The translations under genes and the position numbers were made by a program. The notes below the pieces were generated by a model. It did no database searches. It was not told where the DNA came from and saw only the letters and a list, made by a program, of their open reading frames with translations. Of a stretch of DNA of 58,553 nt, positions 1 through 58,553 are shown one piece after another (position 1 is the stretch's first letter; every line of letters starts with the position of its first letter). The stretch is taken from the IMG/VR virus record IMGVR_UViG_3300034018_002110, positions 1 to 58,553 of that record, one strand, 5' to 3'. This stretch comes from a virus.

Positions 1-7
1 TTCGCCG

Positions 8-208
8 TCAACCGTATCTGCTTGCCATAGAATTTTGATCACGGTCGCGGTGGATTTTTAGTTGTCGAATGGCATCCTGCAGAGCATCATCCACAAGATT
101 GTAAGCGAACTTGCGAACATCGTCAAATATTTCAGGATGTACCCCGCTGTTCAGATTCAACAATTCGTGAGAGCGGCGTTGTGCAGCTTCTAGTTCTTCG
201 ATTCTCAT
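8..208 (-). CDS. Leftward hypothetical protein, 66 aa
   Basis: This is the only leftward gene I accept. It starts at an ATG (206-208) preceded on the minus strand by GGAGACC, a good ribosome binding site, and it lies downstream of a near-perfect minus-strand promoter at 248-276. The protein is charged and mostly helical, beginning MRIEELEAAQRR, with no motif I recognise. It is probably the first gene of a leftward transcription unit running out of the window. Confidence 0.6.
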   Translation of the reverse strand: MRIEELEAAQRRSHELLNLNSGVHPEIFDDVRKFAYNLVDDALQDAIRQLKIHRDRDQNSMASRYG

Positions 209-247
209 AGGGTCTCCATGTTTTGTTCACGATTTGTCACAGTCATC

Positions 248-276
248 ATTGTACACCTCAACACACGACATGTCAA
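248..276 (-). promoter_or_regulatory. Sigma70-type promoter, leftward
   Basis: On the minus strand, TTGACA (271-276) and TACAAT (248-253) are separated by 17 bp. It faces the small leftward gene ending at 8 and is divergent from the promoter at 433-461. Confidence 0.8.
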
Positions 277-371
277 GCCCTCATCGTCAACATTTTCGAA
301 AACCGTACAAACAACCCGCTCGGGACAATTCGTTTCAAATTTCAGCAAATGCAGCAAAATGTTCCCGCTCG

Positions 372-534
372 GGATTGACTCAGCCCATGCAGCCACTTCG
401 CATAATATCGCACAGTCAGCGAAAAAAAGGTCTTGACAATGGAGGCAACGTGTGTTACAATACAAGGGTACAAGCGGGTTGAGTCAGCCGATACAGACAG
501 ATCGTCCTATACAGGGTAGTCAGCGAAAAAGGGG
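372..534 (+). repeat. Imperfect 59-bp direct duplication around a promoter
   Basis: Positions 372-430 and 476-534 align over 59 bp without gaps at 41 identical positions, both ending in AGTCAGCGAAAAA. The consensus promoter at 433-461 lies between the copies. AGTCAGCGA recurs at 926-934. Two CCCGCTCGGGA motifs (about 315 and 363) lie just upstream. This looks like an operator or enhancer-type control region between divergent transcription units; the regulator is unknown. Confidence 0.5.
433..461 (+). promoter_or_regulatory. Consensus sigma70-type promoter, rightward
   Basis: TTGACA (433-438), a 17-bp spacer and TACAAT (456-461). It starts the rightward transcription unit and is flanked by the duplicated 59-bp elements. 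Confidence 0.85.
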
Positions 535-540
535 AAAATT

Positions 541-774
541 TTGGAATCTGAATTGAACAATGCCGTGAGTGTTTTTTTGAATCACTTGCAGCTTCATCGT
601 GAACACATACGATCCCACATGCTCCCGGATGGTGTGAACACTCGAAGTGCATCGGTTCTTCGCAACACCGCTGCCGAGGCTGGCATCGAATTCACGCCCG
701 ACGAAACATTGCAGTATCTGAAATTGATTGCAAGTGGCATGAAGATTTTAGACGATGCTGAAGGACCATTTTAA
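541..774 (+). CDS. Hypothetical protein, 77 aa, TTG start
   Basis: The frame opens at TTG 541 with AGGGGA about 8 nt upstream; the next in-frame ATG (619) would remove a third of the protein. The C-terminal half reads like a small helical domain. It is the first gene behind the promoter at 433-461. I do not recognise the family. Confidence 0.5.
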   Translation: MESELNNAVSVFLNHLQLHREHIRSHMLPDGVNTRSASVLRNTAAEAGIEFTPDETLQYLKLIASGMKILDDAEGPF

Positions 775-1330
775 ATGATAGGGGTAGTTAGGCTGCATAA
801 CTTTTTGCGTTTTTGCTGCATATTTTGATGTCTCGCCGCAAGCAAACCCATGATTTTGATTCGGCTACATACGGGTAAGACGCCCTTGTCTCAGTCCGAA
901 GTAGTCGGATCGACTCATGACGGTCAGTCAGCGACTGGGGTGCATCGAGCCTCACTTTCAGGCTGCGCAGACCGCTCGTAGTGCCCAGATACACATCCGA
1001 AACATGAGTCTTTTGAGGAGAAAAACATGCTATAATATGGCAAAAACCCTGTAAATTCAGCGTTTTTAACACAATTGTGATGCGTGTGGACCACATTCAA
1101 ACAGAAATCTAGATAAAAGCCACATACCTTTCTCTTGTTCTGTCTAGTAGTACTATTATAGTATATAATGTAATGTTTTTATTGGTTTTTCTCACACACA
1201 CGAAATCAAACTACTCCCCTTTATTGTGTATAATACCATGTCAACAATGGTTGTTTACACTCAATATATTCTTTTCAAGGGTCAGGAAAACATAGAACAC
1301 TGACGCTAAAAAAAAGATCTAGGGGGAAAA
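775..1330 (+). other. Gene-free stretch of 556 bp
   Basis: I find no convincing gene here. The stretch contains the third AGTCAGCGA (926-934), an extended -10 box TGCTATAAT (1028-1036), a perfect 10-bp palindrome CACAATTGTG (1070-1079) about 35 bp further on that could be an operator, and a very AT-rich segment (1140-1260) with several TATAAT-like strings. It probably holds promoter and control sites for the gene at 1331; an RNA gene cannot be excluded. Confidence 0.4.
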
Positions 1331-1585
1331 ATGGCATCAGAAAACAAAAACGAAGACATAAAAAGTGAAATGGACCCCGTTATCGAAGAATTAAAAAGAA
1401 AAGGCATCAAGCATAATTCTAAAGAAACGGAAATAGTTGGCCTTGGCGATCTCTTGGAAGAAACTCTAAGAAAGGTTGGAATAACAGAAGAACGATTCAA
1501 GCAATGGTTTGATTTAAAAGAATGCAATTGTACTGAACGCAAGAAATTTCTAAATAACTTATTCTCTTGGAGAAAAAACACATGA
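1331..1585 (+). CDS. Hypothetical charged protein, 84 aa
   Basis: ATG 1331 follows AGGGGGAAAA, a strong ribosome binding site. The product is rich in Lys and Glu and predicted helical, with two cysteines (CNC) near the C-terminus. Its stop overlaps the start of the next gene as ATGA, which suggests translational coupling. No family recognised. Confidence 0.65.
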   Translation: MASENKNEDIKSEMDPVIEELKRKGIKHNSKETEIVGLGDLLEETLRKVGITEERFKQWFDLKECNCTERKKFLNNLFSWRKNT

Positions 1586-1890
1586 ACGATGATCTAGATC
1601 AATTTGAAGACATGGAACTCTTTCAATACGACGACGAACCAGTTGAAGCTGAAGCGGCTCCTGCTCCTGCTCCTGCTCCTGAGCCTGCTCCTGAGGCTGC
1701 TCCTGCTCCCAGCGGCAACACAGAAAACTGGAGCAATGAGGTTTTAAACAGAATGGGTTATCATCTCCGAAAGCGAGAAAGGTATGGCATCACCGTAGAA
1801 CAAGCTGTTGAAAAGATCTTGACAGACAGTGCTACTCATGATGAATACAAAAAGTTAAACAAAGAAACCCAGAAATTCTCAGGAATGTAA
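1582..1890 (+). CDS. Hypothetical protein with Ala-Pro-Glu hinge, 102 aa
   Basis: I take ATG 1582, which overlaps the previous stop and has GGAG 8-9 nt upstream, rather than the TTG at 1567. An acidic N-terminus (about residues 1-25) is followed by a low-complexity Ala/Pro/Glu linker made of short repeated codons, then a basic helical C-terminal domain. The linker suggests two separately folded parts. Function unknown. Confidence 0.65.
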   Translation: MNDDLDQFEDMELFQYDDEPVEAEAAPAPAPAPEPAPEAAPAPSGNTENWSNEVLNRMGYHLRKRERYGITVEQAVEKILTDSATHDEYKKLNKETQKFSGM

Positions 1891-1900
1891 AGTTCAAGCC

Positions 1901-1928
1901 TTGACAAAGACGATACTCATTGTACAAT
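1901..1928 (+). promoter_or_regulatory. Sigma70-type promoter overlapping a terminator
   Basis: TTGACA (1901-1906), 16-bp spacer, TACAAT (1923-1928). The expected start point near 1935 falls inside the left arm of the hairpin at 1929-1959, so new transcripts would lack the hairpin while read-through from upstream would carry it. Confidence 0.8.
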
Positions 1929-1963
1929 AAAGGCGTGGCAAGCAATTGTTACGCCTTTTTTTT
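1929..1963 (+). terminator. Rho-independent terminator
   Basis: AAAGGCGT pairs with ACGCCTTT around a 14-nt loop and is followed by a run of T residues. It ends the transcript of the gene at 1582-1890. Confidence 0.75.
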
Positions 1964-1991
1964 CGTTTCAACCATGTTCAGGAGAATTCAA

Positions 1992-2189
1992 ATGCGATTC
2001 ACAAGCGGTCAGCAGGTCAAGGTTATCGACAGCGACTGCAAACAGTTGTACGGAAAGACAGTGACCGTGATCGGGCAGAACCCCAAACGAACAGCGGAAT
2101 ATGAAGTTCGTACATCCGGAGGAAACGTATGGAACGTTCACGGATGTTTCCTGCTTCTGACTGAGAAGAATTCATGTACAAGAAACTAA
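1992..2189 (+). CDS. Small SH3/KOW-like protein, 65 aa
   Basis: ATG 1992 is chosen because AGGAGAATTCA precedes it; upstream codons overlap the terminator. The sequence MRFTSGQQVKVIDSD followed by GKTVTVIG has the alternating beta pattern of small KOW or SH3-like barrels that are common in phages. This fold call is a guess from pattern only. Confidence 0.6.
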   Translation: MRFTSGQQVKVIDSDCKQLYGKTVTVIGQNPKRTAEYEVRTSGGNVWNVHGCFLLLTEKNSCTRN

Positions 2190-2368
2190 AAGAGGATATG
2201 ATCAAGGGTACACTGATGTTTGATCTCTACTCACATGAAATGCGGCGTGTTTTAGGCGACGAACGGGATCATCTTTTCATAGGATATACATTCTCTTACC
2301 ATGAAAAGATATTTATTGTTCTGGAAATCGATTCAAGCAAGGGTTTTTTTCTCGCGGAGCAGGTGTGA
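2174..2368 (+). CDS. Hypothetical protein, 64 aa
   Basis: The gene overlaps the preceding one by 16 nt. GAGAAG lies 7 nt before ATG 2174; an alternative start is ATG 2198. The product has a mixed alpha/beta look (hydrophobic strand IFIVLEID). Not recognised. Confidence 0.55.
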   Translation: MYKKLKEDMIKGTLMFDLYSHEMRRVLGDERDHLFIGYTFSYHEKIFIVLEIDSSKGFFLAEQV

Positions 2369-2371
2369 ACA

Positions 2372-2584
2372 ATGGAAGATTTGGATTTTAAAAATAAAGT
2401 ATTAAAACAATACAAAGCCAATCATGACTGTGTGTTGTCAGAGATTGATGAGCATATCGGCACGGAACAGACCCGAAAAGCAAAAATGTGGGTTTCTCGT
2501 CGTATGGCTATTGAATGGACAATCGATGACTTCTCTGAGATCATTCACCAGATTATTCTAGATTCTTTTTCAAAAGAAACATGA
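2372..2584 (+). CDS. Hypothetical protein, 70 aa
   Basis: It starts 3 nt after the previous stop, so it is likely co-transcribed. The product is helical, acidic at the C-terminus and has one cysteine. Weak ribosome binding site. Not recognised. Confidence 0.55.
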   Translation: MEDLDFKNKVLKQYKANHDCVLSEIDEHIGTEQTRKAKMWVSRRMAIEWTIDDFSEIIHQIILDSFSKET

Positions 2585-2591
2585 CAAACCG

Positions 2592-2619
2592 TTGACATTG
2601 GGTTGGTGAACGTTACAAT
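2592..2619 (+). promoter_or_regulatory. Sigma70-type promoter for rIIA-like gene
   Basis: TTGACA (2592-2597), 16-bp spacer, TACAAT (2614-2619), about 49 bp upstream of the rIIA-like start. Confidence 0.85.
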
Positions 2620-2667
2620 ACAGTCTGACTGGCAACATTCAAAGTATCAAAGTTTTAGGAAAATCAA

Positions 2668-4587
2668 ATGAAGATTGCAACTGCTCCACAAGATGTAACT
2701 GTACACGGTGATTTTACGACTTCAGATTTTAATGTTGGCGATGTCGCTTTTATCGTCGATATGTTTGCAGACAAGGTTTACTCAAACAAAGAACGTGCCG
2801 TCATTCGTGAGCTTTCTTGCAATGCTCACGATAGTCATGTTGCTGCTGGAACAAAACACGTTCCGTTCAACGTTCACCTACCCACAGTTCTTGAGCCTTG
2901 GTTTTCTGTGCGTGACTTTGGTACGGGTTTGTCTGATCATGGTGTAAGAAATATTTTTGCTGGCATTGGCATCAGCACAAAACGTGGCAACAATGAAACC
3001 ATTGGCTGCTTTGGTATCGGCAGTCTGTCTCCATATGCTATCTCAGATAGTTTTATGGTTAAAAGTTATTACAATGGGGTTGTTCGCACCTATACTTGTT
3101 ACAGAGATGATCAGCGTAAACCAGTTGTGGCATTGCTCACCGAAGAAGCCACATCAGAAGCAAATGGACTAGAAGTAAGTGTTTGTGTCAAGGGCAAGGT
3201 AGAACTATTTGAATCTGAAGCAGAGAAAGTATTCCAGTTCTGGGAAGGAACTTTTCCTGTTATCAACTGCCATCAAGTTGCTGAAACATGCAAAACCAGA
3301 AATGAATCATTCACCTTCGAGGGTGAAGGGTTTGGTCTTTGTTCAAATTACAGTAATTTTTTTACTTGGTTGGATGGAATGCACGCCGTAATGGGCAATA
3401 TCGCATATAAAATTCCATACGAACTAAATAACTTCAGGTGTTCTGGATATATCAAGTTCAATCTTGGAGAATTAGACTTCGACACTGCTCGTGAAAATCT
3501 CGCTATAACAGAAAAGGTTCGAGATGCCATCAGGGTCAAAACCAATCTGATCAAATCAGAATTAGCTGGCATTGTTATCAAAAGAATTGAATCTGAACCC
3601 ACAGCGTATGACCAAGCTGTTTTGGTGGAAAAAATCAATCGTGGATTAATCGCTGATTTATTAAAAGGTGTGGATTTTAATCCGTACATGCTGCCAAAAA
3701 CCTCTGAAACTTTTGATTATTGGCAAAGCAAGTATCGTGGAAGCGAAAAGTCTCAGAGCAGAAGCGTTCCGGTTGGAAAGACTGTTGAATATTATATTCA
3801 CAAAGACAGAATGTCTGCACGCATCAGGTCGTATCTTAAGGATATGCCTTCTGGATACACTTTGGTTCTTTTCAAGGATCAGGCTCAGGCCGATGAAGCT
3901 AAAATTCCCGATGCTTTGATCAAAAACCTTGAAGATCTGCCAAAGGTAGAGCGAGCAAAAGCCAGCACAGGCAGCAGAAAAGTTGTTAAAACATTCCTTT
4001 TTCAAAAATCCTTGTACAGCGGCTGTAGCTGGGTTGATCACAACCTTGATGTTGGCAAAGAAGAAATAGTGTATGTGGAAATAAGCAACTTCAAGCCAAC
4101 CATGACCAGTGCAATCAGCGGTTCGATGAGTCGTATTGGCAGCAGTCTAGAAAAAATGATTCTGTGTGGATTGAAAAAAATCTCTGTGATAGGACTAAAA
4201 AGCTCCTTTTTATTGACAAAATCTTTTAAAGAGGGTAATTTTATTACTCTTCATGATTATGTTGTCAGAGAATTAACAAATATCTGTCCCGACAAACACT
4301 ATTCATACGATGAACACAGGGTAATTTTCTTTGAAACTTTGAACACTCACGTAGAGCACGCAGACGTTGAGGCGATTTTGGATTTTCACTCTTCAGTCAA
4401 ATCTAACAAGATTGCTGAAGTTTGTAGGCACTTTGGTGTAATGAAAGAAAACACTGAAGATAAAACTCTTGAAAATTTAATGTCAGAATTCTACGCCAAG
4501 TATTCTATGCTTGAGTTTGTTTCAGAGTATCGTATCGAAGAATCCAAACACACCATCGCACAATATCTTTCTGGAACAGCAAGATGA
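2668..4587 (+). CDS. rIIA: rIIA-like GHKL ATPase
   Basis: The N-terminal 200 residues carry GHKL-ATPase motifs: ELSCNAHDSH (residues 48-57, N-box with E48, N52 and D55), DFGTGL (83-88, G1 box) and GCFGIGS (113-119, G2 box). In T4, RIIA is a membrane-associated protein needed for lysis inhibition control and for growth on lambda lysogens. This protein is 639 aa, shorter than T4 RIIA (about 725 aa). It has its own promoter and AGGAAAA before the ATG. The rIIB-like gene follows three small genes later, each under its own promoter, rather than directly adjacent as in T4. Confidence 0.9.
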   Translation: MKIATAPQDVTVHGDFTTSDFNVGDVAFIVDMFADKVYSNKERAVIRELSCNAHDSHVAAGTKHVPFNVHLPTVLEPWFSVRDFGTGLSDHGVRNIFAGIGISTKRGNNETIGCFGIGSLSPYAISDSFMVKSYYNGVVRTYTCYRDDQRKPVVALLTEEATSEANGLEVSVCVKGKVELFESEAEKVFQFWEGTFPVINCHQVAETCKTRNESFTFEGEGFGLCSNYSNFFTWLDGMHAVMGNIAYKIPYELNNFRCSGYIKFNLGELDFDTARENLAITEKVRDAIRVKTNLIKSELAGIVIKRIESEPTAYDQAVLVEKINRGLIADLLKGVDFNPYMLPKTSETFDYWQSKYRGSEKSQSRSVPVGKTVEYYIHKDRMSARIRSYLKDMPSGYTLVLFKDQAQADEAKIPDALIKNLEDLPKVERAKASTGSRKVVKTFLFQKSLYSGCSWVDHNLDVGKEEIVYVEISNFKPTMTSAISGSMSRIGSSLEKMILCGLKKISVIGLKSSFLLTKSFKEGNFITLHDYVVRELTNICPDKHYSYDEHRVIFFETLNTHVEHADVEAILDFHSSVKSNKIAEVCRHFGVMKENTEDKTLENLMSEFYAKYSMLEFVSEYRIEESKHTIAQYLSGTAR

Positions 4588-4591
4588 TCTG

Positions 4592-4619
4592 TTGACATCT
4601 TTCAGGTTTGTGTTACAAT
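4592..4619 (+). promoter_or_regulatory. Sigma70-type promoter
   Basis: TTGACA (4592-4597), 16-bp spacer, TACAAT (4614-4619). It begins a few bases after the rIIA-like stop and serves the small zinc-ribbon gene at 4652. Confidence 0.85.
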
Positions 4620-4651
4620 GGTGCAACACACATCAAATGGAGGTTCAGGAA

Positions 4652-4864
4652 ATGAGCAAAGTCAAGAACGTAACTGTCGATTGTAAGCATTGCGAAAAAA
4701 CTTTCGAGATAGAGTGTATCGCAAAAGATTATCGAAACTGGAAGAAAGGCTCAGAGTTGGCTCAGGACGCTTTTCCTTATCTTTCGGCTGGAGAAAGAGA
4801 GCTTTTGATCAGCGGAACTTGTGATGAATGTTGGAGCAAAATGTTTGGAGAAGTGACGATATGA
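4652..4864 (+). CDS. Small zinc-ribbon-like protein, 70 aa
   Basis: ATG 4652 has GGAGG about 10 nt upstream. Two CxxC knuckles (CKHC near residue 11 and CDEC near residue 56) bracket a helical middle, the layout of a small zinc-binding protein. It ends in an ATGA overlap with the next gene. Role unknown. Confidence 0.7.
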   Translation: MSKVKNVTVDCKHCEKTFEIECIAKDYRNWKKGSELAQDAFPYLSAGERELLISGTCDECWSKMFGEVTI

Positions 4865-5346
4865 CCAAGTATTACAAAGTGCCAAATTTGAATAATCCAT
4901 TACGAGAACTAATATGGGTATATCCAGAATATTCAAAACCCTCTTGGGTTCACTCAGATTCAGGTCGTCTTCACTCAGACTCTTGCATGGAGTTAACGGA
5001 AATCCTCGAACTAGGAAGCGAGGAAGTGTTTCCAGAATGGGCGAAGATTGCTGACCAAGCACAGACACAGGATCAGAATGCTCACGCGAACGCATCAGCC
5101 GCATTGTTGGATATGCACGAGAATATGACTAGACAACATCATAGTTCGTGCTACAATAAAACAAAGTTCAAATGGACGTGGTGTACCATCGACCATGTCG
5201 GGATTTGGGCTTTTGGTGGCTTCAAGGACGCTCCAAGCTTCACTGATGCAGCGTTTCGTGTGCCAGTGAGTCACGATGAAAAGAAACCGGGATGGTATTG
5301 TTATATCGGTCCAGAGCCAGAGTTTGAGACACAGGAGGTAATTTAA
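4861..5346 (+). CDS. Hypothetical protein, 161 aa
   Basis: ATG 4861 overlaps the previous stop and GGAGAAG lies about 8 nt upstream, so I prefer it to the internal ATG at 4828. The middle is Gln/His/Ala rich, the C-terminal half contains many aromatic residues (for example WTWCTIDHVGIWAFGG). Not recognised. Confidence 0.65.
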   Translation: MTKYYKVPNLNNPLRELIWVYPEYSKPSWVHSDSGRLHSDSCMELTEILELGSEEVFPEWAKIADQAQTQDQNAHANASAALLDMHENMTRQHHSSCYNKTKFKWTWCTIDHVGIWAFGGFKDAPSFTDAAFRVPVSHDEKKPGWYCYIGPEPEFETQEVI

Positions 5347-5347
5347 A

Positions 5348-5647
5348 ATGGCAAAAAGTAAAAAACAGCCAGACGTTGCGAAAATTCCCAAAGATATCCT
5401 TGATAAATTTATCGACAGCCGCATTGTGGCAGGGGAAAGAGAGAAGATTATAAAATTTGGTGAACACTTTCTTTACTCTTCGGGTGAATTTGAAACCTAC
5501 AGGGTAAATCTATGGATGAGAGAAAGCGTATCGGGTAATTTTTGTGATAAAATCTATATTGGCTACACTTGGTTTTTAGAGTTCAACAAGGCTGATAAAA
5601 AGATAGTGGACAAAACAGACAGAGTAAAAAGTCTAAAAAACCATTAA
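5348..5647 (+). CDS. Hypothetical protein, 99 aa
   Basis: It starts 1 nt after the preceding stop, with GGAGGTAATTT as ribosome binding site. Lys-rich N-terminus, then a mixed alpha/beta segment (FETYRVNLWMRES). Not recognised. Confidence 0.65.
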   Translation: MAKSKKQPDVAKIPKDILDKFIDSRIVAGEREKIIKFGEHFLYSSGEFETYRVNLWMRESVSGNFCDKIYIGYTWFLEFNKADKKIVDKTDRVKSLKNH

Positions 5648-5652
5648 ACCTA

Positions 5653-5681
5653 TTGACTTTCTATCTTTTGCCAGCTATAAT
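5653..5681 (+). promoter_or_regulatory. Sigma70-type promoter for rIIB-like gene
   Basis: TTGACT (5653-5658), 17-bp spacer, TATAAT (5676-5681), 47 bp before the rIIB-like start. Confidence 0.85.
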
Positions 5682-5728
5682 ATACAAACAAACGTACCAC
5701 ACAGAGAAAAACCCAAAAGGAACTAGAA

Positions 5729-6697
5729 ATGCTTGCTCACATCAAATCCAATGACAATCATTGGACAGTTGTTCTGAACTCTAAGCCAATTCAATTTGAC
5801 TCTACACACGCTAAATATTTGGCTCTGGTAGAATGTGTCCACAGTGGCGATGCCGAAGAGTTCAATCGTATTTTCAACGAGGGAGATAAAATTGAGGATT
5901 GGGCTGAGGGATCTTTTGAGTTCCGAGACGGTTTTTTGTATTTTGAAAATGAGCAGTTGGCATCGAATCCAACAAAGCGTATCGTTGAAATGATCCAGCA
6001 GGGGTTTCCTCATCAGCCGATGTTGAATTATCTATCGAACCTGTATGATAATGTCAGCGAGCGTGCGATCAAGGAGTCTTACACATGGTCATCCAACAAA
6101 GGACTGCCAATCACTGATGACGGCATGATGATTGGTTACAAGGGGGTTTCCGTTTATCATGGACCAGACATCAAAGATAACAATGATAAGATCATTCACG
6201 ATGGAGATCATGTAGACAAGTATACCGGCAAGTCTTTCAGAAACAATGTCGGTGATAAATGCAGCATGAAGCGACGACAGGTTTGTGATGATCACACCGT
6301 TGGTTGTTCCACTGGTTTGCACATTGGAACGTATGAATACGCCTCTGGATGGGCTGGAAGCTCGGGTATTGTGATGCTTGTGAAGTTCAACCCAAAGGAT
6401 ATCGTGAGCGTACCATCTGACTGTGATTGTCAGAAAATGCGTGTGAGCGAATATGAGGTGATCTCAGTTGCTCGTGGTCAGATTGAAGAAGCTGTTTTCG
6501 ACGATGACTGTGATGACGACGACGACGATGACTGCGATGATTCAGGTGAAGATGCTAACTGGAGTGATGAATATATGATCTCTGCTGCGGCGAACGGCAA
6601 TTGGATTGCTGATAAAGTAAATGAGGTTTTTGATCCGTCTAAAAATGAGTATACTTTTGATGATCCAGACGAGGACAATGTAGATTACACTGCTTGA
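5729..6697 (+). CDS. rIIB: rIIB-like protein
   Basis: The central region (about residues 125-250) matches the RIIB pattern: LPITDDGMMIGYKGV, then a CSTGLHIGTYEYA motif, then KFNPKDIVSVPSDCDCQKMRVSEYEVI. In T4, RIIB acts with RIIA in control of lysis and membrane physiology. At 322 aa it is close to T4 RIIB (312 aa). A run of Asp residues (about 258-272) and an acidic tail are added at the C-terminus. AGGAAC precedes the ATG. Confidence 0.9.
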   Translation: MLAHIKSNDNHWTVVLNSKPIQFDSTHAKYLALVECVHSGDAEEFNRIFNEGDKIEDWAEGSFEFRDGFLYFENEQLASNPTKRIVEMIQQGFPHQPMLNYLSNLYDNVSERAIKESYTWSSNKGLPITDDGMMIGYKGVSVYHGPDIKDNNDKIIHDGDHVDKYTGKSFRNNVGDKCSMKRRQVCDDHTVGCSTGLHIGTYEYASGWAGSSGIVMLVKFNPKDIVSVPSDCDCQKMRVSEYEVISVARGQIEEAVFDDDCDDDDDDDCDDSGEDANWSDEYMISAAANGNWIADKVNEVFDPSKNEYTFDDPDEDNVDYTA

Positions 6698-6734
6698 TTT
6701 TATACTTTAACTAATTTAGATTCAGGAGATGATC

Positions 6735-6929
6735 ATGGTGGATCGTGTGAAAATTTGTGAGAAGCGACGTAAAATTTTGAAGAAGAAGATCAGCAGTGAA
6801 GCATCTATCTCTCAAGATTTGCTGCTTGAGCATGTAGCCAAGTCTAAAGAAGACTACGATCCTTATCATTACATCCAAGAAATGAACGGTAAAGAAAATT
6901 TCGTAGACTTTAATTGGGAAGAGGTTTGA
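6735..6929 (+). CDS. Small basic protein, 64 aa
   Basis: AGGAG sits 6 nt before ATG 6735; the ATG at 6729 is too close to that site. The N-terminus is strongly basic (KICEKRRKILKKK) and the C-terminus acidic, a possible nucleic-acid-binding peptide. Not recognised. Confidence 0.55.
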   Translation: MVDRVKICEKRRKILKKKISSEASISQDLLLEHVAKSKEDYDPYHYIQEMNGKENFVDFNWEEV

Positions 6930-6930
6930 C

Positions 6931-7026
6931 GTGTTCTCTGATTTCATTTCTATCTATGGTTCATGCCATGTCTTTGCTGAATCAAACAGATCATTGCCAC
7001 CACCAAGGGTCTGTGTTTATTTTTGA
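6931..7026 (+). CDS. Possible 31-aa small ORF, GTG start
   Basis: GTG 6931 has GAGG 7-8 nt upstream and opens a 31-codon frame ending at TGA 7024-7026. There is no independent support; it may be read-through noise before the tRNA promoter. Confidence 0.2.
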   Translation: MFSDFISIYGSCHVFAESNRSLPPPRVCVYF

Positions 7027-7055
7027 AGGATCTTGACCAAATCTCAAAAACAGTA

Positions 7056-7083
7056 TTGACAAAGACGTGTTCGGTGATATAAT
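7056..7083 (+). promoter_or_regulatory. Sigma70-type promoter of the tRNA operon
   Basis: TTGACA (7056-7061), 16-bp spacer, TATAAT (7078-7083), about 110 bp upstream of the first tRNA. Confidence 0.85.
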
Positions 7084-7192
7084 AGTGTGAGTTGTGAAGA
7101 TGAAAATGGAGATTCTCACTGTTTCTTCTAAGTGTTCGTTGGTCTAGGACCAAAGGCAAGAAATTAATCAGGATGGTTTACCCCATAAACAT

Positions 7193-7266
7193 GCGGCAGT
7201 AGCTCAGGGGTAAGTAGCACCATTCTTATAAAGTGGGGGTCGGTGGTTCGATTCCACCCTGCCGCA
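7193..7266 (+). tRNA. tRNA-Ile (anticodon UAU)
   Basis: Acceptor GCGGCAG pairs with CTGCCGC, the anticodon arm is CCATT-CTTATAA-AGTGG (anticodon TAT) and the T-arm GGTGG-TTCGATT-CCACC is canonical. The D-stem has one weak pair. A73 follows and CCA is not encoded. It reads the AUA codon, rare in GC-rich hosts. Confidence 0.9.
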
Positions 7267-7270
7267 CTTC

Positions 7271-7344
7271 GATTCTATAGCTCAATTGGATAGAGCAACT
7301 GCCTTCTAAGCAGTAGGTTGCAGGTTCGAGTCCTGCTAGAATCA
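7271..7344 (+). tRNA. tRNA-Arg (anticodon UCU)
   Basis: Acceptor GATTCTA/TAGAATC, anticodon arm ACTGC-CTTCTAA-GCAGT (anticodon TCT, reads AGA) and T-arm GCAGG-TTCGAGT-CCTGC. All arms are intact. CCA is not encoded. Confidence 0.95.
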
Positions 7345-7351
7345 ATCTTAT

Positions 7352-7436
7352 GCACTGGTACGCCAACGGCTGAGCGACATAACTTAAAATTATGTGTGGG
7401 GAAACCCTTCTGTCGGTTCGAATCCGACCCAGTGCA
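7352..7436 (+). tRNA. tRNA-Leu (anticodon UAA)
   Basis: Class II tRNA with acceptor GCACTGG/CCAGTGC, anticodon arm CATAA-CTTAAAA-TTATG (anticodon TAA, reads UUA), a long variable arm and T-arm GTCGG-TTCGAAT-CCGAC. CCA is not encoded. Confidence 0.95.
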
Positions 7437-7438
7437 AT

Positions 7439-7464
7439 AGGCAATCAGTTGCCTCTTCTGTTTT
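7439..7464 (+). terminator. Terminator of the tRNA operon
   Basis: AGGCAA and TTGCCT form a 6-bp stem with a TCAG tetraloop, followed by a T-rich tract, directly after tRNA-Leu. Confidence 0.6.
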
Positions 7465-7888
7465 ATATATCGATTTGTTTTCTAAGTGATAATGGTAGTA
7501 AATTATCACAATGTCATGAAAATTTGTACAAAGACGTTATTGGGTGAAGTTGTTGCGTCCTTACCCATCATGACTCAGTAAGTTATCCGAGAGCCTACGA
7601 CAGCTCCAAGGCATGGCAATTAATAAAAAATCTAGGCAATATCCAACCACTGATAACCTAGTCCTGTGAAGAACAAAAAACTAGCATTGTAAATCTATCA
7701 GCCTCAAAGACCATGCCGCTTACAAACACTACTCAATTACCTGATCAAGGCCACTCTGGTTCTTCACAGGTATAGTGTGGTGTCGGTACAGACAAAGTGT
7801 AATAATTCTCTGAATAGCCATTGCGTAAAACAATTCTCTGAGCTATAACAATAGCGACAACGCAACATTCACACTCAAAGGTATCACC
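7465..7888 (+). other. Gene-free, structured 424-bp stretch
   Basis: No gene is seen. An 8-bp hairpin GTGATAAT/ATTATCAC lies at 7486-7509. A 12-bp inverted repeat, CCTGTGAAGAAC (about 7663-7674) and GTTCTTCACAGG (about 7759-7770), encloses about 84 nt and could close a multi-branched RNA. ATTCTCTGA occurs twice near 7804 and 7833. A promoter candidate sits at 7821-7849. The stretch is probably an RNA gene or long leader; I cannot name it. Confidence 0.4.
7821..7849 (+). promoter_or_regulatory. Candidate promoter of the repair operon
   Basis: TTGCGT (7821-7826), 17-bp spacer, TATAAC (7844-7849), 40 bp before the UV endonuclease gene. It matches the consensus less well than the other promoters. 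Confidence 0.5.
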
Positions 7889-8785
7889 ATGTATAATCTA
7901 TGTTGTATAAGCAATGAGTTGAAGGACAAGGGTATCGGCTTTCAGACAATGACTTGGAAGCGATACAATGAACTACAGCCAGACGAAGCATTGCTGGAGC
8001 TTGGCAAGCGATGGTTCAACAATGTTGTTGCAACAAAGTTCACCATAGACCATTGCGGTCGCAATGGCTGGGGTTACAGGGTTTCAAGCAGCCTGTTTCC
8101 GCTTCTGACGCATCCTGACTTCAAGTACAAGCTGACAGACGTAGCTCAGCACAAAGCGATCATAGGCGTATTTGAGAGCATTCAGACAAGCAACAAAGTC
8201 AGACTGTCAACACACCCAGACCAATTCAATGTGCTTGCCAGCACCAACGCCGAGTCTGTGGCAAAAACAATAAAGGAACTCAACTCTCAAGGACTCACAA
8301 TGGATTTGCTTGGGTGCGAAAGATCAAGGCAAAACCCAATCAACATTCACATCAATTGCACTCAGGGCAATCTTTCAGAGATTGCTGCACGATTCGTTCA
8401 CAATCTAGAAAAATGTGACGACTCTGTAAAAAGCCGACTCGTCGTAGAGAATGAAGACAAAGGATGCTGGAATGTGGAAAACCTTTTGAACTATTTATAC
8501 CATCCATATAAAATACCAATTACCTTTGATAATCTTCACGACAAATGCAATCCATCAGAAACCTGTTTGAGTGACTTTGGAGAAAAGATCGAACACGAAC
8601 TTTGTGCAGCTACGTGGGGCGATATCAAGCCCATTTTTCATTACAGTGAATCTGACCCAAACAATAAAAATCCTCGTGCTCACGCAGATCTGCCCATTGA
8701 CATGCCGTTTAGTGAATGTTATGATTGGGACATCGAACTAAAAGCCAAGGACAAAGCAATCAGGATGTTTAAGGTTAAACCATGA
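7889..8785 (+). CDS. uvsE: UV damage endonuclease (UvdE/UvsE family)
   Basis: The 298-aa protein has family-typical length and motifs of the TIM-barrel UvdE enzymes: GYRVSSSLFPL (62-72), RLSTHPDQF (105-113), NIHINCTQG (152-160), LVVENEDKG (184-192) and FDNLHDKC (213-220). These enzymes nick DNA directly 5' to UV photoproducts using metal ions, an alternative to nucleotide excision. The stop overlaps the next start as ATGA. A phage exposed to sunlight would benefit from self-repair; that is inference. Confidence 0.9.
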   Translation: MYNLCCISNELKDKGIGFQTMTWKRYNELQPDEALLELGKRWFNNVVATKFTIDHCGRNGWGYRVSSSLFPLLTHPDFKYKLTDVAQHKAIIGVFESIQTSNKVRLSTHPDQFNVLASTNAESVAKTIKELNSQGLTMDLLGCERSRQNPINIHINCTQGNLSEIAARFVHNLEKCDDSVKSRLVVENEDKGCWNVENLLNYLYHPYKIPITFDNLHDKCNPSETCLSDFGEKIEHELCAATWGDIKPIFHYSESDPNNKNPRAHADLPIDMPFSECYDWDIELKAKDKAIRMFKVKP

Positions 8786-9471
8786 GAATATGGCACATAA
8801 GCGACACTCACTGTTTGCACTGGAATATTCAAGTTCCAGAAGATATCGACACTGTTGTTCATTCTGGTGATTGTTCAAACAGCAAAGACTCTGCACTGAA
8901 TTCAGTTGAGGTTTTTGATTTTCTGGATTGGTTTTCAGCATTAAAAGTTAAAAATAAGATTTTTGTGGCTGGAAATCATGACGTTTCGATTGAAAGAAGG
9001 TTGATAAACCCGGATTATATCAGAAGCTTGGGAATCATTTATCTAGAAAATGAATCAGCATGTGTTGACGGAGTAAACTTTTGGGGCAGTCCAATCACGC
9101 CATCTTTTGGAAATGGTTGGGCTTGGAATATGAATCGCTCTAAAATAGGAATGGTATGGGAAACGATTCCTGAAAATACCGACGTCGTTGTGACTCACGG
9201 TCCTCCAAAGGGGATTCTGGATCTTTCTAAAAACTTTGCTACTGGAGGCACAGAACTGTGTGGATGCAAGAGTTTAGCAACAAAAATCATTGAGATTTCT
9301 CCAGCGTTATCTTGCTTTGGTCATATTCATAACTCCGAAAATTTTAGAAATGCTGGCTTGACAAAGCTAAGCGGACATGATACAATCTACAGTAATGGAT
9401 GTTGTATCTCTGACAGAAGTATGAAATTGATAAAGAATGATTTTTCTGGAAATTTACTAGAAATAGGTTGA
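8782..9471 (+). CDS. Calcineurin-like metallophosphoesterase
   Basis: All metal-site motifs are present: SDTH (7-10), SGD (28-30), GNHD (64-67), THGPP (138-142) and GHIH (180-183). Length 229 aa fits the small MPPED-like branch, which hydrolyses phosphodiesters or phosphomonoesters with two metals. The substrate cannot be read from sequence; the position in an operon with a UV endonuclease and a nuclease suggests nucleic-acid end processing or nucleotide turnover. Confidence 0.85.
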   Translation: MRIWHISDTHCLHWNIQVPEDIDTVVHSGDCSNSKDSALNSVEVFDFLDWFSALKVKNKIFVAGNHDVSIERRLINPDYIRSLGIIYLENESACVDGVNFWGSPITPSFGNGWAWNMNRSKIGMVWETIPENTDVVVTHGPPKGILDLSKNFATGGTELCGCKSLATKIIEISPALSCFGHIHNSENFRNAGLTKLSGHDTIYSNGCCISDRSMKLIKNDFSGNLLEIG

Positions 9472-9475
9472 TACG

Positions 9476-9838
9476 ATGCATGAATATTCAGCGACTGTCA
9501 TCTCGGTCTACGATGGTGACACAATCACCGTTTGTGTTGATCTTGGCTTCCATATATCTCAAACCATGTCTGTCAGACTTGCGAGAATCAACTCTCCTGA
9601 GGTGCGAGGAGCGTCGTCAGCAGAGGGATTAAAAGCAAGGGATTTCCTCAGGTCTGTACTTCCCGTTGGAATGAAGGTTACTCTTGTGACCCACAAGGAC
9701 GGCAGAGAAAAGTATGGGAGATACTTGGCAGACGTTTACTTGAATGAACTGGAATGTTGGTCAGAACCCAATCTTTTCAAATGTGTCAACGATATGATGG
9801 TGACGCAAGGCTTTGCTAGGAAAATGGAATATGACTGA
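9476..9838 (+). CDS. Thermonuclease-like (SNase fold) nuclease
   Basis: Staphylococcal-nuclease motifs are clear: VYDGDT (11-16), RLARINSPE (34-42) and EKYGRYLADV (78-87), with the Asp, Arg, Glu and Arg positions expected for catalysis. At 120 aa it is a minimal SNase domain without an obvious signal peptide, so it probably acts inside the cell on DNA or RNA. Third gene of the repair operon. Confidence 0.85.
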   Translation: MHEYSATVISVYDGDTITVCVDLGFHISQTMSVRLARINSPEVRGASSAEGLKARDFLRSVLPVGMKVTLVTHKDGREKYGRYLADVYLNELECWSEPNLFKCVNDMMVTQGFARKMEYD

Positions 9839-9859
9839 ATTTAAGACGGAAAATATTCT

Positions 9860-10054
9860 ATGAGACCAATCATCATTATCTACTACAAGGAATGGAGAAG
9901 GATCTATCCTATTATTCCTGCTAAGTGGGTTTTATATTATGCTAAACATTGCAGTACTGGATATGTGCATCCATTGTCTGCCATCGCATTCTTTGGGTTC
10001 GCTACAAGAGCGGCCAAGTTTGCAGAAATCCTCCGTAAATACAAACTAAAATAG
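9860..10054 (+). CDS. Hypothetical protein, 64 aa
   Basis: Basic, aromatic-rich small protein with a hydrophobic start (RPIIIIYYKEW) and a basic tail. Not recognised. The ribosome binding site is weak (GACGGAAAA). Confidence 0.5.
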   Translation: MRPIIIIYYKEWRRIYPIIPAKWVLYYAKHCSTGYVHPLSAIAFFGFATRAAKFAEILRKYKLK

Positions 10055-10062
10055 GACTTGCA

Positions 10063-10212
10063 ATGACTATCATCATCTGTGCCTTCTGTGCTATTATGAA
10101 TATATTAGTAGCCATGAACTCAACTAACCCTGAGGTATGGGTCAATTGGATGTCTTCTGGGTTTTGTTTTGGACTGATGGTTGCGGCCATCGTAATGAAA
10201 ATGAGGAGATAA
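10063..10212 (+). CDS. Small membrane protein, 49 aa
   Basis: ATG 10063 follows AGGACTTGCA. Two hydrophobic segments (about residues 2-17 and 31-45) and a basic tail KMRR suggest a two-pass or hairpin membrane peptide. AGGAG inside its 3' end serves as ribosome binding site for the next gene. Confidence 0.55.
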   Translation: MTIIICAFCAIMNILVAMNSTNPEVWVNWMSSGFCFGLMVAAIVMKMRR

Positions 10213-10213
10213 T

Positions 10214-10420
10214 ATGCTTACTTACGACCAAAGAGAACTTCTTGAAGAAATTGAATTCTCTGGTATGGATGTGGAATGTGCCATTCGGGAATTAGTTGAG
10301 TCTCCTACTATCGTGAACCTAAGGGAGAACCTAAGATCCCTGATTAGTGAGGCAAAGGCACTAATGGAGAAGGCCGAGGAGTTACATAAGCTGGTGGGCG
10401 TAACGGAAGACAAGGGCTAA
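10214..10420 (+). CDS. Hypothetical helical protein, 68 aa
   Basis: It begins 1 nt after the preceding stop, with AGGAGATAAT as ribosome binding site. It is predicted almost fully helical with a coiled-coil-like C-terminal half rich in Leu, Glu and Lys. Not recognised. Confidence 0.65.
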   Translation: MLTYDQRELLEEIEFSGMDVECAIRELVESPTIVNLRENLRSLISEAKALMEKAEELHKLVGVTEDKG

Positions 10421-10445
10421 GTCGGCCCATTATAAGGATTTAATC

Positions 10446-10688
10446 ATGATGCCAATCGTAAAACACTACAAGACAGAACCAGACGACAAGACCGATAGGT
10501 TCGCTATGTTATCTGAACTATTGGCAGAAGATTGTGCCAAAATGGGAGGGAGAACACCTCGTGTGTTACACCTTTCTGATCAGGTATATCACGAAAAGAA
10601 TATATTACAGCCAAGTTATTATTACCTTCAATGCATAGTAGTGTGGGAGCAGCAGTATGCACAACCTGCCGATAACAGCAAAGCTTAG
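10446..10688 (+). CDS. Hypothetical protein, 80 aa
   Basis: AAGGATTTAATC precedes the ATG. Two adjacent ATG codons make the exact start uncertain by one residue. Not recognised; small mixed alpha/beta protein. Confidence 0.6.
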   Translation: MMPIVKHYKTEPDDKTDRFAMLSELLAEDCAKMGGRTPRVLHLSDQVYHEKNILQPSYYYLQCIVVWEQQYAQPADNSKA

Positions 10689-10700
10689 GAGCGTCAGCCC

Positions 10701-11126
10701 ATGAATCATATCGGTTTCAGGCTAGTTTATCATTCATCTATTACAGAGACAGATAATCTATTCAAGTTTCTAGAATCTCAGAAAGTCCAATTCTGCTCAG
10801 AGAACTCTTATAAATGTAGGAGTGACTCCGGGGCTTACTTCAGAAGAGGATTATTTGGGTTCGGAATAGCCGAAGACTTCTCTACTACATACGGGAAACC
10901 TATCATCTATACCTTCAAGAGACTTTCAAGAGGAAGAAGAGTCTTTGGCATAGTGCCTATCTCTTTACTGGTTGGTAGGACTGAGCTGAAACTTGACCAA
11001 TGTATGTGCGCTATACATCGTGGTGGGCAGAGAGTGACACTATCTGTTGCCTATAACGAGGCTGATTACAAGACCTATTTCGAAGTTGGAAAGATCAAAG
11101 GTAAAATAGAAAAGAAGGAGGTGTAG
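10701..11126 (+). CDS. Hypothetical protein, 141 aa
   Basis: AGGAGCGTCAGCCC precedes the ATG. The protein is basic with several cysteines and a FRRGLFGFGIAEDF segment. The stop is followed 2 nt later by the next gene. Not recognised. Confidence 0.65.
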   Translation: MNHIGFRLVYHSSITETDNLFKFLESQKVQFCSENSYKCRSDSGAYFRRGLFGFGIAEDFSTTYGKPIIYTFKRLSRGRRVFGIVPISLLVGRTELKLDQCMCAIHRGGQRVTLSVAYNEADYKTYFEVGKIKGKIEKKEV

Positions 11127-11128
11127 CC

Positions 11129-11440
11129 ATGAAAATCACCAAACAAGGCACACCCGCCAGCGAGCGTGTCTGGCTCATATCTGAATGGCTCAGAGACAAG
11201 GTCAATCGAGCCAAATACTACTTCTCCTATGTTTATGGATGGAAGAAGAGACCTTGTAGTGCTTGTAGCGGAAGTGGAAGGTATGACCATAATGGGTCTC
11301 CTAACTGTAGTTCTTGCCAAGGAACCGGGAGGGAGACCTATCGTGGCCCAAAAGCCATAGATAATGCCATAGTGCGGTGTGCTCCTCAGTTGGCCGAATT
11401 GGCAAAGAAGATGAAAGAGTCTCGCGACCACATTAAGTAG
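11129..11440 (+). CDS. Protein with DnaJ-type zinc-finger repeats, 103 aa
   Basis: Two CxxCxGxG repeats (CSACSGSG and CSSCQGTG, about residues 43-68) match the Cys-rich region of DnaJ proteins, which binds zinc and unfolded protein. There is no J domain. Similar stand-alone modules occur in phages; here it may help folding of phage proteins or simply be a structural zinc module. AAGGAGGTGTAGCC gives a strong ribosome binding site. Confidence 0.7.
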   Translation: MKITKQGTPASERVWLISEWLRDKVNRAKYYFSYVYGWKKRPCSACSGSGRYDHNGSPNCSSCQGTGRETYRGPKAIDNAIVRCAPQLAELAKKMKESRDHIK

Positions 11441-11462
11441 GGAATCAGATGTTGACATCACA

Positions 11463-11491
11463 TTGACAAACAGATTAGCATCTGTTAAGAT
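11463..11491 (+). promoter_or_regulatory. Sigma70-type promoter
   Basis: TTGACA (11463-11468), 17-bp spacer, TAAGAT (11486-11491). A second TTGACA lies 12 bp upstream (11451-11456). Confidence 0.65.
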
Positions 11492-11513
11492 GCAGAAAAC
11501 GAAGAGAAAACAA

Positions 11514-11714
11514 ATGAGAAAACCGCGACTGACTGAAGAGATCCTGAGAAAACTTGAGCACATTGATGAGAATAAAGGTCCAGATGGCTGGACTCGCATA
11601 TGGCCGACCGACATGATGAATAATATATGTTGCACTCTTTTTGAATACAATGTTGATGGCGTCAAAGTAAAGCTCAGTAATGCAGGATCGTTCCTGCTAA
11701 GCTGGTGTCGTTGA
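11514..11714 (+). CDS. Hypothetical protein, 66 aa
   Basis: I choose ATG 11514 because upstream in-frame codons overlap the promoter. The N-terminus is basic, and the rest (DGWTRIWPTDMMNNI and following) is a compact mixed domain. Not recognised. Confidence 0.55.
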   Translation: MRKPRLTEEILRKLEHIDENKGPDGWTRIWPTDMMNNICCTLFEYNVDGVKVKLSNAGSFLLSWCR

Positions 11715-11752
11715 ACAAATGTACATTACCCGTTTTATCCAAGGAGAAGCCC

Positions 11753-11998
11753 ATGAACATTGAATTTACACCATACTACCGTAACTTTGAGGATGATCCC
11801 AAAGAACAGCTTCCTCTTTACTGGTGGCTTCATCGCAACATAGATGAAGGATGCCTTGAGGATCGCCTCAAGAAGGTATCCAGCCTGATTGCTCTGATTG
11901 CAGCAGACTGGTTGGCTGATCATCCAGAGAGTGCCGATGAAGTAGCTTACGCAATTGGATGTCGTGGAAGGGATCACAAGGTGGTTGATGAATGCTAA
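11753..11998 (+). CDS. Hypothetical protein, 81 aa
   Basis: AAGGAGAAGCCC precedes ATG 11753; upstream codons of the frame are unlikely to be used. Acidic helical protein. It overlaps the next gene by 11 nt. Not recognised. Confidence 0.65.
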   Translation: MNIEFTPYYRNFEDDPKEQLPLYWWLHRNIDEGCLEDRLKKVSSLIALIAADWLADHPESADEVAYAIGCRGRDHKVVDEC

Positions 11999-12308
11999 AC
12001 AACTAAAAGAGATTGTCGATAATTCAAGCATATCTTCTTGCAAGTCCATGAAACAATCTATTCGCAAGAGACTGGAAACCGCAGCGTACAACGGTTTTTA
12101 CCACATCATTTTTGATCACAGGTCTTATGACGGACCTTTTCTTTTACCGGAACGAGTAAGAAAAGTCTTCCTCGAAGACTTGACAAAGGATGGATTCGTG
12201 GTAGAATGTGAGACGAGGTGGTGGAAAACAAAGACAATCAAGATCTCGTGGCTAGTGCCACTTGATATAGAACCAAGGCCACTGCCTTTAGAGGAACAAA
12301 GCTCATGA
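11988..12308 (+). CDS. Hypothetical protein, 106 aa
   Basis: ATG 11988 with AAGGTGG just upstream overlaps the previous gene; the ATG at 11955 lies deeper in that gene. Basic helical N-terminus, then a predicted winged or alpha/beta segment. The last codons overlap the next start as ATGA. Not recognised. Confidence 0.6.
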   Translation: MNAKQLKEIVDNSSISSCKSMKQSIRKRLETAAYNGFYHIIFDHRSYDGPFLLPERVRKVFLEDLTKDGFVVECETRWWKTKTIKISWLVPLDIEPRPLPLEEQSS

Positions 12309-12748
12309 AACTATCAGAAGTTGTTGAATCATTGGGTGCCGCAGAATTCAAGGATCGGCTCGTTGCCGAACTGGACGGTCTTATCGAGCAGAATCCTGAA
12401 TTTGTTTATATCACACAGGATCAGTTGGACAAAAGTGGTTTAGATCCTAAATGCTCATATGATTCTGGACCTCAGCTTAATACTGGTCGTCGATCCGAAG
12501 GTGAGTTTGGTTCGTACAAATACGTACCATTTGAAGATAATACTGAAGAACAGAACAAAGGTTGCATCTTTGGTCAAGCTCTTCGTGCTATGGGCGTTGA
12601 TATGTCAGGGGTTTACTCAGGCATCGAGTTTATACTAACTCCATTGGTAGGAATAAACTTCGCACGAGCTTGTCGGGGTATTCAGGGTCGTCAAGACTCT
12701 GGAGAAAACTGGGGAAAACTGGATATCCGCAAACTGGACGGTTTGTAG
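12305..12748 (+). CDS. Hypothetical protein, 147 aa
   Basis: The start overlaps the previous stop (ATGA). The central part (KGCIFGQALRAMGVDM) looks conserved in style with small phage proteins of unknown role. Not recognised. Confidence 0.65.
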   Translation: MKLSEVVESLGAAEFKDRLVAELDGLIEQNPEFVYITQDQLDKSGLDPKCSYDSGPQLNTGRRSEGEFGSYKYVPFEDNTEEQNKGCIFGQALRAMGVDMSGVYSGIEFILTPLVGINFARACRGIQGRQDSGENWGKLDIRKLDGL

Positions 12749-12759
12749 GAGAATTATAA

Positions 12760-12915
12760 ATGATCGATACAGCAGTAGCAGCGGAGCACACTTCTGCGAT
12801 TGGGAGTAAGTGGTTAATGGGATATGAAATCAAAAGCGGAGTCGGGATAGTGTTGAGGTTGTGGGTGTGCGGTTATTACGCGATACCAGCAGCAAACCTT
12901 GACCCTGTCAATTAA
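12760..12915 (+). CDS. Small hypothetical protein, 51 aa
   Basis: AGGAGAATTATAA precedes ATG 12760. The product begins MIDTAVAAEH and has a hydrophobic stretch (about residues 29-45) that could be membrane-associated. Not recognised. Confidence 0.5.
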   Translation: MIDTAVAAEHTSAIGSKWLMGYEIKSGVGIVLRLWVCGYYAIPAANLDPVN

Positions 12916-12926
12916 CGTCGTAGCAA

Positions 12927-12981
12927 GCAGCGGATAACCATATCGTTTGCGTCAGCAATATGGTGTACAAACACACAGAGG
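12927..12981 (+). repeat. 55-bp leader repeat, copy 1
   Basis: Identical to 13155-13209 at 52 of 55 positions. It contains ACCATAT and ATATGGT arms around a 15-nt loop and ends in ACAGAGG just before the ORF at 12997. It looks like a duplicated 5' leader. Confidence 0.7.
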
Positions 12982-12996
12982 CAAAACGGGAATTAC

Positions 12997-13152
12997 ATGA
13001 TTGCTCTTTACGACATTTGCTGGGAAAGCCAATTTGGGGAAGTATATGTTGCTTTCACGTGGCCGGGCAGACAACCAAATTATCAGCTCCACACTCAGAC
13101 CGGCATTTTATGGTTTAAGTCGCGTCAGTTGATGTTTCAGATGATGGGTTAG
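12997..13152 (+). CDS. Small hypothetical protein, 51 aa
   Basis: ATG 12997 follows the leader repeat. The protein has many aromatic residues (SQFGEVYVAFTWPGRQ and onward). Not recognised. The gene is bracketed by the two leader repeats. Confidence 0.5.
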   Translation: MIALYDICWESQFGEVYVAFTWPGRQPNYQLHTQTGILWFKSRQLMFQMMG

Positions 13153-13154
13153 TA

Positions 13155-13209
13155 GCAGCGGATAACCATATCGTTGGCGTCAGCAATATGGTGTACAAAA
13201 ATACAGAGG
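13155..13209 (+). repeat. 55-bp leader repeat, copy 2
   Basis: Second copy of the element at 12927-12981, with three substitutions. The hairpin arms ACCATAT/ATATGGT are unchanged. Its terminal AGAGG acts as ribosome binding site for the ATG at 13217. Confidence 0.7.
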
Positions 13210-13216
13210 AAAAACC

Positions 13217-13459
13217 ATGTTGACCGATGAATTCCCCATGATGGGCAACTTTGACAATGATTATGCCTACGGTGATTACGTTTGCCATTGCAATCGTTGT
13301 GGAGTACAGTATCATGGACCCGACCACACTTTGATATGCTTCAAATGCTACTCTGTTCAATTTATGGAAGAACTAGAAACGCCAGTTGTGATAAACTTCT
13401 GGCCGATAATTAAACTCTTCATTATAGTGGCTGTCTGCATAGCAGTAATATTAATCTGA
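13217..13459 (+). CDS. Zinc-ribbon protein with C-terminal membrane anchor, 80 aa
   Basis: Two CxxC knuckles (CHCNRC, about 25-30, and CFKC, about 43-46) form a small zinc ribbon. The last 22 residues (FWPIIKLFIIVAVCIAVILI) are a transmembrane helix, so the zinc domain should face the cytoplasm or periplasm as a tail-anchored protein. Role unknown. Confidence 0.7.
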   Translation: MLTDEFPMMGNFDNDYAYGDYVCHCNRCGVQYHGPDHTLICFKCYSVQFMEELETPVVINFWPIIKLFIIVAVCIAVILI

Positions 13460-13469
13460 GGAGTTCCTT

Positions 13470-13955
13470 ATGGGGCATATGAGTGGAATCAGCCGACGTA
13501 AAACAGACTGGCTTGTTCGTGTCGTTTACGTAAACAAGAAGCCGAAGTATCAAAAAGGGTTCCCAGATTCCATGTATGGTGGTGTCGATGGTGCGATGGC
13601 GGCAGCTATTGCATATCGAGATGAGTGCTTGGCTACTGGAGACACGTCAAGACCCAGAAGTAGGTGGGAAAAAACTGGTTTTATAACAGAGTTGTCATCA
13701 CATGACGTGTCGCTGATTCAAGATACCGTAGAAAAACACATCAATAAGACTAGCAGATATAGGAGTATTGCATCAGACCTAGAGATTTCTGAGATCGTTC
13801 AGTCGGTTTGTATTGCAATAGCGTCAAAGCCAGAAGCAGAAATTACGTGTCGAAGGTTGTATATTTCAATCGTGACGGGGCTAGCAGCAAGATCATTGTT
13901 TTTTAACAAGGAAAAAAGGCTGCGTAAGTATTCATCTGGTCTCGATGGTTTTTAA
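13470..13955 (+). CDS. AP2-like DNA-binding domain protein, 161 aa
   Basis: Residues about 10-55 (WLVRVVYVNKKPKYQKGF, then GGVDGAMAAAIAYRDE) have the three-strand plus helix pattern of AP2/ERF-type DNA-binding domains. In phages these are often fused to HNH homing endonucleases, but no HNH motif is present here. The C-terminal half is helical. It may be a transcription regulator or the remnant of a homing enzyme. Confidence 0.6.
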   Translation: MGHMSGISRRKTDWLVRVVYVNKKPKYQKGFPDSMYGGVDGAMAAAIAYRDECLATGDTSRPRSRWEKTGFITELSSHDVSLIQDTVEKHINKTSRYRSIASDLEISEIVQSVCIAIASKPEAEITCRRLYISIVTGLAARSLFFNKEKRLRKYSSGLDGF

Positions 13956-13972
13956 TCTTTTTGAGGTGCGAT

Positions 13973-14368
13973 ATGAAGTTTGCTCCAACTATCTACACAG
14001 ACGATTGTGAAGTCTCAATGCTATTTATGGGTGAACCATACTTCATCCGATTTGAGATAGAGTATGATGATGCGATGCCTGTAAGATGTCATATGTTGGA
14101 TTTCTGTCTTACGAAACAATCTCTTGATGAGATCAAGTGGCCAAACCTCCCGCACAAGCGGCTTTGGTATGTGAAATGGGGCGGATATCCCATCTTCATC
14201 CAGAATGAGGTCAATCCAATCTCTGATGATGGTAGACCTTACATGTACTTATGCACAGTAAATAATGAGTGGGGTGATAGTGGCAATTGCAACATCTTCA
14301 TCCTAGTTCGCAAGGGTGAACTCGGTTACGAGGTCGAAGATGTCTATATGGAATATTCTTGCTGCTAG
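13973..14368 (+). CDS. Hypothetical protein, 131 aa
   Basis: GAGG lies about 8 nt before ATG 13973, which I prefer to the TTG at 13961. Predicted beta-rich with several Cys and Trp residues. Not recognised. Confidence 0.6.
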   Translation: MKFAPTIYTDDCEVSMLFMGEPYFIRFEIEYDDAMPVRCHMLDFCLTKQSLDEIKWPNLPHKRLWYVKWGGYPIFIQNEVNPISDDGRPYMYLCTVNNEWGDSGNCNIFILVRKGELGYEVEDVYMEYSCC

Positions 14369-14371
14369 GCA

Positions 14372-14399
14372 TTGACAGACAGCAAAGCTGTCATATAAT
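14372..14399 (+). promoter_or_regulatory. Promoter with operator-like dyad in its spacer
   Basis: TTGACA (14372-14377), 16-bp spacer, TATAAT (14394-14399). The spacer is a perfect dyad, GACAGC-AAA-GCTGTC (14378-14392), which could bind a dimeric repressor that blocks RNA polymerase. Confidence 0.8.
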
Positions 14400-14440
14400 G
14401 TGTGAAACGAACCAAGCCCTTCAGTTAATCGGAGCGAATC

Positions 14441-14797
14441 ATGAAAGTTGAATTTGAACTACCAGAACTACCCGGATACGAATACACTGGCGAGTTTAGG
14501 CCCCCGGTAAAAGGGGAAGTTTGCCTGTACTTCGGAAAACCAGTCAGGGAGCAGGAGAAGTACGATGGTGGCAATGTCAGCTACCCAATCATGCGGGTTA
14601 AGGCGAAGCCTAGGATTGTTATCTATCAGTGGTTGATCAATCACAACACTAACTTCGGAAAAGATGAGTTTGACTGCGGGCATACTGTTGTGTACGCAAC
14701 AGAGGATAATGTAACAGCAAAGTGTACAGAGTTCGGTTGGACATTCAAGAAGTTCAACCCGTCCCCGCTGTGGTCCCTTGATGGAGACGCACTATGA
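14441..14797 (+). CDS. Hypothetical protein, 118 aa
   Basis: First gene behind the dyad-containing promoter; GGAGCGAATC precedes the ATG. Pro- and Tyr-rich N-terminus, then a beta-rich body. The stop overlaps the next start (ATGA). Not recognised. Confidence 0.65.
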   Translation: MKVEFELPELPGYEYTGEFRPPVKGEVCLYFGKPVREQEKYDGGNVSYPIMRVKAKPRIVIYQWLINHNTNFGKDEFDCGHTVVYATEDNVTAKCTEFGWTFKKFNPSPLWSLDGDAL

Positions 14798-15033
14798 GAC
14801 TTAGCGACTTAGGACCGGGACAGTTTTTCGAGTTTAAATCTCCCGGCTATAGTTTCCGGAAGTGCATGGTTGTAGGCATCGACTCATACGGAGCGGTGAA
14901 TTTCCTACATGAGACCGCTGGTGGGGATAGGTTCCTACTCAACAACCTGCCATCTGATTACGATCCTGAGGTAGAGACTGATCTCTCTCAAGATTGGCAT
15001 TGGAGTGGTAATGATTATGGGTATCCTCGGTAA
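14794..15033 (+). CDS. Hypothetical beta-rich protein, 79 aa
   Basis: Coupled to the preceding gene. The LGPGQFFEFKSPG start followed by KCMVVGIDSYG looks like a small barrel domain. Not recognised. Confidence 0.6.
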   Translation: MRLSDLGPGQFFEFKSPGYSFRKCMVVGIDSYGAVNFLHETAGGDRFLLNNLPSDYDPEVETDLSQDWHWSGNDYGYPR

Positions 15034-15073
15034 TATTTTACAACCTAATTAGGCGAAGCTTGGAGAGAACGAA

Positions 15074-15502
15074 GTGAAGCTCAATAAGTATCAGCGAACT
15101 TGGATCAACCGATTAAAGTCTGGTGAGACGAAAAAGGCCAAGGGCGAGTTGATCAAGAATGGCGGCTCAATGTGTTGCCTTGGGGTAGCCATCAAGACTA
15201 TGCAGCCGCTTAGTCTCAAGATGTGTCAAGATAACAATATCTGTACCCTTAATATGAACTACTTCCCAGAGGTATATAAAAACCTATGTCTGAGAAGCGA
15301 TGAAGGGGTTTTGCATGTCAAGATGATAAAGCCAAAATGGATCAAGATCATCGAAGAAGCAACTGACCGAGCAACTTTACTTACATCTGGAACCTCATTG
15401 TATTCATTGACATTGATCAATGATAACACCTCATTGACCCATGTACAAATTGGCGAGTTCATCGATCAGAACCGTGAAGCGGTTTTTATCGAAGTGGTGT
15501 AA
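15074..15502 (+). CDS. Conserved phage protein with CCLGV motif, 142 aa
   Basis: GTG 15074 has GGAGAG upstream. The N-terminal pattern WINRLKSGETKKAKGELIKNG followed by SMCCLGVAI is typical of a phage protein family of unknown role (W-x-L-x-SG ... CCLGV). The C-terminal half is less conserved in style. I cannot assign a function. Confidence 0.7.
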   Translation: MKLNKYQRTWINRLKSGETKKAKGELIKNGGSMCCLGVAIKTMQPLSLKMCQDNNICTLNMNYFPEVYKNLCLRSDEGVLHVKMIKPKWIKIIEEATDRATLLTSGTSLYSLTLINDNTSLTHVQIGEFIDQNREAVFIEVV

Positions 15503-15508
15503 GCCACT

Positions 15509-15651
15509 GGATAGGCGGCGTGGACAGTGACACGCAGGGGCTTCAACACCGGAATGTATGTTGAGGGGCACAGTCAGCAAACTAGAAATCTGCCCTCGTG
15601 GAGTGCTGACGTAGACGAGATTCCTAGTAGGTGCGATTCCTACCCTATCCT
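15509..15651 (+). ncRNA. tRNA-shaped RNA 1 with internal kissing/pseudoknot pairs
   Basis: Acceptor-like GGATAGG (15509-15515) pairs with CCTATCC (15644-15650). A D-arm-like hairpin GCGTG/CACGC (15518-15535) and a T-arm GTAGG-TGCGATT-CCTAC (15627-15643) are in exact tRNA register. The usual anticodon region is replaced by about 90 nt with stem CTTCAAC/GTTGAGG, hairpin GGGCA/TGCCC and a 7-bp pairing GTCAGCA/TGCTGAC between loops. T-loop position 55 is G, not T. It is not a decodable tRNA; function unknown. Confidence 0.6.
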
Positions 15652-15799
15652 TTATTTGGCGTTCTCCCGGTTTGAGTCCGATAGCCTAGCTAGTGCGACT
15701 ATAAGAACTGCCCCAGCAAGGCCGGGATAAATGGGGCTCTGGACTTCCCTAAGTGGTGAGGAGTACGATGAAAGCTCGTGCGATGACCGATGGTCGTCA
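15652..15799 (+). other. Spacer between tRNA-shaped RNAs, structured
   Basis: No gene seen. Hairpins include GCCCC/GGGGC near 15710-15735, GTACGA/TCGTGC around 15765-15782 and GATGACC/GGTCGTC around 15782-15798. It may be part of one longer RNA spanning 15509-15895. Confidence 0.35.
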
Positions 15800-15895
15800 G
15801 GGTAAGCGGCGTGGTTTAGTTGACACGCTCTGAATGGCTCCATGCCATATAGTCGGGGAAGGACCGACGAGCAGGTGCAATTCCTGCCTTACCCT
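15800..15895 (+). ncRNA. tRNA-shaped RNA 2, class II-like
   Basis: Acceptor GGGTAAG (15800-15806) pairs with CTTACCC (15888-15894). CG and the D-arm-like GCGTG/CACGC (15809-15828) match RNA 1. A central hairpin has a CTCCATG loop (would read as anticodon CCA), a long variable-type arm GTCGG/CCGAC follows, then T-arm GCAGG-TGCAATT-CCTGC. Base 37 is T, T-loop position 55 is G and no GG is seen in the D-loop, so a working tRNA is doubtful. Confidence 0.55.
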
Positions 15896-15930
15896 TTTAT
15901 TTTATTGAATCTAACGAATGGGAAATTCAT

Positions 15931-16146
15931 ATGATTGAGCCTGAATTAGAAGAACGATACAATAAGTCATTGGTCCTACTTCGCAGGATCATGAATGCTG
16001 AGGATACCCTTCGCTGGAAGGAAGTCGAAACCTACGAGGACATAATACCCGATATTCGTGATTTTTTATCAGACACGAGGAATTTGAACGATGTATACAT
16101 CATTCCTACAGAGAGTCAAATTATTATTTTTGACTCCGAAATATAG
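15931..16146 (+). CDS. Hypothetical protein, 71 aa
   Basis: GGGAAATTCAT precedes the ATG. Acidic and mostly helical with a beta-like tail. It overlaps the next frame by 56 nt. Not recognised. Confidence 0.55.
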   Translation: MIEPELEERYNKSLVLLRRIMNAEDTLRWKEVETYEDIIPDIRDFLSDTRNLNDVYIIPTESQIIIFDSEI

Positions 16147-16363
16147 ACTTCTAGGCGTGCATTGGGGCAGAGAGATCAAATATAGTGCTGGCATGACTGG
16201 CTATCCTATGTATTGGTTCTATGAGATCGGAGATCAGTTTATGATCTCTGGCTTTTTCGGTGCAGTAATTCGGGGGAAGTTACCAAAGTGCCTTGACAGA
16301 GTCTCGGACTCTGGTAAGATTAGGTATCTAAAGAGATACATTCCAAAAGCAGACAGGCGATAG
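16091..16363 (+). CDS. Hypothetical protein, 90 aa
   Basis: ATG 16091 with AGGAATTTG upstream lies inside the preceding gene; a later start such as GTG 16158 would avoid most of the overlap but lacks a ribosome binding site. Basic, aromatic-rich. Not recognised. Confidence 0.5.
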   Translation: MYTSFLQRVKLLFLTPKYRLLGVHWGREIKYSAGMTGYPMYWFYEIGDQFMISGFFGAVIRGKLPKCLDRVSDSGKIRYLKRYIPKADRR

Positions 16364-16365
16364 TT

Positions 16366-16659
16366 ATGACACAGCCATTCCTCGAACAACTTGAATCTTG
16401 GATCGATACGGAAGACTTCGTTGAGCTACAAAGATGTGAGTTCAAGGTAGCAGAGATGCTCAAGAGCTACAGTCGCGTTGTCACAGAGATGGAGGAAGAC
16501 AAGTCTTCCTTTCTATGGACCGATCCTATGGCATTAGCCGTTCACAAAGAGCTTAAAAAACTGAAAGCATTAGTTAAAAGGGTAGATACTCTCTACAAGA
16601 AAACAGATAAACAAAACAAGAAAGATCAAAATGTGCTACGAGATGCGACAATCGTTTAA
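16366..16659 (+). CDS. Hypothetical helical protein, 97 aa
   Basis: Starts 2 nt after the previous stop. Long amphipathic helices with a Lys-rich C-terminus suggest a coiled coil. Not recognised. Confidence 0.6.
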   Translation: MTQPFLEQLESWIDTEDFVELQRCEFKVAEMLKSYSRVVTEMEEDKSSFLWTDPMALAVHKELKKLKALVKRVDTLYKKTDKQNKKDQNVLRDATIV

Positions 16660-16858
16660 AAACGGAAATGTATGGTATAAGATATACAAGGACGACAAAG
16701 TTGTTTATATATATAGCCATGAACGAGAGGCAAGAGAAACAATGGAATATCTTACAGAAGAAATAGCCGTAAAAGCATTCAGTAAGGCTCACAAAGGATC
16801 ACTTTATCTTTCAACTCCATTCACCGATCCAAGATCTGGTATGGGTCGAAAGAGCTAA
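16631..16858 (+). CDS. Hypothetical protein, 75 aa
   Basis: Overlaps the end of the preceding gene by 29 nt, with AAGAAAGATC upstream of the ATG. Pattern YKIYKDDKVVYIYSHEREA suggests a small alpha/beta fold. Not recognised. Confidence 0.55.
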   Translation: MCYEMRQSFKNGNVWYKIYKDDKVVYIYSHEREARETMEYLTEEIAVKAFSKAHKGSLYLSTPFTDPRSGMGRKS

Positions 16859-16883
16859 ACTATTATTTTCAAGGAATTTATAT

Positions 16884-17357
16884 ATGATGGAATACTGGCA
16901 TTGCATCTTGGGGCCTGTTGACTCAAGTCTAATTTCATATGGAGCGGATTTTCCTCTCAGATGTGCTGTGAGAGATGCCTTCTGTGATATCCCTGCACAC
17001 TCAGATACACCTATCACAATTTCAAGTGGTTGGGGTATGACTCAGGATGTTGTGGACAAGATACAGAAGATCAAGTCAGAGAGCTTTATGCAAAAGCACA
17101 ATATAGTTGAACCAAAGAACGATATCTGTGGTACTGCCGAGCAACGCACAGCACAGTTAATGTTCACGCCCAAGATGTATTTACCACCTTTGGCAAATGC
17201 TTACTCAGACTATATGATCTCCATATATGGCATGTTTGGAACATATGAAGTTGCTTTTAACACGTATGCCCACTTGGTTGAGGGTCTTCCCACAGAATGT
17301 CCTCCGTGTAGCGATGCGATAGCTTGGTTCAGGAGACACGGTCATGAAAAACCCTAA
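16884..17357 (+). CDS. Hypothetical protein, 157 aa
   Basis: AAGGAATTTATAT precedes the ATG. The N-terminal sequence with GPVDSSLISYGADFPLR and a cluster of cysteines may form a small enzyme-like domain. It overlaps the next gene by 14 nt. Not recognised. Confidence 0.6.
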   Translation: MMEYWHCILGPVDSSLISYGADFPLRCAVRDAFCDIPAHSDTPITISSGWGMTQDVVDKIQKIKSESFMQKHNIVEPKNDICGTAEQRTAQLMFTPKMYLPPLANAYSDYMISIYGMFGTYEVAFNTYAHLVEGLPTECPPCSDAIAWFRRHGHEKP

Positions 17358-17568
17358 AGAATTGCCAAGCGGTTGGAAATCCTATGTGTTGGGACTTCCT
17401 CAGCACTCTCAACTCAAGATACTGATGAATCTGCTTTATTGGCAGATAGATGAACTAAAAGGACAAGACGTCAGGTTTTTCCCCGGAGAAGACCCAGACT
17501 ATCAGGGTACTTACACTGCAAATGCTGACATATACTGGACTTCACATGGAAAGAGTTTACTAGAATGA
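17344..17568 (+). CDS. Hypothetical protein, 74 aa
   Basis: Starts within the end of the preceding gene, with AGGAGACACGGTC upstream of the ATG, and overlaps the next start by 4 nt. Not recognised. Confidence 0.55.
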   Translation: MKNPKELPSGWKSYVLGLPQHSQLKILMNLLYWQIDELKGQDVRFFPGEDPDYQGTYTANADIYWTSHGKSLLE

Positions 17569-17762
17569 AGATTGGTGACAAGATTGTTTGCGTAACAACG
17601 GCTCCAGATTATACGCTTCGTGGCAAGTCCGACAATGCTCGCTGTGTAGTGGGAAATACCTACGAAATCAGTGACGTAATTGAATCTAAGATGGGATTGT
17701 TGCTGGATATCGAAGGTGAGTTACACATGGCAGAATGTTTCAAGGTGGTGAACGAACAATAA
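17565..17762 (+). CDS. Small KOW/SH3-like protein, 65 aa
   Basis: ATGA overlap with the preceding gene. MKIGDKIVCVT at the start and GNTYEISDVI later follow the beta pattern of small barrel proteins often found in phages and similar in style to the protein at 1992. Fold call from pattern only. Confidence 0.55.
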   Translation: MKIGDKIVCVTTAPDYTLRGKSDNARCVVGNTYEISDVIESKMGLLLDIEGELHMAECFKVVNEQ

Positions 17763-17797
17763 AAAAATAGTAAACATGAAATCTTTTGCAATAACAG

Positions 17798-17826
17798 TTG
17801 CATTTGGCCAGTCTTTTGACTATAAT
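17798..17826 (+). promoter_or_regulatory. Sigma70-type promoter
   Basis: TTGCAT (17798-17803), 17-bp spacer, TATAAT (17821-17826), 18 bp before the small membrane protein at 17844. Confidence 0.65.
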
Positions 17827-17843
17827 AACGAGGGTCATGGAGT

Positions 17844-17993
17844 ATGAAAGAATTTATGATAGTGATACTGGTATACTTCCTAGCATTCCTTATAGCGTCG
17901 TTGGGTTGTTATATGTTTAAAGAAATTGGCGCATATTTGCTAAAGAAGCAGAACGAAAGAGATTACGTCACTACGTATTATTTTAATCACTAA
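17844..17993 (+). CDS. Small membrane protein, 49 aa
   Basis: GGAG lies just upstream of ATG 17844. One transmembrane helix (about residues 5-24) is followed by a basic, Tyr-rich tail. The promoter at 17798 is so close that the leader is only about 10 nt. Confidence 0.6.
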   Translation: MKEFMIVILVYFLAFLIASLGCYMFKEIGAYLLKKQNERDYVTTYYFNH

Positions 17994-18003
17994 GGAGAAA
18001 ATT

Positions 18004-18378
18004 ATGAACGACCAAGAGGCTATCGCCACGAACGGCGGCTCCGGTTCAACGCATTGTTCGTTTTCTGCGATTAATTTTACGCGGCTTAAAAGATACATGG
18101 CAAGCTGGTTTTGTAAGCATGCTGTTGTTCACAATATTGATGTAGCGAATCAGTTGTGTGAATTAGGATTTGTGGTAACTAGTGGTCGTGGACACATGAT
18201 GACATACTTTAAGAATAAAGATGGAAGCAAGAGAGCAGACAACAACAACCCGCCCAATGCGTTAGATTTGTTCTTACTAAACACAGGGCGTTTCGCTCAT
18301 TGGTTTTCCGACAATGTAAGTTGGAACATCTTCAAACGACATACCATCTACAGAGATCTCACGTCTTACGAGAATTGA
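18004..18378 (+). CDS. Hypothetical protein starting in a palindromic repeat, 124 aa
   Basis: AAGGAGAAAATT precedes the ATG. The first 20 codons are written in a partial copy of the repeat seen at 18560 and 19132, giving a low-complexity NGGSGSTHCS start in a different frame from the other copies. The rest has GFVVTSGRGHMMTYF and an Asn-rich turn. Not recognised. Confidence 0.55.
   Translation: MNDQEAIATNGGSGSTHCSFSAINFTRLKRYMASWFCKHAVVHNIDVANQLCELGFVVTSGRGHMMTYFKNKDGSKRADNNNPPNALDLFLLNTGRFAHWFSDNVSWNIFKRHTIYRDLTSYEN
18006..18063 (+). repeat. Palindromic repeat, partial copy 1
   Basis: Shares GAACGACCAAG and the 3' portion CGGCGGCTCCGGTTCAACGC with the full copies at 18560-18655 and 19132-19223 but lacks the central hairpin. 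The flank GTTCGTTTTCTGCGATT is shared with copy 3. Confidence 0.75.
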
Positions 18379-18427
18379 AATCAATACTTTGTTATCGCGG
18401 TAATCAGGTCAACCATAGGAGAATCCA

Positions 18428-19417
18428 GTGCTCAGAAAAGTAAAAGACGGTAATGTGGAAATTGTAGAGTGCGACCTCGATCCAATTGTGACAGGGCGAA
18501 TTCTGGAGGGAATCGTCAATATGAATGCGGCGATTGTATCGTTGTTGGGGTTGTCTGTAGCAACGAACGACCAAGTTAACCGGGACGCCGCGAGCGGCGT
18601 TCCAACCCCAAATCCGGCGAATACGGCGGCTCCGGTTCAACGCATGGTTCGTTGCAATTTGCGGCTTGGGTTTAAGTTACTTGACGAGTGCAGATTTGAT
18701 TGTGTGGTATGGGAGAACACGCCCATTACAGGTGCATGGTGGCACTGCCGCTTATCGGAGAATGCATCCAAACAGTTCGGAATGTCACTGAAACATCAAA
18801 TTGAAATTGGGTCATGTTCGCTAGAAGATGTGCGAGAGATTCAAAGTTATTTTGATGAGGGTTTTCTGCATTCTGGCTTTGTTCTAGGAGCCAGTAGCCA
18901 CTTGGATCTTTCCGAACATTGTCAACCAGAAGTTCAGATATGGAGTGAAGGTATCGTAAAACCTGAAAAACTCGTGATGCATCCTGATATGAAAGATGAG
19001 GAGTGGGCCCGTTGGGATTGTGTTCTGTCAGAACTAAGCAAGACCACCAGTCTGGCCCCTTTCTGTTCTGGTATATCCACTCAGCAGCAATCCGAATCTG
19101 ACGTTCTTCCATATGAATACGATACTTTGAAAACGAACGATCAAGTTAACCGGGACGTCGCGAGCGGCGTTCCAACCTCAATTCCAGCAGCTACGGCGGC
19201 TCCGGTTCAACGCTTTGTTCGTTTTCTGCGATTGATTGCGTCTATTGCATTTTGGCCGCTTCGTTTCCTTCGATTTGCCGGAATGGCGAGGAGCGAACAA
19301 ACTCACGCTGTGATTGTGAAGATACCACCAATGCCATCAGACCTAACTGATGAGATCAAGAGGATTGCTGGCGTAGAGATTCAGCGTGCTCTTTCATTTG
19401 TTGGGAAATCTGTGTGA
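18428..19417 (+). CDS. Hypothetical protein, 329 aa, carrying two in-frame repeats
   Basis: GTG 18428 follows AGGAGAATCCA. The repeat at 18560 and again at 19132 are both translated in the same frame, giving TNDQVNRDAASGVPT and TNDQVNRDVASGVPT segments ending in TAAPVQR. Between them is a unique, Trp-containing region (about residues 80-230). A hydrophobic segment (LIASIAFWPLRFLRF) follows the second copy. The protein seems to have been extended by repeat insertion. Function unknown. Confidence 0.6.
   Translation: MLRKVKDGNVEIVECDLDPIVTGRILEGIVNMNAAIVSLLGLSVATNDQVNRDAASGVPTPNPANTAAPVQRMVRCNLRLGFKLLDECRFDCVVWENTPITGAWWHCRLSENASKQFGMSLKHQIEIGSCSLEDVREIQSYFDEGFLHSGFVLGASSHLDLSEHCQPEVQIWSEGIVKPEKLVMHPDMKDEEWARWDCVLSELSKTTSLAPFCSGISTQQQSESDVLPYEYDTLKTNDQVNRDVASGVPTSIPAATAAPVQRFVRFLRLIASIAFWPLRFLRFAGMARSEQTHAVIVKIPPMPSDLTDEIKRIAGVEIQRALSFVGKSV
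18560..18655 (+). repeat. 96-bp nested palindrome, copy 2 (attC-like shape)
   Basis: Outer arms GCAACGAAC (18560-18568) and GTTCGTTGC (18647-18655) match perfectly. Inner arms GTTAACCGG (18575-18583) and CCGGTTCAAC (18632-18641) match except for one bulged C. A central hairpin ACGCCGC-GA-GCGGCGT occupies 18585-18600. Two nested arms, a one-base bulge and a variable centre are the layout of integron attC sites, although box sequences do not clearly fit. Confidence 0.8.
19132..19223 (+). repeat. Nested palindrome, copy 3
   Basis: Nearly the same sequence as 18560-18655, with changes mostly in the centre and in the 3' outer arm. Frame is conserved inside the host ORF. Confidence 0.8.
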
Positions 19418-19432
19418 GGACGGACTTGGCTA

Positions 19433-19729
19433 TTGCGACCGACTGACCAGATATTGACTTCTCAAATATTAAGGAGAGTAGCTCTGGACTACTATAAAAT
19501 ACCATCAGATGTCCTTACTGGAGAATTTCCCCCGGACTGGGTCAGGCTTAGGCTTGCTTTAGACGGTAATGGGCCATTCTTCTTGCACAGCAACATCGGG
19601 CCACTTGACAAGACCGGCCACTATCGTGGGTTTTATGCCGATATAGGTGACTGGGTCATAAGAATCAAAGATGGCCTTGAGACCTTATACCCAAATGGAC
19701 TATATGTCTTATGCAAATCACATCAATAA
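19433..19729 (+). CDS. Hypothetical protein, 98 aa, start uncertain
   Basis: The frame opens at TTG 19433 without a good ribosome binding site; AAGGAGAG near 19472 suggests that a later non-ATG start may be used. The C-terminal part (GDWVIRIKDGLETLYPNGLYVL) looks like a real domain. Not recognised. Confidence 0.45.
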   Translation: MRPTDQILTSQILRRVALDYYKIPSDVLTGEFPPDWVRLRLALDGNGPFFLHSNIGPLDKTGHYRGFYADIGDWVIRIKDGLETLYPNGLYVLCKSHQ

Positions 19730-19744
19730 ATAAGGAGCGTAAGC

Positions 19745-19855
19745 TTGGACGGTAATCAAAAATTTTGGCTGGCATTTTGGCTTATTGTGTCAGGATCTAT
19801 TTTTGGAATCAGAATACTGTGGATCGTTGAACAGTATCTGAAGAATCACACTTGA
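19745..19855 (+). CDS. Small membrane peptide, 36 aa, TTG start
   Basis: TTG 19745 has AAGGAG 8 nt upstream. A single transmembrane helix (about residues 7-27) is flanked by polar ends. The stop codon overlaps the -35 box of the next promoter. Confidence 0.45.
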   Translation: MDGNQKFWLAFWLIVSGSIFGIRILWIVEQYLKNHT

Positions 19856-19880
19856 CAAACCGATACACGTCAGCTACAAT
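19852..19880 (+). promoter_or_regulatory. Consensus sigma70-type promoter
   Basis: TTGACA (19852-19857), 17-bp spacer, TACAAT (19875-19880). The predicted start point coincides with the first ATG of the next gene. Confidence 0.85.
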
Positions 19881-19886
19881 ACGAGC

Positions 19887-20123
19887 ATGGGTATTTTAAT
19901 GAATAAAGCAACCATAGAACAACTCAGATTGCACCTCGAAGAGGAGTTCCACCCAGCTTTGGTGCATGTGGGATATGGGGTATGTGGACTCCTAAGAGGG
20001 ATTGAAACCGTCGAAGGAAAGACCTGCGTTGTAGTTCAGATCTTTAGTGATGATGTAAGGTTCAACTGGAAGATTGCTCAAAAGTTTGAGTATGGTTTAA
20101 ACAATATTAGGGAAATAAAATGA
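19887..20123 (+). CDS. Hypothetical protein, 78 aa, possibly leaderless
   Basis: ATG 19887 lies 7 nt after the -10 box, where transcription should begin, and no ribosome binding site precedes it or the alternative ATG at 19899. The protein has a helical start and a KTCVVVQIFSDD strand. It overlaps the next gene by 4 nt. Not recognised. Confidence 0.55.
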   Translation: MGILMNKATIEQLRLHLEEEFHPALVHVGYGVCGLLRGIETVEGKTCVVVQIFSDDVRFNWKIAQKFEYGLNNIREIK

Positions 20124-20731
20124 TCATTGAAGTTGGGAATACATATCAAGCGAATGATGGAAAATTCTGGAGAATAATCCAAGAAGATATACTCCAACGG
20201 CATCAAGACGCAACCGAATTCAAGTTCGTTGGAGCTAACGATGGTTGTAAATATGTCAGATTTAACGCGAATGGAGATAGTTGTGGCGATATTAAACTGA
20301 TCTCTGAGTCCAACGATACACCGGAACTTTTGGGTGGATGCGTAGGTGCTTGGAGTGGAAACTTCACCAAGATTCCGGATACGCTTGTTTGGGAATGGAA
20401 AACCCCAGACAAAGAAGGTATCTGGGCATTGCGTCGCGATGCGTATGGTGGAACATTAACAGAACAGGCACCAAAAGCTATGTCTGTACAGCTCATTGAA
20501 AATGTAAAAAGTTGTTTTTACCTAAAATGTTGGAGATGTTACTTAGGACCAGTTCCCGAAATCTCCCAACCCAAAAAGCCTGTCAAGCAAACCCTATGGA
20601 TGGTTAAATGCTTTAATCGTTTGCTGTGGGAAGAGCTATGGTTACCAGACGAAGAAACCCCAAAACTCTGGTGTTTGCACGACATTGCTCATAAAACTTG
20701 CACAACCCGAACAGTACAGGAGAAACCATGA
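20120..20731 (+). CDS. Hypothetical protein, 203 aa
   Basis: ATGA overlap with the previous gene. The first 60 residues (VGNTYQANDGKFWRIIQ) resemble a small beta domain, the C-terminal part is rich in Trp, Cys and Lys. Not recognised. Confidence 0.6.
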   Translation: MIIEVGNTYQANDGKFWRIIQEDILQRHQDATEFKFVGANDGCKYVRFNANGDSCGDIKLISESNDTPELLGGCVGAWSGNFTKIPDTLVWEWKTPDKEGIWALRRDAYGGTLTEQAPKAMSVQLIENVKSCFYLKCWRCYLGPVPEISQPKKPVKQTLWMVKCFNRLLWEELWLPDEETPKLWCLHDIAHKTCTTRTVQEKP

Positions 20732-21060
20732 CCACATTCATACAATTGACAATCGGAATTCTCTTGGCCGCGTCGATCTGTCGATACTATAATATCACTA
20801 GGCTTATCTGGAAAGTTCTAGACTACATCTACTTCGTAATGCTTACGATCTTGTTTATAAACCTTCCAATTGTAGCTATATATGGTCGGCAATATTCGAT
20901 AACTCAGCATTTAGTCGAAAATTATCCAGATCATACAGCGACACTTTTGTGGTGTATAGTCTTCACATACTCATATCTTAGACTAATAGTCGATATGAGC
21001 AAAGTGATTGCTATAGGCTTATCCAGACTTTTAAAGGGGCAAAGCCCATTCATATCATAA
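20728..21060 (+). CDS. Membrane protein with three to four helices, 110 aa
   Basis: AGGAGAAACC precedes ATG 20728, which overlaps the previous stop; the upstream ATG at 20698 lies inside that gene. Hydrophobic segments at about 4-19, 30-52 and 70-90 predict an integral inner-membrane protein. No family recognised. Confidence 0.6.
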   Translation: MTTFIQLTIGILLAASICRYYNITRLIWKVLDYIYFVMLTILFINLPIVAIYGRQYSITQHLVENYPDHTATLLWCIVFTYSYLRLIVDMSKVIAIGLSRLLKGQSPFIS

Positions 21061-21125
21061 CTCATCCAGACAACAGCATTACATTTACAGTAGTCGCCCG
21101 ACTGCATTTATGACTGGGAGATAAA

Positions 21126-21731
21126 ATGACACCAAAAGAATCGCTCAAATACCTAGAACGAGTAGCAGACTCGCTGTGTGTTGGAGGTATTGCTAGTCAC
21201 GTATTGGACGACGATAGATTCTATCTATGGTCCGGATCATCACGCAGAGATCAGCACCACTACGGCAAGCATGGGTTGGTCATACACACTGCCGAGGTTG
21301 CTAGGCTCTGTCTATGGAATAATGAATACCTAGGAAACAAGTTAGATAATACTGAGCTATTCCTCTCCGCACTATTTCATGACTGCGGCAAGATGTGGGA
21401 CTATGCTCCTCATCGTTTCGAGAATGAAGTTCCGGATTATAGCAACTGGATTTCTACCCCGCATAAGCGAACAATCCATCATATTAGTCGGTCTGCCATA
21501 GAGTGGAACTTAGCATCGTACTCCAAAGAGACATGCGAGCGTTATGCTTACATAAGCGAAGATCTGCTGAATGCCGTCACCCATAATATCTTAGCCCATC
21601 ATGGGCAGCGAGCTTGGGGTAGTCCTGTAGCACCCAAGACTGGTGCGGCTTGGATGTTGCACTTGTGTGACGGGATGTCTGCCCGTATGGATGATTGTGA
21701 TAGTTGTGACCCTTATGGGAGTGTCAAATGA
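21126..21731 (+). CDS. HD-domain phosphohydrolase
   Basis: HD-superfamily metal motifs are ordered as expected: H54 (HTAEV), H85-D86 with GK (LFHDCGKM), HH 158-159 (NILAHHG) and D182 (LHLCDGMSARMDD). The NILAHHGQRAWGSP pattern is closest in style to YhaM-type 3'-5' exoribonucleases or nucleotidases, but the OB domain of YhaM is absent. It probably cleaves a phosphate ester in RNA or nucleotides. GGGAGATAAA precedes the ATG. Confidence 0.85.
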   Translation: MTPKESLKYLERVADSLCVGGIASHVLDDDRFYLWSGSSRRDQHHYGKHGLVIHTAEVARLCLWNNEYLGNKLDNTELFLSALFHDCGKMWDYAPHRFENEVPDYSNWISTPHKRTIHHISRSAIEWNLASYSKETCERYAYISEDLLNAVTHNILAHHGQRAWGSPVAPKTGAAWMLHLCDGMSARMDDCDSCDPYGSVK

Positions 21732-21747
21732 ACCTAGAGGAGAAGCC

Positions 21748-22053
21748 ATGTACTGGATAACCGTATACCATATCGACAACGACTCAAATATCACTAAATA
21801 CGATGGTGGCACTGATTCATACGATAACAATAGCAAAAGAGATGTAGATCCAGCAAATGCTCTCTCCACCTTTTGGAAGTATGAGCATTTTTCGGAATGT
21901 GATGGATGGGATTGGGCGATGACTCCAGAAGAATTCAACGCGAAATTCGCAGAAGGCATCAGAATTCTACATATGGAGTTCATGCCACAATATGGATTCA
22001 GGGGTACATCTTTAGTGGAAGTCCAGCTAGACAGGATTGGTCATGAAGAATGA
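21748..22053 (+). CDS. Hypothetical protein, 101 aa
   Basis: ATG 21748 has AGGAGAAGCC upstream; earlier in-frame ATGs lie inside the HD gene. Asp- and Tyr-rich N-terminus, then a helical segment. It overlaps the next gene by 11 nt. Not recognised. Confidence 0.6.
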   Translation: MYWITVYHIDNDSNITKYDGGTDSYDNNSKRDVDPANALSTFWKYEHFSECDGWDWAMTPEEFNAKFAEGIRILHMEFMPQYGFRGTSLVEVQLDRIGHEE

Positions 22054-22348
22054 CTGGGAGAAATCCCCATATGATCGCAAGGAAGAGGCATTTTATGCCT
22101 CAGATGACACCAAAGCTAGGGCGAAAGTCAAGAGGTTCGTTTATGAAGTGGACAAACACTTCGTTGTAGAGAGTCGCCACAAGGAAGTTTCTAATCAACT
22201 TTTCCAATTTATGCTGGAATGGTCTTGTAAAAAGAAGTTTGAGACTGTAGAATTAGCTCAAAGGTACGTTGATAAACTCAAGAGAGAAGCTTACTCTGAT
22301 AGAAGAGAATTTCGTATTATTGACTTACGTGAGGGAACCGAACAATGA
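22043..22348 (+). CDS. Hypothetical protein, 101 aa
   Basis: ATG 22043 is preceded by AGGATTGGTC. Charged helical protein. The stop overlaps the next start (ATGA). Not recognised. Confidence 0.6.
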   Translation: MKNDWEKSPYDRKEEAFYASDDTKARAKVKRFVYEVDKHFVVESRHKEVSNQLFQFMLEWSCKKKFETVELAQRYVDKLKREAYSDRREFRIIDLREGTEQ

Positions 22349-22578
22349 CCTTGAATGAATTACTTGAGCAGTGCAAAGAACTAGTCGATGCCGGATTTGG
22401 TGACAGCGTAGTTATCAAAGCATCAGACGGCGAAGGCAACGATTTCATTTCCGTAGGAAGTATTCAGAATGACAGAGCCACAGGCGGACCATACCGATTC
22501 GAAGTCATCTCCGAAGAAGATGAAGAAGACTACGAAGAGTACGAAGAAGAACTCATCAGCGTCATCTGTGTCTGGTAA
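22345..22578 (+). CDS. Hypothetical acidic-tailed protein, 77 aa
   Basis: The compact N-terminal 50 residues (LLEQCKELVDAGFGDSVVI) are followed by an acidic run of Asp, Glu and Tyr encoded by GAAGAAGA-type repeats. The same bases are read in another frame by the next gene as a Lys-rich segment. Not recognised. Confidence 0.6.
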   Translation: MTLNELLEQCKELVDAGFGDSVVIKASDGEGNDFISVGSIQNDRATGGPYRFEVISEEDEEDYEEYEEELISVICVW

Positions 22579-23011
22579 GTATACCCTTACTATCAACAAA
22601 GAGCAGGCTCGTATCATGTGCGAAGCACTTGAGATTTATTCACGCCTTAAGCATGGGCAAATCAGCGAGCTTCGTGAACTCTTTCGTGACCGATGGTGTG
22701 CCCCCGATAGTCCGTTCAACTGGTCCACAGAGCCACTCTTGGACAGTCTCAAGGCTGTCATTTTTCCAGAGCTTCCCAAAAATGCATATCATGGGGTTGG
22801 TAGCAAGATATACCCTGAAAGCAGTGTCGCTTGGGATATAATGCAGGTGCTCCGACACAGGATGGCTTGGGACCGATTGAAGGCCGAAGGCCGAGATCAG
22901 CCAGAGTATTGGGGAGTTCAGTACAATCCACCAATGAGGTTCGGAGACGAACCTCTAGCGGAGATCAAAGTTGAAAAAGTTAGCAAAGAAACTGACCAAG
23001 GAATGGCTTGA
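22469..23011 (+). CDS. Conserved-looking phage protein, 180 aa, start uncertain
   Basis: ATG 22469 with AGGAAG 8 nt upstream overlaps the previous gene by 110 nt. The likely conserved domain begins near residue 36 (KYTLTINKEQARIMCEALEI), so a start near 22567 (GTG) is possible. The EQARIMCEALEIYSRL helix and the WDIMQVLRHRMAWDR helix resemble a family of small T4-like phage proteins of unknown role. Confidence 0.6.
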   Translation: MTEPQADHTDSKSSPKKMKKTTKSTKKNSSASSVSGKYTLTINKEQARIMCEALEIYSRLKHGQISELRELFRDRWCAPDSPFNWSTEPLLDSLKAVIFPELPKNAYHGVGSKIYPESSVAWDIMQVLRHRMAWDRLKAEGRDQPEYWGVQYNPPMRFGDEPLAEIKVEKVSKETDQGMA

Positions 23012-23291
23012 GTGGAAATATGGTCCACGATGTCATGAGTTCACGTCAGGGTGCGTTATTTGCAATAAATGGCAGTGTTTCGATGGCTTATTCAAAAGAG
23101 TCGATCCTTTGACTCTCGAAGAGGATATCAAAAAACTTGAGAAGGATTTAAAATGGAAGAAAGAGATGCTTCAAGAATTCCAGAAGGAATCTATTGCTAC
23201 ACCCGAGTCGATGGCAAGCGAGTCAATTGCCCCTACTGGGGACGTGATGAGTCGCGAGACGAGCAGGAATCAGGATTCTGCACCTTCCTAG
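22971..23291 (+). CDS. Hypothetical protein with Cys motif, 106 aa, TTG start
   Basis: TTG 22971 has GGAG 7 nt upstream and sits inside the end of the preceding gene. CVICNKWQCF near residue 28 may bind a metal. The last 45 residues are low in complexity and overlap the next gene by 139 nt in a different frame. Confidence 0.5.
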   Translation: MKKLAKKLTKEWLEWKYGPRCHEFTSGCVICNKWQCFDGLFKRVDPLTLEEDIKKLEKDLKWKKEMLQEFQKESIATPESMASESIAPTGDVMSRETSRNQDSAPS

Positions 23292-23380
23292 ATATAAGAG
23301 ACTGGGATGGGCACGGTGTGCCACTACTCTGGGACCAAGTGAAAGAGTGTGGCATCAACAGGGGAGAAGATTATGATTGA
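23153..23380 (+). CDS. Conserved phage protein (YCYT...CPYW...LLWDQ), 75 aa
   Basis: AAGGATTTAAA precedes ATG 23153. The order YCYT, NCPYWGRD, CTFLD and PLLWDQVKECGIN is typical of a small phage family of unknown function with four conserved cysteines, probably zinc-binding. This supports this frame as the real one in the overlap with the upstream ORF. Confidence 0.7.
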   Translation: MEERDASRIPEGIYCYTRVDGKRVNCPYWGRDESRDEQESGFCTFLDIRDWDGHGVPLLWDQVKECGINRGEDYD

Positions 23381-23870
23381 AGTAGAAATAAACGAAGACA
23401 TGAAACAAAGAGCTTGGAAAAAAGCTCGTGAAATGGGAAAACTAAATCATTCCATAACAAACGGAAGTGGAAATATAGCAGGGTTTTTAGGCGAAGAAGT
23501 AGCCAACTATGTTATAAAAGGAACCATAACAAACACCTATGACTATGACATTGTGGATGAACATGGAATAAAATATGACGTTAAAACAAAAAGATGCACG
23601 AGCAAACCAAAAGACTACTATGAATGCTCGATAGCTGAATATAATCTAAAACAACAATGCAATTATTATGCTTTTGTCAGAGTGGAATTCGTAAATAACA
23701 AATGGGGAAGAGCATGGTACTTGGGGGTTTACGATAAACAATCTTATTTCAAAGATGCAAGATTACTCAAAGAGGGCGATATTGATTCAGACAATAACTT
23801 TCGAGTGAAAGCTAACTGTTACAATATGCCGATCAAACAATTGGTACAAATTTTAAATAAAGACAGGTAA
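23373..23870 (+). CDS. PD-(D/E)XK-type nuclease, predicted
   Basis: GGGGAGAAGATT precedes ATG 23373. The segment GFLGEEVANYVIKG (37-50), YDYDIV (56-61) and KYDVKTKR (67-74) places E41/E42, D59 and D69-x-K71 as a PD-(D/E)XK metal site. At 165 aa it is a single-domain nuclease, perhaps a DNA-repair or host-DNA-degrading enzyme. The upstream ATG at 23349 lies within the previous gene. Confidence 0.65.
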   Translation: MIEVEINEDMKQRAWKKAREMGKLNHSITNGSGNIAGFLGEEVANYVIKGTITNTYDYDIVDEHGIKYDVKTKRCTSKPKDYYECSIAEYNLKQQCNYYAFVRVEFVNNKWGRAWYLGVYDKQSYFKDARLLKEGDIDSDNNFRVKANCYNMPIKQLVQILNKDR

Positions 23871-23873
23871 AAA

Positions 23874-24128
23874 ATGGCAAGACTAAGCGGATCAAAAACA
23901 AGACACGAAAATGGCGTTGTTGTAACAACAAAATCTCATTATGGTAGTCACAAAGAAATGGTTGTTGACCACAATGAATATGGCGTAGAACTCAAAGAAG
24001 ATCAGGTTCTATTGAAATCAGATACTCATTTTTATGTGACTAAAAAGAACAGGCTCGACGATGGATTAGCTGATCCCGCCAGATACAGCTCTGAAAAGCT
24101 TCTCTTAACAAAAAAACCACAAGAATAA
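23874..24128 (+). CDS. Hypothetical protein, 84 aa
   Basis: Starts 3 nt after the nuclease stop. Lys-rich and His-containing with no motif I know. Confidence 0.55.
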   Translation: MARLSGSKTRHENGVVVTTKSHYGSHKEMVVDHNEYGVELKEDQVLLKSDTHFYVTKKNRLDDGLADPARYSSEKLLLTKKPQE

Positions 24129-24141
24129 ACTGGTGCCTGCA

Positions 24142-24534
24142 ATGAAAATGTATATAATAGTGTTTATTGCTTTTGAATCTGATATCAGTATCGAGCCTTT
24201 GGGTGTTTTTTCATCGCTAAAAAAGGCCAAAAAGTACGTTAAAGAATTAGAAAGCTTTATAGATAAATACGAAGAGTCTAACTTTTTGTATGATATCATT
24301 GATTACGATTTAGATTCAGAGCCACCTCTGCTTGAATGGTTCAAAAGTGACAAGCAAGAAAGATACAGCAATGCTGAAAAAGATCTTTTAACACTTGTGG
24401 ACAAAGGGTTGGTTGATCAATTGGTTGGTGAAGATGGAAATTTTTACTATGAACCCACAAAAATTGGAAATCAATCTTCTAAAATAAAAGCGGTGTTGGA
24501 TAACTTCAATCAATTATTTAAAAAGCAAACCTAA
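24142..24534 (+). CDS. Hypothetical protein, 130 aa
   Basis: ATG 24142 is preferred over GTG 24133; neither has a strong ribosome binding site. KMYIIVFIAFESD followed by KKAKKYVKELESFIDKY suggests an alpha/beta domain similar to small phage proteins that begin with a beta strand and a helix. It overlaps the deaminase start by one base. Confidence 0.55.
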   Translation: MKMYIIVFIAFESDISIEPLGVFSSLKKAKKYVKELESFIDKYEESNFLYDIIDYDLDSEPPLLEWFKSDKQERYSNAEKDLLTLVDKGLVDQLVGEDGNFYYEPTKIGNQSSKIKAVLDNFNQLFKKQT

Positions 24535-25082
24535 TGGATATGTCATCTTTATTTAAAAATAGATTGAAAAGCTATAAACCAACACGATGGGACAATATCT
24601 TTTTTTCTGAGGCGGTTTTGTGGTCCAGAATGTCTCACGACACACAAACTCAATGTGGATGCATTCTTGTCAAAAACAAAGCCACGATAGCCACTGGATA
24701 CAACGGTTTTATCAGAGATATAAATGATTCTGTGTTTCCTAAAACGAGACCGGAAAAATATCATTTTATGATTCACTCAGAGTCAAACGCTGTATATAAT
24801 GCTGCCAGAGAAGGAAAATCCACTATGGGTTCTCGGGCTTACATCACCGCTCCTCCGTGTCGATTATGCCTTCAAACATTGTGGCAATGCGGAGTTTATG
24901 AGATTTATTTTACCGACATATCCTCTCCTAAAAATTGTTTTTACGGAGAAGAATACCACAAGATATTGGATGAAATGCAAAAATCAAAACCGGGACTTTT
25001 AGATTTCAGATATTTCCCTCACACATCTTTGGACGCAGCTTATCTGAAACAAAGTCTAGAAAAATTTGAAAATCCTGATTAA
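24534..25082 (+). CDS. dCMP deaminase
   Basis: The zinc deaminase signature is complete: HSESNAV (81-87, catalytic H-x-E) and PPCRLC (107-112). At 182 aa it fits phage dCMP deaminases, which convert dCMP to dUMP for thymidylate synthesis; ThyX is encoded further on. The start overlaps the previous stop (TAATG). Confidence 0.9.
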   Translation: MDMSSLFKNRLKSYKPTRWDNIFFSEAVLWSRMSHDTQTQCGCILVKNKATIATGYNGFIRDINDSVFPKTRPEKYHFMIHSESNAVYNAAREGKSTMGSRAYITAPPCRLCLQTLWQCGVYEIYFTDISSPKNCFYGEEYHKILDEMQKSKPGLLDFRYFPHTSLDAAYLKQSLEKFENPD

Positions 25083-25087
25083 AGGAC

Positions 25088-25116
25088 TTGACAAAACACC
25101 CTGAACAGACTATAAT
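25088..25116 (+). promoter_or_regulatory. Consensus sigma70-type promoter
   Basis: TTGACA (25088-25093), 17-bp spacer, TATAAT (25111-25116). It probably drives the genes up to ssb. Confidence 0.9.
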
Positions 25117-25153
25117 AATCGAGTCACACTGAAACAACAAATGGAGAGTCAAT

Positions 25154-25408
25154 ATGATATCAATCGTTGAAATGGTAGAAGCACATCTGGTTAATGTCCA
25201 AAGAGAACTCGTCACCCTGAATGAGCGACGTTTGTCTCTGGAAAAAGAAGTTGAAAAGTTTCAACAGTACCTTCAAGAAGGAAACGCTACCTTGATTGAG
25301 TATAAAGAGGCTTGTAATGCTCAAGCTCAGCAACCAATTCTTGTGGGTCAAGCAGACACTCCGAAGGTCGGAGCATCTAATCTGCAATCTGTTTTTAGTG
25401 GTAATTAA
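25154..25408 (+). CDS. Coiled-coil protein, 84 aa
   Basis: Residues 5-50 form a heptad-like helix (VQRELVTLNERRLSLEKEVE). The tail is Gln/Ala/Ser-rich. GGAGAGTCAAT precedes the ATG. Function unknown. Confidence 0.7.
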   Translation: MISIVEMVEAHLVNVQRELVTLNERRLSLEKEVEKFQQYLQEGNATLIEYKEACNAQAQQPILVGQADTPKVGASNLQSVFSGN

Positions 25409-25421
25409 CAAGGAGAGTTTT

Positions 25422-25727
25422 ATGGATACTAGTGATTTTTACGCAGAGTTGAAGAATCTTCCAAAGTCTTATCGATTTTCAGTAACAGACAATGTAATTT
25501 CTGGGGTTGAAAGACATGGTATGATTCTCAATCCAATCACCGCTGTGGCGTATCGTACAGTTGGAGAAGTTTATGGAACCAACAAGAGAGAAACAACGAG
25601 GGCTGGCAAAGATCTGGGTCTTGAAAAGCAATTCGTAGACCATGTTTACAATGCAACCAAGGGTACTTCAAATCGCGGCAATGCCCAAGTGGTTCGTGGC
25701 AAGATTAGATCGGCTTTAGGAGTATAA
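25422..25727 (+). CDS. Hypothetical protein, 101 aa
   Basis: AAGGAGAGTTTT precedes ATG 25422; the longer frame from 25296 overlaps the previous gene. Helical N-terminal half (residues 20-60), basic C-terminus. Encoded directly before ssb, so it may act in replication; not recognised. Confidence 0.7.
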   Translation: MDTSDFYAELKNLPKSYRFSVTDNVISGVERHGMILNPITAVAYRTVGEVYGTNKRETTRAGKDLGLEKQFVDHVYNATKGTSNRGNAQVVRGKIRSALGV

Positions 25728-25729
25728 CT

Positions 25730-26065
25730 ATGAATCAGAATTGTTGGAATGGTGCTGGACGTTTGACCAATGATGCTATCTTCACCAACACCAAGAAGGG
25801 AACTGCGATGAGCAAGTTTCGGCTTGCTGTCAATGACCGTAGAAACGACGAAACATTGTTTATCAATATTCTTTGTTTTGGAAAGATGGCGGAAAATCTA
25901 AACTCTCTGCTTGTAAAGGGCAGACTTGTTTCAATCACCGGCAAGCTAAAGATTGACGATTACGAGGATGAAAACAACAACAAGAAGAGTTCTATCTGCG
26001 TTATGGCAGATGAAATCTCTCTTGGTCCTGAACCGTCGATGATCACGCCAAAGACAAAGGAATAG
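25730..26065 (+). CDS. ssb: Single-stranded DNA-binding protein, OB fold
   Basis: The bacterial SSB pattern is clear: NGAGRLTNDAIF, then SKFRLAVNDR, LFINILCFGKMAENL and LVSITGKLKI. At 111 aa it keeps the OB fold and has a short charged tail. It coats single-stranded DNA at replication forks and during recombination. Confidence 0.9.
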   Translation: MNQNCWNGAGRLTNDAIFTNTKKGTAMSKFRLAVNDRRNDETLFINILCFGKMAENLNSLLVKGRLVSITGKLKIDDYEDENNNKKSSICVMADEISLGPEPSMITPKTKE

Positions 26066-26234
26066 AGATTGACTCCGATAGGAGTTGCCAGATTTCGAGA
26101 TCATACACCGAGTGCAAGAGCAACCTGATCAGAGACAATGCTCTGGTTAGGGTCTTGGTAGGTTTATGACTTAAGCCGGAGTCTGGCTTGATACGATGAG
26201 GAGGAAAATAGAATTCGCCACCTATTCTGGCAGC
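26066..26234 (+). other. Gene-free, structured stretch after ssb
   Basis: No gene seen. It contains several short inverted repeats, for example ACTCC/GGAGT at about 26072-26085 and GAGCA/TGCTC around 26117-26145, and it runs directly into the tRNA-shaped RNA, so it is probably part of the same RNA-rich block. Confidence 0.35.
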
Positions 26235-26430
26235 TAGCCAGTAGCTCAATTGGCCGAAGAGCGCCTCATTAATCGCCGTATCCGCAAACCTGTCCACCGC
26301 TCGTAGTGCCTCAAGGGGCTTTACGAATGGTGGATTGGGGAAAGGGAGCAAAGCAACCCGTAAAGTTGCTGGCTATAAACTTCTGTTTACGCAGAAGATG
26401 CCTAAGGTAGGTGCAAATCCTATGATGCGG
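26235..26430 (+). ncRNA. tRNA-shaped RNA 3 with kissing loops, overlapping a tRNA-like 5' half
   Basis: Acceptor-like CCGTATC (26276-26282) pairs with GATGCGG (26424-26430) and a T-arm GTAGG-TGCAAAT-CCTAT (26407-26423) is in exact register; T-loop position 55 is G. Between them lie a long hairpin TCCACC/GGTGGA and two hairpins, GCAAC/GTTGC (26353-26369) and CTTCTG/CAGAAG (26380-26397), whose loops CGTAAA and TTTACG are fully complementary. A canonical-looking acceptor plus D-arm (TAGCCAG-TA-GCTC...GAGC, 26235-26262) pairs instead with CTGGCTA (26369-26375). Function unknown. Confidence 0.55.
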
Positions 26431-26539
26431 CAATTTGGCCTTTAGGCCCGAGTGATGGCCGTTAGCCATCTTGTTGTGCTTCGGTCGAAGAGGTAGCTTC
26501 GGCCCTGTGTTTTTCGCAAAGCTTCTTAAGGACGTAGTC

Positions 26540-26830
26540 ATGATAGTTTGGCAAGAATGTGTAGTAGATGCTGGACACAGCCCAGAATTCCCTCTGGATC
26601 TGTTCCCTCCGGGAGCGGAAATTCCGCCAGTCTATTATTGGGATCATGTGTCGGGAACCCGAAACGAATCTACTGACAAGGACTATGTTATGGTGCCTAC
26701 AGCACAGATGACGGATTCCGAAATAGAGACTGCCAAATCTATTATGTCTGCTGGAATAAATGCCAACGAGTACACACAAGCAGCGAAGGTTGTACGATTT
26801 GATGAGGTTGGACTTGTGATTTTTACGTAA
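26540..26830 (+). CDS. Hypothetical protein, 96 aa
   Basis: AAGGACGTAGTC precedes ATG 26540; earlier codons belong to the RNA region. Pro-rich middle (FPPGAEIPPVYYWDHV) and helical tail. Not recognised. Confidence 0.6.
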   Translation: MIVWQECVVDAGHSPEFPLDLFPPGAEIPPVYYWDHVSGTRNESTDKDYVMVPTAQMTDSEIETAKSIMSAGINANEYTQAAKVVRFDEVGLVIFT

Positions 26831-26832
26831 AT

Positions 26833-27003
26833 TCTCCTCAAGAGAATACAGGTAACGTATAAGGCGACTATTTGACCGTGGTTCTCGTGAAATAAACACC
26901 CAGAGACAAGTCTAGGCTGGGGGATAAAAACACGACGTATGTTTTAGGCAACTCATGTTGATCGCTTGAGTTGTGGCTGTACTCTTTCTCTTGAGGAGAT
27001 TCT
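26833..27003 (+). ncRNA. Candidate structured RNA closed by a 13-bp helix
   Basis: TCTCCTCAAGAGA (about 26833-26845) and TCTCTTGAGGAGA (about 26990-27002) are perfect reverse complements enclosing about 145 nt without a gene. Inside, CAACTCA/TGAGTTG forms a 7-bp hairpin near 26950-26975 and CCCAG/CTGGG another near 26899-26921. The layout is a multi-branched RNA. It lies between RNA 3 and the tRNA-Gln/tmRNA pair. Class unknown. Confidence 0.55.
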
Positions 27004-27059
27004 TATGTGTAATTGCCCAATTTCGGGCTTGTTCCTTTCGTTTCTTGGAGATAAAACCC

Positions 27060-27212
27060 ATGAAGATTGATTTGGTAGTGTACGTTGAAGCGTTGGCGAA
27101 AAAAGCTACACATCCCAGTTTTGAGACACCAGACTCGGCACTGAAGTACTCTCAGGCTTCTCTGAATTTGGCTCACGCGATGGCAACTGTCAACGCGATA
27201 AAAGATGCATAA
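27060..27212 (+). CDS. Small hypothetical protein, 50 aa
   Basis: GGAGATAAAACCC precedes ATG 27060. Helical, Ala-rich product ending AMATVNAIKDA. Not recognised. Confidence 0.55.
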   Translation: MKIDLVVYVEALAKKATHPSFETPDSALKYSQASLNLAHAMATVNAIKDA

Positions 27213-27221
27213 GTCTTCTTT

Positions 27222-27294
27222 GCACCCGTAGTGTAACTGGTTAGCACATAACTCTTTGACAGTTATGGTCCAAGTTCGAACCTTGGCGGGTGTA
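27222..27294 (+). tRNA. tRNA-Gln (anticodon UUG)
   Basis: Acceptor GCACCCG/CGGGTGT (one G-T pair), anticodon arm TAACT-CTTTGAC-AGTTA (anticodon TTG, reads CAA) and T-arm with canonical TTCGAAC loop. CCA is not encoded. The tmRNA gene follows 22 nt later. Confidence 0.85.
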
Positions 27295-27316
27295 TTGTGT
27301 GTTTTTTTGTTAAAAC

Positions 27317-27590
27317 GGGCCGGTAATGGAATTGATTTGGGACGTAAGTGATGATGGCGAGTAGGAGTTGGTCAATGGCTCCTTAAAAATTGACCGAACA
27401 ATAACTGCAAAATCTTTTGCTGTAGCTGCATAAGCTGGAGGGTCTCATGCCCCTCCTTACAAAAGCATGAGAGTTACGATACGCAACGCTGACTTGGTTG
27501 GCAACATGAACCGGAAGCTTTAGCTTCCTACACTCGTAGATATCATTATTGAAATCACCAAAGACACGGGAGCCATACCCGTCCGGTCCA
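27317..27590 (+). ncRNA. ssrA: Transfer-messenger RNA (tmRNA)
   Basis: Acceptor GGGCCGG pairs with CCGGTCC and has the G3-U70 wobble and A73 that mark alanine acceptors. A T-arm ACGGG/CCCGT follows in register. Pseudoknot 1 is GGAG/CTCC interleaved with GGTCAAT/ATTGACC (27364-27395). The tag frame 27407-27433 starts at a GCA resume codon and reads AKSFAVAA then TAA, ending in the degradation-type AVAA. Pseudoknot 2 is GGAGGG/CCCTCC with TCTCATGC/GCATGAGA (27437-27472). P2-type pairing GTGAT/ATCAC closes the ring. At 274 nt it is compact. It would need host SmpB. The T-loop AGCCATA is unusual. Confidence 0.9.
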
Positions 27591-27619
27591 CTTATCCCTT
27601 TGGATTCCTCTTATTCTGG

Positions 27620-27859
27620 ATGAAAGAAATGAAACAAAGAATTGGCATTAAGTTAAAGGTTGCTTCCGACACAAGGGAATCAGCAATTGATTTGTTGAAG
27701 AAGTGTATACATGAAATCGAGATAGGCCGTAACTCTATGTTTTATCCTTTGCCCGATGATGATGATACAGAGGCAGACATCTCAGTTGTTATTCTCAAAG
27801 ACAACGAAGGAGTCTATGATAGTTGGAGTCACTGTTGGACATTACCTAAAGGAGTGTAA
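27620..27859 (+). CDS. Hypothetical protein, 79 aa
   Basis: First ATG at 27620; ATG 27629 is an alternative start with similar weak support. IGIKLKVASDTRESAIDLLKKCIHEIE followed by acidic DDDDTE resembles a small ferredoxin-like alpha/beta domain. Not recognised. Confidence 0.55.
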   Translation: MKEMKQRIGIKLKVASDTRESAIDLLKKCIHEIEIGRNSMFYPLPDDDDTEADISVVILKDNEGVYDSWSHCWTLPKGV

Positions 27860-27861
27860 AA

Positions 27862-28596
27862 ATGAAACGTAGATCTTTTCTAGCGGCCTTTTCTGCTCTA
27901 CCATTCGTAAGAATCGATGATTGGTTTAAGGCCGCTCCTGTTCCGGATATCTCTGATATCTTTGATCTATTCAGGGTGGTATATACTGATGATTTAAACT
28001 ATCTTACGGTTCCACTTGACCAAAGGGAAAATTCCTTCAGTTGGACTGTCGTACCCAGCTTCACGATAGTGCCATTCGGAGAATACTATAAGGCTACTCA
28101 TTGGAAACCACCAGCGAAGCACCTAGAATATTCGGCCAATCAGGTGATAGACCGAGATATTCGTATATCCAACTATGCGACGAAGTTTTTAAATAGATCT
28201 ATCTCTCAATCAATCAGTGATGATTTATTTCACACTCTGCTATGTGCTGGTATTGAAACTAGTCAAAAGAAAGAATGCAGTGTAATATTTGGTAGCCCAG
28301 AACTCAAAGAAAGGCTGATGCACAAATCATCAGCCAAAATTGTAGAAGTATTCGAGTTAGGAGAAGGTCAGGTTCTTCAAAAATATTTTGAGGACAAACT
28401 TGGCGGCTGCAAAGAGGAAATAGCCATAGCTGTAAATCCAGACCCGTCCTGTTTCATATTGTGCCAACCAAATTGGGGCAAGTATAAGGTCTCTGGAGAT
28501 ATCGAGTCTCGCAACTTTAAAGCTACTCAAACCTTGGGAATAGCGGTTATGGACTCTCGGAATGTTCAAATCTTAAAGGCGAAGGATATAGTATGA
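27862..28596 (+). CDS. Protein with Tat-type signal, 244 aa, unknown
   Basis: The N-terminus MKRRSFLAAFSALPF matches a twin-arginine signal (RRSFLA) with a short hydrophobic stretch and no clear cleavage site. The rest contains a SVIFGSPELKERL segment and strands rich in Ile and Val; in style it is vaguely like phage coat-domain proteins, but I would not name it. It starts 2 nt after the previous stop. If truly exported by Tat, it would fold in the cytoplasm first. Confidence 0.65.
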   Translation: MKRRSFLAAFSALPFVRIDDWFKAAPVPDISDIFDLFRVVYTDDLNYLTVPLDQRENSFSWTVVPSFTIVPFGEYYKATHWKPPAKHLEYSANQVIDRDIRISNYATKFLNRSISQSISDDLFHTLLCAGIETSQKKECSVIFGSPELKERLMHKSSAKIVEVFELGEGQVLQKYFEDKLGGCKEEIAIAVNPDPSCFILCQPNWGKYKVSGDIESRNFKATQTLGIAVMDSRNVQILKAKDIV

Positions 28597-28631
28597 AACG
28601 TAGATCATTTTTGGCCAATTTCAAGGAATAA
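28593..28631 (+). pseudogene. 12-codon remnant repeating the Tat-signal start
   Basis: ATGAAACGTAGATC at 28593 repeats the first 14 bases of the gene at 27862, giving MKRRSFLANFKE then stop. It overlaps the previous stop and looks like the stub of a second copy of that gene, lost when the region was rearranged beside thyX. Confidence 0.55.
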
Positions 28632-28635
28632 GAAA

Positions 28636-29466
28636 ATGGGATTTGAAGTAAAAGTATTAGCAGATAGCTTGTCTACTGTTAACAACAGTCGTCTCACGAC
28701 TTTGATGATGACCTATCCAAGAATTATCCACAGTGAACACTTGCGTCACCGTATGTTTTCATTCAATGCGGCTAGCAGCAGAGCTATTCCAGTTGAGAAG
28801 TTCATAAAGCAGGTAGAGGAAGATCCGTTCATTCCTATTCATTGGGGTGCTGCACAGAAGGGGATGCAAGCCTATGACGTACTAAGTCCAGAAGATGCAG
28901 CCGTATGCGAGATGGACTGGATTTTTTGTCGAGATGAGTCTGTGTCCAGAGTGAGGTCTATGCTTCATCATGGGCTGCACAAGCAGATCGCCAATAGGCT
29001 TCTAGAACCATTTATGTGGACCACAGTTATCTGCACTGGTCCTGATGGTGCTTGGAATAACTTCTTTGCACTTCGTTGTCATCCAGAGGCAGAGCCTCAT
29101 ATCCAAAAACTAGCCTATATGACTAAGGACTGTATGAAGGATTCTTGTCCAAAACTATTAGAGGTGGGAGACTGGCATCTTCCACTCACTGGATTCCCCG
29201 GAGATGAAGCCCTATCACAAGAAGATTTGATCAAGGTTTCTGCTGGTAGGTGTGCAAGAGTAAGCTATCTCACTGCTGAAGGCAGCAGAGATGTGTCTCA
29301 GGATATTGCTCTGCACGACCGTTTGGTCGCCTCAAAGCACTTCAGCCCAACTGAGCATCAGGCCATGCATGGTCTAGAAGATTCCTTCCTATCAAATGGT
29401 GGGAATTTCGGACAAGGATGGATTCAGTACAGAAAAACATTACAGGGAGAATATCAGTGCTCTTAA
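28636..29466 (+). CDS. thyX: Flavin-dependent thymidylate synthase
   Basis: The ThyX motif is present as RHRMFSFNAASSR (37-49, RHRxxSxNxxSxR), with downstream helices carrying HHGLHKQIANRLLEPF. ThyX makes dTMP from dUMP using methylene-tetrahydrofolate, FAD and NADPH. At 276 aa it is typical of the family. GGAATAAGAAA precedes the ATG. It works with the dCMP deaminase at 24534. Confidence 0.9.
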   Translation: MGFEVKVLADSLSTVNNSRLTTLMMTYPRIIHSEHLRHRMFSFNAASSRAIPVEKFIKQVEEDPFIPIHWGAAQKGMQAYDVLSPEDAAVCEMDWIFCRDESVSRVRSMLHHGLHKQIANRLLEPFMWTTVICTGPDGAWNNFFALRCHPEAEPHIQKLAYMTKDCMKDSCPKLLEVGDWHLPLTGFPGDEALSQEDLIKVSAGRCARVSYLTAEGSRDVSQDIALHDRLVASKHFSPTEHQAMHGLEDSFLSNGGNFGQGWIQYRKTLQGEYQCS

Positions 29467-29669
29467 CTACGTGTATATGTTTTACTATCTTCTCTATTCA
29501 TATATGGGCTAGCTTTCTATATGAGCCATATGGACTGAAGGTAGCAAAATGGTTTGGCATGAGTCACAATGATTATATGGAATTCTTTACTTTAGCGACA
29601 TTGTGTGCTCCGGTAACTATCCCACTATGCGCAATCGCAATGTGGTATATCTTTTATCTTAATGTTTAA
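29457..29669 (+). CDS. Two-helix membrane protein, 70 aa, GTG start
   Basis: GTG 29457 has AGGGAGAATATCA upstream, stronger than the ATG at 29418, and overlaps the end of thyX. Hydrophobic segments at about 1-18 and 42-67. Function unknown. Confidence 0.6.
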   Translation: MLLTTCICFTIFSIHIWASFLYEPYGLKVAKWFGMSHNDYMEFFTLATLCAPVTIPLCAIAMWYIFYLNV

Positions 29670-29678
29670 GGCGAAACC

Positions 29679-30092
29679 ATGCTTATCGACGTGATCAAGG
29701 CAAATATCATCAGTGCCACAAAGATGAGAAATCAGCTAGCCAGCGACATCCTAAAAGTTGTTCTGGGCGAATGTCAAACCAGAAACGACTTCACTGATGA
29801 TTTTATCATTCGATACTGTCGAGAAATAGTAAAGGGCAACACTGAGACTATGAAATTTGGAGAGAGTGCCAAGCTATCTCGTGAGAACGAACTATTACGC
29901 AGTTATTTACCCAAAGAGGTCAGCAAGGTTGAACTCGAAGTTTATGCTGGGCGAATTTCTGAAGAGATCAAGGCTGCTAAAAGCGACAAGCATGCAATTG
30001 GGGTTTTGGTCAAGTATGTGAAGTCGCTAGGGTTGATCGCCAACGGAGAGGTTTCAAAAGAAGTCATTGCACCATTGAGGAACTCAGCATGA
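29679..30092 (+). CDS. YqeY/GatB-domain protein
   Basis: The helical C-terminal pattern with ENELLRSYLPKEVSKVELE and GEVSKEVIAPLR resembles the YqeY family, whose domain is related to the tail of the GatB amidotransferase subunit and may bind tRNA. At 137 aa it fits YqeY (about 150 aa). It overlaps the next gene by 4 nt. Confidence 0.75.
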   Translation: MLIDVIKANIISATKMRNQLASDILKVVLGECQTRNDFTDDFIIRYCREIVKGNTETMKFGESAKLSRENELLRSYLPKEVSKVELEVYAGRISEEIKAAKSDKHAIGVLVKYVKSLGLIANGEVSKEVIAPLRNSA

Positions 30093-30349
30093 GCAATATA
30101 AATGATCTAATCTCTAAAACATATTATCTAGATTCAAATAATCCACTTGGTCAATACATAAGAGATTTGAATAGGATGAGTCTATGTGTTGTTTCTTGTG
30201 ATACATTCAGGACAGCGTTAAAAGAAGAAATAGATAGGGTCGCATCAGTTCTAGACTCGTACACAGAGGTAGAATATGATAAGACCTTCAAAGTTAAAAG
30301 GCTAGTTCCTCCCGACCGTTTGATTGACAAGGACCAGTGGGGCAAATAG
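30089..30349 (+). CDS. Hypothetical protein, 86 aa
   Basis: ATGA overlap with the YqeY-like gene. Alpha/beta look with VASVLDSYTEVEYDKTFKV. Not recognised. Confidence 0.55.
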   Translation: MSNINDLISKTYYLDSNNPLGQYIRDLNRMSLCVVSCDTFRTALKEEIDRVASVLDSYTEVEYDKTFKVKRLVPPDRLIDKDQWGK

Positions 30350-30419
30350 CTGGATCAGTTTCGTGTAACAAGGACGTAAAAAGATATATCTGCGTCATAA
30401 AGCATAATAGTATCTATAT

Positions 30420-31235
30420 ATGAAAGATTTAACGATATCACATGATTGTGGGTTTTTTAGTTGCTCTTCTATTGCTTTAGATAAGATAATTGAATTTCAT
30501 AATGAGAAAAAATTTTTACCTACACTAGATAGAAATAATCAATACAGTTGGTATAAAGATAATATAACTCAAGGTGTTAATGATTTTTTTGAAGAAGAAC
30601 AAATAGATCTTAATTTAAAACCTGAAAATCTAAAAGAAGATTCTGAAATGGAGAGTCAATTTTCGGATTACTCTTTATTAAATTTTACATATGTAAAAAA
30701 AATAATTCATATTTACTTTTCTCCGTCCGAAAAAGTTAAAGAAATAAAAAATTATTTATTAAACAAATATGAAATAGATTTATCGAAAACCATATCAGTG
30801 TGTTTTCGTGGAAACGACAAGAGAACAGAAACTACTTTACCTACTTATGTTGAAATTTTAAACAAAATAAATCAAGTAAAAAAAACAAATCCAGATCATA
30901 AATTATTAGTTCAATCAGATGAGTATGAATTTATAGAATTTATCAGAGAAAATATAAAAGATTTTATAGAAATAAAAGAAACTAAAAAAATAAGCAATAA
31001 AGATACTGCTATCCAGTTTACTTTGCCTATAGGTGAAAGATTAATTAATGCTCAAATTTTTTTAGCTGTAATGCAAATTATATCTAAAAGTCATAAAATT
31101 ATAATTAATAGTGGTAATATCGGAATTTGGACTTGCCTTTATAGAGGTAGTGCTGACGGAGTTTATCAATTTCTTTCTAATGGATTAAAAAGTAATGAGA
31201 AAACTAGGAATCAAAAAATAGGTTGGTTAAAATAA
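30420..31235 (+). CDS. O-fucosyltransferase-like glycosyltransferase, predicted
   Basis: This 271-aa protein is encoded in markedly more AT-rich DNA than its neighbours. SVCFRGNDKRTET (about 126-138), LLVQSDEYEFI (about 160-170) and the C-terminal IISKSHKIIINSGNIGIW pattern resemble GT23/GT65-type fucosyltransferases that use GDP-fucose. No ribosome binding site is obvious. It may decorate phage or host glycans. The call is moderate. Confidence 0.55.
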   Translation: MKDLTISHDCGFFSCSSIALDKIIEFHNEKKFLPTLDRNNQYSWYKDNITQGVNDFFEEEQIDLNLKPENLKEDSEMESQFSDYSLLNFTYVKKIIHIYFSPSEKVKEIKNYLLNKYEIDLSKTISVCFRGNDKRTETTLPTYVEILNKINQVKKTNPDHKLLVQSDEYEFIEFIRENIKDFIEIKETKKISNKDTAIQFTLPIGERLINAQIFLAVMQIISKSHKIIINSGNIGIWTCLYRGSADGVYQFLSNGLKSNEKTRNQKIGWLK

Positions 31236-31257
31236 AAAAAATATTGATCTCTAATAA

Positions 31258-31425
31258 TTTTACTTATCTCATATAATAAAAAGTTCCAATGAGTTTGCAG
31301 AAACTTGTGAATTTAATACTTATGAAACAAATACAAATCTTGAAGAGTTTGACGCTTTAATGTCAAAATTAGGATATGTTATTCATCAAAGGCTTACATA
31401 CGATACTTTTTATATATATAAATAA
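31258..31425 (+). pseudogene. C-terminal fragment of a broken gene
   Basis: A 55-codon open frame without a start codon ends at TAA 31423-31425. It reads FYLSHIIKSSNEFAET at its start and LMSKLGYVIHQRLTYDTFYIYK near its end, similar in feel to the tails of FkbM-type methyltransferases or related glycan genes. It lies between two glycosyltransferase genes in AT-rich DNA, so it is probably a deletion remnant. Confidence 0.5.
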
Positions 31426-31434
31426 GGAAAATTA

Positions 31435-32283
31435 ATGAAGCCTATAGTTTATTCTCTATATGGAGAGTCTTTTAATTTTGATTTAGATAAATCTATTGAA
31501 ATTTCTATTGATACATTTATAAAAAATTGCAAAACAACGGATTTAAAAATATTCATTGCAAGGGAGCCAGATGTAATGAGTAGATTGTCGGATGCAATCA
31601 TTCATAATCAAAATGATTTTGACCATATACTAACTTTTGATAATAAAATATTAAGTAATTGTAAGAATGCCATTCTTTTTGAATATGGAACATCATGGAT
31701 TGATAATAAATATTATAACTTTCCCACTAAAAATTTTTCTGTTTCAACGGTTTGTGGCCATAAACAAACTACTCAAAATCATCGTCTTAGAAGGATGTTG
31801 TGGTACAGACAAAACGAAATAAAAATTCCAACTGACTTTTATAGAAGCAACTGGGGTTCTACTCACAGATCTGTTGTTACAGAATTTCAAGTTCCACCAG
31901 CCTCTGACATTGGGATTGAAAATATAAATAATAATAAAATATTAGGAGATTCAAAAGTTTCTTTGTTTGATAGCATGTTTCATATATGCGTTGAAAATAG
32001 CAGTCAAGACTATTACTTCTCAGAAAAATTAATCGATTGTCTTTTAACTAAAACTATACCAGTGTATTTAGGATGTACAAACATTCAAAATTATTTTAAT
32101 ATAGATGGATTTGTTCTATGTAAAAATGAGGATGAAATTATTAATTCTTGCAACTCTTTGACAGAAGAATTTTATGATAGCAAAAAAGATGTCATAGAAG
32201 AAAATTATAAAAAAGCGATTAATTGGATTAGTTATACAAATAGGTTGGAAAACAAACTAAAAGAAATAATATCTCTCATATAG
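31435..32283 (+). CDS. GT10 family fucosyltransferase-like enzyme
   Basis: The family motif is well kept: FHICVENSSQDYYFSEKL, then IDCLLTKTIPVYLGCTNI and YFNIDGFV (about residues 180-225). GT10 enzymes transfer fucose from GDP-fucose in alpha-1,3/4 linkage. At 282 aa it is a compact bacterial or viral form. AAGGAAAATTA precedes the ATG. AT-rich composition suggests recent gain with the gene at 30420. Confidence 0.85.
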   Translation: MKPIVYSLYGESFNFDLDKSIEISIDTFIKNCKTTDLKIFIAREPDVMSRLSDAIIHNQNDFDHILTFDNKILSNCKNAILFEYGTSWIDNKYYNFPTKNFSVSTVCGHKQTTQNHRLRRMLWYRQNEIKIPTDFYRSNWGSTHRSVVTEFQVPPASDIGIENINNNKILGDSKVSLFDSMFHICVENSSQDYYFSEKLIDCLLTKTIPVYLGCTNIQNYFNIDGFVLCKNEDEIINSCNSLTEEFYDSKKDVIEENYKKAINWISYTNRLENKLKEIISLI

Positions 32284-32324
32284 ACTATTGGCCTTTAGAT
32301 ACTAATTGATTTGGCTACTAAAGA

Positions 32325-32357
32325 AAAACCCATAGGTACATACTATGGGTTTTTTTT
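32325..32357 (+). terminator. Strong rho-independent terminator
   Basis: AAAACCCATAG and CTATGGGTTTT form an 11-bp stem around a 7-nt loop, followed by T residues. Confidence 0.9.
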
Positions 32358-32418
32358 GTAGCCTGATGTTGCGTCTAGACTTTTCATGACAGAATTTTGA
32401 CAATCTTGCCGAAAGAGC

Positions 32419-32447
32419 TTGACAAAGAGGATAACAGCAACTATAAT
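32419..32447 (+). promoter_or_regulatory. Consensus sigma70-type promoter
   Basis: TTGACA (32419-32424), 17-bp spacer, TATAAT (32442-32447). It restarts transcription after the terminator. Confidence 0.9.
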
Positions 32448-32492
32448 ACAGATATTGCGTGAAGAGTGCATTCACATTAATCAATTTTCAGA

Positions 32493-32951
32493 ATGAGACG
32501 TGTATCGATGGAATTTCAGCCAGATTCAGTCATGATAACAGCAAAAGTCCTAGGAACTGCTATCGGTACATTTTTTGGTATATGTTTTTTTATAGGTGTT
32601 TTGAACGGCTCCACTGAGATCAAACCCCTCGCTATTCCAGATAATTTTGAGATTGGCTATATTTCTGATTGTCGCAGCGTAAAGCAAGATAGGTCTAATC
32701 CAGAAGAAATCAGGATATTAAGAAATAAAGTTCAAAAACTTAAGTTAAAAAGACAATTAGCTGAAGAGTTAGAGCTGAAAAGATCAAAAAAGACCAGAAG
32801 CAAACATGCCCTTTTCGATGAATGTGTGTCTACTTTAATTTCTTTGGGAGAAAATAAAGCTAGAGCAACTCAGATCACCACTGAATTTTTAGACAAAAGC
32901 CCAAACGTAAAAACAATAGATGAATTTATTACAGGAGTTTTCAAAAAGTGA
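32493..32951 (+). CDS. Membrane-anchored protein, 152 aa
   Basis: ATG 32493 or 32508 may start; neither has a clear ribosome binding site. A transmembrane helix (VLGTAIGTFFGICFFIGVL, about 19-37) precedes a Lys/Glu coiled coil and a C-terminal helical domain (ALFDECVSTLISLGENKARA) similar in shape to the RuvA domain III/UBA-like fold. The ATGA-type overlap with the next gene implies coupling. Function unknown. Confidence 0.6.
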   Translation: MRRVSMEFQPDSVMITAKVLGTAIGTFFGICFFIGVLNGSTEIKPLAIPDNFEIGYISDCRSVKQDRSNPEEIRILRNKVQKLKLKRQLAEELELKRSKKTRSKHALFDECVSTLISLGENKARATQITTEFLDKSPNVKTIDEFITGVFKK

Positions 32952-34000
32952 ACATAAACTTAATGGCACCGATCAATCAGCTTGGCTACGGTATAGCTGG
33001 TTTAAATATCCTAAAAGCATTGCAAAAACAGTGTAAAGTATCACTGTTTCCTATTGGTCAACCTCAAGTAACAACGGAGGAAGATCACAATCATGTAAAA
33101 TTTGCTATAGAGAAAGCTCGTTTCTTTGACTCTAAAGCTCCATGCGTCAAGATTTGGCATCAAAACGATATGTCTCAATTCGTAGGCAACGGTGAGCATA
33201 TTGGTTTTCCTATTTTCGAGTTGGACGTCTTTGATGAGCTAGAACAGCATCACCTAAACTCTTGCGATAGACTTTTTGTTTGCTCAGAATGGGCCAAGCA
33301 GACAGTGAAAAACAACCTCTCTGGCTTCGACAAGCCGATAGATGTGATTCCACTTGGAGTAGACACAAATATTTTTAAGCCTACGCCATGTGTTGATGGT
33401 GGTAAAACTATTTTTTTCAATTGTGGAAAATGGGAGATTCGCAAGGGTCATGATTTTCTCATAAAAGCTTTCAAGATTGTGGCTGAAGAGTTCGAAAATG
33501 TAGAATTATGGATGATGTGCAGCAATCCATTCAACTCTGAGGAAGAAAATCTTCGATGGCAACAATTGTATCATCATCCAAAAGTTAAACTAATTCCAAG
33601 GGCTGAGACACAATCTGAAGTGTATAATATAATGAGTAAAGTTAGTTGCGGGGTGTTTCCGTCGCGTGCAGAAGGTTGGAATCTAGAGCTTTTAGAAATG
33701 ATGGCTTGCGGAAGGTCAGTGATAACAACGGGATACGCTGCACACACAGAATTTTGCACAAAGGAAAACTCAAATATTATACCTATAGACAGCACAGAAT
33801 CTGCATTCGACGGAAAATGGTTCTTCAATCAAGGTAATTGGGCGAAGATAGGAGAAAAAGAAATATCTTCCCTTGTAGACCTTATGAAAGATGTAGTCAA
33901 AGATTTGAATAAAACGAATATCTCCGGAATTGAGACCGCTCAAAGATTTAGTTGGGATAATTCTGCTACAAAAATTTTAAAAAGTCTGGGCCAACAATGA
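32948..34000 (+). CDS. Glycosyltransferase, GT4 family
   Basis: GT-B features are clear: DVIPLGVDTNIF (about 136-147), GKWEIRKGHDFLIKAF (about 160-175), FPSRAEGWNLELLEMMACG (about 235-253, the ExxxxxE motif). GT4 enzymes use nucleotide sugars with retention of configuration. Sugar and target cannot be read from sequence. It is GTG/ATG-overlap coupled to both neighbours. Confidence 0.85.
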   Translation: MNINLMAPINQLGYGIAGLNILKALQKQCKVSLFPIGQPQVTTEEDHNHVKFAIEKARFFDSKAPCVKIWHQNDMSQFVGNGEHIGFPIFELDVFDELEQHHLNSCDRLFVCSEWAKQTVKNNLSGFDKPIDVIPLGVDTNIFKPTPCVDGGKTIFFNCGKWEIRKGHDFLIKAFKIVAEEFENVELWMMCSNPFNSEEENLRWQQLYHHPKVKLIPRAETQSEVYNIMSKVSCGVFPSRAEGWNLELLEMMACGRSVITTGYAAHTEFCTKENSNIIPIDSTESAFDGKWFFNQGNWAKIGEKEISSLVDLMKDVVKDLNKTNISGIETAQRFSWDNSATKILKSLGQQ

Positions 34001-34341
34001 GCGATGAAGAGCATAAAACTTTAGCTAAATTAGAATACTGCATTGATGAAGACGGTGAAATCTATATTGATATTTTGATAGAAGATTATTCAGATGAAAC
34101 ACTCCGTCAGTTTGCGAGGTTATTGTCCTCCATCCCAACATCAAAGTTTCAGTTACAAACACTGGGGATTGCTCAAGAAGCTTTTTCCAAAGACGGCAGA
34201 TCGGAAGAACTAAAAATTCTGGTGTCTGAGATTGTTAAAATACAAGGATTGAGTAAAATACTAGGTTATTTAGAGACGAAGGATACTACTATTAATGAGG
34301 AAAAGGATAACCCTTTGATTAAACCCAGCGATTTAATGTGA
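33997..34341 (+). CDS. Conserved-looking phage hypothetical, 114 aa
   Basis: ATGA overlap with the glycosyltransferase. Acidic protein with EDYSDETLRQFARLLSSI and a helical end. Not recognised; composition and size fit virion-module accessory proteins. Confidence 0.6.
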   Translation: MSDEEHKTLAKLEYCIDEDGEIYIDILIEDYSDETLRQFARLLSSIPTSKFQLQTLGIAQEAFSKDGRSEELKILVSEIVKIQGLSKILGYLETKDTTINEEKDNPLIKPSDLM

Positions 34342-34348
34342 GGAGTCA

Positions 34349-34759
34349 ATGATGAATATTAAAAAGAAGATAGGTTGGCAAAAGTATGAAGATGTGATCG
34401 AAGAGCAGTTGGATTCACCCCTGCTGGACATGCTATACCAAAAAATGGGAATGGTTGATTTAGATGATGAGGATGAAGATTTTGTTGAAGATGAAGATGA
34501 TCAACCCACAACTCATCAAAACTTAATGATTCCAATAGACAGCAAACTCATAGAAAATATATCCTTGACACAAAACTTTGACTGCTGGTTGGGTCACACC
34601 AATTTTAACATAACAAAAGAGATCAAAGATAAATTAAATCGTACTGAAGGGATTGAGCTACTAAAAATATGCAGTAGATACAGATTTTTCATTGGCGTTG
34701 GACGTATGTTTGATTTTGGAAATGTAAGAAAAGTAATTGAAGATTTGTTTTTAGAATAG
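34349..34759 (+). CDS. Hypothetical protein, 136 aa
   Basis: GAGGAGTCA precedes two adjacent ATG codons. Acidic linker (DLDDEDEDFVEDEDD, about 47-61), then a hydrophobic C-terminal domain (FDCWLGHTNFNIT and onward) with KICSRYRFFIGVGRMF. Not recognised. Confidence 0.65.
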   Translation: MMNIKKKIGWQKYEDVIEEQLDSPLLDMLYQKMGMVDLDDEDEDFVEDEDDQPTTHQNLMIPIDSKLIENISLTQNFDCWLGHTNFNITKEIKDKLNRTEGIELLKICSRYRFFIGVGRMFDFGNVRKVIEDLFLE

Positions 34760-34768
34760 GAAAAATTA

Positions 34769-35236
34769 ATGAAAAGTTATGAGCATTATGTCAATGATGT
34801 CGAAACTATGAACGTTGCTCAAAATGCCGCGTCATCTTTTCGTAAGATTTTATCTCAGGACGAGATCAAAAGTTGTATATTGAACGCCATTTTACGGGCC
34901 GTTAATAAATACGACAAAAGAAGCAAAGCTAAGTTTACCACATATCTTCACAGCGGCGTTGTGTTTGAATGTTTGAGTCAAAGGAAATTCAACAGAAACA
35001 ACAACGCTCAATTACAGGTCAATATACCTGATCGTCGAGATCCTTTTGTTGATTTTGAGACCAGAGACCTGATAGAATCCGTGTGCGACGATCCATCTTT
35101 GGTGATCGACAGGCTTTACGGAGACATGACCATCAAAGAATTGGCTAGCACAAGGGGTGTTTGCGGAGAGACTATCAGGATAAGATTGAACAAAAGTTTA
35201 GAAAAGATCAAATACGCACTTAATAAAAGTGTATAA
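34769..35236 (+). CDS. Sigma factor, probably late (gp55-like)
   Basis: Region-2-like helices SCILNAILRAVNKYDKRSKA followed by KFTTYLHSGVVFECL (about 36-70) and a region-4-like helix-turn-helix DRLYGDMTIKELASTRGV with GETIRIRLNKSLEKIK (about 112-148) fit a small sigma70-family protein. At 155 aa it is close to T4 gp55, which directs RNA polymerase to late promoters. It lies just before genes that look structural. Confidence 0.8.
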   Translation: MKSYEHYVNDVETMNVAQNAASSFRKILSQDEIKSCILNAILRAVNKYDKRSKAKFTTYLHSGVVFECLSQRKFNRNNNAQLQVNIPDRRDPFVDFETRDLIESVCDDPSLVIDRLYGDMTIKELASTRGVCGETIRIRLNKSLEKIKYALNKSV

Positions 35237-35311
35237 TCCATTATGGACACGGACTACAAAAAGGAAAAAGGAAAATAAATCTTATTTTTTATATTTGACA
35301 GGAGTTTTATT

Positions 35312-35968
35312 ATGCCTATTGTAGCAGCTAGCGGTAATGGTGCCGCTCCTTCCGTGGAAAAGAATAACGGCGGAACAGTTCTTGGTGGTGGTAACATTTC
35401 AACCACAGGTCCAATGACTAAAAATCTCAGCATCAACAGTCTTGCTGATAACGTTGGAAAGGCCATTGGGTCTAAAGTGATCGCCAAAGTTGGAACAGGC
35501 AGTCAGTATACTGACCGTGTTGGCGTTTCTGGTGCTGTTCCGGGATCAGTAACTGCCGGAACGACAGTTCTTGGTTACAAAGCTAATTCCACCGAATGGG
35601 TAATGAAAGGTGGAAATGTAACCGTCACTCTTGGGGGTGTAGCAAGCACCACCTTGCATGGAGGTCGATCTGGTCCAAAGCCTGACAGAGACGGCATCAA
35701 TCAGATTCAGCGAACTAGGACTCTCGGAACTTTGGATATAGATGTTTTAACACGTCCAAGCTCTGGTATTGCTCCTTATAGAGTAAGAACCGTGGCAGGC
35801 GGCGTTCTTAAAAACTTGATCGATCCAGCAGTCGCAGGTGGAGCCACAACCTCTGCCGATTCTGCGGGTGCTCCAACGCGAGCAGTTCCCGGAGAACTGG
35901 TTTACATGTACGGCTCAATACTGCCTAAGCAAGATAATTACAAAGCGAAAGATTCTTTCGAAAGCTAA
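35312..35968 (+). CDS. Gly/Thr-rich protein, probably virion-associated
   Basis: ACAGGAG lies about 8 nt before the ATG. The protein is rich in Gly, Ser, Thr, Val and Ala, as in head decoration or tail proteins, with no cysteine. It has its own gap before and a terminator after, and follows the sigma factor. Assignment as structural is inference. Confidence 0.5.
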   Translation: MPIVAASGNGAAPSVEKNNGGTVLGGGNISTTGPMTKNLSINSLADNVGKAIGSKVIAKVGTGSQYTDRVGVSGAVPGSVTAGTTVLGYKANSTEWVMKGGNVTVTLGGVASTTLHGGRSGPKPDRDGINQIQRTRTLGTLDIDVLTRPSSGIAPYRVRTVAGGVLKNLIDPAVAGGATTSADSAGAPTRAVPGELVYMYGSILPKQDNYKAKDSFES

Positions 35969-35985
35969 AATTACCTTTTAACTTA

Positions 35986-36021
35986 AAAACTAGCCTCTGG
36001 ATAACTCTGGGGGCTAGTTTT
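35986..36021 (+). terminator. Terminator-like hairpin
   Basis: AAAACTAGCC and GGCTAGTTTT form a 10-bp stem with a 16-nt loop. The T-run is only the stem's own four T residues, so termination may be partial. Confidence 0.6.
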
Positions 36022-36047
36022 ACGTCTTAACATAGGGGTTTTGCAAT

Positions 36048-36644
36048 ATGCTTTCACAAGATCAAGCTGCCGCTATAGCAACGCTCATGGGTGCCTCAGG
36101 TACTATTTTCTTAACCATACGCAAAATAACAAAATGGTTTAAAGCATTCTTTGATGAGCAAGTACGAATATCAGATCATCTGAAAATAATCAAACAAGAA
36201 GTCACTCCAAATGGTGGTGGCTCCATGAAAGATATAATCAACAATTTAAAATCTACTGTTGATAGAATAGAAATTAGACAAAAAATTCTTGATCAAAGAT
36301 CCAAAGCAACGTTGCATTATTCATCTCAATGTTTGTTTGAAACAGATAAAGACGGCAGGTTGACTTGGTACAACGAAGCGTTTAAAACAGAAACGCTAGA
36401 TCTTGGACCTCTTGAAGGTCATGACTGGTTCTCTGTGGTTGATGAAAAACAGAGAGAAGAGTTTATCACTGAAATAAAATCATGTTTAAGTATGTGCCGG
36501 AAGATTGATATCGAGACAGTTTCAGTAAACGGATGCTCAATTAGGTTTGTTGGTTTTCCATATAAAGTCGCACATTCAATTCACGAAGGTTTTTTAATTC
36601 ATTTTTTCCAAATAGGAGAATGTAATGAGCACAGAAGGTTCTAA
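36048..36644 (+). CDS. Membrane-anchored PAS-domain protein
   Basis: An N-terminal hydrophobic segment (IATLMGASGTIFLTI, about 10-24) and a helical linker precede a PAS fold: SQCLFETDKDGRLTWYNEAF (about 93-112), GHDWFSVVDEKQREEF (about 122-137) and a VNGCSIRFVGFPYKV strand pair. PAS domains sense ligands or light or mediate contacts; no output domain is present. Membrane PAS proteins sit near lysis genes in some phages. Overlaps the next gene by 20 nt. Confidence 0.75.
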   Translation: MLSQDQAAAIATLMGASGTIFLTIRKITKWFKAFFDEQVRISDHLKIIKQEVTPNGGGSMKDIINNLKSTVDRIEIRQKILDQRSKATLHYSSQCLFETDKDGRLTWYNEAFKTETLDLGPLEGHDWFSVVDEKQREEFITEIKSCLSMCRKIDIETVSVNGCSIRFVGFPYKVAHSIHEGFLIHFFQIGECNEHRRF

Positions 36645-36843
36645 TGGTTTTCAATTAAACACTAGAGATTTGATCAACTTGGCAAAGAACGCGGCACTTG
36701 TTGGTGGAGCAGCCGCTTTGACTGTGGTTGCTGAAAATGTAAAACTTATAGACTTTGGTGTGTATTCACCTCTTGTCACCACAGTTCTCGCAATGGGCTT
36801 GGACACAATTTTGAAGTGGGCAAAAAACAACAACAAGAAGTAA
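36625..36843 (+). CDS. Holin-like small membrane protein, 72 aa
   Basis: GGAGAATGTA precedes the ATG. Two hydrophobic segments (about 21-37 and 45-60) and a Lys-rich tail KWAKNNNKK fit a small holin. It precedes a papain-like peptidase. Holin function is inferred. Confidence 0.6.
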   Translation: MSTEGSNGFQLNTRDLINLAKNAALVGGAAALTVVAENVKLIDFGVYSPLVTTVLAMGLDTILKWAKNNNKK

Positions 36844-36861
36844 TTATATAGGAATATCAAA

Positions 36862-37788
36862 ATGAGTGATTTTAATTCGCCAAAAGATCTTCTGAATGCT
36901 TATCGAAAAGGTTTTAATGGAGCGATCTGCGATCCAGAAGAAACGGCGACTTTGCTGGGTGAATTGAAAACACCTCTATTTGGAGCCGCTGCTTACAGAC
37001 TGTATGGGTCGGGAGAAGGAAAACTCTCGCTCCCATACAAGTCTCTTTTAAAATTTGACCCTAAGTTTGGTCCATCAGAAAGACAAGAAACGGGGGACTG
37101 CGTAAGTCATGCCACTAGGAACGCTGTTGACGTCACCCGAGCAGTAGAAATAGATGTACAGGGTGAATCTGAATCGTTCGAAGCCAGAAGTGCCACAGAA
37201 GGCATTTATCAAAGCAGAACCAACAGTGGTCAAGGTATGACCTGCTCCAATGCGGCTAAATACGTATCCACACAAGGTGGCATTTTATTGCGTAAGAATT
37301 ATGGAGCAATAGACTTATCTACCTACAATGCTAAGGTTGGTGCAAATAAAACTATTCCTCAGTCAATTTGGATCAACGAAGCTAAAAAACATCAAGTAAA
37401 AACTATATCGATGATAACAACCATACAAGAAGCCAGAGACGCTTTGGCCAACGGTTACGCTATCAGTGTTTGTTCTGGTTATGGATTCTCTTCCAAGAGA
37501 GACGGTAACGGTATCGCAGAAAGATCTAGCGGCTGGAATCATGCAATGGCTTGGATCGCATGTGATGACACAAAAAGTAAATTTAAAGAAATGTTATTTT
37601 TAGTTCAAAACTCTTGGGGTCTATGGAACTCAGGACCAAGGGTTCATGATCAGCCAGAAGGTAGTTTTTGGATCAGAGAAAAAGACGCCCGAGGAATGTT
37701 GGCCGAGCAAGGATCTTGGGTTTTTAGCAATGTTGATGGGTTCCCAGCTAAAGATCTACCAGATTATGGCACATCATCATTTTTATGA
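36862..37788 (+). CDS. Papain-like (C1-type) cysteine peptidase
   Basis: The catalytic order is seen: C80 in QETGDCVSHA, H227 in GWNHAMAW and N250 in VQNSWG. Length 308 aa. Such peptidases occur in many phages and in Planctomycetes. It may act as an endolysin-like or maturation protease; no signal peptide is present, so a holin would be needed for export. AGGAATATCAAA precedes the ATG. Confidence 0.8.
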   Translation: MSDFNSPKDLLNAYRKGFNGAICDPEETATLLGELKTPLFGAAAYRLYGSGEGKLSLPYKSLLKFDPKFGPSERQETGDCVSHATRNAVDVTRAVEIDVQGESESFEARSATEGIYQSRTNSGQGMTCSNAAKYVSTQGGILLRKNYGAIDLSTYNAKVGANKTIPQSIWINEAKKHQVKTISMITTIQEARDALANGYAISVCSGYGFSSKRDGNGIAERSSGWNHAMAWIACDDTKSKFKEMLFLVQNSWGLWNSGPRVHDQPEGSFWIREKDARGMLAEQGSWVFSNVDGFPAKDLPDYGTSSFL

Positions 37789-37801
37789 TATGGAGATTGC
37801 G

Positions 37802-38377
37802 ATGTATAAGAAAGTATTAGCTTTATGTTTACTCTTTTTTCTTGACGGGTGCGATCAAGATCAACAGTTCAAAAATCCAGCTCGCGCTTTTGTTTCCACA
37901 AGATTAGCTCAATCATTTTTAATGAACGTTGAAGCCCCAGACGACGACAAAGAAGAGCTTTGCGATGGTTCTGGTTTTATCATTCATGGTGACGGTCACA
38001 AGACTGAATGTCCCGGATGCAAGGCTTGTCAAAAAAATGACCCAATTATAGATAATACTATTGTAGCAACACAAGATCCAGAATATTATATCTACCAGAT
38101 TGGTGCTGAGTGGTGCGCACCATGCAGACTAATGAAAAAGACTACTTGGGAAGATAAAGATCTTAGAGAATTGATGGACAGCAAAAAAATAAAACTCGTC
38201 TTTATAAACGAAGAAGATGCAGAAAATAAGAAATATCTTTCTTATTACAAGATTACGAGATATCCAACAATACTGTTGATCAAGTCAAACGTTTTTGATA
38301 AAATCATTTCTAAGAAAATAGGGTTTATTGATTCTAAGGGCGTAAAAGAGATGATTGAAGGATTGGGTGTTCAATGA
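37802..38377 (+). CDS. Thioredoxin-like lipoprotein, 191 aa
   Basis: GGAGATTGCG precedes ATG 37802. The N-terminus has a hydrophobic signal with a lipobox-like LDGC (14-17). Cys motifs C54, C70, C73 and C76 around CDGSGFIIHGDGHKTECPGC form a separate metal or redox site, then a thioredoxin fold with active site WCAPC (104-108) and the cis-Pro loop TRYPTILLI. A periplasmic disulfide enzyme is likely. The extra Cys motif is of the kind I associate with Planctomycetes-type proteins. Confidence 0.85.
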   Translation: MYKKVLALCLLFFLDGCDQDQQFKNPARAFVSTRLAQSFLMNVEAPDDDKEELCDGSGFIIHGDGHKTECPGCKACQKNDPIIDNTIVATQDPEYYIYQIGAEWCAPCRLMKKTTWEDKDLRELMDSKKIKLVFINEEDAENKKYLSYYKITRYPTILLIKSNVFDKIISKKIGFIDSKGVKEMIEGLGVQ

Positions 38378-38730
38378 ATCAAGAAAATGAAGAGTTAAAT
38401 GAAATAGCGAGGAAGGTTGCGGCCCATAGATTTTCAGGTGATGAAAATTACAGCATTGATCCATTCTTTATCATTGCTATCGCAGGCTTGATCATAAACA
38501 TTTCAAGATTTATATATGAATGCAATAGAAGCAAGAACAAGGAAGATTTATTCGATGAAATAAAGAATCCTTCCGTGATGTATAAACTACTATTGCACAG
38601 AAATATTAAAAAGAAATGGAAATCTAAAAAAGATCGTGACTCAGTCTACAAATCTATGATAGAAGTTTCTAAGGGTTTATCGGGACAGGAATTAAGTTGC
38701 ATATTCAATGAAGCGGAGAAAAAACAATGA
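38374..38730 (+). CDS. Membrane protein, 118 aa
   Basis: ATGA overlap with the thioredoxin gene. One transmembrane helix (FFIIAIAGLIINISRFIY, about 30-47) and a Lys-rich cytoplasmic part. Not recognised. Confidence 0.6.
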   Translation: MNQENEELNEIARKVAAHRFSGDENYSIDPFFIIAIAGLIINISRFIYECNRSKNKEDLFDEIKNPSVMYKLLLHRNIKKKWKSKKDRDSVYKSMIEVSKGLSGQELSCIFNEAEKKQ

Positions 38731-39068
38731 CAGTATTTCAAATGGTTGTGGTTGGTTTAGGGGTCGTTTTAGGAGGCAGTGTTATTTTGGGTGAAATTCC
38801 AAAGGATTTTTTCAAAAGGAAGCAGCCATCAAATAAACCAGAGCCATCTATTGAGAAAGATGTTGAGCAAGAAGTTGAGAAAGAGTCGAGTGTAGACAAC
38901 ATATCCACGATCTCAGAGCTAACTCAGATGGTTATTGTGTGGGAAAATTTAATGTCTCAATGCAAGAAAAATAACTTGATGCAAGCTTACAATGAGCTTG
39001 AAAAGATTTTTCCTTTGCTTGTGAAGGTTGAACAAACCATAGACGTAAGAGGACATTCAAATGAATAA
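38727..39068 (+). CDS. Membrane protein with N-terminal anchor, 113 aa
   Basis: ATGA overlap. MVVVGLGVVLGGSVILGE (about 6-23) is a transmembrane helix; the rest is a helical, Glu-rich domain. The next gene overlaps by 8 nt. Not recognised. Confidence 0.6.
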   Translation: MTVFQMVVVGLGVVLGGSVILGEIPKDFFKRKQPSNKPEPSIEKDVEQEVEKESSVDNISTISELTQMVIVWENLMSQCKKNNLMQAYNELEKIFPLLVKVEQTIDVRGHSNE

Positions 39069-39522
39069 AAAAATAAAGTTATTATTAGCATCAGCACTCT
39101 GCGTGATTGGTATTTTTGGTGAATCAGCATTTGATGCAATCAAAAATATAAGTCCAGCAAAAACTACAGTCAAAGTAGATGAGCCTTCAATAGAATATAA
39201 AACTCTGGTGCAGCCAGTGGTTGAAACGAGCTTCAGTTCTGAAGATTCAGATTTATTGTTTTATTTTTACTCAGAGATGGCTGACATAATAAACACAGAT
39301 AAAGAGTTTATTCAGACGACCGAGCAATTCAGAAAGTTTAATATGTTTGCTGGAGCATTATACTTTAACACAAAGTTAAAAGATAAATATGAAAATCTAG
39401 GCGAGGATATTGACAACGTTATTGTTCAGTCAATTGGTAAAGAAAGCGTATCGTTAGATAGCTCTAAACGTGAAAAGCTTGTTCAAACTTTAAATGCTTT
39501 ATCTTGGGGTGTCAAACAATGA
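39061..39522 (+). CDS. Exported protein, 153 aa
   Basis: Signal peptide-like start MNKKIKLLLASALCVIGIFG, then a helical body with a SLDSSKREKLVQTLNALS end. ATGA overlap with the next gene. Not recognised. Confidence 0.6.
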   Translation: MNKKIKLLLASALCVIGIFGESAFDAIKNISPAKTTVKVDEPSIEYKTLVQPVVETSFSSEDSDLLFYFYSEMADIINTDKEFIQTTEQFRKFNMFAGALYFNTKLKDKYENLGEDIDNVIVQSIGKESVSLDSSKREKLVQTLNALSWGVKQ

Positions 39523-39695
39523 TAGATGACATTCTCAAGGCGTTGCTCTCTAGAGTCGGCATAAAAGAAAAAGACATAGACAAAGCAAAAGAGCTTTTGG
39601 AAAAAGTTGAATTCACAATAAAAGACGGTAAAAAAGTAATGATAGTTCATATAGGTGAAGGAATTGAGCTTAGTGTTGTTCAAAAAGAAAACTGA
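39519..39695 (+). CDS. Small helical protein, 58 aa
   Basis: ATG 39519 overlaps the preceding stop. Helix DKAKELLEKVEF then strands VMIVHIGEGIELSVV. Last gene before a terminator. Not recognised. Confidence 0.6.
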   Translation: MIDDILKALLSRVGIKEKDIDKAKELLEKVEFTIKDGKKVMIVHIGEGIELSVVQKEN

Positions 39696-39697
39696 TA

Positions 39698-39738
39698 AAA
39701 CCCCTCCGTAATAATGTATTGCGGGGGGATTTTTTTTA
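39698..39738 (+). terminator. Rho-independent terminator
   Basis: AACCCCTCC pairs with GGGGGG-rich right arm ending in ATT, followed by a run of seven T residues. Confidence 0.8.
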
Positions 39739-39747
39739 GAAATTGTA

Positions 39748-39776
39748 CAGACAAATCACGCCTATCAGACTATAAT
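39748..39776 (+). promoter_or_regulatory. Promoter of the ribonucleotide reductase operon
   Basis: CAGACA (39748-39753, matching the GACA end of the -35 box), 17-bp spacer, TATAAT (39771-39776). It is 50 bp before the nrdA start. Confidence 0.7.
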
Positions 39777-39825
39777 AGATTACCCGATTGTGGTCACTAT
39801 TCAACTATTTAAAACAAGGAAGAAA

Positions 39826-41442
39826 ATGCAAGTTACAAAACGTAATGGAGATAAGGAAAATTTTTCTGTAGAAAAAATTCATAAGGTTCTTGAGTGGGCT
39901 ACCAAAGACATCAACGGTGTAAGTTTTTCTGAGGTAGAAATGAATGCTAATCTATCTCTTTACGACGGAATGTTAAGCTCAGAGATTCACCAGATTTTAA
40001 TTAAATCGGCAAATGATTTAATCTCAACGCAAAGTCCAAATTATCAGTATGTTGCGGCTAGACTGCTAAATATGCAACTGAGAAAAGAAGTATGGGGCTG
40101 CGGCGACATCCCAACGGACTTTACGCTGTTCCTACAAAGGAACGTAGACAATGGTATCTATCACGATTACCTTTTAAACAAATGGATCGATGATACTAAG
40201 CCAAATGATCCGTATCACAAGGTACGTAATCTTGGAATGTACATAAATCACTCTCGTGACGATTTTTTTACATACGCTGGATTACAACAACTGATTGATA
40301 AATATCTTGTCAAAAACAGAAGCACCGGTGTTATCTATGAAACACCTCAGTACGCCTATATGTGTATCGCTATGTGCCTGTTTGATTCGTTAGAGGGTGT
40401 AAAACGTGCCTACGATTGCTACTCTACGTTCAAGATCAACCTGCCTACTCCTATCATGGCTGGAGTCAGAACCAATACCCGTCAGTTTGCAAGCTGTGTT
40501 CTTGTTGACGTGAATGATGATATAGACGGTATTTTTTCTAGCATCCACGCTGTTGGCAAGTATACAGCCAGAAGAGCTGGTATCGGTCTAAATATAGGAA
40601 GAATCAGACCGATCAACTCTCCAATCAGAGGAGGAGAAGTTATTCACACTGGCGTCATTCCATTCCTAAAAAACTTCGAATCAGCAGTAAAATCTACAAG
40701 TCAAAATGGCCTAAGGGGAGGGTCAGCGACCGCCCATATTCCATTTTGGCACTACGAGATTGAAGATGTCTTGGTTCTTAAAAATAACGCTGGAACTGAC
40801 GATAACCGTGTGCGAAAATTAGACTACTCAATTCAATTTTGTAAATTATTTTATGATCGTCTGATTGCAAATCAAGATATCACCCTGTTTAGTCCTCATG
40901 AAGCAAAAGGATTATACGAAGCTTTTGGTGACAACAAGAAGTTTGAAGAGCTTTATTTAAAGTATGAAAATTCTAGATCTTTAAAGTTTAAGAAGAAGAT
41001 ATCAGCCAGAAAATTGGCAGAAATTTTTGCTCGCGAAAGACTTGAAACTGGTCGAATTTATTCAATGAATATTGACAATGCCAATGAGCATGGATCGTGG
41101 AATATACCATGCTATATGTCTAATTTATGCGTAACCGGAGATACATCCGTGATGGTTGACGTGGAAGGGCAATTGTGTACAATCTCTATGGAGGAGGTAG
41201 TGCAGCTAGTTGAATATGGCAAGGAAGTTAAAATTCTATCTTCAAAAGATGGTTTAGATAGCTTTGAATTGATATCTGACGCCGCAATGATGAATGAAAG
41301 TGCGGAAATTCTGGAGGTTACAGATCTAGAGTCTGGCTTTGTCGTAAAATGTACTCCAGATCATAAAATCTATACCAAAAACCGTGGATACGTAATGGCG
41401 AAAGACTTAGAAGAGACGGACGAATTGCAGATAATGGAATGA
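39826..41442 (+). CDS. nrdA: NrdA N-terminal part fused to N-intein
   Basis: AAGGAAGAAA precedes ATG 39826. Residues 1-434 are the N-terminal part of class Ia ribonucleotide reductase large subunit: an ATP-cone (QVTKRNGDKENFSVEKIH) and the catalytic domain with ASCVLVDVNDD, LNIGRIRPI, RGGSATAHIPFWHYEIEDVL and YSMNIDNANEHGSW. The extein ends at CYMSNL. Residues 435-538 are an N-terminal split intein. With the part at 42164, splicing would give a 755-aa NrdA, the normal length. Reduces nucleoside diphosphates to deoxy forms. Confidence 0.95.
   Translation: MQVTKRNGDKENFSVEKIHKVLEWATKDINGVSFSEVEMNANLSLYDGMLSSEIHQILIKSANDLISTQSPNYQYVAARLLNMQLRKEVWGCGDIPTDFTLFLQRNVDNGIYHDYLLNKWIDDTKPNDPYHKVRNLGMYINHSRDDFFTYAGLQQLIDKYLVKNRSTGVIYETPQYAYMCIAMCLFDSLEGVKRAYDCYSTFKINLPTPIMAGVRTNTRQFASCVLVDVNDDIDGIFSSIHAVGKYTARRAGIGLNIGRIRPINSPIRGGEVIHTGVIPFLKNFESAVKSTSQNGLRGGSATAHIPFWHYEIEDVLVLKNNAGTDDNRVRKLDYSIQFCKLFYDRLIANQDITLFSPHEAKGLYEAFGDNKKFEELYLKYENSRSLKFKKKISARKLAEIFARERLETGRIYSMNIDNANEHGSWNIPCYMSNLCVTGDTSVMVDVEGQLCTISMEEVVQLVEYGKEVKILSSKDGLDSFELISDAAMMNESAEILEVTDLESGFVVKCTPDHKIYTKNRGYVMAKDLEETDELQIME
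41128..41439 (+). other. N-terminal split intein, 104 aa
   Basis: It begins with Cys1 in CVTGDTSVMV (block A) and contains KCTPDHKIYT (block B, TxxH-like) before ending in a stop codon instead of reading into a C-terminal half. Length and ending (DLEETDELQIME) match known naturally split inteins in NrdA/NrdJ-type phage genes. Confidence 0.9.
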
Positions 41443-41493
41443 TTTGTGTATTATAGGATAGATAATTTCTATTCCTACATGCGGAGATTGATC

Positions 41494-42180
41494 ATGCTAC
41501 ACTACGTCTACAAAATTACCTTCAAAACGACGCTAAAGACATACATTGGTATGACCAGCAAGAGTCCAACAGAGCGAATACATAAACATTATCTGAACTC
41601 CATAGCTGGGATTGATAGTCACTTGTATAGAGCTATCCGATTGTATGGCATTTCTGATTGCCTATTTGAAACACTCTCCAAATGCGAGTCTCAGGAAGAG
41701 GCTCTACGATTGGAAAAAGAATTTATTAAAGAAAACGACTCTATCGCAAATGGATACAATGAAAGTCAAGGAGGAGTTGGTGGATGGTGCGTTCCAGATC
41801 ATAAGCTAAACCAATGGAAGCAGAAGATTTCAAAAAGGTCTAAAGGAAAGAAGAATCCTAATGCCAATGCCATTTCCAACGAAGAAATTCTTGAGTACGC
41901 TATGAGTTTTTTTAAGAGCAATGACAACCGTCTGATACGTGCTAGATGGACTGAATACTCGAAAGAAAACGGATTGCCACTAACATATACCAAGTATCGT
42001 TTTGGAGGAGGTTATCAAAACTTTTTAGAGTCATTCAAGAAATTTTTATCAAAAAACGGTATTGACCACAATAAAGATTCGTTCGCTCTGACTAAAGATG
42101 AAAGATACAACGAAGAAGTCAATTTAAAAATTAGTAACACTATTAAACAGAGAAACGAGAAAAATGCTAAAAATCAATAA
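41494..42180 (+). CDS. GIY-YIG homing endonuclease between intein halves
   Basis: GGAGATTGATC precedes ATG 41494. The GIY-YIG core has YVYKITFKTTLKTYIGMT (4-21, YVY and YIG), R28 in ERIHKHY, E75 in EKEFIKEN and N89 in GYNESQGG. The C-terminal part is Lys-rich and may bind DNA. It lies in the gap between the two split-intein genes, where a homing enzyme would spread the cassette. It overlaps the following gene by 17 nt. 228 aa. Confidence 0.85.
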   Translation: MLHYVYKITFKTTLKTYIGMTSKSPTERIHKHYLNSIAGIDSHLYRAIRLYGISDCLFETLSKCESQEEALRLEKEFIKENDSIANGYNESQGGVGGWCVPDHKLNQWKQKISKRSKGKKNPNANAISNEEILEYAMSFFKSNDNRLIRARWTEYSKENGLPLTYTKYRFGGGYQNFLESFKKFLSKNGIDHNKDSFALTKDERYNEEVNLKISNTIKQRNEKNAKNQ

Positions 42181-42262
42181 GCTTAATAATGTCGAAAAGG
42201 TATTTGACGTTACTGTTAAGCATAATCACAACTTTTATGCCAATGGGGTTTTGGTAAGCAAT
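42164..42262 (+). other. C-terminal split intein, 33 aa
   Basis: MLKINKLNNVEKVFDVTVKH has block F and NHNFYANGVLVSN block G, ending in His-free VSN with terminal Asn, followed by Cys+1 of the extein. It pairs with the half at 41128. Confidence 0.9.
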
Positions 42263-43228
42263 TGCCAAGAAATTATACACCCCACGGTTCCAATCGAATC
42301 CATAAGTGATCCAAAAGGTGAAATAGGTATCTGCATTTTATCGGCACTCAACCTGCTAGAGTTGAACAATGAGAAAGATATTGAATTAGCTTGCAGAATC
42401 GCCGTACAGACTTTGGATTCTGTGATAGAATATCAAGAGTATCCAATCTTGGCTGGCGAAACTTTCACAAAGAACAGACGTTCTCTTGGTATTGGAATCA
42501 CTAATTTAGCTGGTTTTCTAGCAAAGAATAAGCTATCTTATAACGATGAAGCTGCATTGAAACTTGTTCATGAAACGATGGAGCAAATACAATGGCATTT
42601 GATAAACGCTAGTTGTGAATTAGCTGAATCTCTTGGGCCTTGTCCAAAGTTTAAAGATACGAAATATTCTCAAGGCTTGCTACCAATTGATTGGTATAAG
42701 AAAACGGTCGATGAGCTTGTTGAACCTAAATACAATATGGACTGGGAGGGTTTACGTGAAAGAGTCAAGAAACATGGTCTTCGCAATTCTACTTTATCTG
42801 CTATTATGCCTTGCGAAAGTAGTTCTGTCATTCAAAACAGCACCAACGGAATAGAACCAGTCAGAAGCTTATTGATCCACAAAAAGGCCAAGAACGGTGT
42901 TCTCAAGCAGCTTGTTCCAAACTATCACAGTCGAAAGAATTACTACACAATAGCTTGGGACATAAAAGACAATAAGTCTATTCTTAATATAGCCGCCGTG
43001 ATTCAAAAGTTTGTTGACATGAGCATGAGCACTAATTTATATTACAATTATTCTCATTATGCAGATGGAAACATTCCTCTCAGCGTGTTGATCAAAGATC
43101 AGATTTACGGTTATAAATATGGTCTAAAAAACTTCTATTATGCCAATACTCCGGATGGAGACAAAGAACATAATGAGATGTTGGGAGAAGAAGAAGGGGG
43201 GTGTATCGGTGGAGCATGTAGCATTTAA
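42164..43228 (+). CDS. nrdA: C-intein fused to NrdA C-terminal part
   Basis: After the 33-residue C-intein, Cys+1 begins the C-extein CQEIIHPTVPIES with the NrdA motifs ICILSALNL, RRSLGIGITNLAGF, STLSAIMPCESSSVIQNSTN and the redox-active C-terminus GGCIGGACSI. The extein is 321 aa. GAGAAACGAGAAAA precedes the ATG. The last 20 nt overlap the next ORF. Confidence 0.95.
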   Translation: MLKINKLNNVEKVFDVTVKHNHNFYANGVLVSNCQEIIHPTVPIESISDPKGEIGICILSALNLLELNNEKDIELACRIAVQTLDSVIEYQEYPILAGETFTKNRRSLGIGITNLAGFLAKNKLSYNDEAALKLVHETMEQIQWHLINASCELAESLGPCPKFKDTKYSQGLLPIDWYKKTVDELVEPKYNMDWEGLRERVKKHGLRNSTLSAIMPCESSSVIQNSTNGIEPVRSLLIHKKAKNGVLKQLVPNYHSRKNYYTIAWDIKDNKSILNIAAVIQKFVDMSMSTNLYYNYSHYADGNIPLSVLIKDQIYGYKYGLKNFYYANTPDGDKEHNEMLGEEEGGCIGGACSI

Positions 43229-43877
43229 GTTCTGCGCCAGTTGTCAAGAGAATAAGTCCATTTTATGTTTTGGGAAAGATAGAAGGTCTAAAGACGGATT
43301 TAGAGGGCGTTGTAAAGACTGCCGAAAGGCAGAAACGTCTACCCCGGAACAAAAAGAAATGGCTAAAAAAAGAAGGAAGCGTTATGACAACTCAGAACAC
43401 GGCAAGGCAATAAAAGCTGAGTATAGTAGAACTGAAACGGCTAGAATTTTGTCTAGAGCCAGAAATAAAAAGTATTCTTCTAAGCCCGATGTCTTCGAGA
43501 GAAGAAAGGCTTACGAACGAGATAGATTCAGTAATAATCTCAATTACAGATTGATATCTAACTTGAGATCTAGGTTATACGGAGCACTGAAGGGGACCAC
43601 TAAATCGGACCATACCATGAGGCTGTTAGGATGTGATGTCAGCCAACTGTGGGAACATTTAGAATCTATGTTTCAAGAGGGAATGACAAAAGAAAACTAC
43701 GGAAAGTGGCATGTCGATCATATAAAACCCTGCGCCTCGTTCGACATGTATGATCCAGAGCAGCAAAAACAGTGTTTTCATTACAGCAATCTTCAACCAT
43801 TGTGGGCGGAAGATAACCTTATAAAAGGTATACGAACAACTAGTAACGCAAAGGATTTGAATGAAAACAATTTTTAA
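43209..43877 (+). CDS. Free-standing HNH endonuclease with zinc finger
   Basis: GTG 43209 starts inside the end of nrdA; the frame is open further upstream. FCASCQENKS and CKDCRKAE form a zinc-finger pair at the N-terminus, a basic linker follows, and WHVDHIKPCASFDM plus HYSNLQPLWAEDNLIKG is the HNH active site. Such genes are mobile nicking enzymes that insert beside nrd genes in phages. It overlaps nrdB by 17 nt. Confidence 0.85.
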   Translation: MEHVAFKFCASCQENKSILCFGKDRRSKDGFRGRCKDCRKAETSTPEQKEMAKKRRKRYDNSEHGKAIKAEYSRTETARILSRARNKKYSSKPDVFERRKAYERDRFSNNLNYRLISNLRSRLYGALKGTTKSDHTMRLLGCDVSQLWEHLESMFQEGMTKENYGKWHVDHIKPCASFDMYDPEQQKQCFHYSNLQPLWAEDNLIKGIRTTSNAKDLNENNF

Positions 43878-44934
43878 TCTCAAAAACGTTGACCCAATGA
43901 CTCAGCCATTGTTTCTTGGACAAGATCTTGGCGTACAAAGATATGACATCATCAAATATCCTATCTTCAAAGAGCTTGACAGCAAGCAAATGATGAACTT
44001 CTGGAGACCAGAAGAAATTGAACTAAAGAGAGACAGGGGAGATTTTAAGCAGATGAGTGACAATGAAAAATTCATTTTCACATCCAATCTTAAATATCAA
44101 ACAATGCTCGACAGTGTGATCTGCCGTGGAGTTCCAACCCTTCTTGAGTTTGTCACGAACACTGAGCTAGAGGCGTGTTTGATGACTTGGCAATTCTTTG
44201 AGAAAATTCACTCTCAAAGTTATAGCTACATTATTCAGAATGTATACTCTGACTCTTCAGAAGTTTTTGAAGGAATTTATGAAGATAAAGAGATTATTAA
44301 ACGTGCGAATACCGCTATCTCAGACTATAATAATCTGATGGGTATGGCGTGTTGTACAGATAAAAAGTCTGATATCAAAAAACAAATATACATGACTATC
44401 ATCAGTATAAATATTTTGGAGGCTATTCGTTTCTATGTCAGTTTTGTTTGTAGTTTTGCTTTTGCTGAAAACAAAAAGATGGCTGGAAACGCTGACATCA
44501 TCAAACTCATAAAGAGAGATGAAGCTCTGCATTTGATGAACACACAGCAAATCCTAAAGATTCTACACACGGAAGAATCAGAGGGTTTTATTCAAACTGC
44601 ATATGAATGCCGAGAAGCTGCCACAAAAATGTTTGAAAATGCAGCAAATGAAGAAAAAGAATGGGCGTCTTACTTGTTCAAAGATGGATCTATCATAGGT
44701 CTCAATGAAACCGTTCTGCATCAATACATTGATTGGCTATGTATGTCAAGAAGAAAGGCTATTGGTCTACCTTACGACAATGTTGGTAAAAACCCAGTGG
44801 CTGGATGGACTCAAGCTTGGATGCAAAGTGAAAGTGTTCAGGTCGCACCTCAAGAACACGAAATAACATCTTATAAGATTGGTGCAAGTAAAAACGATAT
44901 AGACAGCATGGATTTTGGAGATTTAGGATTATGA
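43861..44934 (+). CDS. nrdB: Ribonucleotide reductase small subunit
   Basis: Class Ia NrdB features: metal ligands in MLDSVICRG, TNTELEACLMTWQFFEKIHSQSY and KRDEALHLMNTQ, and radical-site surroundings. 357 aa, normal length. Its C-terminal tail (SMDFGDLGL) would bind NrdA. The next gene starts with an ATGA overlap. Confidence 0.95.
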   Translation: MKTIFNLKNVDPMTQPLFLGQDLGVQRYDIIKYPIFKELDSKQMMNFWRPEEIELKRDRGDFKQMSDNEKFIFTSNLKYQTMLDSVICRGVPTLLEFVTNTELEACLMTWQFFEKIHSQSYSYIIQNVYSDSSEVFEGIYEDKEIIKRANTAISDYNNLMGMACCTDKKSDIKKQIYMTIISINILEAIRFYVSFVCSFAFAENKKMAGNADIIKLIKRDEALHLMNTQQILKILHTEESEGFIQTAYECREAATKMFENAANEEKEWASYLFKDGSIIGLNETVLHQYIDWLCMSRRKAIGLPYDNVGKNPVAGWTQAWMQSESVQVAPQEHEITSYKIGASKNDIDSMDFGDLGL

Positions 44935-45266
44935 TTATCGATGAAGACAATAAAGATTGGTCTGTCCCATGTTATATTTCAAAGATTAAACAATGGCATT
45001 ATGACCGAAACCTTATAAAAGGAAGTACAGACAAAGATCAAACGTTGAAGCTACTGCAAGAGCTTGGAGAGCTTTCTGACAGCGTTTGCAAAGGAAAGAG
45101 TGTTGCGGACGACATTGGAGATATGATGGTCGTACTGATCAACATAGCAGAAAGGAACAATCTCTCTGTAGCACATTGCTTGGACGTTGCTTGGAACGAT
45201 ATCAAAGATAGAAAAGGAAAGATGATAGATGGAATTTTCGTAAAAGAGGAATTACAAGTAATTTAA
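44931..45266 (+). CDS. MazG-like nucleotide pyrophosphohydrolase
   Basis: The pattern QELGELSDSVCKG followed by DDIGDMMVVLINIAERNNLS and CLDVAWNDIKDRKGKM matches MazG-like helical NTPases, with Glu/Asp metal ligands in place. At 111 aa it is the one-domain phage type. It may cut dUTP or (p)ppGpp-linked nucleotides, in line with the nrd operon. Confidence 0.8.
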   Translation: MIIDEDNKDWSVPCYISKIKQWHYDRNLIKGSTDKDQTLKLLQELGELSDSVCKGKSVADDIGDMMVVLINIAERNNLSVAHCLDVAWNDIKDRKGKMIDGIFVKEELQVI

Positions 45267-45289
45267 AATCTTTCATAAAAGGCTATCAA

Positions 45290-45979
45290 ATGACAACAAG
45301 AAGAAGAAGACAAGATAATGTAGTCACCAAGAAAGTAACTTCTAAATCAACTCCCAAGATAACACCATTGGAAGCGAAAACAGACAATCAAAAAGATTAC
45401 ATCAGAGCTATCGTAGAGAATGATATTATCTTTTGCTCTGGACCTGCTGGTTGTGGCAAATCTTTTATCGCCGCTGGAATAGCAGCCGAACATTTGCACT
45501 CAGGATTGGCCAAGCAGGTTATCATAACAAGACCTCTTGTTTGCAGTGGAAAAGACATAGGGGCATTGCCCGGAGAAATGAGTGAAAAGATAGCACCATA
45601 TCTTTTGCCTATGGAAGAGAATCTAAAGTTTTTCCTAGGGCAAGCCTACTATGGTTATTACCTCAATGAAAAACAAATTCAATATAGACCTCTTGAGGTT
45701 ATGCGTGGAGCAACATTTCATGATGCATACATGATATTGGATGAAGCTCAGAATTGCACAGAAGATCAAATCAAGATGTTCGTGTCAAGAATGGGTAAAA
45801 ACTCTAAGGTTCTTATCAATGGAGATATCAATCAAGACGACCTAAAGGGTAAAAGCGGCTTGGCCAGATGCATCAACAAGCTTGAAAATATCGATAGCAT
45901 TGCAATCTGTAAACTTGGATACGAAGACATACAAAGGAATGGAATCATAGGAAGATTTTTGAGAGCATTGGAGAATTAA
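45290..45979 (+). CDS. phoH: PhoH-like ATPase
   Basis: Walker A GPAGCGKS (51-58), Walker B MILDEAQN (about 148-155) and a GDINQDD motif fit the PhoH-like family, often carried by phages. 229 aa. Predicted P-loop ATPase, possibly RNA helicase-linked. No membrane segment. Confidence 0.85.
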   Translation: MTTRRRRQDNVVTKKVTSKSTPKITPLEAKTDNQKDYIRAIVENDIIFCSGPAGCGKSFIAAGIAAEHLHSGLAKQVIITRPLVCSGKDIGALPGEMSEKIAPYLLPMEENLKFFLGQAYYGYYLNEKQIQYRPLEVMRGATFHDAYMILDEAQNCTEDQIKMFVSRMGKNSKVLINGDINQDDLKGKSGLARCINKLENIDSIAICKLGYEDIQRNGIIGRFLRALEN

Positions 45980-45982
45980 TTT

Positions 45983-46357
45983 ATGCCAACATATAGTTTT
46001 TGTTGCGAAGATTGTGCTGCAACAACTGAAATTGAATGCAGGGTCGCAGAGTATAAAGCCAAATCAAAAAAGGTTTCATGCTCAGTCTGCAATTCAAAGA
46101 ATGTATACAGAGATTTTAAGGCTGACAACGTTCAGGGTTCTGTGAAAAACGTAAATACCATAGGTCAATTGGCGGATAAAAACGCCAAGAAAAATAAAAC
46201 TAAAATCAGTGAAGCAAAGCATAAGCAAAAAGAATCTACAATTCAAGCGCCACAACCTTGGTATAAAAACAGTAAGTACGGATCTGCTACGCCCAAAGAA
46301 ATAAACAAAATGTCAACAGACCAAACAACTAAATACATAATGGAGGGGAAAAATTGA
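45983..46357 (+). CDS. FmdB-type zinc-ribbon protein
   Basis: MPTYSFCCEDC with CSVCNSKNV gives a zinc-ribbon like that of FmdB-family regulators. The remaining part is Lys-rich and disordered. 124 aa. Next gene starts at TTG with a GGAGGGGAAAAA site. Confidence 0.75.
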   Translation: MPTYSFCCEDCAATTEIECRVAEYKAKSKKVSCSVCNSKNVYRDFKADNVQGSVKNVNTIGQLADKNAKKNKTKISEAKHKQKESTIQAPQPWYKNSKYGSATPKEINKMSTDQTTKYIMEGKN

Positions 46358-46695
46358 AATACATCGACAGTCATTCAATTCCAAGTAAAGAAACTTCTAC
46401 AGTTCTTTTCAGCAAGACTGGAAATATCATAGAAGAAAAAGAATCAGATAAAGTTACACATCATGCAAAAATCCTACGAACCTTAGACCGAGAAGAACTA
46501 AGAGAAAGTTATCTCATCAGAGTTCATCAAGGCGCACTCTTCGATCCATATGGACCATACGGCAGAAGAGAAAGAACGCTTGACACAATGATGAGAAGGG
46601 TTTCTAAAAACACCTTTGATTTATACATAACATACTTGAAAACAAACAATACTATTTATTTAACAAAAGCTCAGAGAGGATTTTTAAATGACTAA
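46354..46695 (+). CDS. Hypothetical protein, 113 aa, TTG start
   Basis: TTG 46354 follows GGAGGGG. Charged helical protein with YLIRVHQGALFDPYGPYG. Overlaps the next gene by 8 nt. Not recognised. Confidence 0.6.
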   Translation: MKYIDSHSIPSKETSTVLFSKTGNIIEEKESDKVTHHAKILRTLDREELRESYLIRVHQGALFDPYGPYGRRERTLDTMMRRVSKNTFDLYITYLKTNNTIYLTKAQRGFLND

Positions 46696-47002
46696 AAAAG
46701 GACCGTTGGGCAAAGCAGAAAAGTTCTATGTTGACAATAACTTAGAAATGTCTATTGATTCTTTGTGCAAAGATCTAGACAGATCAAAGTCTACAATAGA
46801 AGGATATATAAAAAGTATAGTCATCAAAGAAACTACAAAAGCTGAAACATTGCTTTATCAGCAGTTTGCAAGAAACAACAAGGGGTCAACGGTGATGACG
46901 CCAAACGCATCAGAATTATCTGACTCAAAAAGATCTCAATCAACAAAGAAAATTTCAAGAGCTTCTTGCGTAGCAAAAATTAGGGAACAAAATGGACGAT
47001 GA
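46688..47002 (+). CDS. Small helix-turn-helix protein, 104 aa
   Basis: GPLGKAEKFYVDNNLEMSID with SLCKDLDRSKSTIEGYI forms a helix-turn-helix like small phage DNA-binding proteins (residues 4-41). The tail is Lys-rich and disordered. It may regulate transcription. Overlaps the next gene by 11 nt. Confidence 0.6.
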   Translation: MTKKGPLGKAEKFYVDNNLEMSIDSLCKDLDRSKSTIEGYIKSIVIKETTKAETLLYQQFARNNKGSTVMTPNASELSDSKRSQSTKKISRASCVAKIREQNGR

Positions 47003-47420
47003 AAAATGGGCAAAGTTTTATTCTTCAGACAAGAAGAATGTCAATAAGCTTTTCATTAAAGTCATGACATCTGATGGTGAGCATTTTTTCTTTTCAGATT
47101 ACGATCATTGGTTTTTAGTAAAAGAATATTGTGAAAAAAAAGAAGTCTTCATAAAAGATCTACACTTGCAATTCAGGTCCACGAAATGCATAATAGACAT
47201 TGGAAGTCCAGAGGCTGTCTACTTGGTTAGATCAGCGTGGGGGTCCATAGGAAGACCAACAAGAGATTTCTATACTGTGGGTCTACTGAAAGACGATGGG
47301 TATGTCCACAAGCAAATGTGGGTAGTCCCAGAGCTTCTCCTAGACAAAGAGTACGAAGACGATCTATCAGAATGTTTTGAGGAGGCATTGATTTACGATG
47401 ATAGAAACAGAATGTTTTGA
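46992..47420 (+). CDS. Hypothetical protein, 142 aa, ended by a tandem duplication
   Basis: Starts inside the previous gene. Mixed alpha/beta protein with FFSDYDHWFLVKEYC. Its last codons are written in the first copy of a perfect 40-bp tandem duplication and stop in the second copy, so the C-terminus has been changed recently. Not recognised. Confidence 0.6.
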   Translation: MDDEKWAKFYSSDKKNVNKLFIKVMTSDGEHFFFSDYDHWFLVKEYCEKKEVFIKDLHLQFRSTKCIIDIGSPEAVYLVRSAWGSIGRPTRDFYTVGLLKDDGYVHKQMWVVPELLLDKEYEDDLSECFEEALIYDDRNRMF

Positions 47421-47447
47421 GGAGGCATTGATTTACGATGATAGAAA
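47368..47447 (+). repeat. Perfect 40-bp tandem duplication
   Basis: 47368-47407 and 47408-47447 are identical over 40 bp. The second copy supplies the stop of the upstream gene and GAGGAGG as ribosome binding site for the gene at 47438. Confidence 0.9.
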
Positions 47448-47908
47448 AAAGAAAAAGAACAGACAAGAGCAAGTATAAGCACGAGTCTACAGGTGATCAC
47501 TGTACTTGTGCAGCTTATGTTGCTGAAATAATGTGTCGAAAAAATTCAGAAAATAAAAACGAAGGATCGTTGCCTTATAAATTCTGGAACAAAAAACCGT
47601 GGGATTGGACCTTCAGAAAACAGCTTTACGTTGCAAATAACTTGATCAAGTTATTCTCAGAAGAAGCTGTTGTCAAAGCTATCAACTCATCTGAGTTTTA
47701 TGGAATATTTTCTTTAAATCATCCGAAAGTCAATGGGGTAATCCACAAATATCAGCTACTATTAGATGAACAGGAAGCTAAACCGAAGCAAGAAATAGAA
47801 GTTAAAAATGACGCTAAGGTAAGAAAATCTAGTTACGGTGGTAAAAATATTCTAAATAGATTGAGGAACATCGAGAATGGCGAAAAAGTCGAAGACATTG
47901 ATAACTGA
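47438..47908 (+). CDS. Hypothetical protein, 156 aa
   Basis: ATG 47438 lies at the end of the duplicated block. Basic N-terminus, then a Trp-rich middle (FWNKKPWDWTFRKQ), and a Lys-rich tail with RKSSYGGKNILNRLRN. Gene directly before recA; overlaps it by 32 nt. Not recognised. Confidence 0.65.
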   Translation: MIEKRKRTDKSKYKHESTGDHCTCAAYVAEIMCRKNSENKNEGSLPYKFWNKKPWDWTFRKQLYVANNLIKLFSEEAVVKAINSSEFYGIFSLNHPKVNGVIHKYQLLLDEQEAKPKQEIEVKNDAKVRKSSYGGKNILNRLRNIENGEKVEDIDN

Positions 47909-48995
47909 TAGTGATTCGGATCAGATGGTAGCAACACTAATCAAGAAATATGGAAAGATTATTCAATCTGGCACCGAGGTTCTACAGAGATTAGAATCGT
48001 ACAAAACCATAAGTATCGGTCCAGCGTTGGACATAGCTTTGGGTGGCGGAATCCGTGAAGGTCAGTGCGTGGTCATGACAGGAGATCCAAAGACAGGAAA
48101 GACAACCACCGCTCTTTATTTTGCGGCGAAGGCTCAAGCCGAAGGCAAAAGGATCTATTATTTAAATACCGAGGGTAGATTAACAAAGGAAAACTTTCAC
48201 GGCATCAAGGGTCTGAACATTGAAGAAATTCAGATAGTTCAAGCTACAGATGACAAGCCTGTTATTTCCGCTGAAACATACCTCAATATTTTGGAACAAC
48301 TGATCAAAGAAGAAGAAAACTTAGTTGTTATTGTGGATTCGACATCAAACATGGTTCCTCAGGATGAGATTGACGGAGATATCAGAAGCGGTGTACGCAA
48401 CGCTTTGCCTAGATTGCTGTCAATGTTCTTCAAAAGAATCAGTGGCGACATGGCAAGAATGAAAGCTATAGCTATATTTGTTACTCATAATATTGCTAAT
48501 ACTGGAGGATCTAAATACGCTCCAGCAAAAATGGCTGACTGTGGAAATATGATTCAGTTTCAGGCTGGTACAAATATGGTTATTACTCACAGAGGAAAGT
48601 GGGAAGTTCCAAAGGAATCCGGAAACCATGTCGGTCAAGTGGCGAATTGGCAGATCAAGACTTCCGCCGCTGGTGGTCGTCCAATGAGCACAGCTCAAAG
48701 TTGGATTAGATATGGAGTAGGAATCGACGAATGCCAAGAGATAGCTCAGATCGCCACAGAGTTCGCTATAATAAGCCTAAAAGGATCGTGGTATACTATC
48801 AATAAGTTTGTAGAAAAGGCAGAAGATCCAATCATAAAGACTTGGCTAACAGCAAACGGCATTGATTCAACCAAAGAAGAAGAAGTGACCAAAGCCTTTA
48901 AATTTCAAGGGATAGAAAATGTGGTAACGTTCTTGAATGAGAATGAAACTTTATTAAACTATCTAAATGAAAGCATCAGAGAAGTATTGCTATGA
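47877..48995 (+). CDS. uvsX: RecA/UvsX-like recombinase
   Basis: Walker A GDPKTGKT (69-76), Walker B-type LVVIVDSTSNMV (about 148-159), and a core IKTSAAGGRP (L2-like region). 372 aa. It forms filaments on single-stranded DNA and pairs homologous strands. It is followed by a nuclease, a probable mediator and the helicase gene. Confidence 0.9.
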   Translation: MAKKSKTLITDSDSDQMVATLIKKYGKIIQSGTEVLQRLESYKTISIGPALDIALGGGIREGQCVVMTGDPKTGKTTTALYFAAKAQAEGKRIYYLNTEGRLTKENFHGIKGLNIEEIQIVQATDDKPVISAETYLNILEQLIKEEENLVVIVDSTSNMVPQDEIDGDIRSGVRNALPRLLSMFFKRISGDMARMKAIAIFVTHNIANTGGSKYAPAKMADCGNMIQFQAGTNMVITHRGKWEVPKESGNHVGQVANWQIKTSAAGGRPMSTAQSWIRYGVGIDECQEIAQIATEFAIISLKGSWYTINKFVEKAEDPIIKTWLTANGIDSTKEEEVTKAFKFQGIENVVTFLNENETLLNYLNESIREVLL

Positions 48996-49408
48996 AAGTT
49001 TTTGGGTTAAACGAAAGAGAATATATTCTGGATCTTAAAAAATGCTCCAAACCAAGAGATCGATGTTCTGTTTACCATAAAATGGCCAGAGTCCTGCTTC
49101 ATGAAATGTTTTCTGGCTACAATATTTATGAAGAGGTTAAATTACCGGGATCGACAGATCCTTCAAAAAAATCCGTTTTATACCTTGACTTCTTCATTCC
49201 CAATGGTAAGGTTGGAGTAGAGGTTCATGGAGAGCAACATTTTAAATTTGTACCATTTTTTCATAAAACTAAAATGCAATATCTACAAGCTAAGGCGAGA
49301 GATGTCGCTAAGATACAGTGGTGTGAAATAAATTCGTTCAAATTGATTGAGTTACGCTGGGACGATAACATAGAATATTGGAGAGAAAAAATTGAACGCA
49401 GCAGATAG
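48992..49408 (+). CDS. Vsr/DUF559-type endonuclease-like protein
   Basis: ATGA overlap with uvsX. The core YLDFFIPNGKVGVEVHGEQH, then RDVAKIQWCEINSFKLIEL matches the PD-(D/E)XK layout of Vsr-like or DUF559 nucleases (Asp, Glu, and Lys-His). 138 aa. A recombination nuclease between uvsX and a mediator is plausible. Confidence 0.75.
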   Translation: MKVFGLNEREYILDLKKCSKPRDRCSVYHKMARVLLHEMFSGYNIYEEVKLPGSTDPSKKSVLYLDFFIPNGKVGVEVHGEQHFKFVPFFHKTKMQYLQAKARDVAKIQWCEINSFKLIELRWDDNIEYWREKIERSR

Positions 49409-49856
49409 ATTAAGGCATTTTTTAGATGGCATAGATGCGTATATAACCGCAAAAAACATCACACCCACACCGTTCAACGCAGAGTTTGCTATCGCAGAAA
49501 CCTTTACGCTTGAGCAAATGCAGAAACTCATTCAAGATGAATGTTTTAATTATGCATATTTATTATATCAATATGCTGATCATGTATCTCACGAGCGAGC
49601 TAATTGTGAAAATGTTGTAAAATGGTGTGATTACAATCTGCAAAGTATCATAGCAGAAGATTTGAAAAATGGCGTATGGGAACAGTACGCAAAGCATGAG
49701 ACAAAAGTGGCCACTATCCTAAGGGACAATGAAGTCGCTTTTAAAATCCATGAATGGAAAATGACAGCAGAAGGTCGTCTTGAAAATGTGAAAAACAGAG
49801 AATATAACATTCGTCGCAAGGCAGATATCTTGATCGAAAAAGGAAAGAAAAGATGA
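49392..49856 (+). CDS. Helical protein, possible recombination mediator
   Basis: TTG 49392 has GGAGAGAAAAAA upstream and overlaps the nuclease gene. Nearly fully helical with KWCDYNLQSIIAEDL and NREYNIRRKADILIEKGKKR. Position after uvsX and size (154 aa) are like the T4 mediator UvsY, but similarity is not shown by a motif. Confidence 0.5.
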   Translation: MNAADRLRHFLDGIDAYITAKNITPTPFNAEFAIAETFTLEQMQKLIQDECFNYAYLLYQYADHVSHERANCENVVKWCDYNLQSIIAEDLKNGVWEQYAKHETKVATILRDNEVAFKIHEWKMTAEGRLENVKNREYNIRRKADILIEKGKKR

Positions 49857-50266
49857 GTAGTGAATCTATGCAAGCGTTTTTAGACTCTTTGACAGATGAT
49901 CAAAAGGCTAAACTTATAAGCGAGTTGTCTAAATCAATACCTATTATTCATAAAGAAGAAGTGGTTTCTTCTGTGAAACCTCGTGTGCAAGTGAACGAGG
50001 ATTTTACTGTTGTTCGTGGTGAAAATTATTCAGATAAGAGGAAAACTCAGGTGAAAGCAAAGAACAATCAGTGGAGCGACACTGGTGAAGATCGTGATCC
50101 AAGTTTTGATGCATCTAAATTTGAACGTATGGGCAAAGCCATTCGAAACCGTGAAAGAACAAAGAAGCAATCTGTTGATTGCCACGTTTGCGGAAGGTCT
50201 ATTGAATTAAATTCAAACCTAGTTTACGGAGAATTCGTTCGATGTAATAGATGCACAGGAAAGTAG
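49853..50266 (+). CDS. Zinc-ribbon protein, 137 aa
   Basis: Overlaps the previous stop. C-terminal CHVCGRSIELN plus CNRCTG is a zinc ribbon (about 109-135); the N-terminal part is helical and the middle disordered. It is one nt before the helicase gene, so it may assist loading; inference. Confidence 0.65.
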   Translation: MSSESMQAFLDSLTDDQKAKLISELSKSIPIIHKEEVVSSVKPRVQVNEDFTVVRGENYSDKRKTQVKAKNNQWSDTGEDRDPSFDASKFERMGKAIRNRERTKKQSVDCHVCGRSIELNSNLVYGEFVRCNRCTGK

Positions 50267-50267
50267 A

Positions 50268-51719
50268 ATGGATTCACAACTTTCTGACATTGGAGCAGAA
50301 CGCGCTGTGTTAGCAGGGCTTTTTGCTTACGGTTTAGATTCATACGTCGAGATAAACGATTTCATTACACACAATAGCTTTGCTCATCGCAGCAATCAGG
50401 TTATTTACAAGTGTATCGAAAAAGTACTTGAAAAAAGTAATGCTATTGATATCCCGTCGATCCTGTCTGCGGCAGAGCAACTCAATCTATCAGAAGCAAT
50501 ACAAACAAAACAAGAGCTAGAATACATCAGAGACTTGATGGATTATCCAGTCAAGCAAACCAATGTATTGATTTTTGCGGCTCAAGTTAAAAAGTTTGAA
50601 TTTGCCCGTAAGGCTAGGCTTATAGCCAACAAGATAGACAAAGATATCTCATCTATCAATGGCGATGAGACTATAGATGAAATCATTAGTCTTGTGGAAA
50701 TGCCGTTGATGGATTTTCTTCGAGGAGATGACTCTGGTAAAAAACCCGAGATGCTCGGAGACGACATTGATGAATATCTTGATTTTCTCATAGAGAATAA
50801 ATGTGACCAAATCGGATTGACTAGCGGTTTTCCGAGATTCGACTCTGTGGTTGGAGGAGGTCTACGTAGAAAATGCGTAGACTTAGTCTCCGCTCGTCCC
50901 GGAGTTGGTAAGTCTGTCTTTGCAGACAACGTAGCTATACACAACGCTCGCAAAGGCATCCCCGTTTTGATGCTAGACACAGAAATGTCTAAAGAGGATC
51001 ATCTCAATAGAATTTTGTCTAATATCAGCGGAGTTGACATAGGAGAAATATCAACAGGAAAATTCTCAGAAGATGATGAAAAGCTTATCCGTGTGAAAAA
51101 AGCTAAAGAAGAAATCAAAAGCATTCCATACACTTATGCGAGTGTTGCCGGAATGCCGTTTGACGCACTCTTGAACATTATAAAGAGATGGATATTGAGA
51201 AGTGTGGGTCAAGATGATAAAGGCAAGACAAAAGACTGTTTGGTCGTTTGTGACTACCTAAAGTTAATGTCTTCAACATCTATCAAAAACAATGTACAAG
51301 AATATCAAGCTCTTGGTTTTCAGATAACCGACCTTCATAACCTAGCTGTCAAATATGATTTTCCATGCTTGTCTTTTGTTCAGTTGAACAGAGATGGTAT
51401 CACAAAAGAGTCTACAGACGCTGTGAGCGGTTCTGATAGGCTCATTTGGTTATGCACATCTTTCTCCATATTTAAACTCAAGTCTGTTGAGGAGCTTGCA
51501 GAGGATGGACCGAATGCAGGTAATCGTAAGTTGGTAACATTAAAAGCTCGTCATGGAGCTGGTTTGATCGACGGTAATTATATCAATATGAATATGATAG
51601 GATCTCATGCCAAACTTGTAGAACTAAGAACTAGAAATGAAATGAGAATGTCTCCAAACGGAGGTATTATTGAGGGTTCGAATCTACCTTTTGACGCAGA
51701 GGAAGAAGATGAAGATTGA
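50268..51719 (+). CDS. Replicative DNA helicase, DnaB-like
   Basis: An N-terminal DnaB-type helical domain (DIGAERAVLAGLFAYG) and RecA-type core with Walker A ARPGVGKS (209-216), LVVCDYLKLM Walker B (about 325-334) and CLSFVQLNRDG (motif H3/arginine region). 483 aa. It unwinds the phage fork. The stop overlaps the guaC start by 11 nt. Confidence 0.9.
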   Translation: MDSQLSDIGAERAVLAGLFAYGLDSYVEINDFITHNSFAHRSNQVIYKCIEKVLEKSNAIDIPSILSAAEQLNLSEAIQTKQELEYIRDLMDYPVKQTNVLIFAAQVKKFEFARKARLIANKIDKDISSINGDETIDEIISLVEMPLMDFLRGDDSGKKPEMLGDDIDEYLDFLIENKCDQIGLTSGFPRFDSVVGGGLRRKCVDLVSARPGVGKSVFADNVAIHNARKGIPVLMLDTEMSKEDHLNRILSNISGVDIGEISTGKFSEDDEKLIRVKKAKEEIKSIPYTYASVAGMPFDALLNIIKRWILRSVGQDDKGKTKDCLVVCDYLKLMSSTSIKNNVQEYQALGFQITDLHNLAVKYDFPCLSFVQLNRDGITKESTDAVSGSDRLIWLCTSFSIFKLKSVEELAEDGPNAGNRKLVTLKARHGAGLIDGNYINMNMIGSHAKLVELRTRNEMRMSPNGGIIEGSNLPFDAEEEDED

Positions 51720-52773
51720 TAATGACGTGAAGTTAGACTTTGATGATGTATTACTCGTACCACAAAGATCAAAGGCTGCTAGCAGAAAAGATGTTGATTT
51801 AAAAAGAACATTCAAATTCTATCACTCAAACAGAGATTGGAATGGAATACCAATAGTCGCTGCCAATATGGACACAACTGGCACCTTTGCTATGGGAACA
51901 GCGTTATCAGCTTATGATTGCTTAACATGTCTCAGTAAACATCATGAAGCATCTTCCGTTGCGTCATACTACAGTATGCGTAATAACCAAAATAATGTTT
52001 GGGTTAGCGTGGGCATGGAAGATGATTCTGATAAAATCAGTGAAATAACAGATATTCTTGGGCACTCTCCTAATATCTGCGTAGATGTAGCCAATGGATA
52101 CACTGAGAAGTTTATTGATCGGTGTGCCTCGATAAGAAGAAAATTCAATGACTCTATAATTATGGCTGGAAATATTTGCACTCCAGAAATGGTTTCAGAG
52201 CTTATTCTTCATGGTGGAGTTGATATTGTGAAGGTTGGGATTGGTCCCGGATCTGCTTGCACAACGAGATTAAAAGCTGGAGTAGGATATCCTCAGCTAT
52301 CTGCTATTGCAGAATGCTCACACGTAGCTCACGGATTAAGCTCCGAGGTTGGTAGACTTGGTTTGATATGTGCTGATGGAGGTTGTCGTTACCCAGCAGA
52401 TGTAGCCAAGGCTTATGCTGCTGGAGCAGATTTTGTTATGTTGGGAGGAATGCTTGCTGGCACATGGGAATGCGACGGTGAGTGGACATACGATGAAAAC
52501 GGCGAAAGAAAAAGCATGTCATTTTATGGAATGTCTTCAAAAAAATCTCAAGAAAAACATGGAGAAGGTCTTCAAGATTACAAAGCTAGTGAAGGCAGGG
52601 TAAAAACGGTTGACTATAAAGGCACAGTATTCTTGACACTCAGAGATATTTTAGGTGGAATTCGCAGTGCTTGTTCTTACACAGGAGCAACAAATCTTAA
52701 AGATTTTAGTAAAACCGCTAAGTTTATAAGGGTCAACAGAATACACGACAATAAATCTGTAGAGGAATTATGA
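51709..52773 (+). CDS. guaC: GMP reductase-like (IMPDH/GMPR family)
   Basis: GAGGAAGAAG precedes ATG 51709. The family signature GIGPGSACTTRLKAGVGYPQ has the catalytic Cys, and FYGMSSKKSQEKHGEGL with RDILGGIRSACSYTGA is as in GMP reductases rather than IMP dehydrogenases; no CBS domains are present. 354 aa. It would convert GMP to IMP with NADPH. A phage-encoded GMP reductase is unusual. Confidence 0.85.
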   Translation: MKIDNDVKLDFDDVLLVPQRSKAASRKDVDLKRTFKFYHSNRDWNGIPIVAANMDTTGTFAMGTALSAYDCLTCLSKHHEASSVASYYSMRNNQNNVWVSVGMEDDSDKISEITDILGHSPNICVDVANGYTEKFIDRCASIRRKFNDSIIMAGNICTPEMVSELILHGGVDIVKVGIGPGSACTTRLKAGVGYPQLSAIAECSHVAHGLSSEVGRLGLICADGGCRYPADVAKAYAAGADFVMLGGMLAGTWECDGEWTYDENGERKSMSFYGMSSKKSQEKHGEGLQDYKASEGRVKTVDYKGTVFLTLRDILGGIRSACSYTGATNLKDFSKTAKFIRVNRIHDNKSVEEL

Positions 52774-52813
52774 TCATTTACATCTTGATGGCTAACACAA
52801 GGTCACGATTTAT

Positions 52814-53869
52814 ATGAAGACAACAAATGCTCGTCTTGATCTCTCTAAAGTAAAAGATATAATTTTTAACGATATCTTCATTCTTCTGGACAGTTTTAAG
52901 TTGGAATATACTCAGGATAGAGATAACATCTTTATGAGGTGTCCTATTCATGAAGGCAGTGACAATCAAAATGGACTGTCGATTTCTTTGAACAAGCAGA
53001 TGTGGAAATGTTGGACCCGTGGCTGTCATGATCATTTTCAATCAGATATTTTTGGTTTGATCAAAGGGTTATTGGATACAGAATCATTCTCAGAGGTATT
53101 AAAATACACGTCTAAATTGTATAATTTTTACGACGCAAAAAGCGATAAGATCACTATCGACACTGTTTCTGGATATGATGCAGACGACTGTTACAATGAC
53201 TTTAATAAAATTGTTAGTTCTATCTCTAGATCTAAAAATAACCCTGAGGGCTGCACCAAGTCGCTCAACAAGGATTTGTTGGGAGACTCAGGGATCATGT
53301 CTCCTTATTTCTTATCCAGAGGGTTTAAAGAAGAAACGCTCAAATTCTTTGAGGTTAAAGAAACGAAAGATCGCCAAGGGATTTTTAGACACAGGGCAAT
53401 CATTCCTATTCGTTTCAAATCCCATGCCGTTGGATTCATTGCTAGAGCAACCAAAGAATGGATACAACCAAAATACATCTTCTCCGAGGGGTTAAGAAAA
53501 ACAGATTATTTATACAATTTTGACAATGCTATAAGTTCTGCACAAGATACAAATTCAATGTTTTTGGTGGAAGGTCAAGGTGATGTTTGGAGACTGTGGG
53601 AATGTGGAGTTCGCAATTGTGTTGGATTATTTGGAAAAGATATATCCGGAACACAAAGAAGCTTGTTATTGAATTCAGGTGTGACGACGCTCGTCGTGTT
53701 GACAGACAATGATCAGGCTGGAAGAGAATCTAAAATAAAGATAAACAGAGACCTAGGCAGATTATTCAAATTAATTTTTCCAAACATCAATGCTAAAGAT
53801 ATTGGTTCTATACAAAGTAAAACCGTTAAAACGAATATCTTAAAAGACTTAAAAGGATACTATCAATGA
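52814..53869 (+). CDS. DnaG-like primase
   Basis: A zinc-binding N-terminus (C43, H46, C66, C71), a middle domain, and a toprim core with FLVEGQGDVWRL and VVLTDNDQAGRES. At 351 aa it is smaller than bacterial DnaG (about 580 aa). No clear ribosome binding site. It overlaps the next gene by 4 nt. It makes primers for the helicase-bearing replisome. Confidence 0.85.
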   Translation: MKTTNARLDLSKVKDIIFNDIFILLDSFKLEYTQDRDNIFMRCPIHEGSDNQNGLSISLNKQMWKCWTRGCHDHFQSDIFGLIKGLLDTESFSEVLKYTSKLYNFYDAKSDKITIDTVSGYDADDCYNDFNKIVSSISRSKNNPEGCTKSLNKDLLGDSGIMSPYFLSRGFKEETLKFFEVKETKDRQGIFRHRAIIPIRFKSHAVGFIARATKEWIQPKYIFSEGLRKTDYLYNFDNAISSAQDTNSMFLVEGQGDVWRLWECGVRNCVGLFGKDISGTQRSLLLNSGVTTLVVLTDNDQAGRESKIKINRDLGRLFKLIFPNINAKDIGSIQSKTVKTNILKDLKGYYQ

Positions 53870-54705
53870 TTCTAGGAATTTCTGGACGCAAGCAAGCTGG
53901 CAAAAACACTACTGCAAACATCTTGCATGGCATTGTTCTCAAGGAACAGGGATTTATTAAAGATTGGGAAATTGGAGATACTGGTCAATTATTGATCAAG
54001 ACATCTGGTGTAGATGGTTGGGGCGAATTCTGCATTGAACGTAAAGATAAAGCGTTTGTAGCATGGGCAGATAATAATATGTGGCCATTCGTTAAGCTTT
54101 ATAGTTTCGCGGACAGTCTAAAATGGATGTGTACAGAACTTTTTGATATTCCAAATGAATGCGTTTGGGGAACCAATGATCAAAAAAATCAAATTCAAGA
54201 ACATTTACTTTGGGAAAATATGCCCGGAGTTGTCACTCCGGAAGTCGCGGAGGAATTCTTCGACAAACACATCGATGACTTCAACCGACTCAGTCCACCA
54301 GCAGCTAAAGAAGACTTTCTGTCTATGGGGCTGATCATCCACAAGTCAGGCTTCATGACCGCTCGCGAGTTTATGCAATACTTGGGCACAGATGTGATGC
54401 GCAAGATGTATGAGCCAATTTGGGTTAAAGCATGCCTTAAAAAGATACAACACGAACAATCTCAGTTGGCAATAATAGCAGATGTTCGTTTTCCAAGTGA
54501 AGTTAAAGCGATAGAGCAAGCTGGCGGAACGCTGGTGCGACTAACAAGGAAAGTTTTCTCAAAAGATAATCATTCCAGTGAAGTAGCCCTTGACGATTAC
54601 CCATTTGTCCATGTTATGGAAAACAGCAATGAATCAATAAATGAACTAAAGAATAAGGTAAAATCTTTTTATCTTAATTTAGTAAAACCCACTTACCTTA
54701 ATTAA
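53866..54705 (+). CDS. Deoxynucleoside monophosphate kinase
   Basis: P-loop GRKQAGKNT (7-15) and LAIIADVRFPSEVKAIE match T4 gp1-type dNMP kinases, which phosphorylate dTMP, dGMP and related substrates. 279 aa, close to T4 gp1 (241 aa). Overlaps primase. Confidence 0.8.
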   Translation: MILGISGRKQAGKNTTANILHGIVLKEQGFIKDWEIGDTGQLLIKTSGVDGWGEFCIERKDKAFVAWADNNMWPFVKLYSFADSLKWMCTELFDIPNECVWGTNDQKNQIQEHLLWENMPGVVTPEVAEEFFDKHIDDFNRLSPPAAKEDFLSMGLIIHKSGFMTAREFMQYLGTDVMRKMYEPIWVKACLKKIQHEQSQLAIIADVRFPSEVKAIEQAGGTLVRLTRKVFSKDNHSSEVALDDYPFVHVMENSNESINELKNKVKSFYLNLVKPTYLN

Positions 54706-54714
54706 AGGAATCTG

Positions 54715-55752
54715 ATGCTAGTAACATATGTAAGAAGTTCCAGCTACAACAATTATGACTTTTGCCAAATGCAATATTTTTTGACTTATGTCTTGGGATG
54801 GCAATCTGACAGTGGCAAAAAGGCAGATATGGGAACGATGTCACATAAAGTTATGGAAATTTTAGCTTCCTTTAAAAAGTATCAACAAGATAATCCACGC
54901 AAAAAGATTTTTGAAATACAAGACGATAAATGCGGCAAGATAAAGGTTTCAAAAGATGAGCTTTATACCGATGGGTTTGTGGATAAAATTATTGATCTAT
55001 CGATATTAAAATATTCAGATGGTTCAAAACATAAATTTCTTAAAAGTGATAAAGCAGATGTTCGAAATACGGTTTTTGCTTTTTTAACGCATACAGATGG
55101 ACTGTTTGACCCCAGAAACAGAAACATTCATCATCCAGAAGCTCATTTTGATATTCTTATAGAAGAAGAATGGGCTAAATTTGAATATGAAATAGACGGC
55201 AAAATGGTCAAGGGTCAACTGGCAATAAAAGGAACCATTGACTTGACAACCTTGGTGAATGACTCTACAATAGAAGTTATCGACTGGAAAAGTGGAAGAC
55301 GTATGGATTGGGCTACCGGACAAGCCAAAGATTACAAGAAGCTGGAAGATGACCCTCAGTTGCTTTTATATTTTTACGCTATTTCCAAATTGTATAAAGA
55401 TTTTCCCAATAGAATAATGAGCATCTTCTTTTATAAAGATCCTGACGGTAAGCCAGATCCAAAACCTTTCAGCATTTGCTTTGGACCAGAAGATGAACAA
55501 AGGTTTCTAGAAAAACTTAAAAACAGGTTTTTAGAGATTCAACAAAACAATAATCCAAAGCCTGTAGATCCAACAAGAAACAATATGAAATGTAAATATC
55601 TGTGTCATTTTTGCAAAAACAATTGGGAGGACACCAATGAGAATATGTGTATATACATAGAGAAGCATTTAAAACAACACGGCATGAAAGAGACTATCAA
55701 AGATTGCACCCGTCCCGGTTTCAACATAGGTTTCTATGAAGCACCGGGCTAA
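54715..55752 (+). CDS. PD-(D/E)XK exonuclease, RecB/Cas4-like
   Basis: N-terminal SSSYNNYDFCQMQYFLTYVL (about 8-27), the core KGTIDLTTL and IEVIDWKSGRR (PD-(D/E)XK metal residues) and a C-terminal cluster CKYLCHFC with a further Cys form the layout of AddB/Cas4-like nucleases with an iron-sulfur cluster. 345 aa. It may process DNA ends for recombination. Confidence 0.85.
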   Translation: MLVTYVRSSSYNNYDFCQMQYFLTYVLGWQSDSGKKADMGTMSHKVMEILASFKKYQQDNPRKKIFEIQDDKCGKIKVSKDELYTDGFVDKIIDLSILKYSDGSKHKFLKSDKADVRNTVFAFLTHTDGLFDPRNRNIHHPEAHFDILIEEEWAKFEYEIDGKMVKGQLAIKGTIDLTTLVNDSTIEVIDWKSGRRMDWATGQAKDYKKLEDDPQLLLYFYAISKLYKDFPNRIMSIFFYKDPDGKPDPKPFSICFGPEDEQRFLEKLKNRFLEIQQNNNPKPVDPTRNNMKCKYLCHFCKNNWEDTNENMCIYIEKHLKQHGMKETIKDCTRPGFNIGFYEAPG

Positions 55753-55769
55753 AAAAAGAAAGATTTATC

Positions 55770-57047
55770 ATGTTACACCATGTTCACATTGGTCGCAGAG
55801 GCTTCTTGCAAGCTGGAGTTTTAGCTGCAATCGGTCATAATATGACGCTTGCTGACATAAAGAGTCACAGCAGTGTGGAAGGCACAGCAAAGAGTGTGAT
55901 TTTTATATATCTTCCCGGAGGCATTGCTGCTCAGGAATCATTTGATCCTAAAATCAATGTGCCTGTAGAGTACCGAGGGTCGATGAAGCCAATCAACACC
56001 AATGTCGATGGTATTCAGCTAAATGAGTCTTTGGTGAAAACAGCGACGATTGCAGACAAGTTAACAATACTTCGCTCCATGACTCATGGTGAAGCTGCTC
56101 ATGAACGAGGCACACACAATATATTCACTGGATATAAACCAAGTCCAGCGATTCAATACCCATCCATAGGAGCCGTTGTAAGTCATGAGTTTGGATCTAA
56201 AAACAGTATACCTGCGTACATCTCTATTCCAAATCAATCAAATGAATTTGCTGGAACTGGTTATCTGAGCAGTTCTTTTGGATCTTTTGATCTTAACTCT
56301 GATCCTGCTAGTGATAATTTTAAGGTAAAAGATCTTGCTCTTCAAATCGACGCCAAAAGATTCGACAAAAGAAAAAAAGCTTTGGATCTGATAAACTCAG
56401 ATTTTATCAATCAAAATAAATCGGCAGATACTTTGATGGCTATGAACTCCTTTTATGACAAAGCCTATGACTTGATAGGAAATTCTGAGACTCAAGAAGC
56501 ATTTAAGCTAGAAAAAGAATCGCCAGAAACACGAGACAGATACGGTAGAAATACCGCTGGAGCCAGAATGCTTTTGGCTCGTAGACTTGTGGAAGCTGGA
56601 GCAAGGTTCGTCACCTTGACATATGGCAGTTGGGATATGCATGACGGTATAGAAAATGGTATCAAATCTCAACTTCCAGCTTTTGATCAAGGTTTTGCTT
56701 CATTGATTCAAGATCTATCAGACAGAGGGCTTTTGAGTTCAACTTTGGTTTGTGTAATTTCTGAATTTGGAAGAACTCCAAAAATTAATTCTACAGGAGG
56801 ACGAGACCATTGGCCTAGAGTTTTCAGTTCAGTTCTTGCTGGAGGCGGAATCAAGGGTGGTATTGTTTACGGATCTTCAGACACAACTGGATCAGAGCCT
56901 CAAAACAATCCGGTTGAAATTCATGATTGGGCAACGACAATCTACCATCAAATGGGAATCAATGCTGATAAAGAACTCATGGCCCCCGGAGGCAGACCGA
57001 TAGAGATTGTTGATTTTGGAAAAATTATAAAGGATATTATTATATGA
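55770..57047 (+). CDS. DUF1501 protein with Tat signal (A)
   Basis: The start HIGRRGFLQAGVLAAIGHNM is a Tat signal (RRGFLQ). The rest fits DUF1501 (alkaline phosphatase-like superfamily, very common in Planctomycetes): VIFIYLPGGIAAQESFDPK, LRSMTHGEAAHERG, MLLARRLVEAGARFVTL, SWDMHDG, VISEFGRTPK and GGRDHWPRVFS. 425 aa, full length. Metal-binding Asp/His residues look kept. Its function is unknown. The next gene overlaps by 4 nt. Confidence 0.9.
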   Translation: MLHHVHIGRRGFLQAGVLAAIGHNMTLADIKSHSSVEGTAKSVIFIYLPGGIAAQESFDPKINVPVEYRGSMKPINTNVDGIQLNESLVKTATIADKLTILRSMTHGEAAHERGTHNIFTGYKPSPAIQYPSIGAVVSHEFGSKNSIPAYISIPNQSNEFAGTGYLSSSFGSFDLNSDPASDNFKVKDLALQIDAKRFDKRKKALDLINSDFINQNKSADTLMAMNSFYDKAYDLIGNSETQEAFKLEKESPETRDRYGRNTAGARMLLARRLVEAGARFVTLTYGSWDMHDGIENGIKSQLPAFDQGFASLIQDLSDRGLLSSTLVCVISEFGRTPKINSTGGRDHWPRVFSSVLAGGGIKGGIVYGSSDTTGSEPQNNPVEIHDWATTIYHQMGINADKELMAPGGRPIEIVDFGKIIKDIII

Positions 57048-58276
57048 TAAACAGAAGACATTTCTTAGAGCATGTTGGTGGACTTGCAGCTTTAGCCTCC
57101 ACATCTTACGCTTTTGGTCATAGTATCATTGAAAATGCGTCTAAATTACGCAAACAAGAAAAATCTGCAATTTTAATATGGCTGGGCGGCGGTCCTCCAA
57201 CTATCGATATGTGGGACTTGAAACCAAACACCAAGAACGGTGGTCCATTCAAGCCTATCAGCACAACTGGGGATTTTCAGATTTGTGAACATCTGCCTTT
57301 GTTGGCACAGCTTGGCGATAGCTTTTCTTTGATCAGAAGCATGTCCACTCAAGAAGCAGATCATGAGCGTGGAGCATATTATATGCACACTGGATTCAAA
57401 CCCTCTCCAACAGTGCAGCATCCATCCATTGGCTCTGTGGCATCTTTTGAACTTGGAAAAAACAGAAAAGAACTAGATATTCCATCGTTTTTTTCTGTCA
57501 ACACTGGAAGTGTAGGCGGTGGATTTTTAGGAACTTCGCACAATCCCTTTGTGGTAGATTCCAATGGAAATGTAAATAATCTAGGCAACAAACTCAATCT
57601 GAATCGTTTGGACGCTTTATCTTTTGTCGAAGATAATTTTATCAATTCTAGACGAGGAGAATTGCCAAGAGACCATAAAAAGCTGTATGAAAAAACCATA
57701 AAGTTAAATACTTCTCCACAGATGGATGCTCTCAAGGTTGACACAGAACCTCAACAAACGAAAGACGCTTATGGAAACACTAGCTTTGGCCGAAGCGTAT
57801 TGATGGCACGCCGTTTGATTCAAGTCGGAGTTCCTTTTGTGGAAGTTGGATTTGGAGGCTGGGATTTGCATCAAATGACTCACGAAACGCTAAAAGACAA
57901 TAAATTGCCAGAATTAGACAAAGCAATTTCCGCATTGATAGTTGATCTGAAAAGACTTGACATGTGGGAAAATACCGCTATCATCATGATGGGCGAGTTT
58001 GGTCGAACGCCCAAAATCAATCGGGATGCTGGCAGAGATCACTGGGCTATGAGTTGGAGCGCTTTTGTTTCAGGTGGGTTGTTCAAGAATGGGCAAGTCA
58101 TTGGATCAACTTCAGAAGACGGAACTCAACCTCAAGGATCGATCTATCAAGCTTCAGACCTTATGGCAACCGTTTGTTCTGCTCTTGATATAGACACCAG
58201 CAAAGATTATACGTCGAAAAATGGACGACCAATGCGTATCGCAAATGGCGGAAACGCAATCAAAGAACTCGTTTAA
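57044..58276 (+). CDS. DUF1501 protein with Tat signal (B)
   Basis: MINRRHFLEHVGGLAALAST is a second Tat signal. Body motifs parallel protein A: AILIWLGGGPPTIDMWDLK, LIRSMSTQEADHERG, VLMARRLIQVGVPFVEV, WDLHQMTHE, MGEFGRTPKINRD and GRDHWAMSWSA. 410 aa. The two proteins seem to be paralogues made as a pair; they may form a complex. ATGA overlap with A. Confidence 0.9.
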   Translation: MINRRHFLEHVGGLAALASTSYAFGHSIIENASKLRKQEKSAILIWLGGGPPTIDMWDLKPNTKNGGPFKPISTTGDFQICEHLPLLAQLGDSFSLIRSMSTQEADHERGAYYMHTGFKPSPTVQHPSIGSVASFELGKNRKELDIPSFFSVNTGSVGGGFLGTSHNPFVVDSNGNVNNLGNKLNLNRLDALSFVEDNFINSRRGELPRDHKKLYEKTIKLNTSPQMDALKVDTEPQQTKDAYGNTSFGRSVLMARRLIQVGVPFVEVGFGGWDLHQMTHETLKDNKLPELDKAISALIVDLKRLDMWENTAIIMMGEFGRTPKINRDAGRDHWAMSWSAFVSGGLFKNGQVIGSTSEDGTQPQGSIYQASDLMATVCSALDIDTSKDYTSKNGRPMRIANGGNAIKELV

Positions 58277-58299
58277 TTTTAAATCACAAGGAGATGTAA

Positions 58300-58553
58300 A
58301 TGCCAATTCCAAAGAAGCAAAAAAATGAAGACTCAAATAATTTTATGAGTCGTTGCATGAGTGACCCAAATATGGGAAAAGATTATCCAGACAAAGAGCA
58401 AAGAGTTGCTGTTTGTATGAGCAAAGCTTGCGAAGATATGAATTATATCGCATCAGCAGATTTTCAAATGTATTTTGACGCTTATGGTTCTGAAGAAGAA
58501 ATCAATGAAGATAATTTTTATATTCCACATTCACACGAATACGTGACCACCGA
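58300..58553 (+). CDS. Start of gene with prohead/portal-associated N-terminal motif (partial)
   Basis: AAGGAG precedes ATG 58300. The start MPIPKKQKNEDSNNF with FMSRCMSD, then YPDKEQRVAVCMSKA is the Cys-containing motif found at the N-terminus of phage proteins linked to prohead protease or portal. The gene is cut by the window end after 84 codons. It suggests that the virion-assembly module lies beyond. Confidence 0.6.
   Translation, partial: MPIPKKQKNEDSNNFMSRCMSDPNMGKDYPDKEQRVAVCMSKACEDMNYIASADFQMYFDAYGSEEEINEDNFYIPHSHEYVTT

Follow-up and report, generated by a model that had tools for sequence, protein, structure and literature searches.

Probable integron attC sites translated behind start codons in the lineage of an apparently virulent phage

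The window analysed here, 58,553 nt of viral DNA that make up the IMG/VR record IMGVR_UViG_3300034018_002110, contains an island with three copies of a nested palindrome and two ORFs that read into them (Table 1). The phage appears to be virulent, judged by a gene content that includes an rIIA-like protein, a ribonucleotide reductase and a DnaB-like helicase. The longer ORF of the island has an alternative in-frame GTG at 18428, which would extend its product to 329 aa. No family was found for the 124-aa ORF in PHROGs, Pfam or PADLOC, and no homologue of the 298-aa ORF among viral contigs and phages. For the cargo proteins, PHROGs, PADLOC and Pfam returned nothing useful, the cassette bodies had no relatives among viral contigs or phages, and a search for homologues of the ORF bodies that lack the palindrome found none. 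An AlphaFold model of the 298-aa ORF calculated from the single sequence reached a pLDDT of 41 and was discarded. Elsewhere in the window, positions 27317-27593 match the tmRNA family of Rfam (61.9 bits) next to a tRNA-Gln and were not called as tmRNA by ARAGORN, and three further tRNAs lie within 7193-7437.

Table 1. Features of the island with probable attC sites (positions in the window; R1 and R2 are the covariance models described in the text)
Feature	Position	Strand	Basis or remark
Island with three probable attC sites	17972-19451	+	blastn synteny with sister phage G003 stops at 17971 and restarts at 19452
Shine-Dalgarno AAGGAG and 124-aa ORF	17991-18378	+	ATG 18004 at the left edge of the decayed copy 1
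Probable attC copy 1, internally deleted	18004-18062	+	Model R1, E 0.003-0.004; R' GTTCGTT 18056-18062
Putative cassette 1	18057-18647	+	Runs from the G|TT of copy 1 to that of copy 2; boundaries inferred from R' boxes
298-aa ORF	18521-19417	+	Shine-Dalgarno GGAGGG, ATG 18521; reads through copies 2 and 3
Probable attC copy 2	18560-18655	+	Folding; model R2, 40.6 bits, E 5e-8
Boxes of copy 2	R'' AACGAAC 18562-18568; L'' 18575-18583; L' 18632-18641; R' GTTCGTT 18647-18653	+
Putative cassette 2	18648-19217	+	Runs from the G|TT of copy 2 to that of copy 3; boundaries inferred from R' boxes; ORF without a stop ahead of copy 3
Probable attC copy 3	19129-19226	+	Folding; model R2, 42.6 bits, E 1e-8
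Boxes of copy 3	R'' GAAAACGAAC; L'' 19145-19153; L' 19202-19211; R' GTTCGTTTTC	+

Copies 2 and 3 are whole 92-nt units (18562-18653 and 19132-19223), 89% identical and 570 bp apart. Their outer arms pair perfectly, over 9 bp in copy 2 (GCAACGAAC/GTTCGTTGC) and 10 bp in copy 3 (GAAAACGAAC/GTTCGTTTTC), and an unpaired spacer separates them from the inner arm, GTTAACCGG/CCGGTTcAAC, which contains one additional C. Folding of the top strand was more stable than that of shuffled sequences, with z scores of -3.4 and -3.3 for copies 2 and 3, and these outer and inner stems also formed on the bottom strand, where the folds stood out less from the shuffles (z -1.2 and -1.4). The GC content of the two copies is 0.61 and 0.57, compared to 0.40 for the window, and a 20-nt core of the right half occurs three times in the window against an expectation of 0.01. 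Copy 1 retains the left edge and the right half (18032-18062) and has lost approximately 30 nt including the left inner arm (L''). Since its first 13 nt are shared with the single site of the sister phage G003, its right part is identical to that site at 45/45 nt and the middle is absent, copy 1 looks like a deleted form of a G003-type site. An earlier note, made from the letters of the window alone, had described three copies of a nested palindrome with a GC-rich centre unlike the phage DNA, one of them partial and each full copy with one bulged base in the inner arm; it placed copies 2 and 3 in one frame of a single ORF and copy 1 in another. This description was borne out, including the frames, as the right half of copy 1 is read in a different phase, and folding showed the stems on each strand. 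The 9-bp outer arm of the note, said to be perfect in copy 2, is correct for that copy, whereas the arm of copy 3 measures 10 bp and is perfect as well.

Integron attC sites carry an R' box with the consensus GTTRRRY, which is cleaved after the G (G|TT). Copies 2 and 3 show the attC order R''-L''-L'-R', with paired R and L arms and an extrahelical base in the L arm. The GTT of R' is kept in all copies; the full box GTTCGTT deviates from the consensus, which counts against a reading as attC. One site of the related contig G004 has the variant GTTAGGC, and many sites in cassette arrays are, like those of the window, off GTTRRRY. Rfam gave no match at the palindromes. Clusters of attC sites lacking an integrase (CALINs) have at least two attC in a few kb and no integron integrase close by. 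The window holds two sites (copies 2 and 3) 570 bp apart and no match to an integron integrase.

Membership in the attC family was assessed with two covariance models. Model R1 was built from 15 sites, among them sites of the phage lineage, and revealed that G007 (L030/L075), L037, L040, L050 and L063 carry dense series of further sites, at intervals mostly of 300-600 bp. These virus-labelled contigs carry long attC cassette arrays of 7 to 12 sites and are perhaps fragments of chromosomal integrons next to prophage or phage DNA. Model R2 was trained on 30 sites of such cassette arrays, which show strong covariation in the L arm and include neither a phage-lineage site nor any site matching our search pattern. 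As these 30 sites were first located by R1, which contains lineage sites, R2 is independent in its training data and not in its discovery. In a scan of 411 kb, R2 recovered copies 2 and 3 with E values of about 1e-8 and further matched the G003 site, three sites in G002 and three in G004. As positive controls, it also detected an attC that closes the dfrB2 cassette in the class 1 integron on plasmid R388 and a single site in phage TJE1; R1 additionally detected a second cassette end of R388, and the TJE1 site was matched by both models. Apart from these, R2 returned two weak matches to attC-like sites and one further match with E 6.7, so that there was nearly no background.

In a true array, R'' pairs with the first bases of the cassette that it belongs to, as the two made up a single site in the excised circle; it need not pair with the R' beside which it presently lies. 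R'' was complementary to its own cassette start in 35 of 40 adjacent pairs, with a mean run of 8.45 versus 4.5 bp. Both pairs of G002 follow the rule over 10 bp each, the 5' arms of sites 2 and 3 matching the preceding 3' arm and not their own. The final unit of G004, as read from its sequence, has a lone R'' (TTGAAAACGAAC) that matches its cassette start, the rest of the site being lost. For the window the rule is indecisive, because all arms share a 7-bp core: R'' matches the R' of the same site over 9 bp in copy 2 and 10 bp in copy 3, and the R' of the preceding site over 7 bp. Beyond this core, the arms at 18647-18655 and 19129-19138 match their own site and not the neighbour, against the usual rule and possibly by chance. 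The resemblance to attC sites proposed in the earlier note is thus upheld by the independently trained R2, its positive controls and the cassette-start rule in related arrays. We consider it highly probable (about 0.9) that the repeats of the window are integron attC sites, one of them decayed, in a short integrase-less cassette array on an apparently virulent phage.

Four related phage contigs, which form one lineage in IMG/VR by their core genes, together contain ten sites of this attC type. Besides the window these are G003, a 46-kb sister phage whose matched ORF products have a mean identity of 87.7% and which has one site; G002, a contig of 69 kb with three sites that is recognizable as a phage by its tape measure protein; and G004, of 8 kb, with one close match to the DNA pattern and three sites by R2. 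At the place of the window island, G003 contains about 1.47 kb of unrelated DNA, and its site lies elsewhere, fused to another ORF. This place in the sister phage (L015 7211-8677) holds a tRNA-like sequence and unrelated ORFs and could be an exchange hotspot. G004 has an array of about 1.5 kb between homologues of two core genes, which in the window encode a dNMP kinase (53866-54705) and an exonuclease (54715-55752); the gap between these two genes is 9 nt in the window and about 30 nt in G002. The insert of G004 has whole ORFs between its sites and includes a decayed site. The presence and absence of the unit in related phages supports a spread of the repeat, as had been suspected from the window, among phage genomes. 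A separate stretch of 30 nt (36808-36837) is identical to a non-syntenic place of the sister phage (L007 10318-10347).

The sites of the lineage share their position relative to genes. At 10/10 sites, an ORF that begins upstream reads through the attC and continues for at least 150 nt past it, and at 9/10 this ORF starts from an ATG that lies 0-41 nt ahead of the site and has a Shine-Dalgarno match of at least 4 nt. Among the sites of cassette arrays, a through-reading ORF was found at 4/41 and a start codon (GTG) with a Shine-Dalgarno match at 1/41; the difference between lineage and array sites gives a Fisher probability of about 3e-8, in which sites within one phage are not independent. Several unrelated ORFs carry the unit at their 5' end, and beyond R' they continue in two reading phases, indicating that DNA and not peptide is conserved. 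An attC hairpin in an mRNA impedes ribosomes, an obstacle that is relieved when translation passes through the hairpin (PMC8876359); this would give the in-gene layout a plausible use. The lineage-wide placement of attC behind start codons, with whole sites translated, is the unusual feature, and no report of such a layout was found in a limited search of open-access texts. It may have arisen within the phage, or it may have been inherited from an array of this subtype in a host.

An internal repeat of a single protein would account for the common frame of copies 2 and 3 within one ORF. Such a repeat, which in the earlier note would have spoken against a mobile element if confined to this gene, is hardly credible, because the unit occurs at several unrelated 5' ends in two phases: copy 1, the G003 site and two G002 sites use the other phase, and the ORF bodies lack clear likeness. 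A palindromic element that inserts in frame, mobile as a hairpin alone and unrelated to integrons, would agree with the translation of the unit inside ORFs in two phases and with the self-complementarity of the whole window copies beyond the 7-bp core. The palindromic elements of Rickettsia are retained inside reading frames in a similar way, and they are not known to have a cassette structure or R and L boxes. The recognition of the unit by a model of unrelated cassette arrays, the 10-bp match of the 5' arms of G002 sites 2 and 3 to the previous 3' arm in place of their own, and the whole ORFs between the sites of the G004 insert nevertheless make such an element very improbable.

The regular position behind a Shine-Dalgarno sequence and ATG, the decayed copies in the window and in G004 and the lack of an integrase on the phages would also be expected if attC-derived sequences now served phage gene expression as a nucleic-acid structure, a hairpin behind the start codon, and had lost recombination. 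We regard this as unlikely, since the G002 sites retain R and L boxes, the cassette boundaries obey the recombination rule and copy 1 has lost the hairpin while the ORF was kept.

Under the attC reading, the likely source of the sites is a cassette array in a host with an integron. The single-stranded site would fold into the attC hairpin with its R and L stems and extrahelical base, and the integron integrase of a host could cut at G|TT of R', so that cassettes are inserted or removed. The integron integrase model (TIGR02249) had no match in the sequences of the window, G002, G003 and G004, records that may be fragments; the clusters of the lineage are thus attC clusters lacking an integrase, and a host enzyme would have to act. 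The earlier note had pointed to related phages as the place to look for an integron-type recombinase, and on these contigs the model found none. Because the sites lie just behind a ribosome-binding site and ATG and would be translated as a leader fused to the downstream ORF, a cassette entering at R' could be expressed from the resident start codon if in frame, and translation may prevent the attC hairpin of the mRNA from folding, a presumed benefit of the in-gene position. As the phages retain attC in a translated leader at the 5' end of the ORF, exchanging a cassette would replace the body of a gene and leave its resident start codon in place, and genes of this phage family may therefore be open to exchange by a bacterial gene-swapping system. 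More tentatively, in a reading that we consider less likely than not, the attC at gene 5' ends could act as a capture port at which the host integrase swaps the gene bodies that follow resident ribosome-binding sites and start codons, and the phage samples host cassettes as ready-translated fusions.

CALINs have already been reported in Tetrasphaera phage TJE1, Polaribacter phage P12002L and Pseudoalteromonas phage PH101, and the attC sites of TJE1 were shown to recombine (PMC9892861). Like this lineage, these phages combine attC sites with small ORFs, lack an integrase and are apparently virulent. In contrast to the lineage, in which ORFs start before the attC and read through it, the TJE1 site that we examined has a stop inside the attC and the next ORF begins after it; the occurrence of one attC type at different loci of four related contigs likewise distinguishes the lineage from phage CALINs. 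The putative chromosomal integron arrays named above (G007, L037, L040, L050 and L063) have the same L boxes, spacing, 300-600 bp intervals and cassette-start rule, but they are long, and the arrangement of Shine-Dalgarno sequence, ATG and read-through ORF has a counterpart at 1/41 of their sites. In fused gene cassettes of class 1 integrons and with ORF-11 of attI1, an upstream start or leader translates the following cassette, as here (PMC8876359). Cassette fusions in class 1 integrons usually arise via partial or total loss of attC (PMC8876359), whereas whole attC sites are translated in the phage lineage. If our interpretation is correct, phages carry more than stray cassettes, and one lineage does so repeatedly, at different loci and with the recombination site behind a start codon. 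This would open a route for host integrons to diversify the accessory genes of phages and for phages to carry cassettes from one bacterium to another, and it points to a way in which cassettes can be expressed despite the attC hairpin.

The searches for the unit, whose lineage subtype is defined by AACGACCAAGTTAACC...GGTTCAACGCNTTGTTCGTTTTCTG, did not find the host or its integron. At blastn sensitivity the unit was absent from INPHARED phages and PLSDB plasmids, and an exact pattern was not found in 398 Pseudomonadota genomes. An exact scan of GTDB (one genome per species, 84,980 species) returned two hits, both without the left half, which look like chance and were rejected as relatives. The planctomycete origin suggested in the earlier note thus received no support, and nothing names a host. 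Phage relatives identified by the helicase were too distant for naming one. Beyond the known relatives, matches to the 3' flank pattern GTTCGTTTTCTGYGATT resemble unrelated phage genes and were discarded. A looser pattern also retrieved virus-labelled contigs with the same L boxes. The virus-labelled 47-kb contig L073/L074 (IMGVR_UViG_3300048839_000431), by its gene content a prophage-like contig with an integron, encodes a full integron integrase (22556-23494, + strand; TIGR02249, 426 bits) that adjoins a second tyrosine recombinase, a lambda-type portal and a DnaB helicase, and it has attC-like sites at 18703 and 19861.

What the first reader, a model, noticed from the sequence alone, without database searches (positions are those of the whole stretch)
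39826..43228. Fractured nrdA: natural split intein with a free-standing GIY-YIG gene between the halves
Extein N (434 aa) ends in CYMSNL and is followed by a 104-aa N-intein and a stop; 0.7 kb later a 33-aa C-intein ending in VSN precedes Cys+1 of extein C (321 aa). The joined extein is 755 aa, normal for NrdA. Split inteins in phage-type genes with an endonuclease in the gap are known as fractured genes, but those described used a Vsr-like enzyme as I recall; here the mobile element is GIY-YIG. Protein trans-splicing would be needed to make the essential enzyme.
Basis: partly seen in the sequence, partly recalled or inferred. Interest (0 to 1): 0.88.

Follow-up and report, generated by a model that had tools for sequence, protein, structure and literature searches.

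The report
Phage nrdA split by trans-splicing intein
A phage gene for ribonucleotide reductase, which makes DNA building blocks, is broken in two; each half ends in half of a self-splicing protein element that should rejoin the enzyme, and a selfish DNA-cutting gene sits in the gap. This is a clear new example of a known arrangement, and related loci show how such gene breaks arise, spread and become permanent.

Summary
nrdA is split directly before its thiyl-radical cysteine. The N-half ends in a 104-aa N-intein and the C-half starts with a 33-aa C-intein, both above curated intein cut-offs. Between them lies a 228-aa GIY-YIG endonuclease gene with an I-TevI-like catalytic fold. A near relative (L008) carries the exact empty site; 69 of 80 extein relatives are uninterrupted. 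The mechanism is most likely protein trans-splicing restoring a 755-aa NrdA, with the endonuclease homing into empty alleles; neither activity was tested. This is a 'fractured gene' (Dassa et al. 2009), so a new member of a known kind. GIY-YIG in place of a Vsr-like enzyme is not unique: 60 of 87 distinct related split-intein loci carry it, including an isolated Klebsiella phage. Two new points came from the relatives. First, the endonuclease usually sits behind a hairpin (44 of 58 spacers), often with a T4-type late promoter (30 of 58; 1.7 expected), as in I-TevI; the window keeps only a weak hairpin. Second, some loci lost the endonuclease but kept its last codons, which carry the C-half's ribosome-binding site, so the gene stays split.

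The parts
39826..41127 (+). extein N: NrdA residues 1-434 (ATP cone, all-alpha domain, first part of the barrel), ends ...CYMSNL
   Evidence: Pfam ATP-cone, Ribonuc_red_lgN, Ribonuc_red_lgC 1-213; aligns to E. coli NrdA from residue 6 to the Cys439 region
41128..41442 (+). N-intein (104 aa, Cys1, block B CTPDHKI) and stop
   Evidence: TIGR01445 E=1e-8 above cut-off; resembles solved split intein NrdJ-1 (8ubs), E=4e-11
41443..41493 (+). spacer with RNA hairpin just upstream of and partly covering the GGAG ribosome-binding site of the endonuclease gene; no late promoter here
   Evidence: fold z -1.8 to -2.4; relative L009 keeps the hairpin with a different sequence
41494..42180 (+). free-standing GIY-YIG homing endonuclease gene (228 aa)
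   Evidence: Pfam GIY-YIG, PHROG homing endonuclease, I-TevI catalytic fold TM 0.85, Tyr6/Tyr17/Arg28/Glu74/Asn89 invariant in 27 homologues
42164..42262 (+). C-intein (33 aa) with its own ATG, overlapping the endonuclease 3' end by 17 bp; ends ...VLVSN
   Evidence: TIGR01443 E=2e-7 above cut-off
42263..43228 (+). extein C: NrdA residues 435-755, starts at thiyl-radical Cys (E. coli Cys439 equivalent), and stop
   Evidence: Ribonuc_red_lgC 193-522; aligns to E. coli NrdA 439-761
43203..43877 (+). second mobile gene, HNH/endonuclease VII-like, between nrdA and nrdB; overlaps the nrdA 3' end; absent in L008
   Evidence: PHROG endonuclease VII E=7e-18; L008 nrdA stop abuts nrdB start

Best explanation
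A naturally split, mobile intein in the active site of a T4-superfamily phage class Ia ribonucleotide reductase. Steps. (1) nrdA is made as two proteins, NrdA(1-434)-IntN and IntC-NrdA(435-755). (2) The intein halves associate and trans-splice, joining Leu434 to the radical Cys435 and giving a 755-aa enzyme; neither half alone can be active, because the catalytic cysteine is the splicing nucleophile and the Cys225 and Cys439 equivalents lie on different halves. (3) The GIY-YIG enzyme cuts intein-free nrdA in co-infecting phages at or near the SNL|C codons, and repair copies the whole 1135-bp insert (41128-42262) into the break. (4) Its expression is held down by a hairpin at its ribosome-binding site. 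(5) The C-half is started from inside the endonuclease gene's 3' end. Shown by sequence: anatomy, conserved catalytic residues, exact empty site, recurrent architecture. Inferred: splicing, cleavage, homing, regulation.
For: Both intein halves above curated cut-offs. Cys+1 = E. coli Cys439; Cys225, Asn437, Glu441, Cys462, Tyr730/731 and Cys754/759 equivalents all present in the joined protein. Exact empty site in L008, a 91-93% DNA relative; 69 of 80 close extein relatives are uninterrupted with exteins abutting exactly. Same unit at the same codon in L009 and L011-L014 with endonucleases at 53-55% identity. Endonuclease has an I-TevI fold with invariant catalytic residues. Endonuclease divergence tracks the C-intein (r 0.905) more than the exteins (0.80-0.82). 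No group I intron at the site. Closest solved intein is the split intein NrdJ-1. The few nt differences between near-identical occupied contigs in the extein parts are silent.
Against: No splicing or cleavage data. The penultimate intein residue is Ser, not His; as I recall the active Npu DnaE intein also ends in SN, so this is tolerated in principle. The record is a linear fragment, so an intact nrdA elsewhere cannot be fully excluded. The window's own hairpin is weak (z about -2) and has no late promoter, unlike many relatives. The homing target was not mapped; the identical 83-bp run across the L008 junction is not unusual for this gene.
Confidence: 0.9

Rival explanations
1. The halves work as an unspliced, non-covalent enzyme, as in phage Aeh1 nrdA-a/nrdA-b split by mobE, and the intein pieces are relics.
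For: Aeh1 NrdA split by a homing endonuclease is functional as two peptides (PMC3653736, PMC10448857).
Against: Intein halves keep Cys1, block B TxxH, C-terminal Asn and Cys+1 here and in diverged homologues. The N-half would carry a 104-aa tail, and the C-half a 33-aa leader, directly at the radical cysteine.
Confidence: 0.05
2. nrdA is dead in this phage and the locus is a decaying mobile-element graveyard.
For: Two different endonuclease genes have invaded nrdA and its 3' edge.
Against: All catalytic residues kept; nrdB intact next door; extein differences between near-identical contigs are silent (few changes); exteins 72-79% identical to the same split locus in other phages.
Confidence: 0.03
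3. The interruption is a group I intron or an assembly or frameshift artefact rather than a split intein.
For: Phage RNR genes often hold group I introns with endonuclease genes (PMC3653736).
Against: No Rfam match at the site even at E<=1, whereas the same search finds one in KP13-7 nrdA; intein models match both flanks; same sequence in independent assemblies.
Confidence: 0.01

Closest known systems
Fractured genes with split inteins (Dassa et al. 2009, Nucleic Acids Res 37:2560; not held in the library, known here from citations and memory)
   Same: Conserved phage DNA-metabolism enzyme, including NrdA and NrdJ, broken by a split intein with a free-standing endonuclease gene between the halves (7 nrdA and 2 nrdJ GOS cases cited in PMC3653736)
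   Different: Gap enzyme here is GIY-YIG; the paper's headline family is Vsr-like (in about half of loci, from memory)
NrdJ-1 split intein (PDB 8ubs, 9omb)
   Same: Nearest solved intein by sequence (E=4e-11), also a split intein of a ribonucleotide reductase
   Different: Host enzyme is class II NrdJ (from memory), here class Ia NrdA
Yersinia phage vB_YenM_TG1 nrdA (KP202158)
   Same: Split intein at the same codon of NrdA, endonuclease ORF overlapping the C-intein start
   Different: Gap gene annotated as HNH homing endonuclease; strong hairpin with late promoter TATAAATA in the loop and ribosome-binding site in the 3' arm
Klebsiella phage KP13-7 nrdA (OP617745)
   Same: Homologous split intein and homologous GIY-YIG gene (43% local identity) in an isolated phage
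   Different: Intein sits one codon later (SNLC|C); the same gene also holds a group I intron and a second split intein
I-TevI of the T4 td intron
   Same: GIY-YIG catalytic fold (TM 0.85); hairpin and late-promoter control in many relatives (PMC2988022)
   Different: I-TevI lies in a group I intron, with RNA-level not protein-level splicing
Aeh1 mobE-split nrdA
   Same: nrdA split by a free-standing homing endonuclease
   Different: HNH enzyme and no intein; halves act without splicing (PMC3653736, PMC10448857)

Membership tests
Fractured gene (split intein plus gap endonuclease) | Conserved enzyme ORF divided by complementary N- and C-intein halves | tested here: met
Fractured gene (split intein plus gap endonuclease) | Free-standing endonuclease gene between the halves | tested here: met
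Fractured gene (split intein plus gap endonuclease) | Intein-free allele exists at exactly this codon | tested here: met
   L008 and 68 further loci
Fractured gene (split intein plus gap endonuclease) | Vsr-like gap endonuclease (typical, not defining) | tested here: not met
   gap gene is GIY-YIG
Split intein able to trans-splice | Cys1, block B TxxH, C-terminal Asn, Cys+1 | tested here: met
   sequence
Split intein able to trans-splice | Splicing activity in trans | not testable with these tools
   needs expression
GIY-YIG homing endonuclease | Catalytic motif and fold | tested here: met
GIY-YIG homing endonuclease | Cleaves intein-free allele and drives homing | not testable with these tools
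   indirect only: empty site and co-divergence
I-TevI-type late switch | Hairpin sequestering the RBS with a late promoter in the loop | tested here: inconclusive
   window: weak hairpin, no TATAAATA in the spacer; relatives: 44/58 hairpins with z<-2, 30/58 late promoter motif
Group I intron | Intron RNA at the insertion | tested here: not met
Aeh1-type non-covalent split nrdA | No intein at the break | tested here: not met
   intein halves present

The most novel reading that the evidence does not exclude
GIY-YIG-bearing split inteins form one of the commonest mobile modules in phage ribonucleotide reductases and act as a one-way gene-breaking ratchet. The endonuclease gene comes under I-TevI-type late control, its 3' end becomes the ribosome-binding site of the downstream gene half, and when it is later deleted those last codons stay, so the gene remains permanently split and dependent on trans-splicing. 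Loci L175, L178 and L220 look like such scars.
Probability: 0.5. Interest if true: 0.6.

Novelty: new member of a known kind. Interest (0 to 1): 0.45.

Why it matters
It puts an essential phage enzyme wholly under protein trans-splicing and gives many new natural split-intein pairs (87 distinct loci here, two in isolated phages) for biotechnology. The relatives make a standing question testable: how split inteins and broken genes arise and why they stay broken. It also warns that surveys demanding all RNR active-site residues in one ORF would miss fractured RNRs (inference; PMC12918982 found 18,717 sequences with all required residues and reports only 8 with inteins).

Tried and rejected
Group I intron at the site: no Rfam match. 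Second nrdA in this record or two near-identical contigs: none (fragments). Co-conversion footprint at the L008 junction: an 83-bp identical run, but about 18% of gene positions lie in runs that long, so not informative. dN/dS on occupied near-identical contigs: too few changes. Solved-structure sequence hits for the endonuclease: none meaningful; the fold search succeeded instead. Cellular homologues: only seven weak loci in genome contigs, mostly MAGs, 31% identity for near-full-length matches. Literature: Dassa 2009 is not held, and no held paper found describes GIY-YIG in split-intein loci.

Full report
Observation. NrdA residues 1-434 (39826-41127) run straight into a 104-aa N-intein (41128-41439) and a stop. 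A GIY-YIG ORF follows (41494-42180, 228 aa), then a 33-aa C-intein with its own ATG (42164-42262) and NrdA residues 435-755 (42263-43228). Both intein halves pass curated cut-offs (TIGR01445 E=1e-8; TIGR01443 E=2e-7). The spliced product would be 755 aa, 85.8 kDa. The window is a whole IMG/VR record, a linear fragment; neighbours include RIIA, UvsX, DnaB-like helicase, primase and PhoH, a T4-superfamily-like core set.

The break is in the active site. The first residue of extein C aligns with E. coli NrdA Cys439, the thiyl-radical cysteine (established knowledge). The other catalytic and redox residues are present in the joined protein. So the splicing nucleophile is the enzyme's radical cysteine, and neither half should work alone.

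Mobility. L008 is a close relative (91-93% DNA identity over the shared stretches) in which the exteins abut exactly and the 1135-bp insert is absent. Of 80 loci brought in by the N-half, 69 are uninterrupted with exact abutment, 10 are occupied and one is truncated. Near-identical occupied copies occur in six other metagenome contigs. More distant phages (exteins 72-79%) carry the same unit with endonucleases 53-55% identical. Across 47 loci the endonuclease distances track those of the C-intein (r=0.905) more closely than those of the exteins (0.80-0.82); the endonuclease and C-intein partly overlap in DNA, so this is supporting, not decisive.

The endonuclease. Tyr6, Tyr17, Arg28, Glu74 and Asn89 are invariant in 27 homologues. 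The AlphaFold2 model (mean pLDDT 86.7) matches the I-TevI catalytic domain (TM 0.85). The C-terminal half is helical and gave no solved relative.

Census of relatives. Two viral-contig scans (each capped at 80 loci) gave 87 distinct split-intein loci of this family: 60 with a full GIY-YIG gene of this type in the gap, 21 with other content, 2 contiguous and 4 truncated. In the scan made with the N-intein alone, which is not biased by gap content, 48 distinct loci split as 23 GIY-YIG of this type, 5 of a second GIY-YIG-like type (assigned by sequence resemblance; Pfam finds only NUMOD domains in the one scanned), 2 remnants, 5 HNH, 5 split without ORF, 2 contiguous and 6 other or truncated (gap classes partly assigned by eye with Pfam support). 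Two adjacent insertion points are used: before the radical Cys (SNL|C) and one codon later (SNLC|C). The GIY-YIG variant also exists in an isolate, Klebsiella phage KP13-7, and an HNH variant in Yersinia phage TG1.

Control of the endonuclease. In 58 distinct spacers between the N-half stop and the endonuclease start, 44 fold with z below -2, and 30 contain exact TATAAATA against 1.7 expected from shuffles, often in the hairpin loop. TG1 shows the clearest form: a stem with TATAAATA in the loop and AAGGAG in the 3' arm. This is the arrangement described for I-TevI and Aeh1 mobE, where early transcripts hide the ribosome-binding site and late ones free it (PMC2988022). Many sequences in the set are close kin, so the count is of sequences, not independent origins. 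The window has only the hairpin, adjacent to and partly covering GGAG, closer to the seg43(25) case in the same review.

Loss of the endonuclease. In 51 of 60 loci an SD-like 4-mer for the C-half lies within 22 nt upstream of its start, and the endonuclease ORF overlaps or abuts that start. L175, L178 and L220 lack the endonuclease but keep its last codons: L178 still encodes ELQISKQTKLHPGIGWIKGRKYGNKN*, matching the end of full genes such as L173 and L184, and also keeps the 5' hairpin arm. L203 and L230 hold remnants and group with intact relatives, and one intein clade holds HNH, GIY-YIG and empty gaps side by side, though the tree rests on few columns. The simplest reading is that endonucleases come and go while the split persists, because the C-half's ribosome-binding site lies in the endonuclease's 3' end. 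This is inference.

Verdict. It is a fractured gene in the sense of Dassa et al. 2009, which I could not read here; PMC3653736 cites it for 7 nrdA and 2 nrdJ cases. GIY-YIG is not rare in this setting. I therefore call it a new member of a known kind, with extra value from the census, the recurrent control element and the scar loci.

Noticed in passing
43203-43877: A second mobile gene (HNH/endonuclease VII-like) sits between nrdA and nrdB and overlaps the nrdA 3' end. In the window and in L049, which has a 59% identical gene there, the last ~20 NrdA residues (DGDKEHxxMLGEE...GGACSI) differ from the tail of the other relatives compared (DGDGxTEKDM...GACAI), as if the insertion replaced the end of nrdA.
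   Followed up: partly
L083 (Klebsiella phage KP13-7) 4029-9559: nrdA is interrupted three times: a group I intron (RF00028 E=1.5e-9) with an HNH_3 ORF, the split intein with GIY-YIG, and a second split intein near the 3' end with a 323-aa ORF (no Pfam match) in the gap. Making NrdA would need RNA splicing and two protein trans-splicing events.
   Followed up: partly
L175, L178, L220: Split-intein nrd loci without an endonuclease gene that keep the last codons of it, including the ribosome-binding site of the C-half.
   Followed up: yes
L198, L226: Contiguous mini-inteins at the same active-site cysteine, without endonuclease.
   Followed up: partly
L216: Split intein at the TNP|C motif, probably a class II reductase, with a 350-aa phage endonuclease I-like (weak Pfam match) ORF in the gap.
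   Followed up: no
L188: Split-intein gap holding a 91-aa TnsA-like nuclease fragment.
   Followed up: no
L120 vs L123: Exteins 66% identical but endonuclease 90% and C-intein 91% identical, suggesting recent transfer of the unit.
   Followed up: no
36862-37788: 308-aa ORF with a C...H...N layout resembling a papain-type cysteine protease, read by eye only.
   Followed up: no
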